Shown: piece after piece, positions 1 through 64,000 of the stretch | Position numbering within the stretch: position 1 is the stretch's first letter | How the letters are laid out: each line of letters begins with the position of its first letter | NCBI GenBank assembly: GCA_030682135.1 | Contig: JAUXQT010000005.1 | Span: forward strand, 62,001 to 126,000 | Length of the DNA: 64,000 nt | Reading direction: 5' to 3' | From: Nitrospirota bacterium | GTDB taxonomy: Bacteria; Nitrospirota; Nitrospiria; Nitrospirales; Nitrospiraceae | Made by a program: the position numbers and the translations under genes | Notes under the pieces: model-generated | Seen by the model: the letters and a program-made list of their open reading frames with translations, nothing else | What the model was told of the DNA's origin: nothing | Databases searched by the model: none

Positions 1-82
1 AAGACGGCTGGCTCGTCGGTACCTGCAAAATCCGCTGATAGGTGCGAACCAGGTTATGGATCTGGCTGAATTCGATGCCCAT
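1..82 (-). CDS. Partial flagellar-locus protein (N-terminus only)
   Basis: An ATG at 80-82 on the minus strand opens a frame that runs uninterrupted off the left edge, giving about 27 residues that begin MGIEFSQIHNLVRTYQRIL. A good ribosome site (AGGAAG) lies 6 bases upstream. It follows the FliS and FliT-position genes on the same strand, so it is probably the next gene of the filament operon. The N-x-x-RTYQR pattern reminds me of small proteins encoded near flgM or fliS in deltaproteobacteria, but that is recollection only. Function cannot be assigned from this fragment. Confidence 0.55.
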   Translation of the reverse strand, partial: MGIEFSQIHNLVRTYQRILQVPTSQPS

Positions 83-134
83 GGTTCTTCCTACGTCGTT
101 CGTGACAGCTGCGCGAGAGAAGGGCAGAAGACTG

Positions 135-177
135 AAGGCTGAAGTGTTCCGAGATTCGATCCCAAACCTTCAGCCTT
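135..177. repeat. Intergenic inverted repeat, GCTGAAG family
   Basis: A perfect 10-base inverted repeat, AAGGCTGAAG at 135-144 and CTTCAGCCTT at 168-177, sits in the gap between the partial left gene and the FliT-position gene. Related copies occur at 7571-7650, 10340-10428, 16808-16860 and 24704-24800, always in intergenic DNA. No gene is seen in this gap. Confidence 0.6.
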
Positions 178-215
178 CGGACTTCAGCCATCCAACCGCC
201 TCGACCTGCGCTCAC

Positions 216-602
216 TCAACCTCGCGCGCTGAGAAACTCCGCGGAGTCCGGCATCGCGGACGCAGCGTACCCGTTCACGGCTCGCCCGCCAGTGCTCATA
301 TGGGCCAAGGTATCTTGTGTTTGACCCATCCACTGCTGAATCTGCTCGCGATTCTGCTCGGCACGAACCAAGGCCTGCCGCATGGCATCGGCAAGGCTCT
401 CCCACGCCTGATCTTCGCCCGGCAACATGGGCCGCCCTGCGAGCTGAGCGGAGACCTGGGCCAATCGAATCAGCGCCTGATCGATCGCCTGTACCGATGC
501 GTCCAAACCGTCCAGGTCTTGGCTGGCTATCGAAGCCTGGCTCTGTTCCAACTGCGCCATAAACGCGCGATATTGTGCTTCGAGACTCTGCAACGAGATC
601 AT
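216..602 (-). CDS. FliT-position flagellar protein (putative export chaperone)
   Basis: A 128-residue, Gln/Ala-rich, predicted all-helical protein with no membrane segment or signal peptide. It lies directly downstream of fliS (18-base gap) with a clear AGAGG ribosome site. In many bacteria this slot holds FliT, the cytoplasmic chaperone of the filament cap protein FliD, and size and composition fit. No diagnostic FliT motif is visible, so the assignment rests on synteny. The N-terminal ~60 residues look like a coiled coil. Confidence 0.5.
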   Translation of the reverse strand: MISLQSLEAQYRAFMAQLEQSQASIASQDLDGLDASVQAIDQALIRLAQVSAQLAGRPMLPGEDQAWESLADAMRQALVRAEQNREQIQQWMGQTQDTLAHMSTGGRAVNGYAASAMPDSAEFLSARG

Positions 603-620
603 CGTCTACCTCTTAAGATT

Positions 621-1112
621 TCAGGCCTTCAGGGCAAGGCGAGGAGCTGTGTCTGGCTGTGCATAGGCCGAAAGACCCGCCGGCATCGCGGGAGGAGGCG
701 CTGCACCGGTCCCCGCATCGATGATCGTCTTCACTTGATGGGCGACCTGTCTCCAGGAGCTGTTGAGATCGGTCAACAGGGTGCGGACCCGTTCCAGCGG
801 TTGCGCCTGTTTCGCCAGATGCCCCTTGACCAGCTCCTCGTGCATATGGAGATAGAGCCGGTCCAGGTTCCGCGCAATCTCGCCCCCCTCTTCGAGATTG
901 AGCGACTTGCGCAGCTCGCCGATGATGGCCAAGGCTCGATAGAGGGCAATACCGGAGGCCAGGGTATTCTGCTTCTCGATCTCCTGTATGGCCTGCCCGA
1001 TCCGATAAATCGCGCCCTCATACAGCAGCACGATGATCTGGGCCGGATCGGACTGGGTCACATTGCCGGCCATGTACATCGCGATGGCATTGGGATTGTT
1101 CGATACACTCAC
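621..1112 (-). CDS. fliS: Flagellin export chaperone FliS
   Basis: A 163-residue FliS, the cytoplasmic chaperone that caps newly made flagellin and delivers it to the FlhA export gate. The family pattern is clear: N-terminal NPNAIAMYM, then the L-I-x-x-LYEGAIYRIGQA helix, LNLEEGGEIARNLDRLY, and a following LTDLNSSWRQV segment. The start is GTG at 1112 with GGAGG seven bases upstream. The C-terminal ~25 residues are a Pro/Ala-rich tail longer than in typical 125-135 residue FliS proteins. It lies between fliD and the FliT-position gene. Confidence 0.93.
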   Translation of the reverse strand: MSVSNNPNAIAMYMAGNVTQSDPAQIIVLLYEGAIYRIGQAIQEIEKQNTLASGIALYRALAIIGELRKSLNLEEGGEIARNLDRLYLHMHEELVKGHLAKQAQPLERVRTLLTDLNSSWRQVAHQVKTIIDAGTGAAPPPAMPAGLSAYAQPDTAPRLALKA

Positions 1113-1146
1113 AAGTATCCTCCATCAAAATGTCGAACGGTTCTCA

Positions 1147-3468
1147 TCACCCCCCGATTTTTGGCAGCTTATCGAGTTGGGTCGTCAAATAATTACTGGT
1201 CGCTTTAAATTTGCTGAGCAGCGACTCCAATCGAACCAGTTGGTCGCGGAATCGCTCCCCCTCTTGATCGACACGGGCATTAAATTTTTCGATGTCCTTC
1301 TTGAGCCGGTCTACGGTGCCTTGCAGCCCCTTCGACTTCGACGTCAGGATGCCGACGGTCGGATCGGTGTAGGAGGCCAGAGACGACACGAGCTGGTCTC
1401 CGACGCCCCGCGTGACGTCAATGGTACCGAAGAGACCGGTCGCCGTGCTTTCCGTGCTGATCGACAGACCGTCTTCCCCGAATCCCGAGTTACTTTTCAG
1501 CACATTTCCACGGCCTTTTGCCGAATGGTCGTTAATCGTGCCCGCAATATCGGCCCCCTGTGCCGTCCGCCCGACCGAGCCGATGCCTGTTTGGGTCACG
1601 CCTGCCTGGTCGGAGACGACCGTAAATCGGACGTCTGCTCCATAATCTTTCGACGTGATTTTAAGCCGTCCTCCGTCGTTGGACGCCGACAGGCCGGCGC
1701 GATTCGTCGCAAATGCGCTGTTCAACGTGCTCACGATATCGTTGATTCTCTGGCCTGCGGTCAGCGAGACGGTGAAGGATGTCGTCGTTGGAGTCGCAAC
1801 GCTATAGTCGCCGCTGTAGCTGAAACTCAAGGCTTCGGCGCTCGTCAATCCAGTCGATGACAAATCCTGAAACGTCACATCCGAGGAGCCCCCAAGAATG
1901 GCTTTCTGTGGCGCCGTGGTAATGTTCAGGCCATAACGTCCTGCTGACGTCGTGGCACTCAGGCCGACGAAGGTCACGGCGCTATTACTGGGGGTGCCAA
2001 TGCCGAGAAACAACCTCCGTACACCCTCCGGGTCGGAACTAATAGCCGTGGACAAGGCTCCTTCATCCACCGAGAGCACACCGGTTTTGCTATTTGACGT
2101 AATGCCGATTTGTGACAGGTTGGCCTTCCCTGTGGTGAGGCCTGGAATCTGGCCACTGATGATATCCTTCAATTTCTTTTGGATTGCACGCAGAGTCGGA
2201 TCTCCGAGCAAGGCACTGGGCTGAGTGCTATTGGCATTAAAATTGAGCTGCTCATTGAGAAAGGTATTGAATTCGTTATAGGCCGACACAAAGTTCTTGA
2301 TCTTTTCCGTGGCGCCAGCCGCGCTCGTCGAAACCGAGAGAATTACACCGTTCGTGGCATCCGCTTGCAACAGATTCAACGTGACGCCTTGAATGATGTC
2401 CGTCACGATGTTGCTCGATTTGGTATAGGTGGTGCCGTCTACGACCACCACGGCATCTTGCCCGGCTTGGAGGGTGGGTGCGAACACATCCACTGAGAAA
2501 CGATCGCCGGCGGCCAGGGTGCCGGTCGCCCCGAAGTCGATCTGGACACCTTCGTTGGTAGTTCCGGAACCGTCGATCGCCGCGGCAGCCGTAGCTGCCG
2601 TAATCCCGCCTCCGGAGGTGTCGGTCCCGGCGGTCGCACTATAGGCCGCGCCCCCGTACCCCAAATAGGTGAGCCCCCCATCGATGGAATACTTATACGT
2701 GGCGGCGCCAGGCGCCCCGCCGGCTACGGCCTGAATGAGAAAGGTCTTGTTGGTCGAGCCCGTATAATTATTCCCGGCATTCGACGTGATCGTGCCGGCA
2801 AAACTGTTTCCGGTAAAGGCATAGGCGGCCTCGACCTTTTTGTTCGCGAAATCCAACGTCGTATCGTTATTTGTGATGGTGACGCTGTTCGAGGCGCCAT
2901 TCTCATTGGTCGCGAGAATGAGCCGATAGGGGTTGGAGCCCGTTCCATCGTTGATGATGGAGGCGGTCACACTGCCGCCCTTTGCGTTGATCGCATCGCG
3001 CAGAGACTGTAGCGTCGTGCTGGCGGACACCGCCACGGTATATTCCGTTCCAGCCGTCCCGACCTTAAACTTAAAGGTCCCGTCGGTGCTCGCCACGGAC
3101 GACGTGTTCTGGTCGACGAATCCATTGGCTGCCAGCTTGCCCGCTTGGGCCAATTGCTTGACCGCGATGGAATAGCTCCCCTTGGTTGCCGTGCTGTTGG
3201 CTGTCGCCGTCAGGAGCGAGGCGCCTGCCGTCGTCTTCCCGACCGCCACGGTATTCACATTGAAATTTGCCGGATTGTTGACGGAACTGGCTACGGCCAA
3301 CAGCGTGGAGAGCTTCGTGCTCACGCTCGCCACCGCGGTGATTTCTTTCTGGTAGCCAGCCTGCCTGGTCTTCAAGAGCTCAACGGGACGCCGCTGGGAG
3401 TCTTGCACTTGCTGGATGAGTTGCTCGTAATTGATTCCGGAAGATAGGCCGGATGAGGTAATACCCAT
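1147..3468 (-). CDS. fliD: Flagellar filament cap protein FliD (HAP2)
   Basis: A 773-residue FliD, the distal cap under which flagellin folds. The N-terminus (MGITSSGLSSGINYEQLIQQ) is the family signature for the D0 region, and the C-terminus ends in a long coiled coil (DRLKKDIEKFNARVDQEGER onward) matching the second D0 helix. It is much longer than enteric FliD (~470 residues). The excess is in the Ser/Thr/Gly-rich middle, which contains flagellin-IN-like segments. Ribosome site GGGGAG precedes the ATG, and a σ28-like promoter lies just upstream. The next gene, fliS, begins 35 bases past the stop. Confidence 0.93.
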   Translation of the reverse strand: MGITSSGLSSGINYEQLIQQVQDSQRRPVELLKTRQAGYQKEITAVASVSTKLSTLLAVASSVNNPANFNVNTVAVGKTTAGASLLTATANSTATKGSYSIAVKQLAQAGKLAANGFVDQNTSSVASTDGTFKFKVGTAGTEYTVAVSASTTLQSLRDAINAKGGSVTASIINDGTGSNPYRLILATNENGASNSVTITNNDTTLDFANKKVEAAYAFTGNSFAGTITSNAGNNYTGSTNKTFLIQAVAGGAPGAATYKYSIDGGLTYLGYGGAAYSATAGTDTSGGGITAATAAAAIDGSGTTNEGVQIDFGATGTLAAGDRFSVDVFAPTLQAGQDAVVVVDGTTYTKSSNIVTDIIQGVTLNLLQADATNGVILSVSTSAAGATEKIKNFVSAYNEFNTFLNEQLNFNANSTQPSALLGDPTLRAIQKKLKDIISGQIPGLTTGKANLSQIGITSNSKTGVLSVDEGALSTAISSDPEGVRRLFLGIGTPSNSAVTFVGLSATTSAGRYGLNITTAPQKAILGGSSDVTFQDLSSTGLTSAEALSFSYSGDYSVATPTTTSFTVSLTAGQRINDIVSTLNSAFATNRAGLSASNDGGRLKITSKDYGADVRFTVVSDQAGVTQTGIGSVGRTAQGADIAGTINDHSAKGRGNVLKSNSGFGEDGLSISTESTATGLFGTIDVTRGVGDQLVSSLASYTDPTVGILTSKSKGLQGTVDRLKKDIEKFNARVDQEGERFRDQLVRLESLLSKFKATSNYLTTQLDKLPKIGG

Positions 3469-3785
3469 ATGTCTGCTCCCCTCTCTCAGTCTTTATCGGT
3501 AGGGAGCGAAGAAACTTAAGGGATTAGCGCAGGCGCGTGGCGGGCGGGACGGACAGAACAAGCGGGACAGGCGACGGTTCGAGATCCGAAGCTCGAAATG
3601 TTGGAACGTCGATGGCCGACATGTCCGGGGAAAAAATTGCCTACCCACCAGAATGCTCAACACATTCATCAAAGCCGCGAAGCCAACGATGACCGATGGG
3701 CTGACGAAGTCCTGGGCTTTGACGTTCAACACTCAGCGCTCACCGTTCATCGTTTCCCGACTGGCGGGCGTTGTCAGTCCCCTGA
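3469..3785. other. Intergenic region fliD-flaG
   Basis: This 317-base gap holds the fliD σ28-like promoter near its left end. The rest has no ORF with a credible start. Around 3578-3605 there is a short inverted CGAGATCC/GAAGCTCGAA-type stretch of the kind found in other intergenic gaps here. No terminator with a T-run is evident after flaG. Confidence 0.5.
3493..3519 (-). promoter_or_regulatory. σ28-like promoter of fliD
   Basis: On the minus strand TTAAG (from 3519) is followed, 14 bases after the G, by ACCGATAA (3500-3493). This is close to the FliA consensus TAAA-N15-GCCGATAA. Predicted transcription starts near 3486, leaving a leader of about 18 bases that contains the GGGGAG ribosome site of fliD. 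Confidence 0.7.
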
Positions 3786-4076
3786 TTACACGACCCGATC
3801 GATCCTCGGCCCGATCAGGCTTCTGATCACATCCGACGCGGCACGCATCTCTTTGGCTGGAATTTCTCGAATCACCGCTCTGGTTTGCGGATCGACGACG
3901 AAGGCCGTGATTTCCTGCGTTTCGGTATTCACGCGGAACTGGAAGTCGTAGGTCGCCGATGCGACGACCGGCGCCTGCTTCGCGACAGGCTGAGTCTTCG
4001 CTTCCGGGACATTGGCGCGCTCGATCGGGCGAGGCTGAATCGCACCAGGGACAGTTCCATCAATTTTTTCAACCAT
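3786..4076 (-). CDS. flaG: FlaG family protein
   Basis: A 96-residue FlaG-type protein. The C-terminal half has the family pattern: a strand reading FRVNTETQEITAFVVDPQT, then VIREIPAKE and a short helix. The N-terminal third is a disordered Pro/Ala/Lys-rich segment. FlaG affects filament length in Pseudomonas, Vibrio and Campylobacter, with a mechanism not well defined. It sits between fliC and fliD, its usual place. The fliC terminator hairpin lies just upstream of it, so it may depend on read-through. Confidence 0.85.
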   Translation of the reverse strand: MVEKIDGTVPGAIQPRPIERANVPEAKTQPVAKQAPVVASATYDFQFRVNTETQEITAFVVDPQTRAVIREIPAKEMRAASDVIRSLIGPRIDRVV

Positions 4077-4102
4077 GGTTGAACCTCATGATGCAGAAGA
4101 GC

Positions 4103-4132
4103 GGAGGCGCGAGCCAACTGGCCCGCGCCTCC
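4103..4132 (-). terminator. Hairpin terminator after fliC
   Basis: A perfect 9-base stem (GGAGGCGCG at 4103-4111, CGCGCCTCC at 4124-4132) with a 12-base loop lies 14 bases past the fliC stop. Only a weak pyrimidine run (GCTCTTCT) follows on the minus strand, so it may attenuate more than stop transcription or protect the flagellin mRNA 3' end. Confidence 0.6.
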
Positions 4133-4146
4133 TCCCTTGTGGCGTG

Positions 4147-6015
4147 CTACTTCAGAAGCTGTAGCGCGATCTGCGAGGTGCTGTTCGCCTGCGACAGAAT
4201 CGCCGTACCGGCCTGCACCAGGATCTGGTTTCGCGTGAATTGCGCCGTTTCGTAGGCGAAGTCCGCGTCCTTGATCCGGGCTGCCGCTGCTTCCTGATTC
4301 TCAGCGGACACAGTCAGGGCCTGTGTCGTCAGTTCAAGCCGGCTCGTCAAGGCTCCGACATCGGACCGCACTTTGCTGATCTGCGCAAGGGCCGCATCCA
4401 GAGACAGAATCGCCGTATTGGCGCCGTCCTGTGTGGTGATGTCCAACACGCTCAACGAATTATCGAGATTCGTCGTATAGGGCACAGTCGTGCTGGCCGA
4501 GCCAAGATCCGTGGTTCGTCCGGAGAAACTGACGTCGGCCTGTGACGTCAGTCTGACGGCGCCCCGATAGAGGTTGGCTCCCGCAGTGGCCCCGGTAAGC
4601 GTGGCTCCATTGGCCGTCGAATAGAGCGCGATATTCCGTCCATCCGAGGCTGTCAAAACCAATCCCCCCGCACCATTGACCTTCGCCGTGACGCCTGTGG
4701 AGGCGGTCTTGGCATTAATCGCCGCCCTCAAGACGCCGGTGCTGTCGCCGGCTGCAATATTGGCCGTCGCATCGATCGCAAAGCCATTGATAAAGAGATC
4801 GTTGGCCGCGAGTGTGCCGGCCGTCACGCCGGTTGTTTGAGAGAACACATTCGCAACGGCCACGGCCGCCACTCCGGTCTTCCCTCTGACATTGTTGATC
4901 GCTGCTGCCTTCGAAATGGCGCCAGACTGGCCGTTGTACGTGCTGACTTCGCTCGTCGCGTTGCCCGATCCGACCACCTGACTTGCCAAGCCGATTTGGC
5001 TCAACTGCGAGCCCAGGGAAGTGTTGGCGGCATTGCTCAACGCCAACTTGATATCCGTCCCCTTGGTGGCTACCAGCACATAACCTTGATTGCCTGATGT
5101 CACACGAGCCGTGACATTCGTGATACCGGCTGCATTGATCTTGGCCACGATGGCCGAGACAAACTCCGAGTTCTCGGTATACGCAGTGCTGGTGCCCGAG
5201 GTAATGGATGCCCCGGATACATTGGCCAGACTGGTGATGGCTGTTCCATTGATATACAAGGCCGCGGTACCGCCTGCTAATTGATTTCCGATCTGACTCG
5301 CGGCACTAAACGTACTCGTCCCCGAAGCGACGGCCTGGTAATTGATCTCCAGTACCGATACCTGGTCATCGGTTGCAGTGGTTCCGCCAACCAACTGACC
5401 ATTGATATTAAACTCGCCCGCAGTGATGGCGCCAAAGCCACTCTGATTGGCCGTGCCAAGTGAACCGATATTGTCATCGATATTGACGGAGAAGGCCGCG
5501 AACTTGCCGAGCTGGGCTGCGCGGACATCTCCCAACGAGAAGGAGATCGTCTGGTCGGCGTTGGCGCCGACCTGAATCTTGCCGGATGAAAACGAACCAT
5601 CCAGCAAGGATGCGCCGTTGAACTCTGTCGTGCTCGCCAACCGATTTAATTCCGCAACCAGCAAGGCAGACTCACCATGCAAGGTAGACCGATCCGACGC
5701 GGTGTTCGTATCACTGGCCGACTGCACGGCCAATTCACGCAAGCGGCCGATAATGTTGGTTGCGACATTAAAGGCACCTTCCGCCGTGTTGACGAGAGAT
5801 CCGGCATCGCCGGCATTCCGTACAGCCACACGCAAGCCTCGGGACTGAAAGCTCAGCTTGGTCGCAATCGACAATCCGGCTGCGTCATCCGCTGAACGAT
5901 TGACGCGAAGACCGGATGACAAACGCTCCAACGATTTGGCCAGCAAATCGTTGCTGTGGCCCAAATTCCGTTGCGCCGTTAAACTGGGGATGTTGGTATT
6001 GACTGTTAACGCCAT
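4147..6015 (-). CDS. fliC: Flagellin FliC
   Basis: A 622-residue flagellin, the filament subunit exported by the flagellar type III system. The D0/D1 ends are canonical: residues 1-140 contain LAKSLERLSSGLRVNRSADDAAG-type sequence and the C-terminal ~80 residues contain the ARIKDADFAYETAQFTRNQIL pattern and end SQIALQLLK. The central ~390 residues are Ser/Thr/Gly/Ala-rich surface domains with flagellin-IN-like modules near 250-325 and 400-465, so there is plenty of acceptor sequence for O-glycosylation. It is the only flagellin gene in the window. A strong AGGAGG-type ribosome site lies 7 bases before the ATG, and the neighbouring island encodes nonulosonate synthesis and Maf-type transferases. 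Confidence 0.97.
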   Translation of the reverse strand: MALTVNTNIPSLTAQRNLGHSNDLLAKSLERLSSGLRVNRSADDAAGLSIATKLSFQSRGLRVAVRNAGDAGSLVNTAEGAFNVATNIIGRLRELAVQSASDTNTASDRSTLHGESALLVAELNRLASTTEFNGASLLDGSFSSGKIQVGANADQTISFSLGDVRAAQLGKFAAFSVNIDDNIGSLGTANQSGFGAITAGEFNINGQLVGGTTATDDQVSVLEINYQAVASGTSTFSAASQIGNQLAGGTAALYINGTAITSLANVSGASITSGTSTAYTENSEFVSAIVAKINAAGITNVTARVTSGNQGYVLVATKGTDIKLALSNAANTSLGSQLSQIGLASQVVGSGNATSEVSTYNGQSGAISKAAAINNVRGKTGVAAVAVANVFSQTTGVTAGTLAANDLFINGFAIDATANIAAGDSTGVLRAAINAKTASTGVTAKVNGAGGLVLTASDGRNIALYSTANGATLTGATAGANLYRGAVRLTSQADVSFSGRTTDLGSASTTVPYTTNLDNSLSVLDITTQDGANTAILSLDAALAQISKVRSDVGALTSRLELTTQALTVSAENQEAAAARIKDADFAYETAQFTRNQILVQAGTAILSQANSTSQIALQLLK

Positions 6016-6022
6016 TGGAAAT

Positions 6023-6074
6023 TCCTCCGTGACAGATACAGAACTGGAACATTAAAACGCCGCAACATCCATGT
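6023..6074 (-). promoter_or_regulatory. CsrA-like binding sites in the flagellin leader
   Basis: The ~140-base fliC leader contains ACATGGATGT (6074-6065), one mismatch from the core ACARGGAUGU of the CsrA consensus and able to expose GGA in a small palindrome. A second GGA lies in the ribosome site CACGGAGGA (6032-6023). Two sites, one upstream and one over the Shine-Dalgarno, match the arrangement in the Bacillus subtilis hag leader, where CsrA represses translation and FliW relieves it. csrA and fliW are both in this window. Confidence 0.55.
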
Positions 6075-6162
6075 CGTCGGCCTGATGTTGGCCATCTCAT
6101 TGCACCGGGACCTGTTCGCGAGTTGCCTCCTTTCCCTGTGTTCATGAGTTTGCATGGACTGT

Positions 6163-6191
6163 GTATCGGACAGTGTCCGGACGAACTTTAG
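6163..6191 (-). promoter_or_regulatory. σ28-like promoter of fliC
   Basis: CTAAAG (6191-6186) is followed by TCCGATAC (6170-6163); the spacing from TAAA is 16 bases. The predicted start is near 6155. Both boxes agree with the FliA consensus apart from the outer -10 bases, as expected for the main class III filament gene. Confidence 0.7.
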
Positions 6192-6260
6192 AGGCGTACG
6201 GTCCTAGTGAAGAATGATGCCGGTTGGTAGCGGTTTGTATAGGTTGGTCGATCAGGGAAA

Positions 6261-6325
6261 CGTGAAGCGTCTCTCGTGAAGCGTCGTTCGTATCTCGCAT
6301 TTCGTTACAATCTGGAAACGATTCA
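6261..6325. repeat. GTGAAGCGT-type intergenic repeat
   Basis: Two direct copies of GTGAAGCGTC at about 6262-6287 are followed by TATCTCGCATTTCG and later ATTCACGG. Related palindromic arrangements recur at 20190-20276, 24738-24779 and 63944-63998, all outside genes. Confidence 0.5.
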
Positions 6326-6328
6326 CGG

Positions 6329-6455
6329 CAGGCTGCTCAGAACGTGCGTCCAGCAAGGCCGCAGGCGAGTCGAAACCGGAGGCGTACCCTCAGGGGTACG
6401 TTGAGGATTTAGATGAGCCGAGAACGAAGCTGGCGGACGTTTTCAGCAGCCTGAG
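6329..6455. repeat. ~125-bp palindromic repeat, copy A
   Basis: The element is bounded by CAGGCTGCTCAG and CAGCAGCCTGAG. It carries the inner pair CGTCCAGCAAGGCCGC / GAAGCTGGCGGACG and a central GCGTACCCTCAGGGGTACG stem. It matches copies at 13612-13736, 22286-22412 and, expanded, 21394-21586. Its left-to-right end overlaps the 3' end and stop codon of the sialidase-like gene. Confidence 0.75.
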
Positions 6456-7552
6456 AGGTTGAGGAGATTGGCGGCTAGATACCGTGGAGAGTCGAGGGCA
6501 GGATCGAAACTGTAGAACACCACCAGAGTCCGATGGCGGTCGAGGTCGAGAAAAGCAGGATAACCGGCTTCGAATTCATGTTGATATGAATAGCCTTGGG
6601 GATCGTCGAGCAATCGATGTTGAGTCCATGTCGCGCCGAAATCTTCGCTCAGGCTGATGCCGACGCCGGGCGTCGCAAGTCCTTGAGGGTTTCCCATATG
6701 GTTTCGGTAGCCAAGTAGCAACAGGCCGGACTCCGTCAGATGGAGCGAGGGAGAGGTTCCCCATAGGGACATCGGCTGAGGCGCAGACCAGCTCTGACCA
6801 CCGTCCGAGGACAGACACTGGAACAATTCTCGCACATCCGGTCCCACTCCCTGCTGGCGCAACACAGCCAGGATTGGCCCGTCAGGCAACTCCACCAACG
6901 TGGCTTCGTTGAAACCGGCACAATGCACGACCTCGTCCTGAGGGGATGGAATCCTCGTGTGAGGGTCGTACCCGATGGTGACATGCTCACCCCAGGTCTG
7001 GCCGGCGTCTCGCGAACGGATCAGGCCAGTCCGCCAAGGTTCATCGGATTGCCGCTTCCCCCAAATCGGGCAGAGAAGATCTCCGTTTTGCAGCTCGATA
7101 ATTTTCCCATAGGCAAAGGGCTCGATCACGCCGGTAGGGATCGGGATTGGCTCGGACCATGTCACCCCATGGTTACGGGAATGCAGAATCAATAGATCGG
7201 CTTCATGCTGATCCCACTTGCGCGTGATCTTGGTATCGCAGCAAGGATAGAGAATCGTGCCATCCTTGAGCCTGGTCAGGCCGACGGACAGGTTGATACA
7301 GCCCTCTGGTCTCTGGGATCGCACGATTGAAATCGGATCGTCCCACGTCCGGCCCTCGTCCGTGGAGCGAAGCAAAAACGCTTCTCCGCCAGGCTGACAA
7401 TCGAATTGGGTGCAGAAACTGACCAGAAGATCCCCGTTCGCTGCACGGGTGAGGCCCGGAAACAAGGCCTCATCTTGATGTCTCTTGTAGACAACAAACT
7501 TGTCGATAATCGTGACGCGTTGTTCGTCCGGGAGTAGAGTTTCGAGTTTCAT
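6443..7552 (-). CDS. Sialidase-like (BNR/Asp-box) protein
   Basis: A 369-residue protein built as a six-bladed-propeller-type sialidase/neuraminidase homologue. Five Asp boxes (S-x-D/N-x-G-x-T/S-W) are visible near residues 63, 125, 180, 248 and 302. No signal peptide or membrane segment is seen, so it is probably cytoplasmic. Related proteins cleave or rearrange sialic-acid-type sugars, but many BNR proteins act on other glycans. I cannot confirm the full Arg triad and Tyr/Glu nucleophile pair. It ends the nonulosonate island, next to fliC, which suggests turnover or editing of the same sugar. Its last residues and stop codon lie inside a dispersed repeat. Confidence 0.75.
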   Translation of the reverse strand: MKLETLLPDEQRVTIIDKFVVYKRHQDEALFPGLTRAANGDLLVSFCTQFDCQPGGEAFLLRSTDEGRTWDDPISIVRSQRPEGCINLSVGLTRLKDGTILYPCCDTKITRKWDQHEADLLILHSRNHGVTWSEPIPIPTGVIEPFAYGKIIELQNGDLLCPIWGKRQSDEPWRTGLIRSRDAGQTWGEHVTIGYDPHTRIPSPQDEVVHCAGFNEATLVELPDGPILAVLRQQGVGPDVRELFQCLSSDGGQSWSAPQPMSLWGTSPSLHLTESGLLLLGYRNHMGNPQGLATPGVGISLSEDFGATWTQHRLLDDPQGYSYQHEFEAGYPAFLDLDRHRTLVVFYSFDPALDSPRYLAANLLNLSGC

Positions 7553-7570
7553 GGTAGCTACTCAGGTGTT

Positions 7571-7650
7571 TAGGCTGAAGGCTGAAGTGTTTGGAACTTC
7601 GATCCCCAACCTTCAGCCTTCGGACTTCGGACTTCGGCCTTCAGCCTCTT
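7571..7650. repeat. GCTGAAG-family inverted repeat
   Basis: AGGCTGAAGGCTGAAG (7572-7587) faces CTTCAGCCTTCGG and CCTTCAGCCT (7611-7647) across the gap between the Maf gene and the sialidase-like gene. It can form a long hairpin. Same family as 135-177 and 10340-10428. Confidence 0.6.
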
Positions 7651-7658
7651 CCCCCTCT

Positions 7659-10304
7659 TCACTGCGTCGTCGCCAACGAAACTTGGCGCTGATAGAGGGC
7701 CGCAATCTGCAACATCAAATCTGTCCGATTGGGCACCAAGCGGAGCATGTTCTCGTAACAGAGCCCCGCTTCCATGTTGGCTCCGCGCTTGAGATAAAGA
7801 CGCGCCAGTTTCTCAAAGGCGTCGAGGTCGTCCTCTTCCAATCGACAGGCCTCTTGGAGAAATGCTTCAGCTTGGTCCTCAGACCCTTGTTCTAAGGCCA
7901 AATCCCCCATCGCCTTGTACAGATCGGCTCGTGAGGGATCGAGGGCCAACGCCTGCTCCCAGGCTTCAACCGCGCCGTCCCGCTGCTCCAGCTTCAGTTT
8001 GGCATGGCCGATCTTCGCATAGGTTTCCGCAGTGGGATGCTCCTGAGCTGCTCGCGCCAAGATGGAAACCGCCTTGGCGTAATCCTTGGTCCGGCAATAA
8101 AACCACCCGGCTTCTTCAAGGGATTCTGTCGGGACCTTTCCTGCGAACTCTTCTTTCAAACGAGCCGTGCGGGTCTCCCAGGCCTGGTGCTTGGCCTGTG
8201 CCTCTTGCACCAATCCTTCAAGCTTCCGATCGGTACGAACCAGCCCTCTCAACCGCGCTAATACGGCCAATGCCTCGCCCGTCCTGTTCCCGTTCAGAAA
8301 CAGACGCGCGGCGAGCTTTAACGCCGGCACGTGATCGGGGTTACGCGTCAACGCCTCATGGACAGACCGGAGCGCCTCTTGCCCATATTCGATCTTGCCG
8401 TAGGCCACCCCGCGCTGGTACCAATCTTCTGCCGTCGCATCGACTCCCAGGGGCTGTGCGTCCAACTCCTGTGCTTGTTGCAATCGGTCAATGAGCCGAT
8501 CCAGCGGCTGTTTAAAGGACTCGGCGGCGCGCGTCACACTGGGATAATAGACGTCAGCCCTTTCAACTTGCTGGACAATCTTCTCATCGACGCCCTCGAT
8601 TTCGTCAATGGCCGCGACCGCATGCTGCATCAGGTACAGTTCCAACGCATAGTTCTGTTCACCCATCAAATGCAAGGCCCGGCCATGACCGTCCATTTGC
8701 TGCGTCAACCGTTCGGCCCTCTCAGAGAGCCGGCAGAACTGCTCGTCATCCATCTCGTGCTTGTCGATTTTTTTCTTCAGTTTACGGGCCACCGCCAGCA
8801 CGTCCCGCGATTCCTTTTTAATGCAATCGAGTTCGGCACTGATAAAACCCATGTCCCGGAGCAGATCGCCCGTTCGCACTGCTTCCACCGTCTTACCCGC
8901 CTCACGCAGCATCCCCTTGATATCGATCGGCGGGATAGTGCAGTACTCGTCGATAACTTCTCGTAGCCGCATGGGACGCGCTCCCTGCTTCTTCGCGCCC
9001 GCCTCGGTCGCATCGATAATGATCGCCTGCGTCTCTTTGAAGGCTTTCTCAAAATGGTAAATGGCATGCTTAAACGACGTCATGGTGCCGACCGGGTCCC
9101 CGAAGATATCTTCGATGGTATCCATGTCGCGGGTATTGATATCCCAAAGAGACAGATCGCTCGCATGCACCTTGTTTTTCGGGAATGCCAGGTCCTGCCC
9201 GATAAACACGATTGGGTCGCACCCCATATGCCGCGCAAGAAAAAATGACATATGCGCCACCGTCGTCCCGGATGAGAGGGCGCCCTTGTCTTCCACATAT
9301 TGCAAAAGCCATGCGGGTATGCGGTTGCTCACGTGGGAGGAGGTAAACTTCGGCCCCTGAAAGGCTCGGATGCTTTCGTAATAACCACCGGGGTGATAGA
9401 CCAACGAGATATCAGGGTCGATCGGCACATTGGCAAACTTCTGAAAATTGACCTGATTGAAATCGATCGTGGTCACAAGATCCGGTTTAATGCCAAGAGG
9501 GAGCAGCAGACGCAACGCCGTATCGACCGCAATAATCACCGCACGCCCCTGCAACTCTCGAAGCAAATGGACGTTCTTTTCCAGCGAAGGCCCCGCTGCC
9601 ACCAACACCGCCGGTCTCCCCTGAAACAACTTTTCAAGTCGTTTCACGCCCGAGGAACGCAACACATCCGGAAAGTTCAACAACACATTCTCCATCATCC
9701 TTGCGCCGGCTTTCAGGGTCGTATTCCGGTTCAGGATGATGGCCAGGGACTCCTTCTGTGCAACTGCCTCTAGTTCCCCGTAGGCCTTCGGATCGAGGCG
9801 GAGAGAAGGAGCATACGAGATGACATCCACTTTGGCCGTCATGAATTTGGCCGCCAATCTATGAATCCAGTCCTGCAAGGGAATCTGCGTACCCACCAAA
9901 ATCTTGATGTAGTCGGACTCCAGCACCTCGTGCAGATCGACGTGCGAGAGCGCGGTCTTCAAAATGGCCGGATCCACTTCACAGATGACGATCGGATGTT
10001 TCTTCTCCAGCTTCTTTGCCAGCTCCCTGGCTAAATACCCCAAACCGAACCCGAGCATGATCGAGGCATTCTCCGATTTTAAGTTGTACTTCTCCGCCGA
10101 ACGGAAAGCGCTACCGATGGGATCTTCCAGATTGTGGAGTAAGACTTGTTCACCGGATGGCATGGTCACACGAGCCGTCATCGCGTCAGGCTGTTGTGAC
10201 GGGATGACCTGGATATGGCTGCAATCGAGTTCGCTGCGCATGAGTGTAGCCAATTCAGGATCGCGCGTTTCCATGATCACGAGGTTCTGTTCGAGGAAAC
10301 TCAT
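7659..10304 (-). CDS. Maf-type flagellin glycosyltransferase with TPR tail
   Basis: An 881-residue protein of the motility-associated factor / DUF115 (MptE-like) family, proposed to transfer nonulosonic acids to flagellin before export. Residues ~60-130 form a Rossmann-like part (MLGFGLGYLARELAKKLE). The DUF115 core spans ~195-430, with PAVLVAAGPSLEKNVHLL, IAVDTALRLLLPLGIKPD and FIGQDLAFP, the typical core sequences. Residues ~640-870 contain several TPR repeats (for example PDHVPALKLAARLFLNGN and PSRADLYKAMGDLALEQG). The tail may bind flagellin or other island enzymes. It lies downstream of the dehydratase and next to the sialidase-like gene. Confidence 0.85.
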   Translation of the reverse strand: MSFLEQNLVIMETRDPELATLMRSELDCSHIQVIPSQQPDAMTARVTMPSGEQVLLHNLEDPIGSAFRSAEKYNLKSENASIMLGFGLGYLARELAKKLEKKHPIVICEVDPAILKTALSHVDLHEVLESDYIKILVGTQIPLQDWIHRLAAKFMTAKVDVISYAPSLRLDPKAYGELEAVAQKESLAIILNRNTTLKAGARMMENVLLNFPDVLRSSGVKRLEKLFQGRPAVLVAAGPSLEKNVHLLRELQGRAVIIAVDTALRLLLPLGIKPDLVTTIDFNQVNFQKFANVPIDPDISLVYHPGGYYESIRAFQGPKFTSSHVSNRIPAWLLQYVEDKGALSSGTTVAHMSFFLARHMGCDPIVFIGQDLAFPKNKVHASDLSLWDINTRDMDTIEDIFGDPVGTMTSFKHAIYHFEKAFKETQAIIIDATEAGAKKQGARPMRLREVIDEYCTIPPIDIKGMLREAGKTVEAVRTGDLLRDMGFISAELDCIKKESRDVLAVARKLKKKIDKHEMDDEQFCRLSERAERLTQQMDGHGRALHLMGEQNYALELYLMQHAVAAIDEIEGVDEKIVQQVERADVYYPSVTRAAESFKQPLDRLIDRLQQAQELDAQPLGVDATAEDWYQRGVAYGKIEYGQEALRSVHEALTRNPDHVPALKLAARLFLNGNRTGEALAVLARLRGLVRTDRKLEGLVQEAQAKHQAWETRTARLKEEFAGKVPTESLEEAGWFYCRTKDYAKAVSILARAAQEHPTAETYAKIGHAKLKLEQRDGAVEAWEQALALDPSRADLYKAMGDLALEQGSEDQAEAFLQEACRLEEDDLDAFEKLARLYLKRGANMEAGLCYENMLRLVPNRTDLMLQIAALYQRQVSLATTQ

Positions 10305-10339
10305 AGGAAGGTCCTTTCTATAAAGCGATAGTCATCGCT

Positions 10340-10428
10340 CAGGTGTTCAGGCTGAAGACTACGGGCACAGGCTGAAGGATTTCAGGTTAAAGGCCGACGG
10401 TCGGAGCTCCGAACACTTCAGCCTGAAT
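10340..10428. repeat. GCTGAAG-family inverted repeat
   Basis: Perfect 12-base inverted repeat TTCAGGCTGAAG (10346-10357) / CTTCAGCCTGAA (10416-10427) with a ~58-base loop, in the gap between the dehydratase and Maf genes. Confidence 0.65.
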
Positions 10429-10460
10429 ACCTTCCGCCTATCTACCTGCCTAATGACTGG

Positions 10461-11531
10461 CTATGCCGTGAGGGCCGCACGATGGGGGCTCGGACGCCGG
10501 ACACGTTCAGGAAACACCTCTTGCAACATTTGAAGAATCGACCGTCGGCCCAGCGGCAAATCGCGCCGGGAGTCGTATCCCGCCGTCGGTGCCGGTTGGG
10601 CGCCTTCATAGGTGCGGCGCATCAGGCCTCGATGGGGGATTTCGATGTGCGGCGGGATGATGAACATCTCGTCGACTTCCAAGGCGATAGACGATTCGTC
10701 TTCTGTCATGAGGAGTTCGTACATCTTCTCACCAGGCCTGATCCCCACAATTTTTCGTTCGACAGCCGTGGGATCGATGCCCTGATCCGGCGAAAAATGC
10801 TGAATGACCGCCTCCGCCAGATCCCCCATGCGCAACACCGGCATCTTCAAGATGAAGATCTCCCCTCCGACCATGCGGTTCATCGCCTTGAAGACCAAAC
10901 TCACGGCTTGCGGAATCGACAAGAAGAAGCGGGTCATATCCGGATCGGTAATCGTGACCGGCTGACCCTTGACGATCTGATCGATCCAGGCCGGCACGAC
11001 GGAGCCCCGGGACCCCAACACGTTGCCGAACCGGACGCAGGCGAACTTGGTCCCGCTGACTCCGGCATAGTGGTGCGCGCTCGTGAACAGTTTTTCCGCC
11101 AGTAATTTGGTTGCGCCCATCACGTTCATCGGATTCACGGCCTTGTCCGTACTGATCGCAATGACCTGTTTGACTTTATTTGTGATGGCGGCGTTGATGA
11201 CGTTCTGCGCGCCGATGACGTTCGATTCGATGGCTTCGAAGGCGTTGAACTCACAGAGAGGCACATGTTTCATCGCGGCAACGTGAAAAATAACGTCGGC
11301 TTCGACCGATGCCCGGTTCAACCGTTCGGGATCCCGCACATCTCCGATGAAACAGACGAGGTTCGGCAAACGCCCCAGTTCCTGAATCAACTGATATTGC
11401 ATGTGCTCGCTGCGGGACAACACCCGGACCATCTTGGGATCGTAGGTGAGGAGTTGTCGCACGATCTCGGACCCGATGGAACCGGTCCCCCCGGTCACGA
11501 GAACGGTCTTGCCTTCGATGAACTGCCTCAT
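10461..11531 (-). CDS. UDP-N-acetylglucosamine 4,6-dehydratase (LegB/PglF-like)
   Basis: A 356-residue soluble SDR enzyme that would convert UDP-GlcNAc to the 4-keto-6-deoxy sugar, first step of a bacillosamine/legionaminate-type route. The NAD site is GGTGSIG (14-20). The active-site run STDKAVNPMNVMGATK (127-142) has Met138 where classical SDRs have Tyr (YxxxK becomes MxxxK). Met here is known from PglF/WbpM-type dehydratases, whereas PseB has Tyr, so a LegB-like role fits better than PseB. No membrane segments. It overlaps the preceding epimerase gene by 4 bases and is followed by the Maf gene. Confidence 0.82.
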   Translation of the reverse strand: MRQFIEGKTVLVTGGTGSIGSEIVRQLLTYDPKMVRVLSRSEHMQYQLIQELGRLPNLVCFIGDVRDPERLNRASVEADVIFHVAAMKHVPLCEFNAFEAIESNVIGAQNVINAAITNKVKQVIAISTDKAVNPMNVMGATKLLAEKLFTSAHHYAGVSGTKFACVRFGNVLGSRGSVVPAWIDQIVKGQPVTITDPDMTRFFLSIPQAVSLVFKAMNRMVGGEIFILKMPVLRMGDLAEAVIQHFSPDQGIDPTAVERKIVGIRPGEKMYELLMTEDESSIALEVDEMFIIPPHIEIPHRGLMRRTYEGAQPAPTAGYDSRRDLPLGRRSILQMLQEVFPERVRRPSPHRAALTA

Positions 11532-12430
11532 GCTGCAACCTCATGATGAACGGTAACCGTCTGCGCACGCAGGATGGCGCGCAATCCCTCATCCAATGTT
11601 GTCGTGGCACGCCAGGACAGGACGGATAGGGCCCGATCGATCGCCACGGTATTGCGCCGTTCACCGCCGGTATGTTCCGGGCAATATTGCCCGATCGCGG
11701 GAAGCTCCAGCACTTCTTCAATATGGCGCAAAAGCGTGATCACGCTGGTGGGAACGCCTGATCCTATGTTGACGCGGTCGACCCAGTCAGGCGTCGTCAG
11801 GGCCTTCGTAAACGCCGCAGCCACGTCCTTGACATAGACAAAGTCTCTGGTTTGCGCCCCATCGGCATCGATGGAGATGCGTTGCCGGCTGCGGATGCAG
11901 TTCAAGAGATAGGGAATCAATCCCTTGGTCTGAGCCGGGCCATAGACGTTCGACAGTCTGAAACACATCACCTCTGCCGCCGGACTGAGCAGCGAGCAAA
12001 TGATATCTTCCGCTGCGCATTTCATGGTGGCGTAGGGTGAGAAAGGGTGACAGGGACTCTCTTCCGTGGCATTGAGCACATCGCCGTAGACAAGCGCGGA
12101 GGAGGCATGGATCACGCGTGGGACGCGCTGCCGAAGACAGGCCTGCGCCAGATTGAGGGTCCCTCTCACGTTGACGTCCAGGTACCGATCCACCGGACCT
12201 TCGACTTGCCCGGTCAGATTGATCATCACCTCGCAGCCCTGCAAGAGACGATCGAGCGCTGCAGGGTCGAAGATGTCCCCTTCTATCGGCTCGACATGCT
12301 GAAGGCCCTTCAGCCATGAGGGCTGGGTGCGATGCACGAGCACTCTGGCCGGCTGCGCGGCCAGCGCTTCAAGCACATGCCTGCCGATAAATCCGGTCCC
12401 GCCGATCACCGCGATAGTCTGGTTCGCCAT
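11528..12430 (-). CDS. NAD-dependent epimerase/dehydratase (extended SDR)
   Basis: A 300-residue extended SDR: GGTGFIGRH (10-18) binds NAD(P), and SPYATMK supplies the Tyr-x3-Lys active-site pair. A central VYGPAQTKGLIPYLL and a DFVYVKDVAAAF stretch are typical of nucleotide-sugar epimerases. Substrate is unknown. In this island it may act as a 4-epimerase or reductase that diversifies the nonulosonate or its precursor. It overlaps neuC by 62 bases at its start and the dehydratase by 4 at its end, so it is translationally coupled to both. Confidence 0.8.
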   Translation of the reverse strand: MANQTIAVIGGTGFIGRHVLEALAAQPARVLVHRTQPSWLKGLQHVEPIEGDIFDPAALDRLLQGCEVMINLTGQVEGPVDRYLDVNVRGTLNLAQACLRQRVPRVIHASSALVYGDVLNATEESPCHPFSPYATMKCAAEDIICSLLSPAAEVMCFRLSNVYGPAQTKGLIPYLLNCIRSRQRISIDADGAQTRDFVYVKDVAAAFTKALTTPDWVDRVNIGSGVPTSVITLLRHIEEVLELPAIGQYCPEHTGGERRNTVAIDRALSVLSWRATTTLDEGLRAILRAQTVTVHHEVAA

Positions 12431-13562
12431 CGTAAAACCTTTTCTGAATGAGGTTATCCAGCGATACGGTCTTCAAAATACGAACGATGCGTTCTGCCGA
12501 ATGGCCGTCCCCGTAGGGATTCACCCGTTCTGCGACTTTCGCCTTGAAGGTTTCGTCGTAGAGAGCCACATCCAGAGCCTGTTTAATGGCATCGCGGTCA
12601 TTGCCCGCGTCCAACACGTTGCAGGGCCGTTCACGACCCTGCTGCCTGCTGCCGATATTCACGGTCGGCACACCCAGGCTCGCGGTTTCGTGGATCCCGC
12701 TGCTGGAGTTCCCGACGAGCGCCGCGGCATACCGCACAAGATTGACGAACCCTTCAGGCGGCAGACTGCGTACAACGGCAATGCGGCTCTGCTTGATGTG
12801 CTGGATGATCTGTTGCGCGCCGGCATCGTTATTCGGATAGATGAGCACGCCTTGGATCCGCATCTCTTGCACGGCAGCCAGGGTCTCCTGGATTTGCTCT
12901 CCCGCCTGCATGACTTCCGTCGTGACCGGATGCTGCAGGATGACGACATAGGGCTGTTCCGGATCGAGCCCATGCGCCGCCAGGACCTCGGACTTGGAGA
13001 CGACGGGCGTGTGCAGCACCACATCCAATGAAGGACAGCCGACGACGAAGACAGATTTCGGATGTTCCCCCATACGGATCAAGCGCTGAGCCGCGTCATC
13101 CGTGGCGGGAAAATGCAGATGGGCGAATTTCGACATCGCATGGCGAAGCGACTCGTCGATGCTGCCCGTGACCTCTCCGCCTTGAATATGGGCCACCGGG
13201 ATATTCATGTGGGCGCCGGCCATAGTTGCGGCAAAATTGGCTCCGATGTCGAATCCCGACAGAATGATGTCCGGGCGAAGACGCTCGAACAGATCGACCA
13301 ACCCGGGAAGCACCCGGCCGATAGCCCTGGTCATCTCCGCGCCGGTATCCGGCGCCTGATCCAGAAACATCGGGATCGTCGCTTCAATGGTAAAGCCGTC
13401 CCGCTTGATCACGTCGATATCGCGTCCATGCTCCGCCATCAGGGAGATGCCGGTCACGATGAGTTTGTAGTCGAGATCGGGGTCCTCCCGGATCAACTCA
13501 AGAATCGGCTTGAACCGGCTATAGTCCGCTCGTCGCTCCGTAACAATCGCGATCGTCCGCAT
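12369..13562 (-). CDS. Hydrolysing UDP-sugar 2-epimerase (NeuC/LegG-like)
   Basis: A 397-residue enzyme of the hydrolysing UDP-GlcNAc 2-epimerase family, which releases UDP and yields ManNAc or its 2,4-diacetamido-6-deoxy analogue. Family marks are RRADYSRFKPIL near the N-terminus, IQGGEVTGSIDESLRHA in the middle and the UDP-binding GNSSSGIHETASLGVP. I chose ATG 13562 because GGGAGAAGA lies upstream and the homology begins there; an upstream extension of 14 residues is unsupported. The family usually ends near the KRFYD motif. Here ~15 further residues read into the next gene, suggesting loss of the ancestral stop. Confidence 0.87.
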   Translation of the reverse strand: MRTIAIVTERRADYSRFKPILELIREDPDLDYKLIVTGISLMAEHGRDIDVIKRDGFTIEATIPMFLDQAPDTGAEMTRAIGRVLPGLVDLFERLRPDIILSGFDIGANFAATMAGAHMNIPVAHIQGGEVTGSIDESLRHAMSKFAHLHFPATDDAAQRLIRMGEHPKSVFVVGCPSLDVVLHTPVVSKSEVLAAHGLDPEQPYVVILQHPVTTEVMQAGEQIQETLAAVQEMRIQGVLIYPNNDAGAQQIIQHIKQSRIAVVRSLPPEGFVNLVRYAAALVGNSSSGIHETASLGVPTVNIGSRQQGRERPCNVLDAGNDRDAIKQALDVALYDETFKAKVAERVNPYGDGHSAERIVRILKTVSLDNLIQKRFYDGEPDYRGDRRDRIYRQACA

Positions 13563-13611
13563 TTCACATCTTCTCCCTTCAGCTTTCCGCGTTCCAACTT
13601 TCACATCTGAC

Positions 13612-13736
13612 GGCTGCTGAAAAAGTCCGCCAGCTTCGTTCTCGTCTCATCGAAATCCTCAACGTACCCCCGAGGGTACGCCTCCGGTTTCGACTCGCCT
13701 GCGGCCTTGCTGGACGGCCTTTTTGAGCAGCCTGAG
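13612..13736. repeat. ~125-bp palindromic repeat, copy B
   Basis: GGCTGCTGAAAAAGTCCGCCAGC opens the element (given here in part) and GCTGGACGGCCTTTTTGAGC closes it, with a central GTACCCCCGAGGGTAC stem. It can fold over nearly its full length and ends in a T-run on the plus strand. It matches copies A and C closely. Confidence 0.78.
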
Positions 13737-13850
13737 ATTGTTCTGACCCCAACACCATATGAAAGATTTCAGCATACGTTCCGTCTCAACCGAGTTTTCC
13801 CGCAGCCTGCTTGATGGCAAGGTCTTTCAATCTTCGCAACCTCTCGTTAA

Positions 13851-13944
13851 GGGAGTGGCCAAGGCTGCCCTTTACTGCGCGCGTCGAACGAGGGCCTTCT
13901 GAGGCCGCGCGTTCCGCGAGCAAGAAGGGCACCTGGCCGCTCCC
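13851..13944. repeat. 94-bp palindromic element, GGGAGTGGCCA type
   Basis: GGGAGTGGCCA (13851-13861) pairs with TGGCCGCTCCC (13934-13944) with one mismatch, and inner GCTGCCCTT/AAGGGCACC and GAGGGCCT/AGGCC pairs continue the stem. It lies 12 bases past the neuB stop, so it may end transcription of neuB or process the mRNA. This repeat type is unlike the ~125-bp family next to it. Confidence 0.65.
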
Positions 13945-13956
13945 TCCTCCTCCCCA

Positions 13957-15012
13957 TTACGCAACCTCGCTCCATTTGATTTGATGATCAGGCTGCATCG
14001 ACACCTTGGCGACCCGTCCGAGCAGCTTCTTGTATTCCCGGGCTGGAATCTCGCCGTCGGCCGGACGTTTCACCCAGAGATTCTCATCGGTGAACCGGTC
14101 CCCCGCTGCGACTGGCTTGATGACAACGACAGAGGCACGGGCGAATCCCAACACCGGACGCTCCTTGCCCAGGATGGCTTTCTCTGAGCCGAGCGCCTGA
14201 TAAATGGCATCCGCGCCTTTCACGAGTTCTTTCAGTTCATGCGGTTCAAGGGAGAGCCCCTGATCCGGCCCCGGCAACTGACGGCTGGTCGTGAAATGTT
14301 TCTCCAGCACACAGGCGCCTTTCGCGACCGCGCCGAGCGCGGTGTAGATGCCGACCGAATGATCGGAGAGGCCGACCGGCACGCCGAACCGTTCTCGCAA
14401 CACCTGGATGGCCCCCAACTTCACATCTGCATAGGCCGTCGGATAGGTGGAGGTGCATTGCAGCAGAATTAATGGCACGTCATAGCGTTCAATGAGATTC
14501 ACCGTCTCTGCAATCTCGTCCAGCTCGGTCATCCCGGTCGAGACGATCATCGGCAGCCCCTTCTTCGCGACATGTTCGATGAGCGGAAGATTCGTAATCT
14601 CGCCTGAGCCGATTTTGTAGGCCGGAATCCCCAATTCTTCCAGTTGATCGGCCGCCTCCCTCGAAAATGGAGTGGACAGGAACAGAATCCCCACTTCGTC
14701 GCAGAGCCGCTTCACGGCCCGTTCCTCCGTGGCTGTCAATTCGCACCGCTGGATGATGTCCCAGAGCGGTTCCTTGCTGATGGCGCCCGGCGTCATCTGC
14801 GTGTGGATCATCTCCTTGCCGGTAAGATGCGTTTGGAACTTGATGCAGTGCGCGCCGGCCTCTTTCGCCGCATGCACCATCTGCTTGGCCAGGTTCACGT
14901 CCCCGTTATGATTGATGCCGACTTCGGCAATGACGAAGGGCGGCTGACCGTCGCCGACGTCACGACCACCGATTCTGATGCTCTGCAATTTCGGCCCACA
15001 TACGGTTGTCAT
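13957..15012 (-). CDS. N-acetylneuraminate/legionaminate synthase (NeuB/LegI-like)
   Basis: A 351-residue nonulosonate synthase that condenses phosphoenolpyruvate with a hexosamine to make a nine-carbon acid. The TIM-barrel begins FVIAEVGINHNGD and includes CIKFQTHL, STPFSREAADQLEELG, KIGSGEI and LSDHSVGI, all family marks. The C-terminal ~60 residues are a SAF (antifreeze-like) domain with VVIKPVAAGDRFTDENLWVKRP. Start at ATG 15012 because AGGAGG lies 5 bases upstream; the longer frame would add 54 non-homologous residues that cross a repeat. Confidence 0.93.
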   Translation of the reverse strand: MTTVCGPKLQSIRIGGRDVGDGQPPFVIAEVGINHNGDVNLAKQMVHAAKEAGAHCIKFQTHLTGKEMIHTQMTPGAISKEPLWDIIQRCELTATEERAVKRLCDEVGILFLSTPFSREAADQLEELGIPAYKIGSGEITNLPLIEHVAKKGLPMIVSTGMTELDEIAETVNLIERYDVPLILLQCTSTYPTAYADVKLGAIQVLRERFGVPVGLSDHSVGIYTALGAVAKGACVLEKHFTTSRQLPGPDQGLSLEPHELKELVKGADAIYQALGSEKAILGKERPVLGFARASVVVIKPVAAGDRFTDENLWVKRPADGEIPAREYKKLLGRVAKVSMQPDHQIKWSEVA

Positions 15013-15055
15013 AGATGCCTCCTCGAAAAGACCGTCGTTCGTCTGAAGAAGAGCC

Positions 15056-15155
15056 TGTGGCTCTATAGCTGATGGCGTATAGCATGGACAAAGACCGTCC
15101 GGAGCCTGTCTTTTGGGCCTGCTATCGGCTATACGCCACTCGCCATACGCTCTTA
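15056..15155. repeat. Intergenic inverted repeat, TGGCGTATAGC type
   Basis: Perfect 11-base arms TGGCGTATAGC (15073-15083) and GCTATACGCCA (15128-15138) lie between the radical SAM gene and neuB. A related element is at 40116-40213 between flgG and flgF. Confidence 0.6.
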
Positions 15156-15179
15156 TCCGGATAAGACACTTCACGTCTG

Positions 15180-16790
15180 CTACGCTGCCGTGACCAGTTT
15201 CCGTTCCAGTTGCACGAGCTGTATCCGTGGCGGAGCTGCCTCGACTTTCGCCTTGGCTGCCAGCACGTCCTTGGCAAACTTCGGTTCGCCATGAATAGAC
15301 CGCCAGTAGGTCTCGTACTCTTTGATTCGCTTGACGTCGTGCTGGAGCATCAATTCACGAAGCCCGAGTAATTCGACCGCATTGAAGTTGTGGCAGATCA
15401 CCGCCGTAATCTTCGTGGCATCCCCGACATCGAGGATGAAGGCCTCTAAATTCCCGCCATACTGTTCCAAAATCTTGTCCTTGTAGGTGTAGTACCACTC
15501 GGACCCTGGATAGGGCGTGGCAAAGAACGGCTTGACCATGATGCCGATCCGGTCCCAGAAGGCCATGTTGTCGTAGAGGCTGTCGAAGAACTCGTCGGGG
15601 AAACCGACGATCTGGTTGGGGATCGGCCTGATGCCGGCTTCCATCGTAATCTTCAAACAGCGTTCATTCGTCTTGACCGTCGCGCCCTTGCCGATCGTCT
15701 TGAGCACACGGTCTGAAAAAGACTCCAGGCCGTAATCGAGATAGGTACAGCCGGCCTTGTGCATGGCCTGCAGGACTTCCGGATAGGCCAGCGTCGCATG
15801 GCTGGTCCCTCCCCAATGGACGCCGTCGCAGGTCTTGGGATCGTGCGGCACGCCGTCCCTCACACAGGTCGGCTGGAGCCCGGCCTTGATCCAGAGGTCG
15901 CAGATCTCGAAGAGCCACTTCTTTTTCGTCGACACATGCATGGTCATAAGATTTTCGTCGAGGAAGGAGACGAAATCGACGTTGAACCGGTCCTTCATAT
16001 ATTTCACTTGCCGGACCACGAACTCCGGGCTATGCCAGCGGATATTGCGGTCGTTGTTGAACACCACATCGCCGCCGTCCGGCTGCTCCTGATCCGTGTA
16101 TTTCATGTCGCCGGTCAGTCCCAAATGAAAGCAGAACTTGCAGATGAGAGAACAGCCGTAGGACATGTTGATGTCCAGCCTCCGCTTCGCCAGCATCGCT
16201 TCTTCCGATAAAAGAATGCAGGAGTTCTTGAAGTAGATGTCGAGCGGGAACAGTTCGTACATCGGGAACGGCAAGCTGTCGATATCTTGAAGGAGCGGAC
16301 GTTCTTCGTTGAGTTTGATGTCGCCCTGCGTATTACGCCAGATAATGCCCTGGACGTCCGACCAATCGCTCGTCCGGTCCCGGCCTTCGTCGATCTTCTT
16401 CAGGACCTCCGGGAAGGTGATCACGCCCTCCCCGACTCCTCCGATATCGACTTGAGGACAAAACTCCATGATGTCACGCGGCATAGCCGTCAACGCCCCG
16501 CCACCCATCATGATGAGTGCATCGGGCGCGTGCTCTCGGGCAAACTGCACACTTTTCTTCATATAGCCGTAGGCGGTCGTAATACCGCCGGTGGCGATCA
16601 CGTCCCAGTCGTCCGCCTTGATGGCATCGATCAGCTCCTCGTCGGTCGGACGCCAGCCGTTCGCGTCGAACACTTGAATTTCATGCCCCTCACGATTTGC
16701 AACCGCGGCGATCAATGCCAATCCATAGGGCACATGCCGGGGATCGTCTTCTGCGCGAATCACGGGATTGATGATCAAAACTTTGGCCAT
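15180..16790 (-). CDS. B12-binding radical SAM enzyme
   Basis: A 536-residue protein with an N-terminal cobalamin-binding Rossmann domain (residues ~1-150, including IMMGGGALTAMPRD and GGVGEGVITFPEVL). A radical SAM domain follows with the cluster motif C213-SLI-C217-KF-C220. Enzymes of this architecture usually methylate unreactive carbons or rearrange substrates. Its place between neuB and a DUF115 gene suggests modification of the nonulosonic acid or the glycosylated flagellin (inference). It is not part of the standard legionaminate, pseudaminate or neuraminate pathways. Confidence 0.88.
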   Translation of the reverse strand: MAKVLIINPVIRAEDDPRHVPYGLALIAAVANREGHEIQVFDANGWRPTDEELIDAIKADDWDVIATGGITTAYGYMKKSVQFAREHAPDALIMMGGGALTAMPRDIMEFCPQVDIGGVGEGVITFPEVLKKIDEGRDRTSDWSDVQGIIWRNTQGDIKLNEERPLLQDIDSLPFPMYELFPLDIYFKNSCILLSEEAMLAKRRLDINMSYGCSLICKFCFHLGLTGDMKYTDQEQPDGGDVVFNNDRNIRWHSPEFVVRQVKYMKDRFNVDFVSFLDENLMTMHVSTKKKWLFEICDLWIKAGLQPTCVRDGVPHDPKTCDGVHWGGTSHATLAYPEVLQAMHKAGCTYLDYGLESFSDRVLKTIGKGATVKTNERCLKITMEAGIRPIPNQIVGFPDEFFDSLYDNMAFWDRIGIMVKPFFATPYPGSEWYYTYKDKILEQYGGNLEAFILDVGDATKITAVICHNFNAVELLGLRELMLQHDVKRIKEYETYWRSIHGEPKFAKDVLAAKAKVEAAPPRIQLVQLERKLVTAA

Positions 16791-16807
16791 ATGCTTCTCC
16801 TTAGCTT

Positions 16808-16860
16808 TCCACCTTCAGCCTTCAGCCTTCTTTCAGCTGACGGCTGATAGCTGACAGCTT
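16808..16860. repeat. Short intergenic repeat (GCTGAAG and AGCTGA types)
   Basis: CCTTCAGCCTTCAGCC at ~16810 is followed by AGCTGACGGCTGATAGCTGACAG (about 16836-16858). The second part overlaps the 3' end of the DUF115 gene, whose last residues (CQLSAVS) read through the repeat. Confidence 0.5.
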
Positions 16861-17867
16861 CCCTGCTGTTCCTTGATGAACTGATCCAGCGCCATCCATT
16901 CGATGCCTTCGCCGATCAGCGTGCCGCCTTCCGTACAGTTATAGGCAGTCCATCCCGATTGCTTCACCACATCCAGGAAACATTGCCGGTACCAATAGTA
17001 GGTCGGGTCGGTGTACCAGGTTTCGTTAAGATAGGGATTGTGGATCTCGATATAGGCTTCGCTCAGGCGATCCTCCGGATAGAACTTGATCAGCTCATGG
17101 TAGTACTGGGTCTTGGACAGCGGCGTACCGGGGGCATAGCCGAGATCCATGCCGACGAAGGCCACGGGCGACTTCTCTAAAATGGCGTTGGCGAAAATCC
17201 AGGCAGAGGCCCCGCCGTTGCCACCGGTCACCATGCAGGGCATGCCGGTCAAGTCGTAGAGACGCCTGGTATGGCTGTTCGGCGCATCGTAGTCGTCGCA
17301 GATCGGGTTCCACCAATAGAGCGGCATGCCGGCTTCGCGGCAACGGGCCACCACGTTCGGCGCCACACAAGTCGCCATGATGACCTTGATCTTAGGTCCA
17401 TGCTCATTGACCAGCCGGATCAATTCATCGTTGCGCTCCCGCTCCTTCGTATTCAGCGCGGGATCCAGATCCTGCCGGCGGAAGTAATCGTCGTCCTCCC
17501 GCTTGGCCAGATCCGGATCGCCGAACCAACGGATAATCCAGGTCGGATGCGGGTCGACGCAGACGACGTAATCGGGAATCACTCCGTTTCGGAGGCAATG
17601 GCCCATCGCCCCATCGGCGACGACGAGCGTGCCACGGTAGTTGAGCTGCTTAATCTTCTGAATCGTTTCGCGCCGATGCAGGCTCGGTCCCGCCGCCATG
17701 CTGATCGCGGAGGTGCCCTTCTCAGGACTGGTGGGCGGCAAATCCAGAACCGTCTGTTTCATATAGGGCAGGTTCTGCTTCGCATGGGCAAAGCCGATCT
17801 CCGCCGTCTTCTGAAACGTCGCTTGAGCCACGAGATCCATGCAGGCTCGATCCAGACTACTTTTCAT
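16833..17867 (-). CDS. DUF115 / Maf-like protein
   Basis: A 344-residue second member of the DUF115 (MptE-like) family, without TPR repeats. It shows SMAAGPSLHRRETIQKI, a counterpart of AAGPSLEKN in the larger protein, then VVADGAMGHCLRNGVIPDYVVCVDPHP and FVGMDLGYAPG. It may be a second flagellin transferase acting on another residue or sugar, or a carrier-type partner of the first. ATG 17867 has AGGGGA upstream and overlaps the small gene before it by 11 bases. Confidence 0.75.
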   Translation of the reverse strand: MKSSLDRACMDLVAQATFQKTAEIGFAHAKQNLPYMKQTVLDLPPTSPEKGTSAISMAAGPSLHRRETIQKIKQLNYRGTLVVADGAMGHCLRNGVIPDYVVCVDPHPTWIIRWFGDPDLAKREDDDYFRRQDLDPALNTKERERNDELIRLVNEHGPKIKVIMATCVAPNVVARCREAGMPLYWWNPICDDYDAPNSHTRRLYDLTGMPCMVTGGNGGASAWIFANAILEKSPVAFVGMDLGYAPGTPLSKTQYYHELIKFYPEDRLSEAYIEIHNPYLNETWYTDPTYYWYRQCFLDVVKQSGWTAYNCTEGGTLIGEGIEWMALDQFIKEQQGSCQLSAVS

Positions 17868-18102
17868 TGCCGGTCCCCTTGTTCGATCCCGCCGTCTTGT
17901 CGCCTGTCCAGAGCACGTTCTTGCCCTTCATGACGAAGGCGATGCTGCCGCCGAGTTTCCCCATCGCGCGGCGCTCGAACTCGGACACCTGAGCCTGATG
18001 CGCGCCTTCGGCCTTCTCACGCTCGGTCGCACCCGCCTGACCCGGCTTCACGTTCTCTGTTGTCTGTCCCGGTACGGTATAGTTGCCGATCAATTTCGCC
18101 AT
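17857..18102 (-). CDS. Small hypothetical protein of the glycan island
   Basis: An 81-residue protein, hydrophilic at its N-terminus (Thr/Gln/Glu/Lys-rich), with a possible amphipathic segment GGSIAFVMKGKNVLWTG near residues 50-66 and a Gly/Lys/Asn tail. I do not recognise the family. It is packed between the CMP-sugar synthetase (3-base gap) and the DUF115 gene (11-base overlap), with GAGGG ahead of its ATG, so it is very likely translated as part of the operon. Confidence 0.6.
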   Translation of the reverse strand: MAKLIGNYTVPGQTTENVKPGQAGATEREKAEGAHQAQVSEFERRAMGKLGGSIAFVMKGKNVLWTGDKTAGSNKGTGNEK

Positions 18103-18105
18103 GAT

Positions 18106-18831
18106 TTACGCCCTCACTTTCATCAGTTCGTTTGCCATCGCTTCTGCTGTCACAAAGTCCACCGGTTCATCGATATCGACCGACCGCTCCCGCGACATAA
18201 TCACCATCCCGCTGTGAGGCCCGGTAATGAGATTTTGCTCCATCAGCACCGACCGTCTCGTCGCCCAGACCGCTCCATTCGGAATGTAGAGCTTCGGAAG
18301 TTTTTGACTGATCCCCGCGTCGCCCTGGACTAGAGTGCCGGTGAATGGCACGGCCAGCACCCCGTTGAGGCGGTACATCCATTCAGGCCGTTCATGCACC
18401 TCACAGACAGTCAGAACCGTGTCCAGATCCGTCTCCAGCATCTTGGCGATACAGGCATCGATGTCCTCGCTCGTGCAAAACGGCGTCGTCGGCTGCATCG
18501 TCAAGGCGATCTTGACCTGGTAGCCCTGCCCCTCGACGAACTGCACGGCATGCTGCGTGACCAGTTCGGAGGCCACGTCTTCCGACAAATCGGCGGGCCG
18601 CATGAATGGGACCTCCGCCCCGTACTCGCGCGCGATCCGTGCAATCTCCGGATGGTCCGTCGAGACGATCACACGATCGAGCAACCGGCTCTCGACCGCG
18701 GCCTCCACCATGTAGGAAATCAATGGCCGCCCCGCGAGCATCTTGATGTTCTTCAGGGGAATACGCTTGGAACCTCCTCGCGCATGGATGACACCGATCA
18801 CTCCCTGCGATTCGCTAGATCGTCGCTTCAT
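18106..18831 (-). CDS. CMP-nonulosonate cytidylyltransferase (NeuA/LegF-like)
   Basis: A 241-residue CMP-sialic/legionaminic acid synthetase, which activates the nonulosonic acid with CTP for transfer. The N-terminal IHARGGSKRIPLKNIK is the CTP-binding signature, followed by GRPLISYMVEAA, STDHPEIARIAREYGAE and LTMQPTTPF. Start ATG 18831 with AAGGAG upstream; it overlaps the aminotransferase end by 17 bases. Length is normal for a single-domain NeuA. Confidence 0.92.
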   Translation of the reverse strand: MKRRSSESQGVIGVIHARGGSKRIPLKNIKMLAGRPLISYMVEAAVESRLLDRVIVSTDHPEIARIAREYGAEVPFMRPADLSEDVASELVTQHAVQFVEGQGYQVKIALTMQPTTPFCTSEDIDACIAKMLETDLDTVLTVCEVHERPEWMYRLNGVLAVPFTGTLVQGDAGISQKLPKLYIPNGAVWATRRSVLMEQNLITGPHSGMVIMSRERSVDIDEPVDFVTAEAMANELMKVRA

Positions 18832-20128
18832 GGCTCTGCTCCTTCAGTTCGGGGATGGATTCGACCACTTTCTCAAACGCATGGATGATATCGTCCATGT
18901 CCGCGGTCGTCGCGGGAGGACGCACGACGAAGGTCCAGAGCGCCGATTGGGCACAGAGGTCTTCGGCGACGGGGCAGAGCCCCTTGGCATAGGACACGGT
19001 CCCTTGATAGAGATGGCAGGTGAAGGGGCAGCCCTGTTTCCCATAGGCCATCCGCTCTTGGAACAACGGATTGTGGTAGAGCGGCCTGGGATAACCGGAC
19101 CCGGCAGGAATACCCTCGGCGACAAGCGCCTGAATAAACCGTTGCCGGGGAATGCCGATCCGCTTTTCATCGTAGGTCATGCCGAATACGTGATAGACGT
19201 GATGGGTCTGTGACGGTTCGACCGGATACCGGAGGCCCGGCACAGAGGGAAGCCGATCGAGCAGATAGCGGGACAGCATCCGTCGATGGTCGTTCAGCCC
19301 GTCCAGCTTCTTCAATTGAACCAGCCCGATCGCCGCCTCGATTTCAGTCATCCGATAATTCCACCCGATTGTCTGCGCCAGATACTTGCGCGCCTCCCCG
19401 GCAATCACGGTCTCTCCATGGTTCCGTACCATGCGCGACTGTTCGGCCAATTCAGGATCGTTCGTGATGAGCATTCCGCCTTCGCCAGTCATCATGTTCT
19501 TGCTTTCCTGGAAGCTGAACACGGCGCAATCCCCCATGGTGCCGACCAGGCGGCCCTTGTACTTCGCCCCGGGCGCCTGTGCACAATCCTCGATCACTTT
19601 CAGCTTGTGCTTGCGCGCAATCGCCATGATCTGGTCCATCTCCGCCGGATGGCCGAGCAGATGCACGGGAATGACGGCTTTCGTGCGCGGCGTGATCGCC
19701 GCCTCGAACGATCGGGGATCCATGCAAAACGTGACCGGATCGACGTCGGCAAACACGGGAATGGCATTGTGGTGCAACACAGCGGTCGCGGTCGCGGTAA
19801 ACGTATAGGGCGGCACGATAACTTCATCGCCGGGGCCGGCGCCACAGGCAGCGACTGCGGCATGCAGACCGGATGTCGCCGAGTTGAAGGCCACGCCGAA
19901 GGTCATCGCATGATAGGCCGCGAAGGCCGCCTCGAAGGCTTGCACCCGTTCACCGCCCAAGAACCCCTGCCGGCTGGCGGAGAAACTCGACAGGTGTCCG
20001 GAATCCATGACCTCCATCACCGCTTTTTTTTCTTCATCCCCGATGGTGGGGTACGGAGGAAAAGGCTTGCTGCGGACCGGCGTCCCTCCCAGGAGCGCTA
20101 ACTTGCTAACTGTGGCTGTACTCTTCAC
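18815..20128 (-). CDS. DegT/DnrJ/EryC1 sugar aminotransferase (LegC-like)
   Basis: A 437-residue PLP-dependent aminotransferase of the sugar type. VPPYTFTATATAVL and FADVDPVTF, then IEDCAQAPGAKYKGRLVGTMG, lead to the PLP-binding Lys210 in SFQESKNMMTGEGGM. It would aminate the 4-keto-6-deoxy-GlcNAc made by the dehydratase. The start is GTG at 20128, with GGAGG eight bases upstream. It is larger than typical LegC/PseC (~380 residues) because of an extended N-terminus with LALLGGTPVRSKPFP, a feature of the wider DegT family, so other 3-keto substrates cannot be excluded. Confidence 0.87.
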   Translation of the reverse strand: MKSTATVSKLALLGGTPVRSKPFPPYPTIGDEEKKAVMEVMDSGHLSSFSASRQGFLGGERVQAFEAAFAAYHAMTFGVAFNSATSGLHAAVAACGAGPGDEVIVPPYTFTATATAVLHHNAIPVFADVDPVTFCMDPRSFEAAITPRTKAVIPVHLLGHPAEMDQIMAIARKHKLKVIEDCAQAPGAKYKGRLVGTMGDCAVFSFQESKNMMTGEGGMLITNDPELAEQSRMVRNHGETVIAGEARKYLAQTIGWNYRMTEIEAAIGLVQLKKLDGLNDHRRMLSRYLLDRLPSVPGLRYPVEPSQTHHVYHVFGMTYDEKRIGIPRQRFIQALVAEGIPAGSGYPRPLYHNPLFQERMAYGKQGCPFTCHLYQGTVSYAKGLCPVAEDLCAQSALWTFVVRPPATTADMDDIIHAFEKVVESIPELKEQSHEATI

Positions 20129-20152
20129 TCTCGTATCCTCCTTCTGCTTTGC

Positions 20153-20276
20153 AGGATGCTGAAACGGTCCACCCTCTCGGTAGATCCTCCGTCGCTCGTG
20201 AAACGTGACGCGTATCTCGCAAAACCGAAAACATGATTGCCTGCGAACGACGCTTCACGAGATACGCTTCACGGAT
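20153..20276. repeat. Composite intergenic repeat (half ~125-bp element plus GTGAAGCGT palindrome)
   Basis: GGATGCTGAAACGG at 20153 resembles the start of the ~125-bp repeat family. It is followed by GTGAAACGTGACGCGTATCTCG and, in reverse, CGAACGACGCTTCACGAGATACGCTTCACG ending near 20276 (both quoted in part). The right arm runs to the 3' end of the oxidoreductase gene. Confidence 0.5.
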
Positions 20277-21363
20277 ATCGAGCAGCTTCTAAGGCTCGAT
20301 ATGTCGATACGGCGGTCACAAGCGGTAACTCCACGCGGCTGTTGCCATGTGCCACCGACTCGCGAAGCGCGCAGGCGATGTCCACCGCCGCAAGACCGTC
20401 TGGCCCGCTGCAGGCCGGTCGTTTCCCATTGCCAATACAGTCGATGACGTCGCGCATCGCAGTCACAAGACGGCTCACGAGAGGGTGGTTCCCCTGTCTC
20501 ACCTGCCCGATCTCGTCGTCCTTCATAAGCTCCCGATAACCGGAATACCGTGGACTCTCCGTGAATCGGCTAAGATCGATCGCCGCTCCGTCTCCGGACA
20601 GGCGCAATCGTCCGGCGCTGCCGACGAGATCCAGTTCAAATACATGGTTGGTCCGGTCCCAGCCGGAAATGATGGAGCCAATGGCGCCGGAGCAAAACTG
20701 CAGTTGCCCGGACAGGCTCCCCTCTTCGTCCGACGCAATGGTCCCGTTCGGCGACTGGCCACAAACCCACTGGACGTCCCCACCGAAAAACCGCATGAGA
20801 TCGAAAAGGTGAGTGCCCATCGTGAAGACTTTTCCAGGGTAGTAGCCGACGATCGCTTCGAGGCGACCGATTGCGCCATCCTGAACCAGCTGTTTCGCTC
20901 GCACGTAGATCGGCTCCCAGCGCCTCGTATGGTTGACGGCCAACAAGACCCCGGCGGATTGGCAGACCTCGACCATCTCCGCAGCCTGTTCCGGCGTCGC
21001 AGCCAAAGGCTTTTCACAAAAGACCGCGCGAACACCGGCATGTACCGCAGCGAGGACCATCTCATGATGCAGCGCAGTCGGCGTACAGACACTCACAACA
21101 TCCAAGCGCTCCGCTCCAAACATGTCCCCATAGTCACGATAGGCCTTGGCGCCTGCACTCCGTTTGAGGAAGCTGTTCCGTCGCCCGTCATCCGAGTCGG
21201 CGCCTGCTGCCAGCATGACATCCGGCAGCGCCAAGTAGGCTCCCGTATGGGTCCAGATCTCCTTACGTTTTGGATCCTCATCGAACAAATTGCCGATCTG
21301 GCCCAAGCCGATGACCCCTGCGCGATACTGCCGCTGTATGGGTTCAAAAGGTCGCAACGACAA
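20269..21363 (-). CDS. Gfo/Idh/MocA-family oxidoreductase
   Basis: A 364-residue NAD(P)-dependent sugar oxidoreductase. The N-terminal Rossmann signature is AGVIGLGQIGNLF, and FCEKPLA carries the catalytic Lys. The C-terminal substrate domain has GYYPGKVFTMGTHLFDLMRF with the usual G-T-H-x-x-D pattern. The start appears to be TTG at 21363 with AGGAAAGGG directly upstream; no ATG is available before the Rossmann motif. The substrate is unknown. It may oxidise or reduce a nucleotide-sugar branch used for the flagellin glycan. Confidence 0.82.
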   Translation of the reverse strand: MSLRPFEPIQRQYRAGVIGLGQIGNLFDEDPKRKEIWTHTGAYLALPDVMLAAGADSDDGRRNSFLKRSAGAKAYRDYGDMFGAERLDVVSVCTPTALHHEMVLAAVHAGVRAVFCEKPLAATPEQAAEMVEVCQSAGVLLAVNHTRRWEPIYVRAKQLVQDGAIGRLEAIVGYYPGKVFTMGTHLFDLMRFFGGDVQWVCGQSPNGTIASDEEGSLSGQLQFCSGAIGSIISGWDRTNHVFELDLVGSAGRLRLSGDGAAIDLSRFTESPRYSGYRELMKDDEIGQVRQGNHPLVSRLVTAMRDVIDCIGNGKRPACSGPDGLAAVDIACALRESVAHGNSRVELPLVTAVSTYRALEAARYP

Positions 21364-21393
21364 TCCCTTTCCTATGCAGTTGAACAGGCCCCA

Positions 21394-21586
21394 GCAAGAT
21401 GCTCAAAACGTTCGTCCAGCAAGACCGCAGCGAGTGAGGGGCCGAGGCGTACCCTCTGGGGCGCACGGTGCGACGAATAAGGAGCACCACGTTTGTGCGC
21501 GCCGCCGAGTGGTGAGGCGGCCGGGTCCCCGTTGAGGATCTGAACGACGCGAGAACGCCGCTGGCGGACGTTTTAGCATCTTGCTA
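21394..21586. repeat. Expanded palindromic repeat, copy D
   Basis: GCAAGATGCTCAAAACG (from 21394) and CGTTTTAGCATCTTGC (to 21585) are near-perfect terminal inverted arms, with inner GTCCAGCAAGACCGCAG / CGCTGGCGGACG. At ~193 bp it is longer than copies A-C, with an extra ~65 bp of GGGGCGCACGGTGCGACG-type sequence in the middle. Its right end supplies the TAG stop of the regulator gene. Confidence 0.7.
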
Positions 21587-22198
21587 GAGGGTGACAACGG
21601 CGATCCCTTTCTTTGAAAGATGACGAAGCTGCCGATGGATATCGTCCGTCTGACCGGATGACGCAATGAGCACCGCATCCGGGCGGCATGATTCAATGGT
21701 GTCGGGTGGGCATACGGTCAGATCGCCGAATCGTTGCTGATGTTTGGCCACATCGTTATCCACCCAGCCGACGATACGCATGGGCGTAGATTTCACAGCG
21801 CTATAGATCAACTCGCCTGTCTCCGCTGCCCCGAAGACCACGACCTCCTGGATACCTTCTTTCCACAGTTGCTGGAGTCGCTTCTCGACTTCGGTCTTGG
21901 CGATCGAATACATGCGCGCAATCTCACTCGCATACTCCCGCATCAACGAGGCCAACCGTGTGCGGCCGGTGGCCGTCACGAGGTATCGCATGCTTCGATT
22001 CGTCTCGCCGCTCGTCATGACATAACCATGGTCTACCAAGGCCTGTACGTAGTTATGCGCCATGGCATTACTGACGCCAATTTGCCTGCCCAGCTCCTGC
22101 TGGCTGATCTGCTCGGTTTCCACCAATGCCCACAAGGCCAGCAGTTCTCGCCTCGCGGGGGTGGGTCTATAAAAGCTCTCTACGGTTTTTGCCAACAT
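21584..22198 (-). CDS. Winged-helix regulator with Rossmann-like sensor domain
   Basis: A 204-residue protein. Residues ~15-95 form a MarR-like winged helix: ISQQELGRQIGVSNAMAHNYVQALVDHGYV is the HTH (quoted in part) and SMRYLVTATGRTRL the wing. Residues ~115-204 form a Rossmann-like domain (VVVFGAAETGELIYSAVK, VGWVDNDVAKHQQ, DAVLIASSG) like those at the N-terminus of sugar-transferase or CoA-binding proteins. It opens the glycan island and is probably its regulator, perhaps responding to a nucleotide-sugar (inference). Confidence 0.78.
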   Translation of the reverse strand: MLAKTVESFYRPTPARRELLALWALVETEQISQQELGRQIGVSNAMAHNYVQALVDHGYVMTSGETNRSMRYLVTATGRTRLASLMREYASEIARMYSIAKTEVEKRLQQLWKEGIQEVVVFGAAETGELIYSAVKSTPMRIVGWVDNDVAKHQQRFGDLTVCPPDTIESCRPDAVLIASSGQTDDIHRQLRHLSKKGIAVVTL

Positions 22199-22225
22199 GC
22201 ACCATTCATACAGTGAGTGATTACT

Positions 22226-22252
22226 CTATCGACAAGCTGGATCAAAACTTGA
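22226..22252 (-). promoter_or_regulatory. σ28-like promoter of the glycan-island regulator
   Basis: TCAAG (22252-22248), 14-base spacer, GTCGATAG (22233-22226). One base departs from the RCCGATAR box found at the other late promoters. Predicted start ~21 bases before the ATG. Confidence 0.5.
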
Positions 22253-22285
22253 GTCCCTCGCCTAACCGTGGCCGTTACCGCTTAA

Positions 22286-22412
22286 CAGGATGCTGAAAAA
22301 GACCGCCAGCTTCGTTCTCGCCTCGAACGCATCCTCAACGTAGCCCTGAGGCTACGCCTCCGGTGCGTTCGTCGGCTGCGGTCTTGCTGGACGGCCTTTT
22401 TGAGCATCCTGG
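22286..22412. repeat. ~125-bp palindromic repeat, copy C
   Basis: CAGGATGCTGAAAAAG to CTTTTTGAGCATCCTG (terminal arms nearly perfect), inner GACCGCCAGC / GCTGGACGGCC and central GTAGCCCTGAGGCTAC. Closely similar to copy B in sequence, with compensating changes in the arms, which suggests selection for the fold. Confidence 0.78.
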
Positions 22413-22720
22413 AACACGACTCTTGGGCCACACATCCAGACCATCGAAACTCTCGCGGACACAATCCTGTTCCCGGAACCTTCTAGAGATGTGAATGAGG
22501 AATTCAATTCGCGTGCCGCAGGAAATATCTTAGGCGTGCCGGAGTATTGGGGGGCTTTTGGTCGAAACAACCAGCGCTTGTCTCTCGCGCTAGGCAATAG
22601 TTACCGGCGAGATGGCAAGATGATTCTAGGATGGGATTAGCGCACAGGGGGAAAATGACACATGCGTCAAATCTGACGATGGTCTGATCGGCTGTCGGTT
22701 ATCACCGAACTGAACTCAGG

Positions 22721-23467
22721 TTAGGTCGACTCAAACGTGACCGGGCCCGGCGGCACGCCGAGCATATGGTCCTTTTGCAGCACCGCATACTCGATGGCTT
22801 TTTGCACCGTTCCTCCCCATCCGCGATACTCGATACATTCCTTCCCGTTGAAACGAAACTCGATGCCGACAGACTTGGTATTCCCCTGTTCAGTCACATT
22901 CTTAATCACGCCGCTGAGGTCACTCACATGTCCGATGCCGATCAACTCGAATTCCAACTTGACGCTGGAACCCGGCTGCAAGTTCGGATGCGGCTGCTGA
23001 AAGACGACTCGACAGCCCGTCACGCTGAGGTCCTGCACGAGGCCGCCCATCGTCGGGTTCCCGGTCGCATCGGCATAGACCATTCCCCCGCCATCGACAC
23101 GGACCAGGAGGAGCGGCTCGTTGCTGGGGACACGCACAGACTTACGAAGGTGGATCTCCTCCACGGTTTGAGGAAACGCAAGATACAGGAGTGGGACCGG
23201 AGAGGTCTGGGTGGTGCGCACCTCGCTCTCATAACCAATGAGCTTGCCGTCGACCAGATACCGCACGAGACACCTGGTGCCAGGTTCGCAGGGAACGGCT
23301 TGGCCAAAATGAAACGGCCATTCACAAATCAGCCAGGCCCGCTCTTTCCAGCCCAGCAACGTGGATCCGCAATTGACTTTTCCCTGGTCGGACCCGATCA
23401 CCAGCTGGAGGGGTAATCCGACCATGAGAATCGACGAACGTGAGGGGGCATATTCCGGTTCCGTCAT
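22721..23467 (-). CDS. PilZ-domain c-di-GMP receptor (YcgR-like)
   Basis: A 248-residue protein with an N-terminal YcgR-type domain (~15-100) and a C-terminal PilZ domain (~105-230). The c-di-GMP motifs are intact: R108-x3-R112 and D146-L-S-V-T-G151. YcgR-type proteins bind c-di-GMP and slow the flagellar motor by contact with MotA or the switch. The gene overlaps the upstream HD-GYP gene by 4 bases (ATGA), so a phosphodiesterase and a receptor for the same messenger are translationally coupled. Confidence 0.88.
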   Translation of the reverse strand: MTEPEYAPSRSSILMVGLPLQLVIGSDQGKVNCGSTLLGWKERAWLICEWPFHFGQAVPCEPGTRCLVRYLVDGKLIGYESEVRTTQTSPVPLLYLAFPQTVEEIHLRKSVRVPSNEPLLLVRVDGGGMVYADATGNPTMGGLVQDLSVTGCRVVFQQPHPNLQPGSSVKLEFELIGIGHVSDLSGVIKNVTEQGNTKSVGIEFRFNGKECIEYRGWGGTVQKAIEYAVLQKDHMLGVPPGPVTFEST

Positions 23468-24687
23468 GTGGGTTCCTTGTCAAGATATTGGCGGGGATCG
23501 ATCCCCACTGTGGATGGATCGAGGATCAACGCGATCGTCCGCTTCGGGTGGCGAGTCTGCGCGGACAGGTCGAGGTCGAGCGCAGACGATCGCCGGTGCC
23601 CGGCTTCATCCGTGACCAAGAGGACGATCGGTTGAAGGGGATCGTGGTGATTGATTTGCTTCACGATCGCCGTTTCGCCGGTGCTGAGCGAGACGCAGGA
23701 TCCGACGGGATAGACCCCCACGACCTGGACGAACTGCTGAACCAGCGCGCCATCGACATGGCCCTTCGTCCCCAATAGATAGAGCAGTTGCAGCGTATCG
23801 TGCGGCGTTTTCCCTTTGTGATAGCAGCGATCGCTCGTGACGGCATCGTAGATGTCCACAATGGCGGCAATGAGACCGAATTCACTGAGGTCTGTTTTCG
23901 CCCGCCGATGGGGATACCCGGTCCCGTCCACACGCTCATGATGCTCCAGGGTGGGCGTGAGAAAGACATCGGTAAGGCCGGTGGTGCTCGAGAGGATCTC
24001 CGCCCCGCGCAGCACATGATGCTTCATGATCTCGAACTCGCCGGCCTCGTAACGCCCCGGCTTATTCAATATCTCGAGCGGAATCTGCGTTTTCCCGATG
24101 TCGTGCAACAACATGCCGGTCCCCAACTGCAGCAATGCCTCGCGCGCATACCCGAGATGCTTGCCGACCGAGAGGGCCAGGATGGAGGTGTTGACGGAAT
24201 GGTAGAAGGTGTATTCATCGAACTGCTTGACGCGACTCAAACTGGTAAGTGCGTCAGGGCTGCGCAGGATACTGTCGGCCATACTTCCGACCACTTCGCT
24301 CACCGCCTCCATGTTCAGCGCGCGGCCCATCCGGACATCGTCCATCGCGTGATGAATGATGTCTTTGGCAGCCCTGTAGGCCTGCTTAGCGGCTGGCAGC
24401 TCCTCGGCGAAAGGGACGGTCGAGATCTCCGGCTTCATGGTGGCGGACAGGGGCTCAGGCATCTCAGCCACTACAGACGTCACCGAAAGCCCGGGCGTGG
24501 GATCTTGGTCACTCTCGTCAGTTTCCACATCGAGTTGCTGGACGCCACTTGCGTGGAGTTTGGCAATTTGTTCTGAAGACGTAATCGTAAACCGGTTACG
24601 CAAGAACGGCGTGGCCAGCCAGGAACGGTCGAGTTTCTCGACTTTCATGCCGATTTTGAGCTGATCGATCGATATCCGTTTTCGCAT
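23464..24687 (-). CDS. HD-GYP c-di-GMP phosphodiesterase
   Basis: A 407-residue protein with an N-terminal DUF3391 domain (~1-60, with IDQLKIGMKVEKLDRSWLATPF) and a linker, then an HD-GYP domain (~140-340). Catalytic marks are intact: HD at 195-196 in LLHDIGKTQIP, H249-H250 and G255-TGYP. It should hydrolyse c-di-GMP. No membrane segment is visible, so it is cytosolic. A σ28-like promoter lies ~150 bases upstream, placing c-di-GMP breakdown in the late flagellar class. Confidence 0.92.
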   Translation of the reverse strand: MRKRISIDQLKIGMKVEKLDRSWLATPFLRNRFTITSSEQIAKLHASGVQQLDVETDESDQDPTPGLSVTSVVAEMPEPLSATMKPEISTVPFAEELPAAKQAYRAAKDIIHHAMDDVRMGRALNMEAVSEVVGSMADSILRSPDALTSLSRVKQFDEYTFYHSVNTSILALSVGKHLGYAREALLQLGTGMLLHDIGKTQIPLEILNKPGRYEAGEFEIMKHHVLRGAEILSSTTGLTDVFLTPTLEHHERVDGTGYPHRRAKTDLSEFGLIAAIVDIYDAVTSDRCYHKGKTPHDTLQLLYLLGTKGHVDGALVQQFVQVVGVYPVGSCVSLSTGETAIVKQINHHDPLQPIVLLVTDEAGHRRSSALDLDLSAQTRHPKRTIALILDPSTVGIDPRQYLDKEPT

Positions 24688-24703
24688 CGTACCTACTCAG
24701 GTG

Positions 24704-24800
24704 GATAGGCTGAAGGCTGAAGGCTGACACCTATAAAGCATGAAACGTATTTCGCTCCGCATCCGGACGCCGCTTCACGGTTGTCAGCCTTCAGTCTATC
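24704..24800. repeat. Nested intergenic inverted repeat
   Basis: GATAGGCTGAAGGCTGA (24704-24720) and TCAGCCTTCAGTCTATC (24784-24800) form the outer arms; ATGAAACG and CGCTTCACGG inside belong to the GTGAAGCGT family. It lies in the leader of the minus-strand HD-GYP mRNA. Confidence 0.6.
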
Positions 24801-24844
24801 GCCCCGGGTCGTTGCCATCGAAGAGCAACGGGCTCTGATGAACT

Positions 24845-24871
24845 CTATCGGTGCCAAGGCCAGAATCTTGA
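24845..24871 (-). promoter_or_regulatory. σ28-like promoter of the HD-GYP/PilZ operon
   Basis: TCAAG (24871-24867), 14-base spacer, ACCGATAG (24852-24845). Predicted start near 24838 gives a ~150-base leader. Confidence 0.7.
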
Positions 24872-24925
24872 GGTAACAAAATGGGCTATGCCCTATACGT
24901 TGAGCTGGAATTTCCTTCACTTAGA

Positions 24926-24953
24926 TCAAGTCCTGCTCGATGGATGCCGATAG
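24926..24953 (+). promoter_or_regulatory. σ28-like promoter of the plus-strand HD-GYP/kinase operon
   Basis: TCAAG (24926-24930), 15-base spacer, GCCGATAG (24946-24953), one base from the canonical -10. Predicted start near 24961, ~80 bases before the gene. Confidence 0.75.
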
Positions 24954-25042
24954 CACAATGGGCAGGACTCTCGCGCTCACGACCCGGTTTGCGCAAATGT
25001 CAGGTCCGACAATCCGGCGCTCAACATCCATAGGCCTTGTAC

Positions 25043-26638
25043 ATGAAATCCGTGAAAACGATTACGATCGACCAACTTAAACCTGGCATGTTTATCGTCG
25101 GGATGGACCAGCCCTGGTATCGAACCCCTTTTCTGATTCATAAACGCCTCATCCGCCATACCGGAGACATCCTGCTGCTCAGACAATGCGGAGTCCGAGA
25201 GCTGAAAATCGACCCAAACCAGGGTCTCGACCTGGAGCCTCTCCCTTCTGGAGAGATACCTCCGTCACCCGACATACAGGAACAGACAGACCGTAAAGAG
25301 ACGCCCTCAAAGGGCACGACATCAACGGAGGCACTTCAACCGAACGATGCAACGCTCCCCACGGACCGGCTCCGTCCCTCTGATTCAGCGCAAAATACGC
25401 GACCCTCTACGGCAGAGAAAAAAATCGCCGATCACACGCCAGGGACCACAAACAGCCCATCACAGCCGACGAATGCACAGCCGTCACCCGATAATCAGGG
25501 GGCCTCACTCTCCTCGAACGCCGAGCCATCAACCGCCTCCTCTCAGCCAAGCCCTGCGGGAGCGGCGGCACCATCATCGGAGGAAACTACACCGCTCGCG
25601 CCTGTCACCGAAGGGAGCGCTGTTCAGGCACCCTCTCCTGAACAACAGGAAGAACCGCCTCCAGGGCAGGCCGCCTTGCAAGCTGCGGAGGCACACAAGA
25701 CCTACACCGAAGCCATCAGCTCGATGGAGCGCATGTTTGAAGAGCTGGAAGCGGGTATCGTCCCTCGACCAGCCACCTTGCGGCTGGTCGTCTCCAATGT
25801 GCTCGCGCGGGTCCTGGATAACAGCGCCGCAATGCTCAGTCTTCTCTTTCTCCAGAAAATGAAACGGTTCGATCGCACGTTGGCGTCGCATGCCCTCGAT
25901 GTCTGCACCCTCACCCTCATCGTCGCGCAAACCTATGGGATACCGGAGGGAGACATGGAAGCACTCGGCGCCGGCGCGTTGCTGCACGATATCGGCTATA
26001 TCCGATTGCCGCGAAATCTGTACCGTAAAAATCAGGACTTCACGGAGCAGGAGCGGATGGTGATGCAACAACATCCGGCACTGGGACAGGCGATCTTACG
26101 AGAGGCGAAAGAAGACAGGGAGGCGGTCGTCCGGATTGTCCTGGAGCACCATGAGCGCAGCGATGGCAGCGGGTTTCCGCATAAACTCCAGGGGGATTCC
26201 CTCTCCGTCTTGGCCCAGCTCGTTGGCCTGGTAGACACCTATGACGGCCTGGTGAGCCGCCGTGGAGGACGCCCGGCCATGTTGCCGCACGATGCCATCC
26301 GACAGCTATTTCGTCTTGGGGATACAGGACAATATGCCAAGGAGATGATCCAAGCCATGATCGGCAGTCTGGGCGTCTACCCCATCGGGAGCCTGGTCCT
26401 GCTGAATACGGCCGAACACGCGGTCGTCGTCGCGATGAATGCCTCCCAAAGACTCAAGCCGATCATCAAAGTCATTACAGGGGCACAAGGCGGATCCTAT
26501 CTCACACCGATTCGCGTCGATCTTGGATCCCAGGAAGCCGGGCCTCGGGCACGAACGATCACGAAGGTGCTTGATCCCCAGCGGGAGCGAGTGAATGTGG
26601 CCCTGTTTCTTGAGAATATTGAACCGGAGGCGGCATAA
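25043..26638 (+). CDS. HD-GYP-domain protein with disordered linker (variant HDIGY/GFP motifs)
   Basis: About 531 residues: an N-terminal DUF3391 domain (~1-60), a ~150-residue Pro/Ser/Thr-rich linker and a C-terminal HD-GYP domain (~215-450). The metal pair HD is kept ([11 protein letters not shown]), but the Lys normally following HDIG is Tyr, and the signature reads GSGFP rather than G-x-GYP. H369-H370 in the LEHHERSDG run are kept. Activity may be reduced, lost or altered. I chose ATG 25043 over a TTG two codons upstream; only AGG is visible as a ribosome site. Its stop overlaps the kinase start by one base. Confidence 0.85.
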
Positions 26639-29535
26639 TGAAACAGTCAACGACGAGGAAGGCTAAGCGGTCTCCTCTTGCCCCACCTTCCACGCCTCGC
26701 AGTCCGATCGATCATGGTCTATTGGATACCCTCCCTATCGGGGTCGTCCAGCTCGATCGTCACCTCCAGATCCTCTCGGTCAACGGTGAAGCCGCTCGCC
26801 TTCTAGGGTACTCGGCCGATTTCTGCACCGCGAAACCGATTCAGGAACTCTGGCGACAGCAACCTGGAACCGTCGGGCATACCGTCGCGACACGCATTCG
26901 CGAATCTCTTCCTAGTCGCCGACCCATACAAGCAGCCAGGACAATACTCGCGGGCCCGTCACAGGATGTGCATCCGATCGAATGGAGCTATGTCTTCCTT
27001 GATACAGAGGGGAGTCTCGACGGGGTCTTGACGATGCGCGACCTGTCTCGCGAGAGGGAACTACAACAAGATCTCGACCGCCTCGCACGCGTAGCAGAGG
27101 AAAGCCCCTCTCCCATTATCGAGCTGGACGCCGACAGCAATCTCATCTATGCAAATCCTGCAATGACGAAGTTGCTGCAGCAATTCGGCTTCGATGCCGT
27201 TGGGTTTCCAGCCGTCTGTCCACATGCACTTCCGCGGCTGGTTCAACGCTGCCTCGAATCGGGACAGGAGATACGGGGGGAAGAGGTCTGCTTGCCAGAG
27301 GCAAGCTTCTCATGGATTTTCTGCCCGGTCCCCTCGCAGCAATTGGTCCGGGGGTATGCCGTCGATATGACCGACGTCAAAGCGGCTCAAGAGGCGCTGC
27401 GCCAGTCATCCGAACACCTTCGCGACAGTAATCGTCAATTAGATCAGGCGCTCAAGGACTCACAGGAGGCGGCCGAGGTGAAGGCCTCGTTCCTGGCGAC
27501 TGTCAGCCATGAATTGCGGACGCCGATGAACGGCGTGATCGGCATGACCGGTTTGCTGATGGATACGGAGCCTTCGGAAGAGCAACAGTCCTATATCGAA
27601 ACCATTCGGCAATGCGGCGAAGCCCTCCTGAGCTTGATTAACGACATTCTTGAATATGGCAAACTCGAAGCCGGCAAACTGGAACTGGAATGCATCGATT
27701 TCAACCTCCGCACCACCGTGGAAGATGTCCTGGGACAGTTCGCGGAACGGGCGCAGACGAAGGGACTGGAAATCACCGGCCTGGTGCATGCGGCCGTCCC
27801 GACCGGGCTGCGTGGCGATCCCGGGCGGCTTCGGCAGATCCTCACGAACTTCGTCGGGAATGCGATCAAGTTTACGGACCAGGGCGACGTGACGGTTCAA
27901 GCCTTCCTCGAGCAAGAGTTCGACGATAAGGTGACCGTGCGATTTGAAGTCACCGATAGTGGCATCGGCATCCCTCCGGAAGTTCAGGCGCGACTCTTCC
28001 AACCCTTTACCCAGGCCGATAGCTCGACCTCCAGGAAATACGGAGGAACCGGGTTGGGCCTCGCGATTTCGAAACAGCTCATCGAGCAAATGGGCGGGCA
28101 GGTCGGGATCACCAGTCAATCGGGACAGGGCAGTACGTTCTGGTGCACGGCGCAGTTCCTCAAACAAACGGCGTCTGCCTTGGCTATCGTGCCGTCGGCA
28201 GAATTGACCGGACGGCGTGTGCTGATCGTCGACGACAATGAGTCGAACCGGATGATTCTCCATCACCTGGTGACAGGATGGGGCATGGTCGACGACCTCG
28301 CCCAGGATGCCGCCTCTGCGATGACCTTGATTGAACAGCAGGCGGCACAAGGCCTCTCGTACGATGTGGCCATCGTCGACATGTTGATGCCGGGCAAGGA
28401 TGGGCTCCAACTCGCCAAAGAACTAAAAACCCATCCCATTGGATCGCTCGTCCGTCTCGTGATCCTCACGTCACTCGTTCAGCGAGGGCATGCGGAATTG
28501 GCGCGCCAGGCCGGGTTCGTCGCCTACCTCACGAAACCAGCCCGCCATGATCAACTCGCGAACTGTTTGAGAACCGTCTTGGACTTGCCGGGTCTTGTCA
28601 GTACAGGACAGCCGGCGGTGACGCCGGCGACGGCACCGCCACTGATCACGCGGCATACACTGGCAGAAATCGGGTCTTCGCCCAGAGTCCTGGTGGCCGA
28701 AGATAATCTTATCAATCAAAAACTGACCGTCCGCATGTTAGAAAAACTCGGCTACCAATCGGACGTCGTCGAAAATGGCCGTGACGCATTGGCCGCATTG
28801 GAGCGGGGGGGCTATGTCGCGATCCTGATGGACTGCCAGATGCCGATCCTCGATGGATTCGGCGCGACCAAACTCATTCGAGAAGGCGAGAGGCGCGAGG
28901 TCATGGGCGAGGGTGAAGCATCAGCCGCCCCTAGCCCCTTACCCCTGGCCTCTCGCCACATTCCCATCGTCGCGCTGACGGCCAACGCCATGAGCGGAGA
29001 CCGCGAGCGCTGCCTCGCGGCCGGCATGGACGATTATTTGACGAAGCCCATTCGAAAAGAAGAACTCAAGGCTGCGCTCGAGCGGTGGATTCAGACAGCA
29101 CAACCTTCACAGGCCATGGACAGCGGCAATCCTCCTTCCCCCGCAACACCAGCAGCCGCTGACGCGTTTCCGATGATTTTCGATACCGCCACGATGTTAC
29201 GCAACATCGGCGGCGATCGTGAATTATTGGACCAGCTGATCGTCCTATTTCTTCAGCGCTACCAACCCATGCTGGAGAACATCCGCATCGCCTTGGCCGG
29301 CCAGGACCAACGGGCCATCGAACAGGCTGCACACCTCTTGAAAGGCACAGCCGGGAACCTCTGTGCACCGGAGGTTGTCTTGGCTGCCGGCCGATTGGAA
29401 GCGCTCGGGCGGCTCGGCACGCTGCTCGATGCCCCCATCATCTATACCCAGATTGAGGTTGCCGTGGTTCGCCTTGTTAAAGTGATGGGAGCACGAACCG
29501 CGTCGCAACCGGATCTGAGGAATTCGGCGGCATAA
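26638..29535 (+). CDS. Hybrid sensor histidine kinase with two receivers and Hpt domain
   Basis: A 965-residue cytosolic protein with no membrane segment. Order: PAS-like ~25-135, PAS-like ~145-250, coiled coil, HisKA with His291 in [16 protein letters not shown], ATPase with [13 protein letters not shown] and GTGLGLAIS (~395-510). Then receiver 1 (phospho-Asp581, K at YLTKPAR), receiver 2 (Asp732, K at YLTKPIR) and a C-terminal Hpt domain with His899 in [11 protein letters not shown]. All phosphorelay residues are present. The Hpt could pass phosphate to an external receiver; the receiver fused to FliH and others outside the window are candidates (inference). It is coupled to an HD-GYP gene. 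Confidence 0.93.
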
Positions 29536-29540
29536 GAAAC

Positions 29541-29600
29541 TGTTTCGGGTTTCGAATTTCGAGTTTCAGGTTGTATCAACCGGCAACAAGAAACCGGAAA
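29541..29600. terminator. Possible bidirectional terminator between kinase and fliW
   Basis: GTTTCGGGTTTC (from ~29545) pairs with GAAACCGGAAAC (to ~29599) with one mismatch across a loop that contains another short stem. It lies between two convergent genes, where a shared terminator would be expected. The motif looks like a further intergenic repeat type. Confidence 0.45.
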
Positions 29601-29604
29601 CTAG

Positions 29605-30084
29605 TTATGCAGGAATGGCTTCGGAGCGCGACTCGGTCTGTGAAGGCTGGCTGGCAGCGGGCATGGCAAAAATCGGATAGCGGGTGGGATAGTCGTCGGA
29701 GAGCACCATCTGCTTACAGAGCCTGGTGGAGGGATTCATCAGAAGCGGCCCGCGCAGGTTGGCCGTAATACGGCCTGGATCTTCGGACGGAATCGTGAGG
29801 ATGACGGCCAGGGTCAACCCGTCCGCGGCCGTTCCCTTCACTTCCGCCAACACTTCATCCGGGATCTCGACCCGATAATTCGCATGGAACAGCGCGGGAT
29901 CGAGCACGACGAATGCCAGGCTGGACTCCTCAATACAATGCAGCCACTTGAACGGTGCGTCGGTCCCATGGTCGAGAATGACGTACCTCGTCCAATCGGG
30001 AAACCCCAGGATGCCGGAAGGGAAGGTCAGGATCGAACTATCGGAGACCTCTAAGGCCCCGAAGCGAGTCGACGAAAACTTCAT
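29605..30084 (-). CDS. fliW: Flagellar assembly factor FliW
   Basis: A 159-residue FliW. Family marks include the N-terminal LTFPSGILGFPDWTRYVILDHG (quoted from its start), WLHCIEESSLAFVVLDP and a conserved ANLRGPLLMNPSTRLCKQMVL stretch. FliW binds either flagellin or CsrA: free flagellin displaces CsrA's inhibitor, so CsrA can repress flagellin translation. It follows csrA with a 9-base gap and GAGG upstream of the ATG. The C-terminal ~15 residues are a Ser/Gln-rich tail. Confidence 0.93.
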   Translation of the reverse strand: MKFSSTRFGALEVSDSSILTFPSGILGFPDWTRYVILDHGTDAPFKWLHCIEESSLAFVVLDPALFHANYRVEIPDEVLAEVKGTAADGLTLAVILTIPSEDPGRITANLRGPLLMNPSTRLCKQMVLSDDYPTRYPIFAMPAASQPSQTESRSEAIPA

Positions 30085-30093
30085 GATCGTGCC

Positions 30094-30339
30094 TCACGCA
30101 ATTGAGCGCCGCCCTGTCGGCAGGAGACGCCGGAACGCAGCCAGAGGGACCACCCCGGTACAGGCTGCCGATTGGTTTTCTTCTTGAATTCTCACACAGA
30201 TTTCATCCCGATGGATTTCGACCGTGGATGGCGCTTCGATCCCTAAGCGAATCTGGCCACCTTTAATGTCGAGGACGATCACCCGAATATTGTGGCCGAT
30301 TGTGATCGCTTCTCCACGCCGGCGCGTTAAGACCAACAT
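30094..30339 (-). CDS. csrA: Carbon storage regulator CsrA
   Basis: An 81-residue RNA-binding translational regulator. The sequence from MLVLTRRRGEAITIG onward, with GIEAPSTVEIHRDEI, is canonical. I chose ATG 30339 because homology begins there; an upstream in-frame start would add nine unrelated residues. The C-terminal ~20 residues (after QEENQSA) extend beyond the ~60-residue enteric form. Cotranscribed with fliW from a σ28-like promoter. The fliC leader in this window carries CsrA-like sites, which is the probable main target. Confidence 0.94.
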   Translation of the reverse strand: MLVLTRRRGEAITIGHNIRVIVLDIKGGQIRLGIEAPSTVEIHRDEICVRIQEENQSAACTGVVPLAAFRRLLPTGRRSIA

Positions 30340-30380
30340 TGATGCCTTCCTTGGCTGATGCCACAACTTGATTACCCCTA

Positions 30381-30407
30381 CTATCGGTCGCTCGCCACAA
30401 TTCTTGA
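30381..30407 (-). promoter_or_regulatory. σ28-like promoter of csrA-fliW
   Basis: TCAAG (30407-30403), 14-base spacer, ACCGATAG (30388-30381). Predicted start ~35 bases before csrA. Confidence 0.7.
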
Positions 30408-30428
30408 GCCAAACGTGCGTACGGCCTC

Positions 30429-32888
30429 TTATTTCAAGAAGTTCAACAGAGAGCTTTCGAACAGACGGTTCAGCGTGGCCCCAGCCGCTTGAATGGCTTG
30501 CTGCTGGAGCGTCAAGCTTGAAATCGCTTCCACCAGATCCACGTCTTCATTGGTGGACAGAATATTCGCCAGGAAAACCTTCGTTTCATCGAGACTGCCC
30601 TTGCTCGACGCGAGACGATTGGACAGCGCGCCCAGCTCGCCCTGAACGGACGACACCTGATCCAGCGCCACATCGACCGCGGCTAAACCTCGCTGAATGC
30701 CGCCGACGTAATTGCCGTTCAACGCGGCATTCAGACTTTTCACCGCTGCGAACAGGTCGATCGTGGGGCCGCTAAAGGTCTGATTGCCAGGCTGGTTCGT
30801 CTTGACCGTTTGCCCATCGCCGACTTCGATGGTTTGCAGCCCGTCGTCGCCCTGGTATTGCACTCCAGTCTGGATACTGAAACGATCGCCGCTTGCCGGA
30901 GCCGCCGCTCCGTCCCGGAGAGAAAACCGCACCCCTTCTGCCTCGATCGTCCGTCCGGACACATAGGTCTGATTCGAGAGCACGACGCTCCGCGTTTGCG
31001 ACACCGCGAAGACGTCACCATTCCGCGGTCCCGCAGTCCCATCCTGCAGCACGACCCGAAGTCCGTCGAAGTCGATGTTCGCACCGGAAAGGTAGTTCGT
31101 ATAACCGGCATCGTTGTTCAGCGTAGAGGCCGACGCCCCCACGGTCTCCGTCACGGTCGCCGACCCCGAACCCAGAATCTGCGCGGCGGTGGAGCCGGCA
31201 CTACCGAACCGTAGAATCAGTGAATTGGCGTTGCCTGCGGGATTGTTGATGGTGAGCCGTCCGGCGGTCACAGACCCGTAGGCCACCGTGTAGGCCGTCG
31301 TATTGGCGGCATTACGGCTTGCGTTGAGCTTGGAAGCTACTTCCGCCGCCAACTGCGCACCCGTATAACTTCCGGTCGCCAGGGTAATCGTCGTATCGGT
31401 GGTTCCGCCATCGTCGTTGACGATCAGCGTATTGTTCGCCGAGGTGATGTTGAAGATGTTGGTCGCAAGAGTCGTGTTATACACGTTCTGTTGCTTGGAC
31501 ACCCCGGCCAGGCCGGTCGTATCCACATCGCTGATGACCGTCGCCCCAGCCGCAATCGGGCTCAGATCGCGTCCCGACGAGCCGAGAAGCGATCCGGCCG
31601 TCGTCGCTGCGTTCGAATAGAGCAAACTCAGCGCCGTCCCGTTTGCCACATCGTTGGTGATGCTGAACTTGGCAGTCGTCTCGTTAAAACCGACCGTATA
31701 GGTCTCGGGCCCGCTGGCTGCTTCGAGAGCAGTCTTGATCTGACTCGCCAACTCGGCTCCGGTATAGGACCCGGCGGCCAATGTGGCCGTGACCGCTCCC
31801 GATCCTGGATCGAAACGAATCCCGTCGTTCACCCCCGCCGTCACGGTATAAATGTTATTCACGCGAACTTCATAATTGTCCAACGTCACCAGGCTCGAAT
31901 CGAGCACGCCGCTGTCGCTCCTTACCACCCCTCCGGTATTGGTCGTATTCGGCAACACCCCTACGGACGTGGTGACGTTGTAGAGATCGAAGGTGGTCGC
32001 TGCACTGAACTTCACCAGGTAATCGTTGAGCGTCGCCGCGTTCGGATTGAATACCGTGCCTTGTGAGATCACGGCGCTGCCGGTATTCCTCGTGCCGACT
32101 CCGGTCGCCGCACGGATGGCAAAGGCGGAGGCGCCGTTGGTCGTGCTGCCTCCGTTGAAGCCGAGAGCCGTCAGGCTGGTGCCGCCGGTGACTTCGACCG
32201 AGGACGGCAGGCCATTATCCGACGAGGTGATGACGAGATGATCTGTATCGAACGTCACCGTCACACTCTTCCCTGCCGCCAGAAGCGTCGGATCGGTGTT
32301 GATCTTGCGTTGCACGAGTGCGGCCAATCCGGAGCCGGTCACAGAGGCGGTTCCAAGCGCAATCGTGCCAGACGCGGTCCCGTCGACATTCACCACCAGC
32401 GAATCGTTGGTCCCCCCGGTCAGCGCGATGGGCGCGGTAATGGCAACACCCGTCGCCCGCCCATGGCGGCCGGTGCCGGCAAAGATCGATTGTCCCCCGG
32501 CATGTTCGGCGTTCCCCTGCTCTTGGAGCTGAAGGAGCAACTGCTTGACTTCACGTGCGCCAATCGCTCGTTCGGCGGCGCCGTTGGTGCTGTTGGCGAA
32601 CTGCACGGCAAGTTCTTTGACCCTGGCGAGGGCGTTTGTGACGCTGCTTAACGCGCTGTCGGTCAGGTCGAGACGAGTTGTGGCCACACCGAGGTTGCGC
32701 AGATGCTGGTCCGCCTTCGCCATCGAAAACTTGGTCGCCACGATACGGTCGAACCCGTTGGCGTTATCCGACGGTTTCACCACCTTCTTCCCGGTCGAAA
32801 TTTGTTCCTGCGTGGCCAAGGCCTTGGCGCGGGCCCGCTGAATGTTACTGACCAATGTGCCATAGGCCTGTTGTTCGGTGACTCTCAT
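30429..32888 (-). CDS. flgL: Hook-filament junction protein FlgL (HAP3), enlarged
   Basis: An 819-residue FlgL, the second junction protein between hook and filament. The D0/D1 ends are typical (MRVTEQQAYGTLVSNIQRAR and, near the C-terminus, the DLVEAISSLTLQQQAIQAA run). Enteric FlgL is ~315 residues. The excess is three repeated modules, at about 155-247, 347-438 and 483-575, each of the form N-D-x-L/I-x-V-x-x-D-G... with a Y-T/S-G-A-x-L-A helix start. The first closely resembles a module in FlgK. Ends 100 bases before csrA. Confidence 0.92.
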   Translation of the reverse strand: MRVTEQQAYGTLVSNIQRARAKALATQEQISTGKKVVKPSDNANGFDRIVATKFSMAKADQHLRNLGVATTRLDLTDSALSSVTNALARVKELAVQFANSTNGAAERAIGAREVKQLLLQLQEQGNAEHAGGQSIFAGTGRHGRATGVAITAPIALTGGTNDSLVVNVDGTASGTIALGTASVTGSGLAALVQRKINTDPTLLAAGKSVTVTFDTDHLVITSSDNGLPSSVEVTGGTSLTALGFNGGSTTNGASAFAIRAATGVGTRNTGSAVISQGTVFNPNAATLNDYLVKFSAATTFDLYNVTTSVGVLPNTTNTGGVVRSDSGVLDSSLVTLDNYEVRVNNIYTVTAGVNDGIRFDPGSGAVTATLAAGSYTGAELASQIKTALEAASGPETYTVGFNETTAKFSITNDVANGTALSLLYSNAATTAGSLLGSSGRDLSPIAAGATVISDVDTTGLAGVSKQQNVYNTTLATNIFNITSANNTLIVNDDGGTTDTTITLATGSYTGAQLAAEVASKLNASRNAANTTAYTVAYGSVTAGRLTINNPAGNANSLILRFGSAGSTAAQILGSGSATVTETVGASASTLNNDAGYTNYLSGANIDFDGLRVVLQDGTAGPRNGDVFAVSQTRSVVLSNQTYVSGRTIEAEGVRFSLRDGAAAPASGDRFSIQTGVQYQGDDGLQTIEVGDGQTVKTNQPGNQTFSGPTIDLFAAVKSLNAALNGNYVGGIQRGLAAVDVALDQVSSVQGELGALSNRLASSKGSLDETKVFLANILSTNEDVDLVEAISSLTLQQQAIQAAGATLNRLFESSLLNFLK

Positions 32889-32905
32889 AGGCTTGTCTCT
32901 CCGCG

Positions 32906-34930
32906 TTAGCGCTTCAAGTCCAACAGCGTTTGCAACATTTCATTCGTGATGATGATCAACCGGGAGGCTGCATCGAAGAGCCGCTGATACTTGAGCATAT
33001 CGACCAGCTCTTCATCGATCGAGACGCCGGACGACTGGGCCCGGAACGACTCTAATTGTTCGTGCAAGATCGTTTGCGCATCCAGGCTGGTATCTGCAGA
33101 CTGCGCCGCCACGCCCACACTCGTAGCCGCAACCCGATAGGCATCGCCGAACGTGGTGCTGCCGATCGCCGCAATGGATTTCGTCTGCAGAGCGACCAGC
33201 GCAATCGCGTTGGTGTTATTGCCAGGGACCCCGGCACGCGTCGAAGACGCAGCCACCCTGCTGCCATTCGTCAGCGACGTGCTGATCGACGTGGCCGTAC
33301 CGGTGTAAGAATTGACCGAAAACTCGTCCCCGGCCACAACAGTCCCGCTCAAGACGACCTGTATTCCATCGAGCGTAAATGTTTGAGGATCGGTATAGGT
33401 TCCTGACGCGGCGGTGCTGGTTCCACTGAGCAAACCCAGGGCCGTCCGTGCTGTCCCGCCGGTCACGTTGACGGCCGACGTCGCAGTCGTGGCGTTCGAC
33501 GTAATGGTGAATCGATTCGCCGTCGTATCGTACGTCACCACTACGCTACGTCCTGCCGTCTGCAGTGTCGCATCGGCATTGATCTTCGTTTGCAACTCGT
33601 TCGCCAGCGCGGCGCCACTTGCATAGGCTTGTCCTGGCGTAGCCGCGCCGGCCAGCGTGATCGTTCCGGACGTGGTGCCATCGACACTGACCGTCAAGGT
33701 ATCGTTCGTGCCGGTCACGATGTTGACCGGCACATCCACCGTCGGCGCCGTCACCGCAATCCCGGTAAAATTCCCCTTGATGGTCGCCCCGGTCGTCGCA
33801 TTGACGATGGAGTAGGCCGTCGCGGACGAAAATCTGATTTCATAATCCTGCAGGGTCAGCAGGCTGTTGGCGGTGATCGGTCCGGCCGTCAGGATTGCCG
33901 TGCCTTGATTGATAGACTGCTCATGCGTCGTCACAGTGAGAGGCGAAAAGAAATCGAGCCCCGTCGAGCCATCGAGCCCATAACCCTGGCGATGAAGTTG
34001 ATTGACCTCGTTCACCAGACTGGCCGAGAGTTTGTCGAAGGACGATTGCAGCCCCGGAATGATCGTGTCGCGGATCGCCAGCAGTCCCCCGATCCGTCCG
34101 CCTGACACGGATGAGGTAATATCAGCCGACCTGGTGCTCCCCGTATCGTATTGGACGTTGACCAGGCCTCCATTGTCGAGCGATTCCACCGCCAGCAGAT
34201 TGCGCGACACGTTGTTTTCGACGACCACTTGGCCACGCCCGACAAAGACCGACACAGCTCCGTTCGCCCCGTCGAGCACCGAGATATCGATGCGCTGAGC
34301 CAGCTCGTTGACCGCCTGATCCCGTTGATCCCGCACATCGTTGGCATTCTGCCCTGTAATTTCGGCAGACACGATTTTATTGTTCAGATCGGCAATCCGT
34401 GTCGTCAAGCTGTTGATTTCCGAGATCGTCTGCTTTACTTGATCGTTCACCGAGGCGCGGCGAGCGGACAATTCACCGGCCACCTGATTGATGCTATTGG
34501 TCAGCAGGGCCGACTTCGCCAGCAGCACTGAACGCGGAGTGACATCGGAGGGGCTTGCCGCGACATCTTGGAGACTGCTGAAAAACTCGTTTAACTGGGC
34601 GCCGATCCCCCGATTATTGGAATCGGTAAAAATATTCTGAATTTGGAACAACTGGTCCCGCGTGATGGATAACTCTCCCAGCAGTTCATGCGAGTCCGTC
34701 AATTCCGCGTTGATAAATTTATCGACGATGCGCCGAATCTCGACGACCTGGACACCGGTCCCGACCTGACCTGGCCCTCCATTGATCGGGGCCCGTGCGG
34801 TAGACACCGCCGTCTGGCGGGAATAGCCTGGGGTGTTGACGTTGGCGACGTTGTGGCCGGTGACCGTGAGCGCCTGTTGTGCGACGCTGAGGGCGCTTTT
34901 CCCGATATCGAGCAGTCCATCGAGTCCCAT
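32906..34930 (-). CDS. flgK: Hook-filament junction protein FlgK (HAP1)
   Basis: A 674-residue FlgK. The N-terminus (LLDIGKSALSVAQQALTVTG, then HNVANVNTPGYSRQ) and the C-terminus (EELVDMLKYQRLFDAASRLI) are family signatures. Residues ~402-504 form a surface module beginning TGTNDTLTVSVDGTTSGTIT that reappears in FlgL. It is somewhat longer than enteric FlgK (~550). It is followed by flgL after 17 bases. Confidence 0.95.
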   Translation of the reverse strand: MGLDGLLDIGKSALSVAQQALTVTGHNVANVNTPGYSRQTAVSTARAPINGGPGQVGTGVQVVEIRRIVDKFINAELTDSHELLGELSITRDQLFQIQNIFTDSNNRGIGAQLNEFFSSLQDVAASPSDVTPRSVLLAKSALLTNSINQVAGELSARRASVNDQVKQTISEINSLTTRIADLNNKIVSAEITGQNANDVRDQRDQAVNELAQRIDISVLDGANGAVSVFVGRGQVVVENNVSRNLLAVESLDNGGLVNVQYDTGSTRSADITSSVSGGRIGGLLAIRDTIIPGLQSSFDKLSASLVNEVNQLHRQGYGLDGSTGLDFFSPLTVTTHEQSINQGTAILTAGPITANSLLTLQDYEIRFSSATAYSIVNATTGATIKGNFTGIAVTAPTVDVPVNIVTGTNDTLTVSVDGTTSGTITLAGAATPGQAYASGAALANELQTKINADATLQTAGRSVVVTYDTTANRFTITSNATTATSAVNVTGGTARTALGLLSGTSTAASGTYTDPQTFTLDGIQVVLSGTVVAGDEFSVNSYTGTATSISTSLTNGSRVAASSTRAGVPGNNTNAIALVALQTKSIAAIGSTTFGDAYRVAATSVGVAAQSADTSLDAQTILHEQLESFRAQSSGVSIDEELVDMLKYQRLFDAASRLIIITNEMLQTLLDLKR

Positions 34931-34939
34931 AATATCCCT

Positions 34940-35449
34940 CTATCCTCTCTGCCTGAGCATCGTGCCGCCGATTCCCGCGCGTTGAGATTCCCCGGAGGCT
35001 GAATAGGTGTCTCGCTTCGGGAGGGCCTCGCTGGTGAGATGCATCGCCTTGCGGCACAAGGTTTGGATCCCGGCCACAAGCAGCTCATTCACGGCGGTCT
35101 CCTGGCGCAAGGCACGAACTTTGGCCGTGAGCCGCTCATGGCATCGCTCGACCTCTCGTTTGTCAGGAGGGGCCAGCCGATCGATGACGGCCTGCAAGGA
35201 CAGCGTTGTACGGGATAGACCCCAGGCATCGGCGCAGCGATGGACCACCGCCTCGCGTTCCGCCTCCAGGGCTTGGAGCCCTTGGAGATCGTTGAGACGT
35301 TGCGCATTGAGCGAAGGGAACTCTGCCAGGGATAGCTGGCGGAGGGCGTTCCGTTCTTGTTGCAGCGTGTGATTCAGCAGGTCGCAGTGGGCGGCTTCGC
35401 GGGTGAGGATATCGAGAATGGCTGCAGTGGTCGTCGCAGTATTAAACAT
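34940..35449 (-). CDS. flgN: Junction-protein chaperone FlgN
   Basis: A 169-residue, mostly helical FlgN-type cytoplasmic chaperone that delivers FlgK and FlgL to the export gate. Evidence is the helical pattern ILTREAAHCDLLNHTLQQER, QLSLAEFPSLNAQRLNDLQ (the family's conserved L-E-x-L-x-x-L block), coiled-coil length, and position directly upstream of flgK (9-base gap). The C-terminal ~25 residues are Ser/Arg-rich and probably disordered. Confidence 0.82.
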   Translation of the reverse strand: MFNTATTTAAILDILTREAAHCDLLNHTLQQERNALRQLSLAEFPSLNAQRLNDLQGLQALEAEREAVVHRCADAWGLSRTTLSLQAVIDRLAPPDKREVERCHERLTAKVRALRQETAVNELLVAGIQTLCRKAMHLTSEALPKRDTYSASGESQRAGIGGTMLRQRG

Positions 35450-35537
35450 ATGCCTCTTTCTGTCGAGTGTCGTCTAAGTCAGTGAAGGCCCCAGCCGTCT
35501 TCTGCTCAGATCGGTTCCCCGACAGAGAGAGGACGGA

Positions 35538-35840
35538 TTAGAGCGCGGCCTCGGTCAATGCGTGACGAATGATCGCATCCCCGACCTTGCGCCCTGTGAC
35601 GTTGTACGTGCCGGCGTCCACCGCCCGGCTGATCTGCTCGATGCGTGCTTCACGGGCAGGATCCGGCTGGTCGGCCAGAGCCTTAATCCGTTGAATCTCC
35701 TTCGCCTGCTGCGAAATCTGCACGCGATCCTGGCGCCCGTCGCTGGACGGACGACGATTTGCCCCGGCCGGAGCGCCCTCCTGGGTCCCCAGCAGCAACG
35801 TGGCAAGATGATCGGCTCTTCCATGACCTGAGATCTGCAT
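35538..35840 (-). CDS. flgM: Anti-sigma-28 factor FlgM
   Basis: A 100-residue FlgM, which binds FliA and is exported once the hook is finished, freeing σ28. The C-terminal half has the FliA-binding pattern RIEQISRAVDAGTYNVTGRK followed by VGDAIIRHALTE. The N-terminal half is charged and disordered, as usual. A σ28-like promoter lies at the end of the preceding rod gene, so FlgM would be in a negative feedback loop. Confidence 0.93.
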   Translation of the reverse strand: MQISGHGRADHLATLLLGTQEGAPAGANRRPSSDGRQDRVQISQQAKEIQRIKALADQPDPAREARIEQISRAVDAGTYNVTGRKVGDAIIRHALTEAAL

Positions 35841-35861
35841 AACCGTACTCCTCTCCCTAAG

Positions 35862-36281
35862 TTAGCCCCGAGTCCATTGAGTGCGCGGTACTGGAATCGG
35901 GGCTTTACTACCTATCGGCTCCTTTATCGGTTGATGAGCCGGAGAACTTGAGGGGAGTGGAGCATTTTTTTCGGTATATTCATGAATCATCTTGGCCAGC
36001 CCTAGCCCGCCAGACTCTGCCGCCAGCCGGCCGATTTCCTGGTCATAAAACGAGTAGAAATAGGCACCGCCTTTATTGTCCAACGCCCCTTTCGGAACAG
36101 TTTCTCTCATGACTTTCAAGAGGTTAGAGATAAAGTAGCTTTCAAATTCATGTGCGGCGCCCTTCAAGGCTGCCAACCCTGCCTCCCGATCTTCCCCTAC
36201 AAGCACAGCAGGCTTCTGCAGACTCAACTGCGCGTCAGCCGTATGCCTAATGGAGCTGATTCCGGTAAGGTCGTGGTTCAA
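35862..36281 (-). CDS. FlgJ-type rod-binding protein (no muramidase domain)
   Basis: A 139-residue protein equal to the N-terminal rod-binding half of FlgJ (ALKGAAHEFESYFISNLLKVM, KGGAYFYSFYDQEIGRLAAE). The C-terminal peptidoglycan hydrolase of enteric FlgJ is absent, as in many non-enteric bacteria. It would cap rod assembly in the periplasm, so wall opening needs another enzyme. The 47-base gap upstream and parts of this gene are notably AT-richer than its neighbours. The flgM promoter is inside its 3' end. Confidence 0.87.
   Translation of the reverse strand: MNHDLTGISSIRHTADAQLSLQKPAVLVGEDREAGLAALKGAAHEFESYFISNLLKVMRETVPKGALDNKGGAYFYSFYDQEIGRLAAESGGLGLAKMIHEYTEKNAPLPSSSPAHQPIKEPIGSKAPIPVPRTQWTRG
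35924..35951 (-). promoter_or_regulatory. σ28-like promoter of flgM
   Basis: TCAAG (35951-35947), 15-base spacer, ACCGATAA (35931-35924). A second -10-like GCCGATAG lies just downstream (35919-35912) without a good -35. The site is inside the coding end of the rod-binding gene, 85-110 bases before flgM. Confidence 0.72.
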
Positions 36282-36328
36282 GTATCAATCCTCGCTAGTT
36301 ATAAATATCAATGTTACTGAATGTTTAA

Positions 36329-37468
36329 CTAAATTATATCAAGATTAGCCTGAAGTGCTCCGGCCGAACGGAGTGCCGATAAAATAGCCACCAAGTCCCT
36401 GGGAGTCACCCCGACTGCGTTCAGCGCCCGTACCACCTCTCCGAGTGTCACCGTCTCATCAACCACCACCAACCGAGACTCCTGCTCTTTTACTTCCGTC
36501 TGAACATCGGGAGTCACCGTCGTCTGTCCAGTTGTGGACCCAATTAACGGAGCGGGAGGCTGCGACACATTGAGCGTATTCTTCACAGAGATCGTGAGAT
36601 TGCCATGGGAGATGGCACAGGTGGAGATCCGCACATGCTCGCCAAGCACCACCGTGCCGGTTCGTTCGTTCACCACCACTCTGGCCGACAAATCGACCGC
36701 CACATCCAACCCTTCGATCGTGGCGATATACTCCACCACTCGGCCTCGAAAATTTGCCGGGATGGTCGCCCGGACCAGGCCGGCATTAACGGCAGTGGCA
36801 CTCCCCTTGCCGAAGACGCCATCGATCGCCTCGGTCGTCCTGATCGCCGTCGTAAAATCAGGCTGACGCAGGAGCACTGACACGGTTTCCCAGGATTCCA
36901 CGTCGACCACCGCTTCCTTCTCGATGATGGCTCCACCAGGCACCATTCCGGCAGATTGATGGTTCTTGGTCACGGTCGAACCGCCGCCGCCGCCAGTCCC
37001 ACCCAAAAACCCTCCGATCGACACCGGCCCTTGCGCCACGGCATAGACTTGCTGGTTCGCCGCTTTCAGCGGAGTGAGCAACAACGTGCCGCCCTGCAGG
37101 CTCTTCGCATTGGCCATCGAGGACACCAGCACGTCGATCGTCAGTCCGGGCTTGGCAAAGGGCGGCAATTTGGCCGTCACCATGACCGACGCGATATTGC
37201 GCGTCAGCAATTGGATCGGATCGATCACGAGGTTCACGCCCATCTTATTCAACATCGACATCATGGCCTGGATCGTGAACTGACCGCCGATGACCTGATC
37301 GCCGGTACGATCCAGTCCGACTACGAGCCCGTACCCGATCAACTGGTTCTCACGGACCCCTTCAAACGAACCGACGTCTTTAATCCGGACGGCCCAAGCC
37401 GGCGTCGCCACGAGCAGCACAGCGAGCAGTGAGGCACCGATAGAGCGTTTCGTCATCATCATGGTCAT
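36329..37468 (-). CDS. flgI: Flagellar P-ring protein FlgI
   Basis: A 379-residue FlgI with a Sec signal peptide (SIGASLLAVLLVATPAWA), then the family start RIKDVGSFEGVRENQLIGYG and LVVGLDRTGDQ. It forms the periplasmic ring around the rod at the peptidoglycan layer. The motifs DVLVSSMANAKSLQGGTLLLTPL and the C-terminal LGEVVRALNAVGVTPRDLVAI are conserved. Several Met codons lie at the start; AGGA upstream best fits Met3 (37462). Length is normal. Confidence 0.95.
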   Translation of the reverse strand: MTMMMTKRSIGASLLAVLLVATPAWAVRIKDVGSFEGVRENQLIGYGLVVGLDRTGDQVIGGQFTIQAMMSMLNKMGVNLVIDPIQLLTRNIASVMVTAKLPPFAKPGLTIDVLVSSMANAKSLQGGTLLLTPLKAANQQVYAVAQGPVSIGGFLGGTGGGGGSTVTKNHQSAGMVPGGAIIEKEAVVDVESWETVSVLLRQPDFTTAIRTTEAIDGVFGKGSATAVNAGLVRATIPANFRGRVVEYIATIEGLDVAVDLSARVVVNERTGTVVLGEHVRISTCAISHGNLTISVKNTLNVSQPPAPLIGSTTGQTTVTPDVQTEVKEQESRLVVVDETVTLGEVVRALNAVGVTPRDLVAILSALRSAGALQANLDII

Positions 37469-37488
37469 GTCCTATACGATGTTCACCG

Positions 37489-37752
37489 TCAATGGTAGCG
37501 CCGCAGCAGATATTCCCGGCTCAAAAATATTCTCGCCAACCAACCTGGCTCTTCGATTTCGTCATCGAGGTCCAACGCCCCTCCGTAGGGATCGATGCCG
37601 ATCTTTGCCGAATGCTGATGAAGCGCCGGAGGGTCGAGATCGGCCCGGCGAACGACCCCGCTGAGGACCATCATCTTCAGATCGTCTGTTACGGCCTGGC
37701 GATGCCGTTGCTCCCACGAAATGCCCGCCGTCCGCCGTACGGTGCGTCCCAT
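37489..37752 (-). CDS. Orphan FlgH C-terminal-domain-like protein
   Basis: An 87-residue protein between flgH and flgI, with no signal peptide or lipobox. Its residues ~27-75 line up with the C-terminus of the neighbouring FlgH: LKMMVLSGVVRRADLD against TQLMSISGIVRRVDVD, SAKIGI against IADAKIEY, and EEPGWLARIF against QRPGWLVRVL. ATG 37752 has GGAGG eight bases upstream; a GTG nine bases earlier overlaps that site. It is a paralogous fragment, an L-ring-like partner domain, or a decaying duplicate. The good ribosome site and position argue for expression. Confidence 0.7.
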   Translation of the reverse strand: MGRTVRRTAGISWEQRHRQAVTDDLKMMVLSGVVRRADLDPPALHQHSAKIGIDPYGGALDLDDEIEEPGWLARIFLSREYLLRRYH

Positions 37753-37770
37753 GATCCTCACCTCCGTGAC

Positions 37771-38478
37771 TCAGAATGGATAGACCCAATCCAGCACCCG
37801 AACCAGCCAGCCTGGCCGCTGCACGTCGTCCACGACACCCAAGCCTGAATATTCGATCTTCGCGTCGGCAATGGCGCTCGACAGCACGGTGTTCTTCGTA
37901 TCGACATCCACGCGCCGGACGATGCCGCTGATCGACATCAGCTGCGTCTCGCTGTTGACGGTGACCTCTCTCTTGCCTTCGATGCGGAGATCCCCGTTCG
38001 GCAGGACCTCGGTCACAACCGTGGAAATCGTCCCGGTCAAGGTATCGGCGCGGCTGGTTGCTCCCTTCCCTCCAAACTTGCTCTTGGCGCTGGCATCGAC
38101 CCCCAGTCCCCGCATCGTCTCACCGCCGAGCCGGACTCCGGGGATGCCGATGTAACCGATGCCGGACCCGCTTAACGAATTATTCAACGTCGACTCCCGC
38201 TCCGCCTTCGTGTCGGCAGACTTGGAGCCCGCATGTTTTTCCACAATCTTGATGGTCAGAATATCGCCAACCCTCATGGCCCGCAGGTCTTCGTACAGGT
38301 ACGCGCGCCCATTCTCCTCCTGCCAGAGCGAACCGACGGTTTTGGGCGGAGGCAACGCAGGCACCGTCAGCTTCTTGGCGACATTGGGCGAATTGTGCCA
38401 GTAGCACCCGACATTGACGAGCGCAAGACTCAGCGCCAGCACCAGCCGGACCGACGTATGACCGCGATTAATACTCAA
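37771..38478 (-). CDS. flgH: Flagellar L-ring lipoprotein FlgH
   Basis: A ~235-residue FlgH, the outer-membrane L-ring. The N-terminus has a lipoprotein signal (VLALSLALVNVGC, lipobox Cys), then GSLWQEENGRAYLYEDLRAM, VGDILTIKIVEKH and the C-terminal LMSISGIVRRVDVD ... QRPGWLVRV pattern. I prefer a TTG start at 38478 (overlapping flgA by 11 bases) because it gives a normal-length signal peptide; an upstream ATG-type frame to 38541 would add 21 residues ahead of it. FlgA is needed for P-ring and FlgH for L-ring. Confidence 0.93.
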   Translation of the reverse strand: MSINRGHTSVRLVLALSLALVNVGCYWHNSPNVAKKLTVPALPPPKTVGSLWQEENGRAYLYEDLRAMRVGDILTIKIVEKHAGSKSADTKAERESTLNNSLSGSGIGYIGIPGVRLGGETMRGLGVDASAKSKFGGKGATSRADTLTGTISTVVTEVLPNGDLRIEGKREVTVNSETQLMSISGIVRRVDVDTKNTVLSSAIADAKIEYSGLGVVDDVQRPGWLVRVLDWVYPF

Positions 38479-39274
38479 CGCGTACGACTCCCGGTGCCAC
38501 GATCTTTGCACGCAACTCTTTGCCTGAATCGAGGTTCGCAACCGTAATGGACTGGCCGAGCTCTCCGCTCGATTTCGTCACACCGGACGCTTGGATCGAG
38601 AGCCCTCCATGCCTGGCCTCAATCGCCACACGATCCCCTTTGTGAACAGCGTAGGGCTTCTTAATCATCGCCAGACGAATCGGCATGTTGGCCTGCAGTG
38701 CGCGGGCTGCGCTTTTCCCGATGACATCATTGATGTTGGTCGCCAACTGATGGTTCAACTCTCGCAGTTTGATGCGCTGGATTGTGAGGTCTTCCGCTTC
38801 GATCAGATCCTCGGCCTTGATCACCCTGACCGGCACGACCGCATCGACGGAGGCGCCGATGTCGGCCGTGGCATCGATGGTCTGCCAAGGCCTGCCATTC
38901 GCATTGATCTGGACATGAAAGGTCCGGCGTCCAAGGCCCTCGTCCAATCCATGTGGGGTAATCATCAAACCCATGCTGCCAGGCGGCACATCGATCGCGT
39001 CTTGAGGGTCCACCATCGTGGCAGAGACCGCTCGCACCTGCCCCGCCATCTCCTGTTCGAGGAAACGCAGAATGCTTCGCTGAATATCGTTGGGATGCAG
39101 CTGATGCATGGCCGGGGCGAGAGCAGGAACCAGCTTGATCGCGCGGAGTTCAGGCCCTTGCGCCACCCGCATGGCTACGGGCACTCGATCGGCAGAGGCC
39201 GCATTTGCGGAGCAGGGCCCGGCGAGGATACCGGTCAGCAGCACGAAGGGCAGATACAGAGGTCGTGGTGTCAT
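38468..39274 (-). CDS. flgA: P-ring assembly chaperone FlgA
   Basis: A 268-residue FlgA, the periplasmic chaperone for FlgI polymerisation. Sec signal peptide (YLPFVLLTGILAGPCSANA), then a mixed domain and a C-terminal SAF domain with VRVIKAEDLIEAEDLTIQRI and the pattern KPYAVHKGDRVAIEARHGG. The last residues (GKELRAKIVAPGVVRVEY) match the family end. It is between flgG and flgH, the order known from many non-enteric flg operons. Confidence 0.92.
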   Translation of the reverse strand: MTPRPLYLPFVLLTGILAGPCSANAASADRVPVAMRVAQGPELRAIKLVPALAPAMHQLHPNDIQRSILRFLEQEMAGQVRAVSATMVDPQDAIDVPPGSMGLMITPHGLDEGLGRRTFHVQINANGRPWQTIDATADIGASVDAVVPVRVIKAEDLIEAEDLTIQRIKLRELNHQLATNINDVIGKSAARALQANMPIRLAMIKKPYAVHKGDRVAIEARHGGLSIQASGVTKSSGELGQSITVANLDSGKELRAKIVAPGVVRVEY

Positions 39275-39309
39275 AGGAACACTCCTTTGTCCGTTACAGG
39301 CGAACCGTC

Positions 39310-40101
39310 TTACCGTCTGAGGTTGTTCGCAATGGACATCATTTCGTCCGACGCCTGAATGGTCTTCGAGTTAATCTCATAGCTCCGTTGCGCGATGATC
39401 ATGTTGACCATTTCTTCCGCCAGATTGACGTTCGAACTTTCCAAGAATCCCTGCTGCACGGTGCCGAAACCCGTAGAGAATCCGCCTGTTCCCTGAAGCG
39501 GGGGGCCGGACGCGAAGCTGTCGAGGAACAGGTTGTTTCCCATCGCCACGAGGCCAGACGGATTATCGAACTTGGTGAGCTGGATCTGACCGATCTGCGA
39601 GGCCTGCGTCACGCCGGGCAACTGCACCGACACGGTCCCGTCCTGGCCGATGTCGAGCTTGAGGACGCCGGATGGAATGGTGATGACCGGATTGAGCAGA
39701 TCTCCGTCACCCGTCACCAAGTTTCCGACGTTGTCCCGTTTAAACGAACCGTTGCGGGTATACATGATCGTGCCGTCGGAGCGTTGCACCTGGAAAAATC
39801 CTGCCCCATCGATGGCAAGGTCCAACTCGTTGCCAGTCTGGCGCATATTGCCCTGCACCCATTCTTTGGCCACGGTAACGGGACGAACGCCGCCGCCGAC
39901 CTGGATGCCAACCGGGAAAACGCCGATGTTCGAGGCATTCGTTCCAGGAAGCCTGGTGGCTTGATACATCAAGTCTGAAAACTCCGCCCGGCTGCGCTTG
40001 AACGCATTGGTATTGACGTTCGCCAGGTTGTGCGCGATCGTATCCACGTTGAGTTGCTGAGCGGTCATTCCCGTCGCCGCCGTCCACATGGCTCGAATCA
40101 T
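39310..40101 (-). CDS. flgG: Distal rod protein FlgG
   Basis: A 263-residue FlgG of normal length. N-terminus MIRAMWTAATGMTAQQLNVD then TIAHNLANVNTNAFKR is the rod/hook signature; the C-terminus SYEINSKTIQASDEMMSIAN is the matching D0 helix. Residues GFSTGFGTVQQGFLESSNVN are typical of FlgG. It polymerises through the P and L rings. Confidence 0.96.
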   Translation of the reverse strand: MIRAMWTAATGMTAQQLNVDTIAHNLANVNTNAFKRSRAEFSDLMYQATRLPGTNASNIGVFPVGIQVGGGVRPVTVAKEWVQGNMRQTGNELDLAIDGAGFFQVQRSDGTIMYTRNGSFKRDNVGNLVTGDGDLLNPVITIPSGVLKLDIGQDGTVSVQLPGVTQASQIGQIQLTKFDNPSGLVAMGNNLFLDSFASGPPLQGTGGFSTGFGTVQQGFLESSNVNLAEEMVNMIIAQRSYEINSKTIQASDEMMSIANNLRR

Positions 40102-40115
40102 AAAATCCTCCCTGC

Positions 40116-40213
40116 TAAGAGCTGATAGCTAATAGCGAATGGCCGATACATCACATCATCCGGTGAATCTTCCCTCTTGCCATCAGCTATACGCCATTGG
40201 CTATTCGCTCTTT
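40116..40213. repeat. Intergenic inverted repeat between flgF and flgG
   Basis: AGAGCTGATAGCTAATAGCG (40119-40138) faces GCCATTGGCTATTCGCTCTT (40193-40212) as imperfect arms, followed on the plus strand by a T-run. Related to the element at 15056-15155. Its right end touches the flgF stop. Confidence 0.55.
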
Positions 40214-40214
40214 T

Positions 40215-40985
40215 TTACAGCACCTTCCCGACGTCCTGAATGGCGATTTCCGCCATGCGATCGATGGTCTGAATCAGTTTTTGGCTCGATTCGTAATTCC
40301 GCATCCCCTGGATCATCTTGACCATCTCGCCGATCGAACTGACGTTCGACTCCTCGATATGCCCGCCTTGAATGTCCGGGTTCTTCATCACTTTTCCGTT
40401 ACCCGCATCCATAAACCCGTCGAGATGTTTCTCCGGCATACGGTCGTCCGGAAACTCCATGACCTTGATCGTCGCGACCGGTTTGCCATCGACATGGATC
40501 GCACCCTCTTTCGTGACTTGAACGGTGCCCGAGGGAATTTTGATTTCTCCCCTCGTGCCCATCACCGGATGCCCGAGATTGGTCACCAGCCGGCCCTGTC
40601 CATCGAGAGAGAGCATGCCGTCCCTGGTATAACGAAGCCCTTGAGGCGTCTTCACCTCGAAAAATCCTTTTCCTGTAATCGCCATATCCAATGGATTGCC
40701 GGTGATCCTGATCCGACCTGGCTCGAACGAGGTATGCACGGCATTGGTCTTCACAAAGACCCGCTCGGCTGAACCGGCTGGCCGCACACCGACTTGCTGG
40801 CCGAACCCGGCCGGATTGGCTAACGCAGACCCGGACACCTGCACACGGCCCATGACGGAGGTAAAGCCCTGATCGTCCTGTTTGAATCCCGACGTATTGA
40901 CGTTCGCCATATTATTGGCGAACACCTGCATCTGACGCTCTTGTGCTACTGCGCCGGAAAGAATGGGATAGATCGCTCGATTCAT
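40215..40985 (-). CDS. flgF: Proximal rod protein FlgF
   Basis: A 256-residue FlgF. N-terminus MNRAIYPILSGAVAQERQMQ then FANNMANVNTSGFKQ, C-terminus MVKMIQGMRNYESSQKLIQT and ends with a family-typical DRMAEIA. AAGGAGC precedes the ATG. It heads the flgF-flgG-flgA-flgH unit, with a σ54-type promoter ~40 bases upstream. Confidence 0.94.
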   Translation of the reverse strand: MNRAIYPILSGAVAQERQMQVFANNMANVNTSGFKQDDQGFTSVMGRVQVSGSALANPAGFGQQVGVRPAGSAERVFVKTNAVHTSFEPGRIRITGNPLDMAITGKGFFEVKTPQGLRYTRDGMLSLDGQGRLVTNLGHPVMGTRGEIKIPSGTVQVTKEGAIHVDGKPVATIKVMEFPDDRMPEKHLDGFMDAGNGKVMKNPDIQGGHIEESNVSSIGEMVKMIQGMRNYESSQKLIQTIDRMAEIAIQDVGKVL

Positions 40986-41025
40986 CGTTGTTGCTCCTTG
41001 CGTGGCGTTAACGCCAAGTCATATC

Positions 41026-41041
41026 GCAACATGCATGCCAA
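41026..41041 (-). promoter_or_regulatory. σ54-type promoter of the flgF operon
   Basis: TTGGCATGCATGTTGC on the minus strand: GG at -24 and GC at -12 are separated by exactly 10 bases, the invariant σ54 spacing. Predicted start about 29 bases before flgF. An overlapping TGGCACCAGCCTTGG upstream has a perfect -24 but GG in place of GC at -12. Confidence 0.75.
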
Positions 41042-41168
41042 GGCTGGTGCCACGAATAAGAACCGAACCGTCCACGTGAAAAGGCTGGAATCAGCAAGCA
41101 ACTGAGCCGCACAGGCAATCTGTATCGACCGATGATCGAATGGTGAAATACGCAGGGGCCCAACGGAC

Positions 41169-41362
41169 TAGCCCGCATTATTCATGACAGTTCGTTGCGA
41201 AATCGCGCAGTCGCGTTGCGAGACGGGCACGCGGAGCCGTGAGAGCCCGAGGCGTACTTGAACCGTACGTCGAGGGAACGAACGGCGAGCCTGCCCGCCG
41301 AAGGCTTGTCGTAGCAGCGAATCCGCGATTGCAGCAGAAGTGCTCATGAGTAATGCGGGCTA
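41169..41362. mobile_element. MITE-like element with 19-bp terminal inverted repeats
   Basis: TAGCCCGCATTATTCATGA (41169-41187) and TCATGAGTAATGCGGGCTA (41344-41362) are inverted with one mismatch in 19. The 194-bp element contains no ORF. No convincing target duplication is visible at its edges, so it could also be a long palindromic repeat. Confidence 0.6.
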
Positions 41363-41488
41363 GGAAGAAGCTGCCGGAGTAGGAAAATTATGGCTGGCCG
41401 AACAGGGCAAGAATGATGTGCTGGGGATCGAGTGCTGAGTACTGGGTCCTGAGTGCTGAGGTTGGGAAGCGCTCTGAGATTCGGAAGA

Positions 41489-42268
41489 TTACGGGAGAAG
41501 ATCGGCGAATGAGGTCGCGGCCTGTGCAGGCTCATGAGCGGTTGCATGGGACTCTGGCGAAGAAAACCGAACGGCCTGCCCATGCGACTTGGCATGCTTC
41601 ACAGCCTGCAGAGCCTGTGCGATCAACCCCTCCCGTTCCGTCGCATCATCCGGATACCGTGCGATACCGATGCGGCACGTCAGAAACAACTCATGGCCGT
41701 CCAAGGTGAGAGGCAGTCCGACCGTCGTCTGCAGTTTTTCCACAATCGCCGTGACCTCTTGATGGGACGAGAGATTGTCGGCAAGCACGGCGAATTGCTC
41801 AGGAGTCAGCCGCGCGACCGTGTCCATCGAGCGCAGAACACCTTTTACTCTGGCAGCCTGCACACGCACGAGGGCATTACTATTCGCCTGGCCTTGACTC
41901 TCTGCCACCATCCGGAAATGTTCCAGCTCCACCACGAACACCGTGAGTGGGCGGCCGGTTTTAGCCGCGCGCCCGACCGCTTGATCGAGTAAGGTTTCGA
42001 ATAATCGCCTGGTGGGTAACCCTGTCACGTAATCATAGGCCGCCACCTCGGGGGCACTGTCCCTGGACGAGCTTCGGCGGAATCCATGCGGACGCAGCCT
42101 CCTGAGCCACAGGCCCCCAACGATCAGAAGGCCGAGCAGGCAGAGTCCGATGAGACTCGGAAGAAAAGACAGCGCCATCGTGGCGTCTCCCGCGCCTGGC
42201 ATCATGGCATTCAAGGCCGTGGAGAAGGATCCAATGTAGGCAAGCTCATGTAACATGAGGTTCGTCAC
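41489..42268 (-). CDS. Degenerate GGDEF-domain protein
   Basis: A 259-residue protein with one membrane segment (~32-53) and a C-terminal GGDEF fold (~80-240: VTGLPTRRLFETLLDQAV, SMDTVARL, CRIGIARYPDDA). Catalysis is very unlikely: the GGDEF site reads T155-PEQF and the metal-binding Asp pair is replaced by Glu (E114, E116 in VELEHF). It could be a c-di-GMP or GTP sensor or scaffold at the membrane. The σ28-like box ahead of it is weak. It follows fliA on the same strand. Confidence 0.82.
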   Translation of the reverse strand: MTNLMLHELAYIGSFSTALNAMMPGAGDATMALSFLPSLIGLCLLGLLIVGGLWLRRLRPHGFRRSSSRDSAPEVAAYDYVTGLPTRRLFETLLDQAVGRAAKTGRPLTVFVVELEHFRMVAESQGQANSNALVRVQAARVKGVLRSMDTVARLTPEQFAVLADNLSSHQEVTAIVEKLQTTVGLPLTLDGHELFLTCRIGIARYPDDATEREGLIAQALQAVKHAKSHGQAVRFSSPESHATAHEPAQAATSFADLLP

Positions 42269-42310
42269 GGACTCCCGGAACCAGTCAATGTGAAAGATTT
42301 ACCACTGACT

Positions 42311-42338
42311 ATTTCGGTTGATGGCAGGAAGGACTTGA
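42311..42338 (-). promoter_or_regulatory. Weak σ28-like promoter of the GGDEF gene
   Basis: TCAAG (42338-42334), 15-base spacer, ACCGAAAT (42318-42311). The -35 is identical to the other late promoters, while the -10 keeps ACCGA only. Confidence 0.4.
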
Positions 42339-42390
42339 GGGTAGAGGGACACAGAACAACGAGCAGCAGCGGTACCAAACGAGCGCCACG

Positions 42391-42446
42391 GCTCCCCCAC
42401 GCCCCCGCCACAGCAGAAACAACTCTGTGGCCGGCTCAGGGGAGCG
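42391..42446 (-). terminator. Possible terminator hairpin after fliA
   Basis: GCTCCCC (42391-42397) and GCCACAG (42407-42413) pair with CTGTGGC (42425-42431) and GGGGAGC (42439-42445), forming an interrupted GC-rich stem 14 bases past the fliA stop. No clear T-run follows, so the call is tentative. Confidence 0.4.
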
Positions 42447-42459
42447 GGATTCCGCGCAC

Positions 42460-43212
42460 TCATTGCAGCACGTGCAGGCTTCCCTTGAGGTGCAAGACCG
42501 CTTTGGTATGAATCTGACAGACCCGAGACTCTGTGACTTTTAACACGCGGCCGATTTCCTTCATCGTCAATTCTTCGTAGTAGTACAGCGTAAGCACGAG
42601 GCGTTCCTTCTCCGGCAATTGCTGAATCGCATTCGTCACCGCCGCCCGTTCCCGCTCACCGAGAATCGTCGCCAGTGCATCGGGTTGGTGCGTGTCGGCG
42701 AGCATCGTGAGAATCTTCTGCCCGTTCGGCTCGTTGACCTGAATATCGTCCAGGCTCACCAGGACCGCGCCACGGGCGCGCGACAGAAACTCGTCCAGTT
42801 CGGCTTGCGTCATCTTCAATTCTGCCGCGACTTCCTCATCCGTCGGGGGCCGGCCGAGCCTGTTCATCAACTCGGTATGCGTGCGTTGTAATAACGAAAC
42901 CCGCTCATGCACCGAACGAGGAATCCAGTCCATGGAGCGAATTTCATCCAGCATGGCCCCACGGATGCGAAACTCGGCATAGGTTTTAAACTTGGCTTCC
43001 CGAGTGGGGTCATACTTGTCCATCGCGTCCATCAAGCCAATGACGCCGACCGACACGAGGTCTTCCGCATCCATATAGGCAGGCAGCCGGAAAGCCAGAC
43101 GATGGGCCATCGCTTTCACGATATGCGCGAACTCCTTAATGATCCGTTCGCGTTGCGCTTCGAGCGCGGGGCCGACCGCTGGGCTTGGCTGTGTCGCAAT
43201 ATTATTCATCAT
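42460..43212 (-). CDS. fliA: Flagellar sigma factor FliA (σ28)
   Basis: A 250-residue σ28. Region 2 reads AFRLPAYMDAEDLVSVGVIG followed by DPTREAKFKTYAEFRIRGAM; region 3 and the region 4 HTH (LTLYYYEELTMKEIGRVLKV then TESRVCQIHTKAVL) are intact. Start at ATG 43212 because the upstream in-frame extension overlaps flhG and is not homologous; the second Met codon is adjacent. It directs late genes, many of whose candidate promoters are in this window, and is antagonised by FlgM. Confidence 0.95.
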   Translation of the reverse strand: MMNNIATQPSPAVGPALEAQRERIIKEFAHIVKAMAHRLAFRLPAYMDAEDLVSVGVIGLMDAMDKYDPTREAKFKTYAEFRIRGAMLDEIRSMDWIPRSVHERVSLLQRTHTELMNRLGRPPTDEEVAAELKMTQAELDEFLSRARGAVLVSLDDIQVNEPNGQKILTMLADTHQPDALATILGERERAAVTNAIQQLPEKERLVLTLYYYEELTMKEIGRVLKVTESRVCQIHTKAVLHLKGSLHVLQ

Positions 43213-43250
43213 CAGTATGCTTTCTGTGTTCGTATCACCATGAACCTGCT

Positions 43251-44111
43251 CTAAGCCGTGTGGATCAATTGGCGCCACAAGAACTGCACGGTACTCTTCG
43301 GCAGTTGAGGGACAGGCCAATCGGCGATCTGCCCCGCAAGCTGGACGAACGCCCGGCTAGAAGGCGAATGAGGAAAACATTCTGTCACCGCCTTCTGCTG
43401 AAGCACCGCCATCGGCAGATAGTCGTCGAACGGGATATACCCCATGTACTCCAGATTGATATGCAGGAAACGATCCGCGGCTGCATCCAGCTTCCGGAAT
43501 GTCTGTGTCGCGTCGCGCTGACTCTTCACCATGTTGACCAACACTTTGAATCGGCGTTCCCGATGCTGCCGGCACAGGACTTTGATGAGCGCATAGGCGT
43601 CCGTCAGGGAGGTCGGTTCCGGCGAAATCACCACGACCGTTTCCTGCGCCGCAGAGGCAAAATAGGTCACATTGGGAGAAATCCCTGCCCCGGTATCGAT
43701 CAACAGCACATCCACCGTTTTCGCCACCTCTTCCAGCTCGCTTTGGAGCAGCAGTTGCTGCGCGTCGCTTAAAGATGTGAGTTGTGGCAGGCCGGAGCTT
43801 GCCGGAAGGACCTGGATGCCGGCGGGACCGGGAATGACGATATCGGACAAGTGGTGGGAACCGGCCAGCACATGTTCCAGCGTATACCGGGGCACCAGCC
43901 CCAAGAGCACATCGACATTGCCCAATCCCAAATCAGCGTCCAGCACCAGCACTTCTTTGCCGGCTCGCGACAATGCCACGGCAAGATTGGCCACGACATT
44001 GGTCTTCCCGACCCCGCCCTTTCCGCTCGTGACCGTAATCACATGGGTGTATGAACTTTCACGACCGGCCATCGGTTTCGCGGTATCCTGTGTACTCAGC
44101 AGATACTTCAT
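43251..44111 (-). CDS. flhG: Flagellar number regulator FlhG (FleN/MinD-like ATPase)
   Basis: A 286-residue ParA/MinD-type ATPase with deviant Walker A KGGVGKTNVVANLA (residues ~31-44), switch I/II patches DADLGLGNVDVLLG and LLIDTGAGI, and a C-terminal amphipathic part. It limits flagellar number and works with FlhF, its immediate upstream neighbour. The N-terminal DQAxxLR helix known to stimulate FlhF in some species is not clearly kept (QDTAKPM occupies that place). Confidence 0.92.
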   Translation of the reverse strand: MKYLLSTQDTAKPMAGRESSYTHVITVTSGKGGVGKTNVVANLAVALSRAGKEVLVLDADLGLGNVDVLLGLVPRYTLEHVLAGSHHLSDIVIPGPAGIQVLPASSGLPQLTSLSDAQQLLLQSELEEVAKTVDVLLIDTGAGISPNVTYFASAAQETVVVISPEPTSLTDAYALIKVLCRQHRERRFKVLVNMVKSQRDATQTFRKLDAAADRFLHINLEYMGYIPFDDYLPMAVLQQKAVTECFPHSPSSRAFVQLAGQIADWPVPQLPKSTVQFLWRQLIHTA

Positions 44112-44123
44112 GCGGGAGTCTCC

Positions 44124-45482
44124 CTACTGCGCGTGTTGTGGCGTCGTGCCGCCGACGGACGCGAGCATGTCGCATCCACGGGGTGACGAGAGGCCTGGTG
44201 ATGTAACGTGAACAGATCCGCGTTCGAGCAACAGATCGGCCAACCGTCCCGGTTGCGCCAGCTCGAGATCTTCCGGCACTTGTTGACCAATCCCCCAATA
44301 CGAAAGGGGCAAGGTCGTCTGGTAGGCCAGCTCGAAGAGATTTCCGTATTCAGCTGTCTCGTCCAGCTTGGTAAAGAGCAACCGGGTCGGCGCGCAGACG
44401 TCATACCGCGCCACCGTGCGACGGAGATCCTGCATCCTGGTGCAGGCGGAGAGGACCAGATGTGTCTCGATCGGGCCGTACGAGTCTTTGAGCCCGCCAA
44501 GATGAGCCAGCCGCGCCGTCTCATTCGCGCCAAACCCCGGCGTATCGATGAGAATGAGATTGGCGTCGCGATGACGGCGGATGCCATCCATCACATCGGC
44601 CGTGGTCTGCGCGGTCTCAAGCGTCACGCCCAACACATCGGCATACATACGGAGATGTTCGACCGCCGCCGTACGGCAGGTATCCAAGGTGATCAAGACG
44701 ACTGACTTGTGCTCTTCCAGGCGGTAATGTGTGGCGAGTTTCACGATCGCCGTGGTCTTACCGACTCCGCTCGGGCCGACAAACATGGCGACATTGTAAT
44801 TGTCCCCCGGGCTCAAGAGCGGCCCGCTGACCCGAATGCCCTCCTCAAGGAGCCGATGCAACGTCTCCTGAATATCGCCATCAGCCTGAGCCGTCTCCGA
44901 CGCAAGACGGCGGCGAAGCGCAAGACAGAGGTTCTCGGCGCTGGCAGGGCGCAGGCCTTGGTCGATCAACTGACGGCAGGCCCGTGCGATAGGAGCGGGA
45001 AATCCTGCGCCTCCCGTCGGCGCAGCATCGGGCAACGTCGTCGTCAGGCGTTGATGCAGCTCTCGGAGATCCTGCTTCAACCGATGGACTCGTTCCGTCG
45101 GCTTGACGCGCGGAGGCGCAACCGGTGACGGCACAGGGGCCGACTGGACAGTGGGTTGGGTCGTAGCGGAACGACGGAGTAAGGCGCTCAGGGTGTCCTG
45201 AAACAGAGGAGCGGGCTCCGGTGCCGCAGGAGGAGTCGGCGTCACCGGCCGCGCTTCCTGCCGTGGTACCGGGATAGCCGGCTGAGGGATCGGCGCGAAC
45301 TCTTTCGCGTCGCGATCGGTCGCCGCAGTCACTTCCAGCAACGGTTTGCCAAATAGTCCGAACGGCAAACTCCCCTGGCGCACGCGTTTCGTCGACAGGA
45401 TGATCGCATCAGGCCCCAACTCTGCCTTAATCTCGCGGATGGCCTCGTGCATGGTTTCAGCATGAAACAACTTCACCTTCAT
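44124..45482 (-). CDS. flhF: Flagellar-placement GTPase FlhF
   Basis: A 452-residue SRP-type GTPase: a B domain (MKVKLFHAETMHEAIREIKA), a Pro-rich linker (~60-125), the N domain and the G domain. G1 is VGPSGVGKTTAIVKLA (236-250), G2-like DTCRTAAVEHLR, G3 LIDTPG and G4 TKLDE (expected TKxD). It recruits early flagellar parts to the assembly site. GTG or ATG starts do not compete; ATG 45482 is the only start upstream of the B domain. Confidence 0.95.
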   Translation of the reverse strand: MKVKLFHAETMHEAIREIKAELGPDAIILSTKRVRQGSLPFGLFGKPLLEVTAATDRDAKEFAPIPQPAIPVPRQEARPVTPTPPAAPEPAPLFQDTLSALLRRSATTQPTVQSAPVPSPVAPPRVKPTERVHRLKQDLRELHQRLTTTLPDAAPTGGAGFPAPIARACRQLIDQGLRPASAENLCLALRRRLASETAQADGDIQETLHRLLEEGIRVSGPLLSPGDNYNVAMFVGPSGVGKTTAIVKLATHYRLEEHKSVVLITLDTCRTAAVEHLRMYADVLGVTLETAQTTADVMDGIRRHRDANLILIDTPGFGANETARLAHLGGLKDSYGPIETHLVLSACTRMQDLRRTVARYDVCAPTRLLFTKLDETAEYGNLFELAYQTTLPLSYWGIGQQVPEDLELAQPGRLADLLLERGSVHVTSPGLSSPRGCDMLASVGGTTPQHAQ

Positions 45483-45490
45483 GGCTTACC

Positions 45491-47611
45491 TCACAATCGT
45501 GGAAGTTCGACGTCCAGCCTGATCGTGTCCAGCGATTGAAGCTGGACCATCGCATCGATTTCATTGAGACCCAGCACCGGCACCGTACGGAGAATCCGGT
45601 CCGTTAAGCGGCGGATATGACGCCGCAGCATCGGGGAGCAGAGCACCACCGGCTGCTGGCCACGCGCCGCGACCCGTTCCGCCGCCTGTTTCAACGCCGT
45701 CAACAACTTCTGGGAGGTGCCAGGATCCAGATTCAGCATGCCCCCCTGCGGAAGCGCCGCAACCTGTTCACTGAGCGACCGATCTAAGCGCGGATCCAAT
45801 GTGATGACAGGCAACGTGCCGTCCGGAGCTTGATGCTGGCGCGTAATGGTCCGAGACAACGCCTGCCGCGCAATTTCCGTGAGTAATTCAGGGTCTTTCG
45901 TCGAGCTTGCATGATCGGCAATCGCTTCAAGGACGGAGCGCAGATCGCGGATCGGAATCCCTTCCCGCAGCAAGTTCCCCAGAATCCGCACCACCGAGCC
46001 TAACGGCAGTAACGTGGGAATCAATTCTTCGACGAGTCTGGGATGCGCCTTGGCGGTCTCGTCCAACAGGGCCTGCACCTCCTGCCGTCCCAACAATTCA
46101 TGTCCGTGACGCTTGATGATTTCAGACAGATGGGTCGCGATGGCCGAGCTGGCATCGACGACGGTATAACCGGCCAATTGCGCTTGCTCACGCATGGACT
46201 CCGGCACCCATAATGCGGGCAACCCGAACGCCGGCTCCTTGGTCGCCACACCCTGGATGGCGCCACGTTGCGCCGTCCCTGGATCGATCGCCAGGACGTG
46301 CGACGGCAGCACCTCTGATTTGGACAGCTCCACCCCCTTCAGCATGACGGCATACTCGTTGGGGCGAAGTTGCAGATTGTCGCGAATATGGATCGGAGGC
46401 AGAAGAAAGCCCATCGTCTCGGCAAACTGTTTCCGCAGGCCTTTGATACGCTCCAGCAGCGCAGTCCCATGGGTGCCTTCCACCATGCCGATGAGGCCAT
46501 AGCCCACCTGGACTTCCATCAAGTCGAGAGGCGCGACGTGAGAGGCCGCCTCTTCAGATTTCGCAGCAGCCGCAATAGCCGGGGCCGGCGTTGACTGTGT
46601 CGCTTGCTCTCCCTGTTGAGAGAGCCGGTAGGCTAAATAGGCGGCGGCGCCACCCAAACCAAGGAATGCCAGATGGGGCAGGCCGGGAATCAAGCCGAGG
46701 GCCAGCAAAATACCGGCGGCGGTTCCCACTGCTTTGGGCGACACCAGGACTTGCCCCATAATATCGGTGCCGAGGTCGCCGTCGGACGCGGCGCGCGTCA
46801 CAATGATGCCGGCCGCCGTCGACACAATCAGCGCGGGAATCTGTGCGACCAGCCCCTCTCCCACCGTCAACAAGGTATAGGTCTGTGCTGCCAGGCCGGG
46901 ACTCATGCCCTGCTGCAAGACGCCGATCGTCAATCCGCCCAAAATGTTCACGAACACGATGATGACCGCCGCTGTGGCATCGCCACGCACGAACTTGCTG
47001 GCGCCGTCCATCGATCCGTAGAAATCGGCCTCTTCGGCAATTTCACGGCGGCGGCGTCTCGCTTCCGTCTCGTTGATCAGCCCGGCATTCAAGTCTGCAT
47101 CGATGCTCATCTGCTTGCCCGGCATCGCGTCCAACGTGAACCGCGCGGCCACTTCGGCCACGCGCCCGGCCCCTTTCGTCACGACGACAAAATTGATGAT
47201 AACCAAGATGGCGAAGATTACGAGGCCGACCGTGTAGTTTCCGCCGACCACGAAGTTCCCGAATGCCCGGATCACCTCTCCCGCCGCCCCGGCCCCTTCG
47301 TTGCCATGGAGGAGGATGAGACGGGTCGAAGCGATATTCAGCGCAAGACGAAGCAGCGTGACCATCAGCAGCACGGACGGAAACGCCGAGAATTCGATCG
47401 GCCGCCGCACTTGCAAGCCCACAAGCAGGATGATGACCGACACGGTAATGTTGAACGCCAGGAGGAGGTCGAGAAGAAATCTCGGCAGCGGTAACAACAT
47501 GACCATGATTACCGACACCACGCCCAAGGACAGCATAATGTCCGGATGTTTGATGATCGACTGCGGTGAGAGGATCGGAGCCGTTGCCTGTATCGACGTC
47601 TGAGCTGCCAT
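45491..47611 (-). CDS. flhA: Flagellar export gate protein FlhA
   Basis: A 706-residue FlhA: eight predicted membrane segments in the first ~330 residues, including the FHIPEP-type loop with TKGAGRVAEVAARFTLDAMPG and KQMSIDADLNAGLI, and a large cytoplasmic domain (~360-706) that docks chaperone-substrate complexes. The linker (~330-360) is Ala/Gln-rich. Length is normal. It is separated from flhB by 12 bases. Confidence 0.97.
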   Translation of the reverse strand: MAAQTSIQATAPILSPQSIIKHPDIMLSLGVVSVIMVMLLPLPRFLLDLLLAFNITVSVIILLVGLQVRRPIEFSAFPSVLLMVTLLRLALNIASTRLILLHGNEGAGAAGEVIRAFGNFVVGGNYTVGLVIFAILVIINFVVVTKGAGRVAEVAARFTLDAMPGKQMSIDADLNAGLINETEARRRRREIAEEADFYGSMDGASKFVRGDATAAVIIVFVNILGGLTIGVLQQGMSPGLAAQTYTLLTVGEGLVAQIPALIVSTAAGIIVTRAASDGDLGTDIMGQVLVSPKAVGTAAGILLALGLIPGLPHLAFLGLGGAAAYLAYRLSQQGEQATQSTPAPAIAAAAKSEEAASHVAPLDLMEVQVGYGLIGMVEGTHGTALLERIKGLRKQFAETMGFLLPPIHIRDNLQLRPNEYAVMLKGVELSKSEVLPSHVLAIDPGTAQRGAIQGVATKEPAFGLPALWVPESMREQAQLAGYTVVDASSAIATHLSEIIKRHGHELLGRQEVQALLDETAKAHPRLVEELIPTLLPLGSVVRILGNLLREGIPIRDLRSVLEAIADHASSTKDPELLTEIARQALSRTITRQHQAPDGTLPVITLDPRLDRSLSEQVAALPQGGMLNLDPGTSQKLLTALKQAAERVAARGQQPVVLCSPMLRRHIRRLTDRILRTVPVLGLNEIDAMVQLQSLDTIRLDVELPRL

Positions 47612-47623
47612 ATAATTTAGACC

Positions 47624-48712
47624 TTACCTGGGCGCCTGTTTTGGGGTGAATCCGCGGGTGCGATAGACAAATGCCAGAATTTCTGCGACCGCCAGATACA
47701 GATTGGCTGGTATCTCCTTGCCAACCTCGACGAGTTTGTAGAGCGTCCGGGCCACAAACTTATTCTCGATCACCGACACGCCATGCTGCCTGGCCACTTC
47801 CCGAATCCGCTCAGCGAGAAAGCCCGCTCCTTTGGCCACCACGATCGGAGCGCCCGGCCGCGCGGTATCGTATTTCAGCGCGACGGCCAAGTGCGTCGGG
47901 TTGGTCACCACGACGTCCGCGGTCGGGACTGCGGCCATCATGCGTTTCTTCATCATCTCCCGCTGCATACTCCGCACGCGGCTCTTGATCTGCGGGTCGC
48001 CTTCCGAACTGCGATGTTCTTCTTTCACCTCGGCATGGGACATGCGCAACGAACGTTCCCATTCGAACCGTTGATAGAAATAATCGGCGCCTGCGACCAC
48101 GATGAACGCGCCGGTCACCGAGGCGGCGACTTTCAGGGTCAACCATCCCATGACGGTCAACAGGCCCCAGATGTCATATTCCACAAGTTCCGGGAGCCGA
48201 TCCATTTCCCCTCGGAGGACGAACACACCGATGGCGGCAATGACCGAAATCTTGAGCAACGCTTTGATCAACTCCGAGAGCGAACGGAACGACACGAGGC
48301 GGGAAAACCCCGACATGGGATTCAACCGCGAGGCATCGAACGGGAAAGAGGCTTTCCACATGAATCCCGTCTGCGCGAGCGAGGCGCCGGCTCCGACGAC
48401 CGCAAGGCCGCCCAAGACCGGAAGGAGCAACAGGATGGTCGACATACAGACTTGCACGACCAAGGAGTGGATATGATCGATCGTGAGACTCGCCTGAATT
48501 CCGCGATCGAACGAGTTGGACAACCCCAGACGAATGACGTCGGTGAGCTGCTGCACACCGGGACGAACCAGGAAAAATAACAGCCCGACTCCTGCGAGCT
48601 GCATGGCCGCCGTGGTCACATCACGGCTCATCGGGATGTTCCCCTCCAGTCGGGCATCCGCTTTCCGTTTCTCACTCCCCGGTTCTGTTTTATTATCTTT
48701 ATCGTCAGCCAT
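47624..48712 (-). CDS. flhB: Export substrate-specificity switch FlhB
   Basis: A 362-residue FlhB with four membrane segments and a cytoplasmic C-domain. The autocleavage motif NPTH (271-274, within VVTNPTHLAVALKYD) is intact. The N-terminus EPGSEKRKADARLEGNIPMS is conserved. FlhB switches from hook to filament substrates with FliK. It overlaps fliR by 8 bases. Confidence 0.96.
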   Translation of the reverse strand: MADDKDNKTEPGSEKRKADARLEGNIPMSRDVTTAAMQLAGVGLLFFLVRPGVQQLTDVIRLGLSNSFDRGIQASLTIDHIHSLVVQVCMSTILLLLPVLGGLAVVGAGASLAQTGFMWKASFPFDASRLNPMSGFSRLVSFRSLSELIKALLKISVIAAIGVFVLRGEMDRLPELVEYDIWGLLTVMGWLTLKVAASVTGAFIVVAGADYFYQRFEWERSLRMSHAEVKEEHRSSEGDPQIKSRVRSMQREMMKKRMMAAVPTADVVVTNPTHLAVALKYDTARPGAPIVVAKGAGFLAERIREVARQHGVSVIENKFVARTLYKLVEVGKEIPANLYLAVAEILAFVYRTRGFTPKQAPR

Positions 48713-49493
48713 GTCCCATGATCCTCAAGAGACCATTGATGGTCTCGTGCAATCCGATGAATTCCCGTTCGAGCATCGAGACCATGAAGGGTAACGACAA
48801 ACCCAAGACCACGAGCCCCGCGGCAATGGTCAGAGGAAAACTCAGCACGAATATATTGATCTGGGTCACGGCTCGCCCCAGCATGGCCAGCAGGATATTA
48901 ATGAGGACGACCGCCACGAGAACCGGTCCAGCCAGCTGCACGGCCACTTGAAACATATGCTGCGACAGGCGCAGCACTTCCTCGCCGACGGCGGGCGAGA
49001 GGTGTGCGCCGAACGGCGGAATCGACTCATAACTGGAGACGATGGCCGCCACGACCATCATGTGGGCATTCAGCGAGAGGAAGACCAGGGAAGCGACGAC
49101 GCTAAACAATTGTCCGACCATCGGCGTGGAATGCGATGTCATCGGATCCAGAAGCTGCGCGATACTGAACCCCATCTGGTTTCCGACAATTTCTCCGGCC
49201 ACCTCAAGCGCGGAAAAGAGCAACCTCACAGCCATGCCGATCACGAAGCCGATCATCAGTTCGCTCACAAGACCGGCCGTCATGGCGAGGGCATCAGGAG
49301 GAACCGGCGGAAGATGCATCGCCGGCGCCAAGGCCAGGGACAACATCAGCACGAGCGCCAATTTGATTCGAGGCGGAATAGTCCGTCCGCTCAACATCGG
49401 CATCGCCGTCACGATGCCCCCGATACGGGAGGCCACGACGAGAAATGACTGAAACTCAGGCAGCAGAAGATGGAGTGGCTGTGTCACGTTCAT
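48705..49493 (-). CDS. fliR: Export gate protein FliR
   Basis: A 262-residue membrane protein with about six hydrophobic segments and the family patterns FLVVASRIGGIVTAMPMLSG (family start) and GFVIGMAVRLLFSALEVAGE, then IVGNQMGFSIA. Part of the FliP5Q4R1 export channel. Directly downstream of fliQ and overlapping flhB. Confidence 0.94.
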   Translation of the reverse strand: MNVTQPLHLLLPEFQSFLVVASRIGGIVTAMPMLSGRTIPPRIKLALVLMLSLALAPAMHLPPVPPDALAMTAGLVSELMIGFVIGMAVRLLFSALEVAGEIVGNQMGFSIAQLLDPMTSHSTPMVGQLFSVVASLVFLSLNAHMMVVAAIVSSYESIPPFGAHLSPAVGEEVLRLSQHMFQVAVQLAGPVLVAVVLINILLAMLGRAVTQINIFVLSFPLTIAAGLVVLGLSLPFMVSMLEREFIGLHETINGLLRIMGHG

Positions 49494-49512
49494 GTTCGTT
49501 CGATAACAGGTG

Positions 49513-49782
49513 TTAATGCACGTAATTCGGAATGTTGGTGAAGAGCTCGGTCATAAATGTCGTCATCACACCCAACACCCAGGGCATGAACACAACGATC
49601 GCGCCGAATATGGTCAAGACCTTCGGCACAAACGTTAAGGTGGCTTCATTCAACTGCGTCATGGCTTGCAAGGCGCTGACTGCCAATCCGACGACGAGGC
49701 TGAGTCCCAGAAAGGGCGCGGACACGAGCAACGTCGTTTCTAAGGCTTGACGCCCTAACTCTGTCACCATTTCAGGAGTCAT
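49513..49782 (-). CDS. fliQ: Export gate protein FliQ
   Basis: An 89-residue protein with two membrane helices, the first ending in the conserved APFLGLSLVVGLAVSALQA followed by TQLNEATLTFVPK. One of the FliPQR core subunits. Spacing to fliR is 19 bases. Confidence 0.95.
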   Translation of the reverse strand: MTPEMVTELGRQALETTLLVSAPFLGLSLVVGLAVSALQAMTQLNEATLTFVPKVLTIFGAIVVFMPWVLGVMTTFMTELFTNIPNYVH

Positions 49783-49842
49783 CTCGCTCGCTCCTCTCGA
49801 ATCATGCTCACGACGCGCCTCTGGCCGCGCGCCGTTGCCTGT

Positions 49843-50625
49843 TCATTGGAAACTTTTGACCAACGATCCGACGATGAGATACCAGCCGTCGGCCAGCACA
49901 AACAGAATCAGTTTGAACGGGAGAGAGATCATCACCGGCGGCAACATCATCATACCCATGGCCATCAGAATGCTGGCCACCACCATGTCGATAATCAGAA
50001 AGGGAATGTAGATCAAGAACCCGATCTGAAACGACACTCTCAATTCACTGAGAATAAAGGCCGGAATCACCACATGAAGAGGAACCTGATCCACCGTGTC
50101 CGGCTTTGGAATCTTGCCGAGGTCGATGAAGAGCTCCAGGTCCTTATCCCGGATCTGTCTCAACATGAAAGCACGAATCGGTTGAATGCCTTTCGTCCAG
50201 GCTTCTTCATAGGAAATCTTTTCAGCCAGCAAGGGCTCGACCGCCTGGCTGTACACCGTCTGCCCCACCGGTGCCATAACAAAGACGGTCAGGAACAGGG
50301 CCAGGCTGATCAGGACCTGGTTCGGGGGCACTTGCTGTGTGCCCAACGCCTGACGGAGAAATGAGAGCACGATCACGATTCTGGTGAAGGACGTGACCAT
50401 GATAAAGAAGGCCGGCGCGAGCGAGAGCACCGTCAACAAGGCGAGGATTTGAAAGACGACGGCGGTTTGCTTCGGACCGGTCTGTCCCAAATCGATGGTG
50501 ACGGAAGGGTTGGTGCCGCCTACGGCTTCGTGCGCAAGCCCGAATGAGAGCCCGCATGTCAGTACGACGAAGAGAAGACAGGTCGAAGGAGCCGGTAGCG
50601 CCAGCCGGCGGTTACACAGTAGCAT
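49843..50625 (-). CDS. fliP: Export gate protein FliP
   Basis: A 260-residue FliP with a cleavable signal peptide (LLFVVLTCGLSFGLAHEA), four membrane helices and the family patterns PAFFIMVTSFTRIVIVLSFL and RQALGTQQVPPNQVLI. The FliP pentamer nucleates the export channel. It overlaps the end of fliO by 14 bases. Confidence 0.95.
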   Translation of the reverse strand: MLLCNRRLALPAPSTCLLFVVLTCGLSFGLAHEAVGGTNPSVTIDLGQTGPKQTAVVFQILALLTVLSLAPAFFIMVTSFTRIVIVLSFLRQALGTQQVPPNQVLISLALFLTVFVMAPVGQTVYSQAVEPLLAEKISYEEAWTKGIQPIRAFMLRQIRDKDLELFIDLGKIPKPDTVDQVPLHVVIPAFILSELRVSFQIGFLIYIPFLIIDMVVASILMAMGMMMLPPVMISLPFKLILFVLADGWYLIVGSLVKSFQ

Positions 50626-50998
50626 GGCCGCCTTTCATGTCCGTCTCGATCTGCGCTGATAGGCCCGAGGTGGGCACAGAAGGAACCTGCGACGGAACGG
50701 ACGCCGCCTTGGCCAACAACTGCCGGACCTGCTCCTGATCCGTAATCCTCCCGAAAGACACCAGATCCGTGGGGGTGACGCCGACGATCAGGAACTCTCC
50801 TGCCACCGATACGAGCGAAATCGTCTTGCGGGGACCGAGGTAGCCGCTCCCCAGCACCTGCACGATCGGCGCAGTCACAGGCGTGAACAGTCGCGCGCCG
50901 CCAAACCGCCGAACCAGCGCAACCAGCCCGGCGATCAGAGCCAGGACCAGCGCAAGAGCCGCCGCCATACGTAAGAAGCTGTCCCAGAAGTCGACCAT
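50612..50998 (-). CDS. fliO: Export-apparatus assembly protein FliO
   Basis: A 128-residue single-pass membrane protein (ALALVLALIAGLVALVRRFG) with a cytoplasmic tail containing GSGYLGPRKTISLVSVAGEF and LIVGVTP, typical of FliO. Start at ATG 50998, preceded by GGAG, rather than an upstream codon that would add 21 polar residues before the membrane helix. FliO stabilises FliP. Confidence 0.88.
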   Translation of the reverse strand: MVDFWDSFLRMAAALALVLALIAGLVALVRRFGGARLFTPVTAPIVQVLGSGYLGPRKTISLVSVAGEFLIVGVTPTDLVSFGRITDQEQVRQLLAKAASVPSQVPSVPTSGLSAQIETDMKGGHATV

Positions 50999-51020
50999 GC
51001 CGTCTCCGTCTCCCCTAGTC

Positions 51021-51377
51021 CTAGCCGAGTTGCTGAACCCGTTCGACTGTGCTGATGACATCGGTCAACCGGATGCCGTATTTCTCGTTCACCACCACCA
51101 CTTCACCGCGCGCAATCAGTTTATTATTGACCAGCACTTCCATGGCTTCGCCCGCAAGTTTTTCAAGTTCGACCACAGACCCCTGTCCGAGCTGCAGTAA
51201 TTCGCGAATCGCCATCTTGGTCGACCCCACCTGCACGGTCACCTGCATGGGAATATCGAGAATAAAATCCAAATTCTTCTGCGCCGGCACAGCCCCGCCG
51301 TTATCCACCTGCGGAAACGACGCCACCGGAGGGGACGATGCACCGGATTCAGATTTTGAGACGTCGATATCAGCCAT
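51021..51377 (-). CDS. fliN: Flagellar switch protein FliN
   Basis: A 118-residue FliN of normal length with the SpoA-domain signature LDFILDIPMQVTVQVGSTKM and LLQLGQGSVVELEKLAGEAM, VNNKLIARGEVVVVNEKYGI. A Ser/Pro-rich N-terminal ~35 residues precede it. Part of the C-ring with FliM and FliG and docking for FliH. Confidence 0.95.
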   Translation of the reverse strand: MADIDVSKSESGASSPPVASFPQVDNGGAVPAQKNLDFILDIPMQVTVQVGSTKMAIRELLQLGQGSVVELEKLAGEAMEVLVNNKLIARGEVVVVNEKYGIRLTDVISTVERVQQLG

Positions 51378-51406
51378 AGATCGTTCTCCTCAACAACAGG
51401 GCCCGC

Positions 51407-52381
51407 TTACGCAATCACCTTCGATACACGACAGGCATGGTTCCCCTTGAAGACACCGGGGCTTCCTTGAAACTTCAGGTAGCCCTCGACAAAACAGTCC
51501 AGAGGATCGCCCGGCCGTTGATCCAGGACGATGACATCTCCCGCCGTAAAGTTGAGCACGTCCTGCACCTTGACGGAGGCAGTCCCGAGCCTGACGGCGA
51601 CATTGAGCTCGCACTCTTGCAATCTCTCCCGGAACCGGCCCGCCCACCCGCCGTCCTGCTCGACATGATCGGACACCAGCCCTGAATAGAGTTTTTCTTT
51701 GATGGGCTCGAGCATGGAATAGGGATAGACGATGAACATATCGCGGGCGGTTTCGCCGATCACCACTTGCAGCGTCACCACAGCCACAATCTCGGAGGCG
51801 GAGACCACCATGGCAAACTGGGGGTTACTTTCCGAGCGCACATGCTGAATCTTGACCGTCATCAGCGCCTCCCAGGCTTTCTCAAGATCGAGGAAGGCCT
51901 GCTCGACTAACTTTTTGATGACGCGCAACTGGATGGATGTAAAATCGCGGCCTTCCGGTTTGACGTGTGTCTGCCCTTTGCCGCCGAAAAAGTAATCGAC
52001 AATCAGATAGACCAGGAACGCGTCCATCACAAAGAGCCCGTTACTGCGAAGCGGCTCCATATGAAAGACGTTCATCGAGGACGGCATCGGCACCTTCTTG
52101 AGGAATTCGCCGAACTTGGTGATCTGTGTGCCGACGACGGCGAATTCAATCGTGTCATGGAGCGCCGCTCCCCACGAAATCGATTGCCGGCGAATGAAAC
52201 GATCGTTGATCAGCTCGAGCGTCGGCATCCGTCCGCGAATGATCCGCTCTTGATTGAACAGATCGAACTGCTTGGCCCCCGATGCAGCAGCCGGCTCCTC
52301 TGCCGGTTTGGATTCGACGGCACCGGAATCGACTCCCTTTAAGAGAGCATCGATTTCGTCTTGGGAAAGGATTTTTTCCAT
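51407..52381 (-). CDS. fliM: Flagellar switch protein FliM
   Basis: A 324-residue FliM. N-terminal EKILSQDEIDALLKGVDSG carries the CheY-P-binding motif LSQDEIDALL. The middle domain and C-terminal SpoA domain (LNVAVRLGTASVKVQDVLNF) are complete. FliM links CheY signalling to rotor switching. Confidence 0.96.
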   Translation of the reverse strand: MEKILSQDEIDALLKGVDSGAVESKPAEEPAAASGAKQFDLFNQERIIRGRMPTLELINDRFIRRQSISWGAALHDTIEFAVVGTQITKFGEFLKKVPMPSSMNVFHMEPLRSNGLFVMDAFLVYLIVDYFFGGKGQTHVKPEGRDFTSIQLRVIKKLVEQAFLDLEKAWEALMTVKIQHVRSESNPQFAMVVSASEIVAVVTLQVVIGETARDMFIVYPYSMLEPIKEKLYSGLVSDHVEQDGGWAGRFRERLQECELNVAVRLGTASVKVQDVLNFTAGDVIVLDQRPGDPLDCFVEGYLKFQGSPGVFKGNHACRVSKVIA

Positions 52382-52402
52382 AGGTCCGGATCGTCCTTGT
52401 GG

Positions 52403-52966
52403 CTACTGCACGACGAAGTCAGTGAAATACACCGTATGCACGGCCGGTTTGGGGAGCAGACTGTTGACCCGCTGCGTAATTTCGTCGCGCAGCTGGAATT
52501 TCCCCTGGGTCGTGCGAATCGACGAAGATTCCTTGCTGGTCAACAGCACAAGTATCGTATCGCGTACCTGCGGAATGCGTTCGGTCAAGGCATCCGCCCC
52601 CTCCTGATTGTCCATCTCCAGCTTCACCGTCAGCTTCAAGTACTTCACATCTTGGGCATCGGCCAGGTTGACGATGAAGGGGTCCACATCGAACATGACG
52701 CCCTTGACCACGCCCGTTTTCCCCTCTCCTTTATGCCCGCTCTCGCCGTGACTCTCGGCTTTCGGTTCGCTGGCTTTCGGTTCGCTCGCCTCTGTTTTCG
52801 CCTCGTCGCCCCCATGACCTCCAGAGGTCATTTTAAAAATGGCGAAGGCCGCTCCGATGCCCAGCAACAGAGTCCCGACAACAATGATGATGACCATTTT
52901 CATGGGGATTCCGGCGGAAACTGCGACCGGGGCCTTCCCATCCTCAGCGGTTGCTGCATCTGACAT
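52403..52966 (-). CDS. fliL: Flagellar basal-body protein FliL
   Basis: A 187-residue FliL with one membrane helix (MVIIIVVGTLLLGIGAAFAI), a Gly/Glu/Ser/His-rich linker and a periplasmic stomatin-like domain ending in a C-terminal VHTVYFTDFVVQ. Start ATG 52966 with GGAGG upstream; the longer frame is not homologous. FliL reinforces the stator-rotor interface. First gene after the σ54-type promoter. Confidence 0.92.
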   Translation of the reverse strand: MSDAATAEDGKAPVAVSAGIPMKMVIIIVVGTLLLGIGAAFAIFKMTSGGHGGDEAKTEASEPKASEPKAESHGESGHKGEGKTGVVKGVMFDVDPFIVNLADAQDVKYLKLTVKLEMDNQEGADALTERIPQVRDTILVLLTSKESSSIRTTQGKFQLRDEITQRVNSLLPKPAVHTVYFTDFVVQ

Positions 52967-53008
52967 AAGATCCTCCTCTAGTCCAACGGTGACAGGAACA
53001 GGGAGTTT

Positions 53009-53023
53009 GCAATGCGTATGCCA
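53009..53023 (-). promoter_or_regulatory. σ54-type promoter of the fliL-fliA operon
   Basis: TGGCATACGCATTGC on the minus strand followed by AAA: GG (53022-53021) and GC (53010-53009) are 10 bases apart and both boxes match the consensus TGGCAC-N5-TTGC except at -19. Predicted start ~31 bases before fliL. Confidence 0.82.
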
Positions 53024-53229
53024 CAAGACAAGCGCTCGGCTCGGAGCGCGTCAGGAGAGAAACCTCGCGCCAGATGAGCAGATGCGTCGTCACGGAGGAG
53101 AGGGAGTTCAGAGGATGAGTGGACGGGATGCCAGTCGATTGACGATGTCAAAATCCTGACAGGGATCGCCAGCCGGACAACAGATCGATGACGAGGGTAT
53201 CCGCTCCAGGAAGAAAGAATGGCTCCAAT

Positions 53230-53267
53230 GAGGCGGGTCACGCGCACGGCGGCGCATGACCCGCCTC
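53230..53267 (-). terminator. Terminator of flgE
   Basis: Perfect 11-base stem GAGGCGGGTCA (53230-53240) / TGACCCGCCTC (53257-53267), 11 bases after the flgE stop; the minus strand then continues ATTGGAGCCATTCTTTCTT, moderately T-rich. Confidence 0.75.
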
Positions 53268-53277
53268 TCACAGCGGA

Positions 53278-55014
53278 CTACCGCTTGAGATTGACGAGTT
53301 CTTGGAGAATCTCGTCGGATGTCGTGATAACACGAGAGTTGGCTTGGAACCCACGTTGGGCCGCGATCATGTCGATAAAACTTTCACCCAAGTCGACATT
53401 GGACAGCTCCAGCGTATTGGACTTCAATTTTCCCAATCCCGCGCTCTCAGGAACTCCGGTCACCGGCTGACCCGAATTACCGGACTCTGCAAAAGTATTG
53501 TTTCCGGTTCGAGTCAAACCAAGGGGATCGGGAAAACGTGCCAGGACTACTTGCGCCAGCGCCCGCAACTGACCATTGGAGAACCGTCCATTGATCACCC
53601 CGTTCCCGTCGACCGAAAAAGCCTGAAGTGAACCGGCCGCATAGCCGTCTTGCGTCAGCTGGACTACCGCGGATTGCGAGCCGAACTGAGTCGTGCCGTC
53701 CAACCCGTTACCACCCTCCGTCGTGACACTGGTGCCATAGTTATAGGTGAGCAGCTGATCGGGCGTCGCCCCGTTGAAATCAATTTGCATTTGCCCAGGC
53801 ACGGTCCCGGCTGTCCCGGCTGCCGTCCCTGTATCGAACCGGATGGCCACACTCTCGCGGTCGAGTGTACCGTCCGTGCCAAACGTGAGGGTCCCGGCCC
53901 CGACCCTGGTGATGCCGAGTGTGGCATCGATATTCGCCGAGGCATAGTTGGCCGTCACCACGTCGTTGCTGTTAGCCGTCACATTATAGTTCCAGGTATT
54001 ACTTCCGGCCTTGGTGAAGTAGGTCGTGAGGAGGTGGCTATTTCCAAGAGAATCGTAGACGGTCATCGACGTCGAAAAATTCGAGGTCCCTGTCGGATCG
54101 GCAATACTGAAGTTCGTGCCTGTCGTGGATGTTCCGGCCAGCATATTGAGGTTCGCGCCCAAGGTGTCGGCGCCGTTGGCCGTGACGACGACCGCGCCCG
54201 TGCCCGCGGTCGTGTTATTGGTCACCCCGGCGAGCCCTGACGCAAAGGTGAAGAACCCCGCCGCATTGACCGAAGCGGTGAAGCCGGTATAGGCGGCGGT
54301 TCGAAACGGGTCGGCGGGCGTCAACGCACGCACACCGTTCTGAATGGCGGTGGCTAAGGCCGCGCCCGTCAAGCCGGCAGCCACCGTTACAGTCTGAGCC
54401 CCGTCGCCGTTCAGATTGATATCAAATGAGAGGTTACCAGCAGCACTCGTGGTGGCAGACGCCGCGGAGCCGACGACATTCCCTTCCACGCCCGTAACCG
54501 GTGCGGCCGAATTCAAGTTAGCAGCCAGGAAGGCTAAATTTGTGTCATTCGGCGAGGCGGTGGTAGAGGGAAGCGACACATCGCCGATCGATCCGGTAAT
54601 CGTCCCGGTCGTGTCGGCGAGAAAGCCCCGCAATTTAAAACCGCTGGGATCGACGACATTGTTATCCTTATCCAACCGGAACGTCCCCGCGCGACTGTAG
54701 AAGGTGCCGCCCTGGGCATCCTGCACAATGAAGAAGCCGTTGCCGTCGATCGCCATATCGAGCACATTGGCCGACGTGGCCAAGGACCCCTGTGAGAAGT
54801 TGCCTTGCACCGACGTCAGCGCGACACCGATGCCGGTCTGGACGGAGCCGGATCCGCCCGATATCGACGAACTGATCAGATCGGCAAAGGTCGCTTTGCT
54901 CGATTTGAATCCGACCGTTTGCATATTGGCGATGTTATTTCCGATCACCGACAAGGCGGTGCCGTTCGCATTGAGTCCGCTGACACCGGCGAAGAGTGAG
55001 GACAAAAGACCCAT
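53278..55014 (-). CDS. flgE: Hook protein FlgE
   Basis: A 578-residue FlgE. N-terminus SLFAGVSGLNANGTALSVIG then NNIANMQTVGFKSSKATFAD, C-terminus DLGESFIDMIAAQRGFQANS and RVITTSDEILQELVNLKR are signatures. Longer than enteric FlgE (~400), with extra surface domain rich in Thr/Ala/Gly (roughly residues 160-330). It ends its transcription unit at the hairpin at 53230. Confidence 0.95.
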   Translation of the reverse strand: MGLLSSLFAGVSGLNANGTALSVIGNNIANMQTVGFKSSKATFADLISSSISGGSGSVQTGIGVALTSVQGNFSQGSLATSANVLDMAIDGNGFFIVQDAQGGTFYSRAGTFRLDKDNNVVDPSGFKLRGFLADTTGTITGSIGDVSLPSTTASPNDTNLAFLAANLNSAAPVTGVEGNVVGSAASATTSAAGNLSFDINLNGDGAQTVTVAAGLTGAALATAIQNGVRALTPADPFRTAAYTGFTASVNAAGFFTFASGLAGVTNNTTAGTGAVVVTANGADTLGANLNMLAGTSTTGTNFSIADPTGTSNFSTSMTVYDSLGNSHLLTTYFTKAGSNTWNYNVTANSNDVVTANYASANIDATLGITRVGAGTLTFGTDGTLDRESVAIRFDTGTAAGTAGTVPGQMQIDFNGATPDQLLTYNYGTSVTTEGGNGLDGTTQFGSQSAVVQLTQDGYAAGSLQAFSVDGNGVINGRFSNGQLRALAQVVLARFPDPLGLTRTGNNTFAESGNSGQPVTGVPESAGLGKLKSNTLELSNVDLGESFIDMIAAQRGFQANSRVITTSDEILQELVNLKR

Positions 55015-55075
55015 GGTTTACTCCCTCCTTCTGAATTCTATGACAATGAAATGACAACAGCCTATTTCAGACATC

Positions 55076-55741
55076 TCAACGAAACTCGATGACGGCGCTT
55101 GGATCGATCGTATTCTCGCCCGCGGCCAATCTCGGTTGACCTTCGACCACCCGGATGCCGGAAACGGTTAAACGCGAGGTCGCCGTAATCGGCACCGGTT
55201 GATTCTGGCTATTTCTGGCCGCCACCGAATAGGTATAGGTCCCTGGCGGCATCAGCGTGCCGTTCCCATCTCGCCCGTCCCATACGACATGCTGCTCTCC
55301 GGCGCTCTGCGATCCGAGATCGAGTGTCCGGATGGTCTGATTGCTCGCATTCAGGATAGATGCCCGAACCGATACCGCATCTTCGTTCAGGTTGTAGTCG
55401 AGCGGCGCAGGCCCCGAACCCAATGGGATGATCGCGCCCTCGACACGCACATCCCTGCCAATCAGCGGCAACAAGGAATACTGCAGACTCGAATTCTGCG
55501 CGTCGAGAACCTTTCCAAGGAGGGTCGATTGATTGGAGCTCTGTTCCAGTTGACTGAACTGCGCTAATTCCGCCACAAACGACGAGCTGTCCATCGGTTT
55601 CAATGGGTCCTGGTTCTTCAGCTGTGTCACCAGGAGATTGAGGAAGTCGTTCTTCCCCAGTTCAGCCTGTTTCAACGATGCCGGCGTCGGATTGGCCGCA
55701 GATGCGATCGTCGATGATGTGGCTCCGTTGATAGTGGCCAT
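55076..55741 (-). CDS. flgD: Hook cap / hook assembly protein FlgD
   Basis: A 221-residue FlgD, the scaffold for hook polymerisation. The N-terminal KNDFLNLLVTQLKNQDPLKP signature and the C-terminal FlgD Ig-like domain (VVWDGRDGNGTLMPPGTYTY) are present. The ATG at 55741 has AAGGAG upstream; the frame extends a further 49 residues antisense to fliK but without homology. Confidence 0.94.
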   Translation of the reverse strand: MATINGATSSTIASAANPTPASLKQAELGKNDFLNLLVTQLKNQDPLKPMDSSSFVAELAQFSQLEQSSNQSTLLGKVLDAQNSSLQYSLLPLIGRDVRVEGAIIPLGSGPAPLDYNLNEDAVSVRASILNASNQTIRTLDLGSQSAGEQHVVWDGRDGNGTLMPPGTYTYSVAARNSQNQPVPITATSRLTVSGIRVVEGQPRLAAGENTIDPSAVIEFR

Positions 55742-55764
55742 GATGCGTCTCCTTCGTTCACGCG

Positions 55765-57597
55765 TTATGCAAAATAGCTGAGGATGCCGGTTCGCGGTGC
55801 CGAGGGAACCGGCGCATCCTGAGGAGGATCCTGCGACCGGGACTCTCGCCGCTGCTGGGACGGGCCTTGATGAGCCTGCGACTGCCAATCCTGCCCGGAT
55901 TGGTTCGTGCGATCCTGATCGACATGCACCTGGAAACGCCCTAAATCCAACCCGGCAGTCGATAACTGGCTGCTCAATTGTTCCTGTTGACCGGTAAGCA
56001 TCTGTCCCAGTTCGGCACGATCGGTCGACATATGTGTATGAATCGTGTGGTCGGATAAGACGACACGGACACGAAGCTGACCGAAGTCGGCGGGAGACAG
56101 ATCGAACTGCACGGCCTGTGTCCGTGGAACAGGCACCGGCTCCGCATCGGGGCTCAATGGATTGGTCTGAGGTGGCACAGGAACGGAGGATGCCGGCACA
56201 GAGCGAATGTTCGGCGGAGTGCCTCCTTGCCCCTGCTGATACGACGAATATTGCGTTCCCCCTTCAACTGGTTCACTCGCCCTTGGCTGTGGGACAGGCG
56301 ACGAGACCTCCGCCGACTGAAGGTCGATATGAGACAACCACTTCAGCCCCTCATCCTTCTTCTGTCCGCCTGCTCCTGGATTGAAGCCCTGTTCCTCAGC
56401 CGGCATGCGCTCCGCTGCGGCTGCTTGCGCCACCGAAGAGGTGGCCTCGCGATGTTGTTGCCGGAGCGACAACTCCCCCTTCCCTGCAATCTGTTGTTCC
56501 GGTAACCAATCGGACTCTGCAGCAACCTCTTCACCCTTCTGACCAGGCTGCAGCGTCGTCATCGTCGCGGTCTGCTGAGCGACCTCTTGACCTTGTGCAG
56601 TCATTGGCTCTGACGGAACGGTAGTTTGAGAAACTTCTCTCTCATGCTGTTCCTTAATGGGGAAGCCCCGATCGAGAGTAGGGCTCTCAGATTTCTGGAC
56701 CTGCTGAGTGGTGAGCGGCATACCCATGTCCGATGGTTCAGCAGACGTTGCAGGCCTATCAGGTTTCTCATTGTCCGTCCGAGCCTCTGCTGTCGACGGA
56801 GACACCTTGGCAATGATGTCACCGGTAGCAGAATCTTTAGTCTGAACGGCAGGATCCTCGGTCCGGTTTGTGGAAGAAACCAGTCCCAAGCCCTCCTCTG
56901 TCGGCTGAGTGGCCGGTTGGCTCATCAACGATTCGGATACGACCGAGTGCCCCTCAACGGTAGCCGTTGGGAGATCCGACCCAAGGACGACCGGCGTCGT
57001 ATCGACCTGGGAGGGTGTAGCCACCAGCGTAGCTCCGACCAACGAAATCAGCAGGGGACCAGCGCTAGACATGGTCGAGGACGCACTGTCATCAGTCTCA
57101 GACTGCGCGGTCTGAGACTCGGTGTCCGTACGAGAAGCCGTCTCTTGTTGTGGGGCCATCGACAGATCGGACATCCCTGCGGAGGAGCGATCGTCGGTCT
57201 CAGTCTGAGGAAGACGAGATTCTGTGTTATCGCTGTCTGTGGAGGCTGTCGCCTTCTGCATCTGGCTCCGGTGAATCACCGGGGTCGTACTGGAAGATCG
57301 ATTCTCACGCTCTGACTGAGAGGCACGTAGCTTTGGCCCACGACTGCCATCGGCCTTGGATGACTGACCACGCTGCGTGGACGGCATGGTGCCGGATGAC
57401 CGACTTTCTCGCTCAGCCTGAGAGGCGCGCGACTTCGCCTCTCTCCTGGCTTCGACCCGCTGCGACGCGGCCTGCAAGACCGAAGAGAATCCCCTCTCGT
57501 GAGAAGCCGCGCCAACCGAGTTTCCAGCGGCGAATGGCTGGAGATCTCCGCTCGCCGGTGCGGTGCCGACTTGTGGGCTGAGTTGTTGAAAGTCCAT
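55765..57597 (-). CDS. fliK: Hook-length control protein FliK
   Basis: A 610-residue FliK. Almost 500 residues are low-complexity Ser/Gln/Thr/Glu-rich, consistent with the secreted ruler. The C-terminal ~120 residues contain the conserved domain: QFDLSPADFGQLRVRVVLSD and a LGQMLTGQQEQLSSQLSTAG helix (motifs L-x-P-x-x-L-G-x-x-x-V and L-R-x-x-L). It triggers FlhB switching. Early repeats of the type SRASQAERESRSSGT-MPS and LRASQSERENRSSSTTP near residues 55-110 form an internal tandem motif. Confidence 0.87.
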   Translation of the reverse strand: MDFQQLSPQVGTAPASGDLQPFAAGNSVGAASHERGFSSVLQAASQRVEARREAKSRASQAERESRSSGTMPSTQRGQSSKADGSRGPKLRASQSERENRSSSTTPVIHRSQMQKATASTDSDNTESRLPQTETDDRSSAGMSDLSMAPQQETASRTDTESQTAQSETDDSASSTMSSAGPLLISLVGATLVATPSQVDTTPVVLGSDLPTATVEGHSVVSESLMSQPATQPTEEGLGLVSSTNRTEDPAVQTKDSATGDIIAKVSPSTAEARTDNEKPDRPATSAEPSDMGMPLTTQQVQKSESPTLDRGFPIKEQHEREVSQTTVPSEPMTAQGQEVAQQTATMTTLQPGQKGEEVAAESDWLPEQQIAGKGELSLRQQHREATSSVAQAAAAERMPAEEQGFNPGAGGQKKDEGLKWLSHIDLQSAEVSSPVPQPRASEPVEGGTQYSSYQQGQGGTPPNIRSVPASSVPVPPQTNPLSPDAEPVPVPRTQAVQFDLSPADFGQLRVRVVLSDHTIHTHMSTDRAELGQMLTGQQEQLSSQLSTAGLDLGRFQVHVDQDRTNQSGQDWQSQAHQGPSQQRRESRSQDPPQDAPVPSAPRTGILSYFA

Positions 57598-57798
57598 AGG
57601 TCCTCGTTGTCCTTATGGGTAATGGGGGCACATTGTCGATTGTGGATCTTTCAAGGCTCATGCCAGACAGAATGGCGAGACATCTCTCAATTGGCGTGCG
57701 CTTTCAGGCAATCAATGCGGCAAGAAACACGATGGAGGGAAAAAGATGCCGGACGATGGGGTAAAGAATACCGGGAGCAAACAGAAGGCAAAAGCCGG
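57598..57798. other. Intergenic gap fliK-MotE-like gene
   Basis: 201 bases with no ORF, no promoter box that I can identify, and no strong hairpin. fliK may be read from the upstream operon. Confidence 0.4.
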
Positions 57799-58569
57799 TC
57801 AGGGGTTGGAGAGCAATTGTTCGGTGAGTTTTGCGGCGCGGTCCACTTTCACCTGCGCGAGGATCGATCCGGCAGTCTTGCCTTTCACCAGCCGGAGAAT
57901 CTCCAGGGCCTTTCGATCCGGCATCTTTTCAAGACGTGCGGCAGCTTCTTCGGCGGGCATACTTTCATAGATCTTCGTCAACTGTGCGTATCGTTGACTG
58001 TGTTCATCGGCCGCTTGTTTCTTCTGCGCCGCGCTCTGCCCTGCAGCCGCCTTTTCTTGTTGTTCCTTCGCGCGGAGGCGGCGCTGTTCTGCCGCTTCGA
58101 CTTTGCTCAAGATCTGCTCAATTTCAGCCCTGAGATTGGTCAGCCGATCTTCCGATGTCCGGACCGTTTTCTCACGGCGCTCTAAATCATCTTGCCGCTG
58201 TTGGAACATCGCCACCACTTCCTCCGGCAGATTGATCGCGGGGCCTTGCGTTTGTGGCGCCTCTGCCGGTGAGGACTCAGCCGGCTCGGACTTGGCCTCT
58301 TCTATCGGCTTGGAACCCGAAGGCAGCTTTCCGGGAGCGCTCCCCTTCGGAAGCGCCTTGCGGATGGCAGTAGGAGGCGTTGCAGGAGCGGACGAAGCAT
58401 CGTTGAGCTGCACGACCGTCCAGCACAACACCATGATCACACCCAGCATAATGGCGACAGACCGGATCTGCCTCCCCCACCCCAGGCGAGGACGACGAGG
58501 TTCTTCCGCATGAGTGCGTGAGAGGGTAATCCGGTCTCGTTGCTGGTCCATCCGATATTGGCTCATCAT
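57799..58569 (-). CDS. MotE-like / MgtE_N-domain membrane protein
   Basis: A 256-residue protein: one membrane segment (SVAIMLGVIMVLCWTVVQL, residues ~37-55), a Pro/Ser-rich linker, a coiled coil (~120-190) and a C-terminal helical domain (~195-256) with YAQLTKIYESMPAEEAAARL and a VKGKTAGSILAQVKVDRA run, as in MotE and the MgtE N-domain. In other bacteria MotE helps MotC insert in the flagellar periplasm or basal body. Its place next to fliJ fits the motE genes of epsilon- and alphaproteobacteria, though the name here is by architecture. Overlaps fliJ by 4 bases. Confidence 0.72.
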   Translation of the reverse strand: MMSQYRMDQQRDRITLSRTHAEEPRRPRLGWGRQIRSVAIMLGVIMVLCWTVVQLNDASSAPATPPTAIRKALPKGSAPGKLPSGSKPIEEAKSEPAESSPAEAPQTQGPAINLPEEVVAMFQQRQDDLERREKTVRTSEDRLTNLRAEIEQILSKVEAAEQRRLRAKEQQEKAAAGQSAAQKKQAADEHSQRYAQLTKIYESMPAEEAAARLEKMPDRKALEILRLVKGKTAGSILAQVKVDRAAKLTEQLLSNP

Positions 58570-59006
58570 GGTGTATGCGAGTTCGTCACTCCACTCGTAC
58601 GGCGCGCGGATTCATCCATTTGCAGTTGCTCGGCACGGTACTGAATCACTCGCTGCTGCTGGCGGAGCCGTTCAGCGAGACGGTCGAGAGTCCGGCGCTC
58701 CTGCATCGCCATCTGCAATTCCTGCTGCTTCTGATGCCATTCTTCACGGCACCGGCATTCAGCCTGCCAGGCTTGCGTGAGCAAGTCGGCTTCCGCATCA
58801 CAGGTGACCTGCCATTCAAGAAACTCTTCCAACGCGATCCCGCTACTGGCCTTGGCCATATACCGCTCAGCCGTCATCCGCGCCTGTGCGTCGAGGGCCT
58901 GGCAGGCGGATTCAGCGTCCTGAAGATTCTGGCGAGCGTGAAGCAGGTCCATACGCAACAGGTCTTCCACTTGTGCACGATAACGCCGTACCGCGTCGAG
59001 TTTCAT
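58566..59006 (-). CDS. fliJ: Export chaperone/ATPase stalk FliJ
   Basis: A 146-residue, entirely coiled-coil protein (RAQVEDLLRMDLLHARQNLQ, QELQMAMQERRTLDRLAERL) with no membrane segment, positioned next to fliI. FliJ is the central stalk of the FliI hexamer and an escort recycler. The length matches the family. The assignment relies on coiled-coil pattern and synteny, as FliJ sequences are poorly conserved. Confidence 0.85.
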   Translation of the reverse strand: MKLDAVRRYRAQVEDLLRMDLLHARQNLQDAESACQALDAQARMTAERYMAKASSGIALEEFLEWQVTCDAEADLLTQAWQAECRCREEWHQKQQELQMAMQERRTLDRLAERLRQQQRVIQYRAEQLQMDESARRTSGVTNSHTP

Positions 59007-60313
59007 GCGGTGCTCTTCATCAGCGCGAGTAAGTCCTGAACCGATGCCCCAAGATCGGCCGGTTGCTCGATCTCCTGACGAAGAAAGGCATTGATCCCAT
59101 CTTGTGCGGATACGGCCCGGTCCAGCGCCTTGTTCGTCCCCGCCTTATAGGCACCCAATAGAATGAGATCTTCCGATTGTTGATAGCGGGCCATGAGTTC
59201 GACCATGGACCGGGCGGCCGAATAATGCTCGCGCCCCACGATGTCCTTCATCACACGGCTCGTGCTATTGAGCAGATCGATCGCAGGAAAATGGTTCCGC
59301 GCGGCCATCTGCCGTGAAAGCACGATATGTCCATCGAGGATCGATCGCACGGTTTCGGCGATAGGATCGGATACTTCGTCTCCGTCCATCAGTACCGTAT
59401 AGAGCCCGGTGATCGTGCCGGACCCTGGCCCGGTCCCGACCCGTTCCAGGAGCTTTGGAAGAAATGTAAAAACCGACGGCGTATACCCCTTTGTGGTCGG
59501 CGGTTCGCCGATGGCAAGCCCTACTTCACGCTGGCTATGGGCTAAGCGGGTCAGCGAGTCCATCATCAAGAGGACCTGCTTTCCACAATCGCGAAAATAT
59601 TCCGCAATCGCCGTCGCGATCAATGCGCCCCGCAGCCGCACCAGCGGAGGCTGATCCGACGTGGCTACAATGACGACCGACCGCTGGAGCGCGGCCGGTG
59701 TGAGATCCCGTTCGAGGAATTCGTTCACTTCTCGGCCTCGCTCACCGATCAGCGCAATGACATTCACGTCTGCTCTGGTGTAGCGGCTCATCATGCCAAG
59801 CAAGACGCTCTTGCCCACGCCTGCACTGGCAAAGATCCCGATCTTTTGCCCCAGGCCACATGTGAGACAGGCATTGATTGCCCGGACACCGAGGTCGAGC
59901 GGTTTGGTAATACGCGCACGCTGGAGCGGGTTGAGGGGGGCCGCATGGAGCGGATATTGGCGCTCGGCCACCAACGGACCCTTGCCATCGAGTGGTTCGC
60001 CAAGCCCATCCAGCACTCGACCGAGCAGTTGCGGACCGACCGGTACCGACGCACAATGCCCTTTCATCAAGAGCCGGCTCCCGGGGCCGATCCCTCGCAT
60101 CTCCCCGAGCGGCATCAGGAGGACACGGTCACCGCGAAATCCGACGACCTCGGCGAGCACGGCCCCTTCTCCGTCCTCGCGAGTGACCTCGCAAAGTTCA
60201 CCAACCGAAGTCATAGGGCCATAACCCTCGATCACAATTCCGACCGCCTGGGCCACACGGCCGGAGACGGCAAGAGGATCTGTCCGTTCAATCAGTTCAG
60301 CGAGATCCACCAC
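59003..60313 (-). CDS. fliI: Flagellar export ATPase FliI
   Basis: A 436-residue F1-like ATPase with P-loop ASAGVGKS (161-168), Walker B-like VLLMMDSLTRLAHSQREVGL and SDPIAETVRSILDGHIVLSR. It energises substrate unfolding with FliH and FliJ. It overlaps fliJ by 4 bases and is overlapped by 17 at its start by the receiver-FliH gene, so the stoichiometry is set by coupling. Confidence 0.96.
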   Translation of the reverse strand: MVDLAELIERTDPLAVSGRVAQAVGIVIEGYGPMTSVGELCEVTREDGEGAVLAEVVGFRGDRVLLMPLGEMRGIGPGSRLLMKGHCASVPVGPQLLGRVLDGLGEPLDGKGPLVAERQYPLHAAPLNPLQRARITKPLDLGVRAINACLTCGLGQKIGIFASAGVGKSVLLGMMSRYTRADVNVIALIGERGREVNEFLERDLTPAALQRSVVIVATSDQPPLVRLRGALIATAIAEYFRDCGKQVLLMMDSLTRLAHSQREVGLAIGEPPTTKGYTPSVFTFLPKLLERVGTGPGSGTITGLYTVLMDGDEVSDPIAETVRSILDGHIVLSRQMAARNHFPAIDLLNSTSRVMKDIVGREHYSAARSMVELMARYQQSEDLILLGAYKAGTNKALDRAVSAQDGINAFLRQEIEQPADLGASVQDLLALMKSTA

Positions 60314-61346
60314 GCCCCCGTTTCTGTAACACTTCTCCGAGCCGCAGCAACTGCGCGTCCAGGGAGGCGTCGACTAATCGATTCGTCGTGGCCACCACAC
60401 AACTACCTCGTGAAAGCGAGGCATCGCCTTCAATATGCAGCACCAATGCCGTCTCTCGATCGCGACTCAGCTCAGGCCTCGCCGCTTCAAGAACCGACAC
60501 ATCGGACGGGTGGGTACGAACCGTCACGACGCCTGATTCACGAATGGTCGCCAAGGCGGCTTTCAACTGCGCCGTCACAACATCCTGATGCTCGGCAATC
60601 GTGCCTCGTAAGATGCGTGCAGCCAGACTGAAGGCCAAGGCAGCCACATCGTCCTCCATCGTACTGCTGAACGATCTCCAGACTTCCTCCAACTGCTGCA
60701 CGGCATTGGCGAACAGCGTCTGCTCTTGCCGGTGCGAGGCGTCGCCACGTACCGCGGCTCGGCGTTCGCCTTCAGCAATCCCCCGGTCGTAATCGGACGG
60801 GCCGCTAGTCGTGACGAACTGATGGCCGGTCCCGAAATCGATCAATGAGGGATTCTCCAACCGCACGCCGCCCTCACGCACCACCGCCTGTTTCAATACG
60901 GCATTTTCTACCCGCAGGCGATAGAGCTCGAGAAGTCGTTTCACCGTCAGGAGCACCATGTCGCACTCGAAGGGTTTCATCAGAAATTCAGTTGCACCGG
61001 CCTTCATCGCTTGAACGGCAAGATCGACTGTGGCATATCCCGTCATCACCACCCCGATCATGCGCGGATCGATCTTCGCGGCCTGCTGGAGCAGGGATAG
61101 GCCATCCTGGTCGGGCAATTTAATGTCGGTGATCATCAGCGAAGCCGGTGCGATCTTGAGCGCCGCGAGCGCTTCCCGCGCCGACCCGACCGCACGGATG
61201 CGGTACCCATCCGATTGGAGCAATACGGTCAATAACTTCTGGATCGACAGCTCATCGTCGACGATCAAGATGGACGTGTCACGCTGCCAGGTGGCACGCG
61301 GCGCAGGCTGCGACAGGGTGGATTCCATACTCAGAGGGCTCGCCAT
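60297..61346 (-). CDS. Receiver-domain-FliH fusion
   Basis: A 349-residue protein. Residues ~25-140 are a full CheY/NtrC-type receiver with acidic pair D30-D31, phospho-Asp74 (in MITDIKLPDQDG), T102 (VMTGYA) and K124 (FLMKPF). Residues ~185-345 are FliH-like: a long amphipathic helix (QTLFANAVQQLEEVWRSFSS and VAALAFSLAARILRG) and the end domain with GDASLSRGSCVVATTNRLVD and a LDAQLLRLGEVL helix. FliH normally holds FliI and is ~230 residues with no receiver. All phosphorylation residues are present, so a phosphorylation-controlled export ATPase regulator is possible (inference). It is in the usual fliH slot between fliG and fliI. Confidence 0.9.
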   Translation of the reverse strand: MASPLSMESTLSQPAPRATWQRDTSILIVDDELSIQKLLTVLLQSDGYRIRAVGSAREALAALKIAPASLMITDIKLPDQDGLSLLQQAAKIDPRMIGVVMTGYATVDLAVQAMKAGATEFLMKPFECDMVLLTVKRLLELYRLRVENAVLKQAVVREGGVRLENPSLIDFGTGHQFVTTSGPSDYDRGIAEGERRAAVRGDASHRQEQTLFANAVQQLEEVWRSFSSTMEDDVAALAFSLAARILRGTIAEHQDVVTAQLKAALATIRESGVVTVRTHPSDVSVLEAARPELSRDRETALVLHIEGDASLSRGSCVVATTNRLVDASLDAQLLRLGEVLQKRGRGGSR

Positions 61347-62339
61347 TTACACCAACGCCTCCCCAGCGCCTGAGATCACAATGCGGCCTTCTTCTTCCAA
61401 CTTCCGGCAAACTTTTAGGATATTCTGTTGTGCCCTCTCCACATCCGCCACCTTCACCGGTCCTCGAGCCTCCATATCCTCTTTTAGCATTTCGGACGCA
61501 CGGCTCGACATGTTCTTCAGGAACTTCTCCTTCACGTCCGGACTGGCCCCACGAAGCGCGACAGGAAGATCTTCCTTGCTGACTTCTTTCATCAGTTCTT
61601 GCATCCCGCGATCGTCGAGTTTAATCAGATCGTCGAACACGAACATCAAGGCGCGAATGGCATCGGCCAGGGCCTGGTTCCGCTCGGCGATCTTGGCCAT
61701 GATGCCACCCTCGGTCGCCTTATCCACCCGAGTGAGAATATCCGCGATCACCTTTGATCCACCGATGCTCAGGGATTGGACACCAGAGCTGGCAATTAGT
61801 AGGTCTTGGAGCGCACAGCTCAATTCCTCGAGCACATCCGGCTGTACCTCCTCCATCGTGGCCAACCGATGGGCCACATCCGCCCGCAGCTCGGCTGGCA
61901 AGCCAATGAGCACCTGTCCTGCCTGATCCGGCTCCATATGGGCCATGATGAGAGAGATGGTTTGCGGATGCTCGATCTTGAGCATTTGCGACACGGCCTT
62001 GGCATCCACCCACTTCAAGGCATCGAGTCCCGGGTAGACCCGGCTATTCATCGATTCAAGCAAACGGGCTGCCTTTTCAGGACCGAGCGCCTTCGTCAAA
62101 ATGGTTTTGATGTATTCCTTCCCTTTAAAGGACACTTCTCCAGAGGCGCTCGCTTTCTCAAAGTCCCCCATCACACTCTGCTCTTCCTCCTGAGAGATAT
62201 TGGCAGTGTCGTTCATGAACGTGCCCAATTTTCTGATTTCCTTGGGATCAAGGTTCTTCATGACCAGCGCCGCCGCATCTTCACCGATCGCTCGCAGGAG
62301 TATCGCCGCTTTTTTTTCACCGGTTAATTGCGTGGCCAT
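61347..62339 (-). CDS. fliG: Flagellar switch protein FliG
   Basis: A 330-residue FliG: N domain (TGEKKAAILLRAIGEDAAAL), middle ARM domain with the EHPQTISLIMAHMEPDQAGQ motif and C-terminal motor domain with MFVFDDLIKLDDRGMQELMK and KEDLPVALRGASPDVKEKFL, the charged torque-generating helix. Stator contact residues appear in the DDRGMQELM run. Directly downstream of fliF. Confidence 0.96.
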   Translation of the reverse strand: MATQLTGEKKAAILLRAIGEDAAALVMKNLDPKEIRKLGTFMNDTANISQEEEQSVMGDFEKASASGEVSFKGKEYIKTILTKALGPEKAARLLESMNSRVYPGLDALKWVDAKAVSQMLKIEHPQTISLIMAHMEPDQAGQVLIGLPAELRADVAHRLATMEEVQPDVLEELSCALQDLLIASSGVQSLSIGGSKVIADILTRVDKATEGGIMAKIAERNQALADAIRALMFVFDDLIKLDDRGMQELMKEVSKEDLPVALRGASPDVKEKFLKNMSSRASEMLKEDMEARGPVKVADVERAQQNILKVCRKLEEEGRIVISGAGEALV

Positions 62340-62354
62340 TCTGACGATTCCTCG

Positions 62355-63914
62355 TTACTGATCGGTCTTCAACCATTGTTTGACGATGACAGCCGTCGCT
62401 TCAGGATTGCTGCGTGCCATATCGATGAGCTGTGAGCGCGGTTTCCCATCCAGCGCCGCTTCGACCTGACTGACCGAAGCAGGCAATGACGCAGTGGCGC
62501 TTTGTTCTAATGCAGTCCCCGTCGATCCCAACATGCCCAGCAGCGGGCGCACGACCATAAACAGAATCAGGAGAAAGAGCAGCCCGCCGACCCCATACCG
62601 GAGATAGGGCAAGAAGGGATTCGTCGCATCGGCTGAGGCCTCGATACCCTGAGTGGACGGCTCTTCAGTCGCGATGTCGAACTGCACATTCGTCACCTGA
62701 ACTTGATCCTGGCGCTCAGCCGAATAACCCATCGCTTTTTTCACTATCTCCTCGATGCGCTTCATGTCTTCTTCAGACCGTGCAACGTACTTCTTGGCCT
62801 GGTCGGCTGCCAGTTTCCCGTCTGCAGAGGCCTTCGCGCCTTCGTAGATGCCGTCCACGAGCACCGCCACAGAGAGCTGCTTAATGTTGCCGCTGGATTC
62901 CACGATGCGGGACACGGTTCGGCTAATTTCGTAGTTCACCGTCTCGTTTTTGGTCTGATTACTGGTCGAGCTGGTCTGAGGCGGCTCCTGGTCGGTCCCG
63001 GGCGGCACATTCGATTGGACGCCTGGGACGCCACCGGATACACCATTCACGCCATTAGATTTTTCTTGTCCTCGCTGTTCACTCCGCACAACTTGGCCGT
63101 TTGGATCGTACCGCTCTTCCGTCGTTTCGATTTTACGGAAGTCGAGAGTACTCGAGACGCGCACGACCGCTTTATTCTGTCCGACGATCCGCTCCAGCAT
63201 AGATTGGATACGGGTTTCAATGTCCTTCTCCACTGTCCGCTGGTATTCCAATTGCGACCCGGTGAGCCCTGCCGCGTCATCGCTCCCGGCTGCGGACGAA
63301 AGAAGCCGCCCATGGCCATCCACCACAGTGACATCCTTCACTTGGAGCCCCTCAACACTGCTCGACACAAGGTGGACGATGCCGTTGACTTGCGTTTTGG
63401 CGAGCGTCTGTCCATTCCGCAACGACACCACAATTGAGGCACGTGCCCGGTTTTCCTCGGTTCCAAAGAGCCGCCGCTCAGGGGTTGCTAGATGCACGCG
63501 GGCTCGCTCGATCTCCGGCATTTGGGCAATCGTTCGAGCCAATTCGCCTTGCAAGGCGCGGCGATAATTCAGCTTCTGCACGAAATCCGACATCCCGATC
63601 GACGACCGATCGAAAATCTCAAATCCTACACCGCCCCCGTGCGGAAGCCCCTGGGAGGCCAACTGCAATCGTAATTCGTGCACTTGCGCGCTAGGAACCA
63701 GGATGGTCGTCCCCCCTCCGGTCGTCTCGTACGGCACCTTCGTTTCTTTCAGTTTATCCACAATCCCGGATGCATCCTCAGGGTTGAGGTTGGTAAATAA
63801 CACCTGCATGTCTGGTTGTTGTGTCCAGAGGGTCACGGCTATCAATCCGGCGATTGAGCCGGCGAGCGCAACCAGAATGATCAAGCGTTGATTGATGGAA
63901 AACTTTGACAACAT
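62355..63914 (-). CDS. fliF: MS-ring protein FliF
   Basis: A 519-residue FliF with membrane helices at ~15-30 (LIILVALAGSIAGLIAVTLW) and ~440-460 (GVGGLLFLLILFMVVRPLL). Ring-building motifs follow the first helix (VPYETTGGGTTILVPSAQVH) and the C-terminal SLIDMARSNPEATAVI-like tail (PRSQLIDMARSNPEATAVIV) binds FliG. AGGAG precedes the ATG. Confidence 0.96.
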   Translation of the reverse strand: MLSKFSINQRLIILVALAGSIAGLIAVTLWTQQPDMQVLFTNLNPEDASGIVDKLKETKVPYETTGGGTTILVPSAQVHELRLQLASQGLPHGGGVGFEIFDRSSIGMSDFVQKLNYRRALQGELARTIAQMPEIERARVHLATPERRLFGTEENRARASIVVSLRNGQTLAKTQVNGIVHLVSSSVEGLQVKDVTVVDGHGRLLSSAAGSDDAAGLTGSQLEYQRTVEKDIETRIQSMLERIVGQNKAVVRVSSTLDFRKIETTEERYDPNGQVVRSEQRGQEKSNGVNGVSGGVPGVQSNVPPGTDQEPPQTSSTSNQTKNETVNYEISRTVSRIVESSGNIKQLSVAVLVDGIYEGAKASADGKLAADQAKKYVARSEEDMKRIEEIVKKAMGYSAERQDQVQVTNVQFDIATEEPSTQGIEASADATNPFLPYLRYGVGGLLFLLILFMVVRPLLGMLGSTGTALEQSATASLPASVSQVEAALDGKPRSQLIDMARSNPEATAVIVKQWLKTDQ

Positions 63915-63943
63915 AGGGCCCTACTCCTCGCTAACGGCGTTCT

Positions 63944-63998
63944 CGACACTCGTGAAGCGTCGCTCGTTTCAAGATTCGGACGTTTCACGCTTCACGAA
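63944..63998. repeat. GTGAAGCGT-type palindrome upstream of fliF
   Basis: CTCGTGAAGCGTCGCTCG (63949-63966) faces ACGTTTCACGCTTCACGA (63980-63997). The outer arms TCGTGAAGCGT and ACGCTTCACGA are perfect inverts. It is in the gap that should hold the end of the preceding gene or promoter, cut by the right edge. Confidence 0.6.
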
Positions 63999-64000
63999 TG

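Follow-up and report, generated by a model that had tools for sequence, protein, structure and literature searches.

What does a small open reading frame do between flgH and flgI, at a junction that is among the most conserved stretches of flagellar gene clusters? The question arises in a 64,000-nucleotide stretch of a Nitrospirota genome, referred to here as the window, from the Nitrospiraceae, a family that includes the main nitrite-oxidising bacteria. An ORF of 87 residues (37489..37752, minus strand) fills the slot between the L-ring gene flgH (37771..38541, minus; PF02107, 196 bits; the ORF being listed with its furthest start) and the P-ring gene flgI (36329..37468, minus; PF02119, 423 bits), the product of which has its own signal peptide. 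The gene order is flgG-flgA-flgH-slot-flgI-flgJ-flgM, where flgG comes from the list of ORFs and the other named genes from Pfam, including the P-ring chaperone gene flgA (38468..39274, minus; PF13144), a flgJ-like gene for a rod-binding protein (35862..36281, minus; PF10135) and flgM, encoding anti-sigma-28 (35538..35840, minus; PF04316). The flgJ-like ORF spans 139 residues, with the rod-binding domain alone in Pfam, and further along the window, directly downstream of a flgK-like gene, lies an ORF of 819 residues (30429-32888, minus) that is long for a hook-filament junction protein. An antisense ORF (37492-37848, plus) runs opposite the slot gene. The slot gene starts with ATG, 8 nt beyond a Shine-Dalgarno GGAGG (37761..37765 in plus-strand numbering, on the minus strand), and is separated by 18 nt from the flgH stop and by 20 nt from the flgI start, so that both its own ribosome-binding site and the tight operon position described in the sequence-only reading of this DNA hold. 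A search of the literature found no description of a gene in the flgH-flgI slot of Nitrospira.

One proposal for this ORF was that of a decaying duplicate, i.e. a functionless partial copy of flgH, and decay does occur sporadically: one genome (G018, locus L025) has an internal deletion with a remnant, a second (G024, L019) shows a C-terminal frameshift running into flgI, and a third (G003, L011) carries an early C-terminal stop. Against this proposal, the gene occupies this slot throughout the genus and in further genera of Nitrospiraceae, with orthologues in at least 108 of 127 flgH-positive genomes of the family, a count taken from match lists, part of the other 19 having been looked at only cursorily. 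The median dN/dS in six close genomes is 0.079 for the slot gene, close to that of flgH (0.085; flgI 0.016), and the same DNA read in frames +1 and +2 gives pN/pS values of 1.1 and 2.3. In addition, an SD-like site precedes the start in 32 of 37 orthologues, versus 17% of random positions, and two blocks of the protein are conserved. The check proposed in the sequence-only reading, conservation together with dN/dS, speaks for a distinct gene. Selection and the retained SD sites thus exclude a decaying duplicate as a general explanation despite the occasional decay; the proposal is refuted for most genomes, and as an account of the family it is hardly tenable. As far as such comparisons of sequence go, the slot ORF is a real gene under purifying selection, a selected flagellar part rather than decaying scrap. 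Readthrough of the flgH stop codon was considered as a source of the protein and rejected, the slot ORF lying in the flgH frame in some genomes and in other frames in most.

In a tree of FlgH and FlgI (79 rows), the slot gene was gained a single time within Nitrospiraceae, later than the branching of the G190, G071 and G034 lineages, with six changes among the separate, fused and absent states. These three genomes, together with G033 and G018 (the deletion remnant), are flgH-positive without an intact slot gene, and the gene is therefore not essential for flagella everywhere. Only two slot-positive genomes are missing from the list of flgH genomes, one in which the contig begins within the slot gene (G009) and one lying outside the flgH sample, with flgH present at its locus (G156). 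A spread of the family beyond Nitrospiraceae was rejected, as the outside matches among 396 genomes of the phylum are weak (E 6e-5 to 6e-4) and those listed resemble FlgH itself. Two genomes have the same repeat-like DNA (CAGGATGCTGAAAATGTCCGCCAGC...) inserted just after flgH: in one (G026, L012), about 240 nt separate flgH from the slot gene, which retains the GGAGG before its ATG; in the other (G016, L028), the DNA after flgH is other DNA, and slot gene and flgI were not found behind the insertion.

When considered by its anatomy, the slot protein consists of a basic N-terminus, a first conserved block with a predicted helix, a free linker and a second block. Block 1 (residues 23-42, DDLKMMVLSGVVRRADLDPP; 37627..37686, minus) has a mean pairwise identity of 66% in the slot family and the consensus LxMMVxSGVVRRADxxPP; block 2 (residues 68-79, EPGWLARIFLSR; 37516..37551, minus) has 54% and the consensus EQGWLxR, and resembles PGWLVRVL of FlgH. 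Conservation is confined to these two short blocks, with mean identities of 14% in the linker, 27% in the N-terminus and 13% in the tail. AlphaFold2 predicts helices at residues 13-31 and 71-86 with a disordered linker (mean pLDDT 62); models built with 19 and with 38 sequences retain the helix at 13-31 (block means 81-87 pLDDT), the C-terminal helix being weaker. A Foldseek search of the first model against the PDB gave no match. Searches against known families were equally bare: beyond a weak FlgH match there was nothing in Pfam, nothing of weight in NCBIfam or PHROGs, and nothing in the PDB by sequence or fold.

The similarity of the ORF to the end of the adjacent FlgH, on which the sequence-only reading was built, is borne out. 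The BLASTP alignment of the two is ungapped over 63 residues, 30% of them identical, and scores 39 bits (E 1e-9 for this one comparison), and a slot profile run against the whole 3.7 Mb genome finds, besides the slot gene, only the FlgH C-terminus (E 2.7e-6 and 8.9e-6, at cut-offs of E <= 0.01 or 0.001). Profile-profile comparison by HHalign gives a probability of 95% and P 1.7e-8, whereas the controls (reversed FlgH, FlgI, reversed FlgI and the reversed slot profile) give P 0.13-0.73; the resemblance thus exceeds chance. It sits in two blocks of about 18 and 8 residues, SGVVRRxD[LV]D and GWLxR[IV], which are colinear and nearly equally spaced in both proteins, with the genes adjacent and the intervening linker unmatched. 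Nevertheless, the slot protein is not a member of the FlgH family. It scores 13 bits against PF02107, below the gathering score of 27 bits, and only three of 38 slot proteins match this profile even at E <= 1; it has no lipoprotein signal and about one third of the length of FlgH, and the FlgH core segment NTVxSSxIADAxIxYxG is absent, the free linker standing in its place. Of the partial paralogue originally suggested, what stands are the motifs like those of the FlgH C-terminus, and what appears to fall is a truncated FlgH fold, since two helices and a disordered linker are predicted instead.

The best reading of this resemblance, from position and sequence, is that a part of flgH, its 3' end, was duplicated long ago, mimicry being less likely. 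Two observations keep mimicry in play: the predicted fold differs, and the slot profile scores almost equally against FlgH from f3, the neighbouring family (24-25 bits), and from Nitrospiraceae (24-30 bits), so that the slot protein shows no special closeness to the latter. Moreover, block 1 is predicted helical and the aligned stretch of FlgH is taken as strand, and homology by duplication is thus not proven. It was also suggested that the protein could be a chaperone or inhibitor of FlgH. As such, it would imitate the FlgH C-terminus in the cytoplasm and, by binding pre-FlgH, block its self-assembly before Sec export. Both slot blocks do coincide with C-terminal stretches of FlgH, the gene follows flgH directly and its product has no signal peptide; yet the protein is predicted helical rather than strand, the stretch that joins the blocks in FlgH has no counterpart, and the in-frame fusions found in relatives join FlgI and never FlgH among the fusions seen. 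This explanation is, in our estimate, unlikely.

Where the protein acts is narrowed by its N-terminus. The lack of a signal peptide seen in the window extends to all 38 members examined, none of which has a signal-peptide-like hydrophobic stretch (best 19-residue Kyte-Doolittle mean 1.33, median 0.58), and with no member carrying its own N-terminal signal peptide, a periplasmic role appears unlikely. A membrane-binding amphipathic helix was also considered: the helical moments of both blocks are below shuffled values, neither block is amphipathic, and membrane binding through a helix is thus not supported. In most slot proteins the pI is about 11-12, i.e. strongly basic; for the protein of the window it is 6.9.

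Block 1 is also found outside the flagellar operon. A search with the block-1 profile detected a further small protein, here called family B, in most genomes tested; it has about 90-110 residues, and its block 1 reads ALxMLxxSGVVRPxHVELRY. In the window's own genome, though outside the window, family B is encoded at G000:C33:169167-169508 (L198:4668-5009, plus; MHILSTQ...ALHMLALSGVVRPSHVELRY). It comes after a conserved zinc-ribbon ORF (L198:4254-4628), with a divergent PilZ gene (L198:3556-3936) in the vicinity. Of 26 family-B loci examined, 23 have the zinc-ribbon gene ahead of the family-B gene; a PilZ match was recorded in 8. HHalign relates the slot protein to family B over 29 columns (94%, P 1.5e-7), but family B hardly at all to FlgH (9%, P 0.004). 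Family B differs from the slot protein in lacking block 2, in its place behind the zinc-ribbon gene and in standing apart from the flagellar operon; as genomes that lack flgH also carry it (G001, G066 and G032 are examples), it is not a flagellar protein, and its co-occurrence with the slot gene is not strict. Other carriers of the block were seen as well. In genus g2, three loci (L162, L207, L210) encode block-1 proteins of about 70 residues without a zinc-ribbon neighbour, at least one of the three genomes (G032) having no flgH match, and a possible third carrier is a 220-residue protein of G026 (L214:4199-4858, minus) with MAFKMMMQSGVLRPGDIAIRRG at its N-terminus and a coiled-coil-like region, the match being weak (E 6e-4).

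A shared block 1 allows the slot protein to be thought of as a small, mostly very basic regulator, in which this block would dock onto a factor of transcription, translation or c-di-GMP signalling. The basic composition of most members and the zinc-ribbon and PilZ neighbours of family B speak for such a role. On the other side, family-profile searches gave no match to a DNA- or RNA-binding family, the FlgM profile (PF04316) does not match the slot protein (the true flgM is the gene at 35538-35840), the near-neutral pI of the window's own protein does not fit, and neither block 2 nor the in-frame fusion to FlgI is accounted for. We regard a regulator as rather unlikely.

These fusions bring the argument closest to a function. 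In at least three lineages, and at about 33 loci seen, the slot ORF runs in frame into flgI, adding some 80 residues or more before the FlgI signal peptide. In genus g6, it reads without a stop into flgI at ten loci; in all 22 g26 genomes examined and one g22 genome, a presequence of about 80 residues, of the pattern MTRPRKQQRAMITQCFRLMLSSGVLRPASMDP...W[FL]RR, lies before the signal peptide of FlgI; and g18 provides a more divergent case. In the g26 set, an ACAGGAG site lies mostly at the upstream ATG of the fused FlgI; of the internal start codons close to the signal peptide, none has an SD except in two genomes. The extension has a pN/pS of 0.19 versus 0.08 for mature FlgI, and the presequence is under purifying selection where assessed. 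On the FlgH and FlgI tree, the fused state needs three changes, of which well supported branches force two. Genome G149 has two flgH-flgI loci (L071 and L092) that differ in this respect: at one, the slot gene stands alone, and at the other, the slot domain is part of the FlgI reading frame. According to the known topology of signal peptides, a domain ahead of a Sec signal peptide is expected on the cytoplasmic side, and the fused slot domain should thus stay there.

The order of events could also be the reverse, with an ancestral fusion, a long signal peptide slowing or timing FlgI export, that was later split in some genera. The conserved presequence of about 80 residues in every sampled g26 genome and the position of block 2 where the n-region of the signal peptide starts (W[FL]RR) are in keeping with this. 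The separate form, however, prevails in most sampled lineages, the deepest slot-bearing pair comprises one separate and one fused form, and a stand-alone protein is unable to serve as a signal peptide, which together make an ancestral presequence quite improbable.

The explanation that we favour, with a confidence just short of even, is that of a flagellar accessory specific to Nitrospiraceae, a cytoplasmic adaptor with two motifs that acts while FlgI, and perhaps FlgH, is made and exported. From what is observed, i.e. the gene and its selection, the motifs, the missing signal peptide, the fusions and the shared block 1, we infer the mechanism and the partner. The protein would be a small, bivalent adaptor of the cytoplasm that docks through its two blocks: block 1 would bind a cytoplasmic partner used by the slot family and family B alike, and block 2, similar to the FlgH C-terminus, may act at the Sec step in the vicinity of pre-FlgI or pre-FlgH, the adaptor thereby holding or timing ring precursors ahead of export. 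In the fused genera, the element would work in cis, as an extended presequence of FlgI, left in the cytoplasm upon cleavage by signal peptidase. That this cis form has appeared on FlgI repeatedly is the best clue to a role of the slot protein during the synthesis or export of FlgI. A bolder version, possible though on the doubtful side, sees a P-ring export-control element in two interchangeable forms, a separate protein of 90 residues or a FlgI presequence of about 80, whose docking motif, shared with an unrelated family, would tie ring assembly to a cellular factor known from Nitrospiraceae alone. To our knowledge, no cytoplasmic factor dedicated to the L and P rings has been reported. A slot protein that has repeatedly turned into a FlgI presequence may hence offer a direct handle on the control of ring precursors before Sec export, and it marks out a previously undescribed small-protein motif family in Nitrospiraceae.

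When set beside known systems, the fused form resembles the ESPR (extended signal peptide region) of autotransporters, in which the Sec signal peptide is preceded by a conserved extension with positive charge (PMC2805444). Both are placed directly N-terminal to an ordinary Sec signal peptide, and canonical FlgI (PF02119), by comparison, starts directly with a short signal peptide, the slot being elsewhere a separate gene. The likeness is limited to the fused genera, as the window has a separate slot gene and flgI. Unlike an ESPR, the extension is much longer and is followed by FlgI, with no passenger or barrel of an autotransporter (type V secretion), and in most genera the slot element is a protein of its own. 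On the rings themselves, the available portion of the report on the Salmonella LP-ring structure names FlgH and FlgI as their components and describes no cytoplasmic partner (PMC8298488). Like the slot protein, the periplasmic flagellar chaperones FlhE and FlgA are small and tied to L/P-ring assembly; in contrast to it, they act in the periplasm, the slot protein having no signal peptide of its own, a distinction drawn from their description. FlhE, which the accessible part of its report presents as a ring-assembly chaperone working in the periplasm (PMC11247099), is on that account the nearest functional relative of the slot protein.
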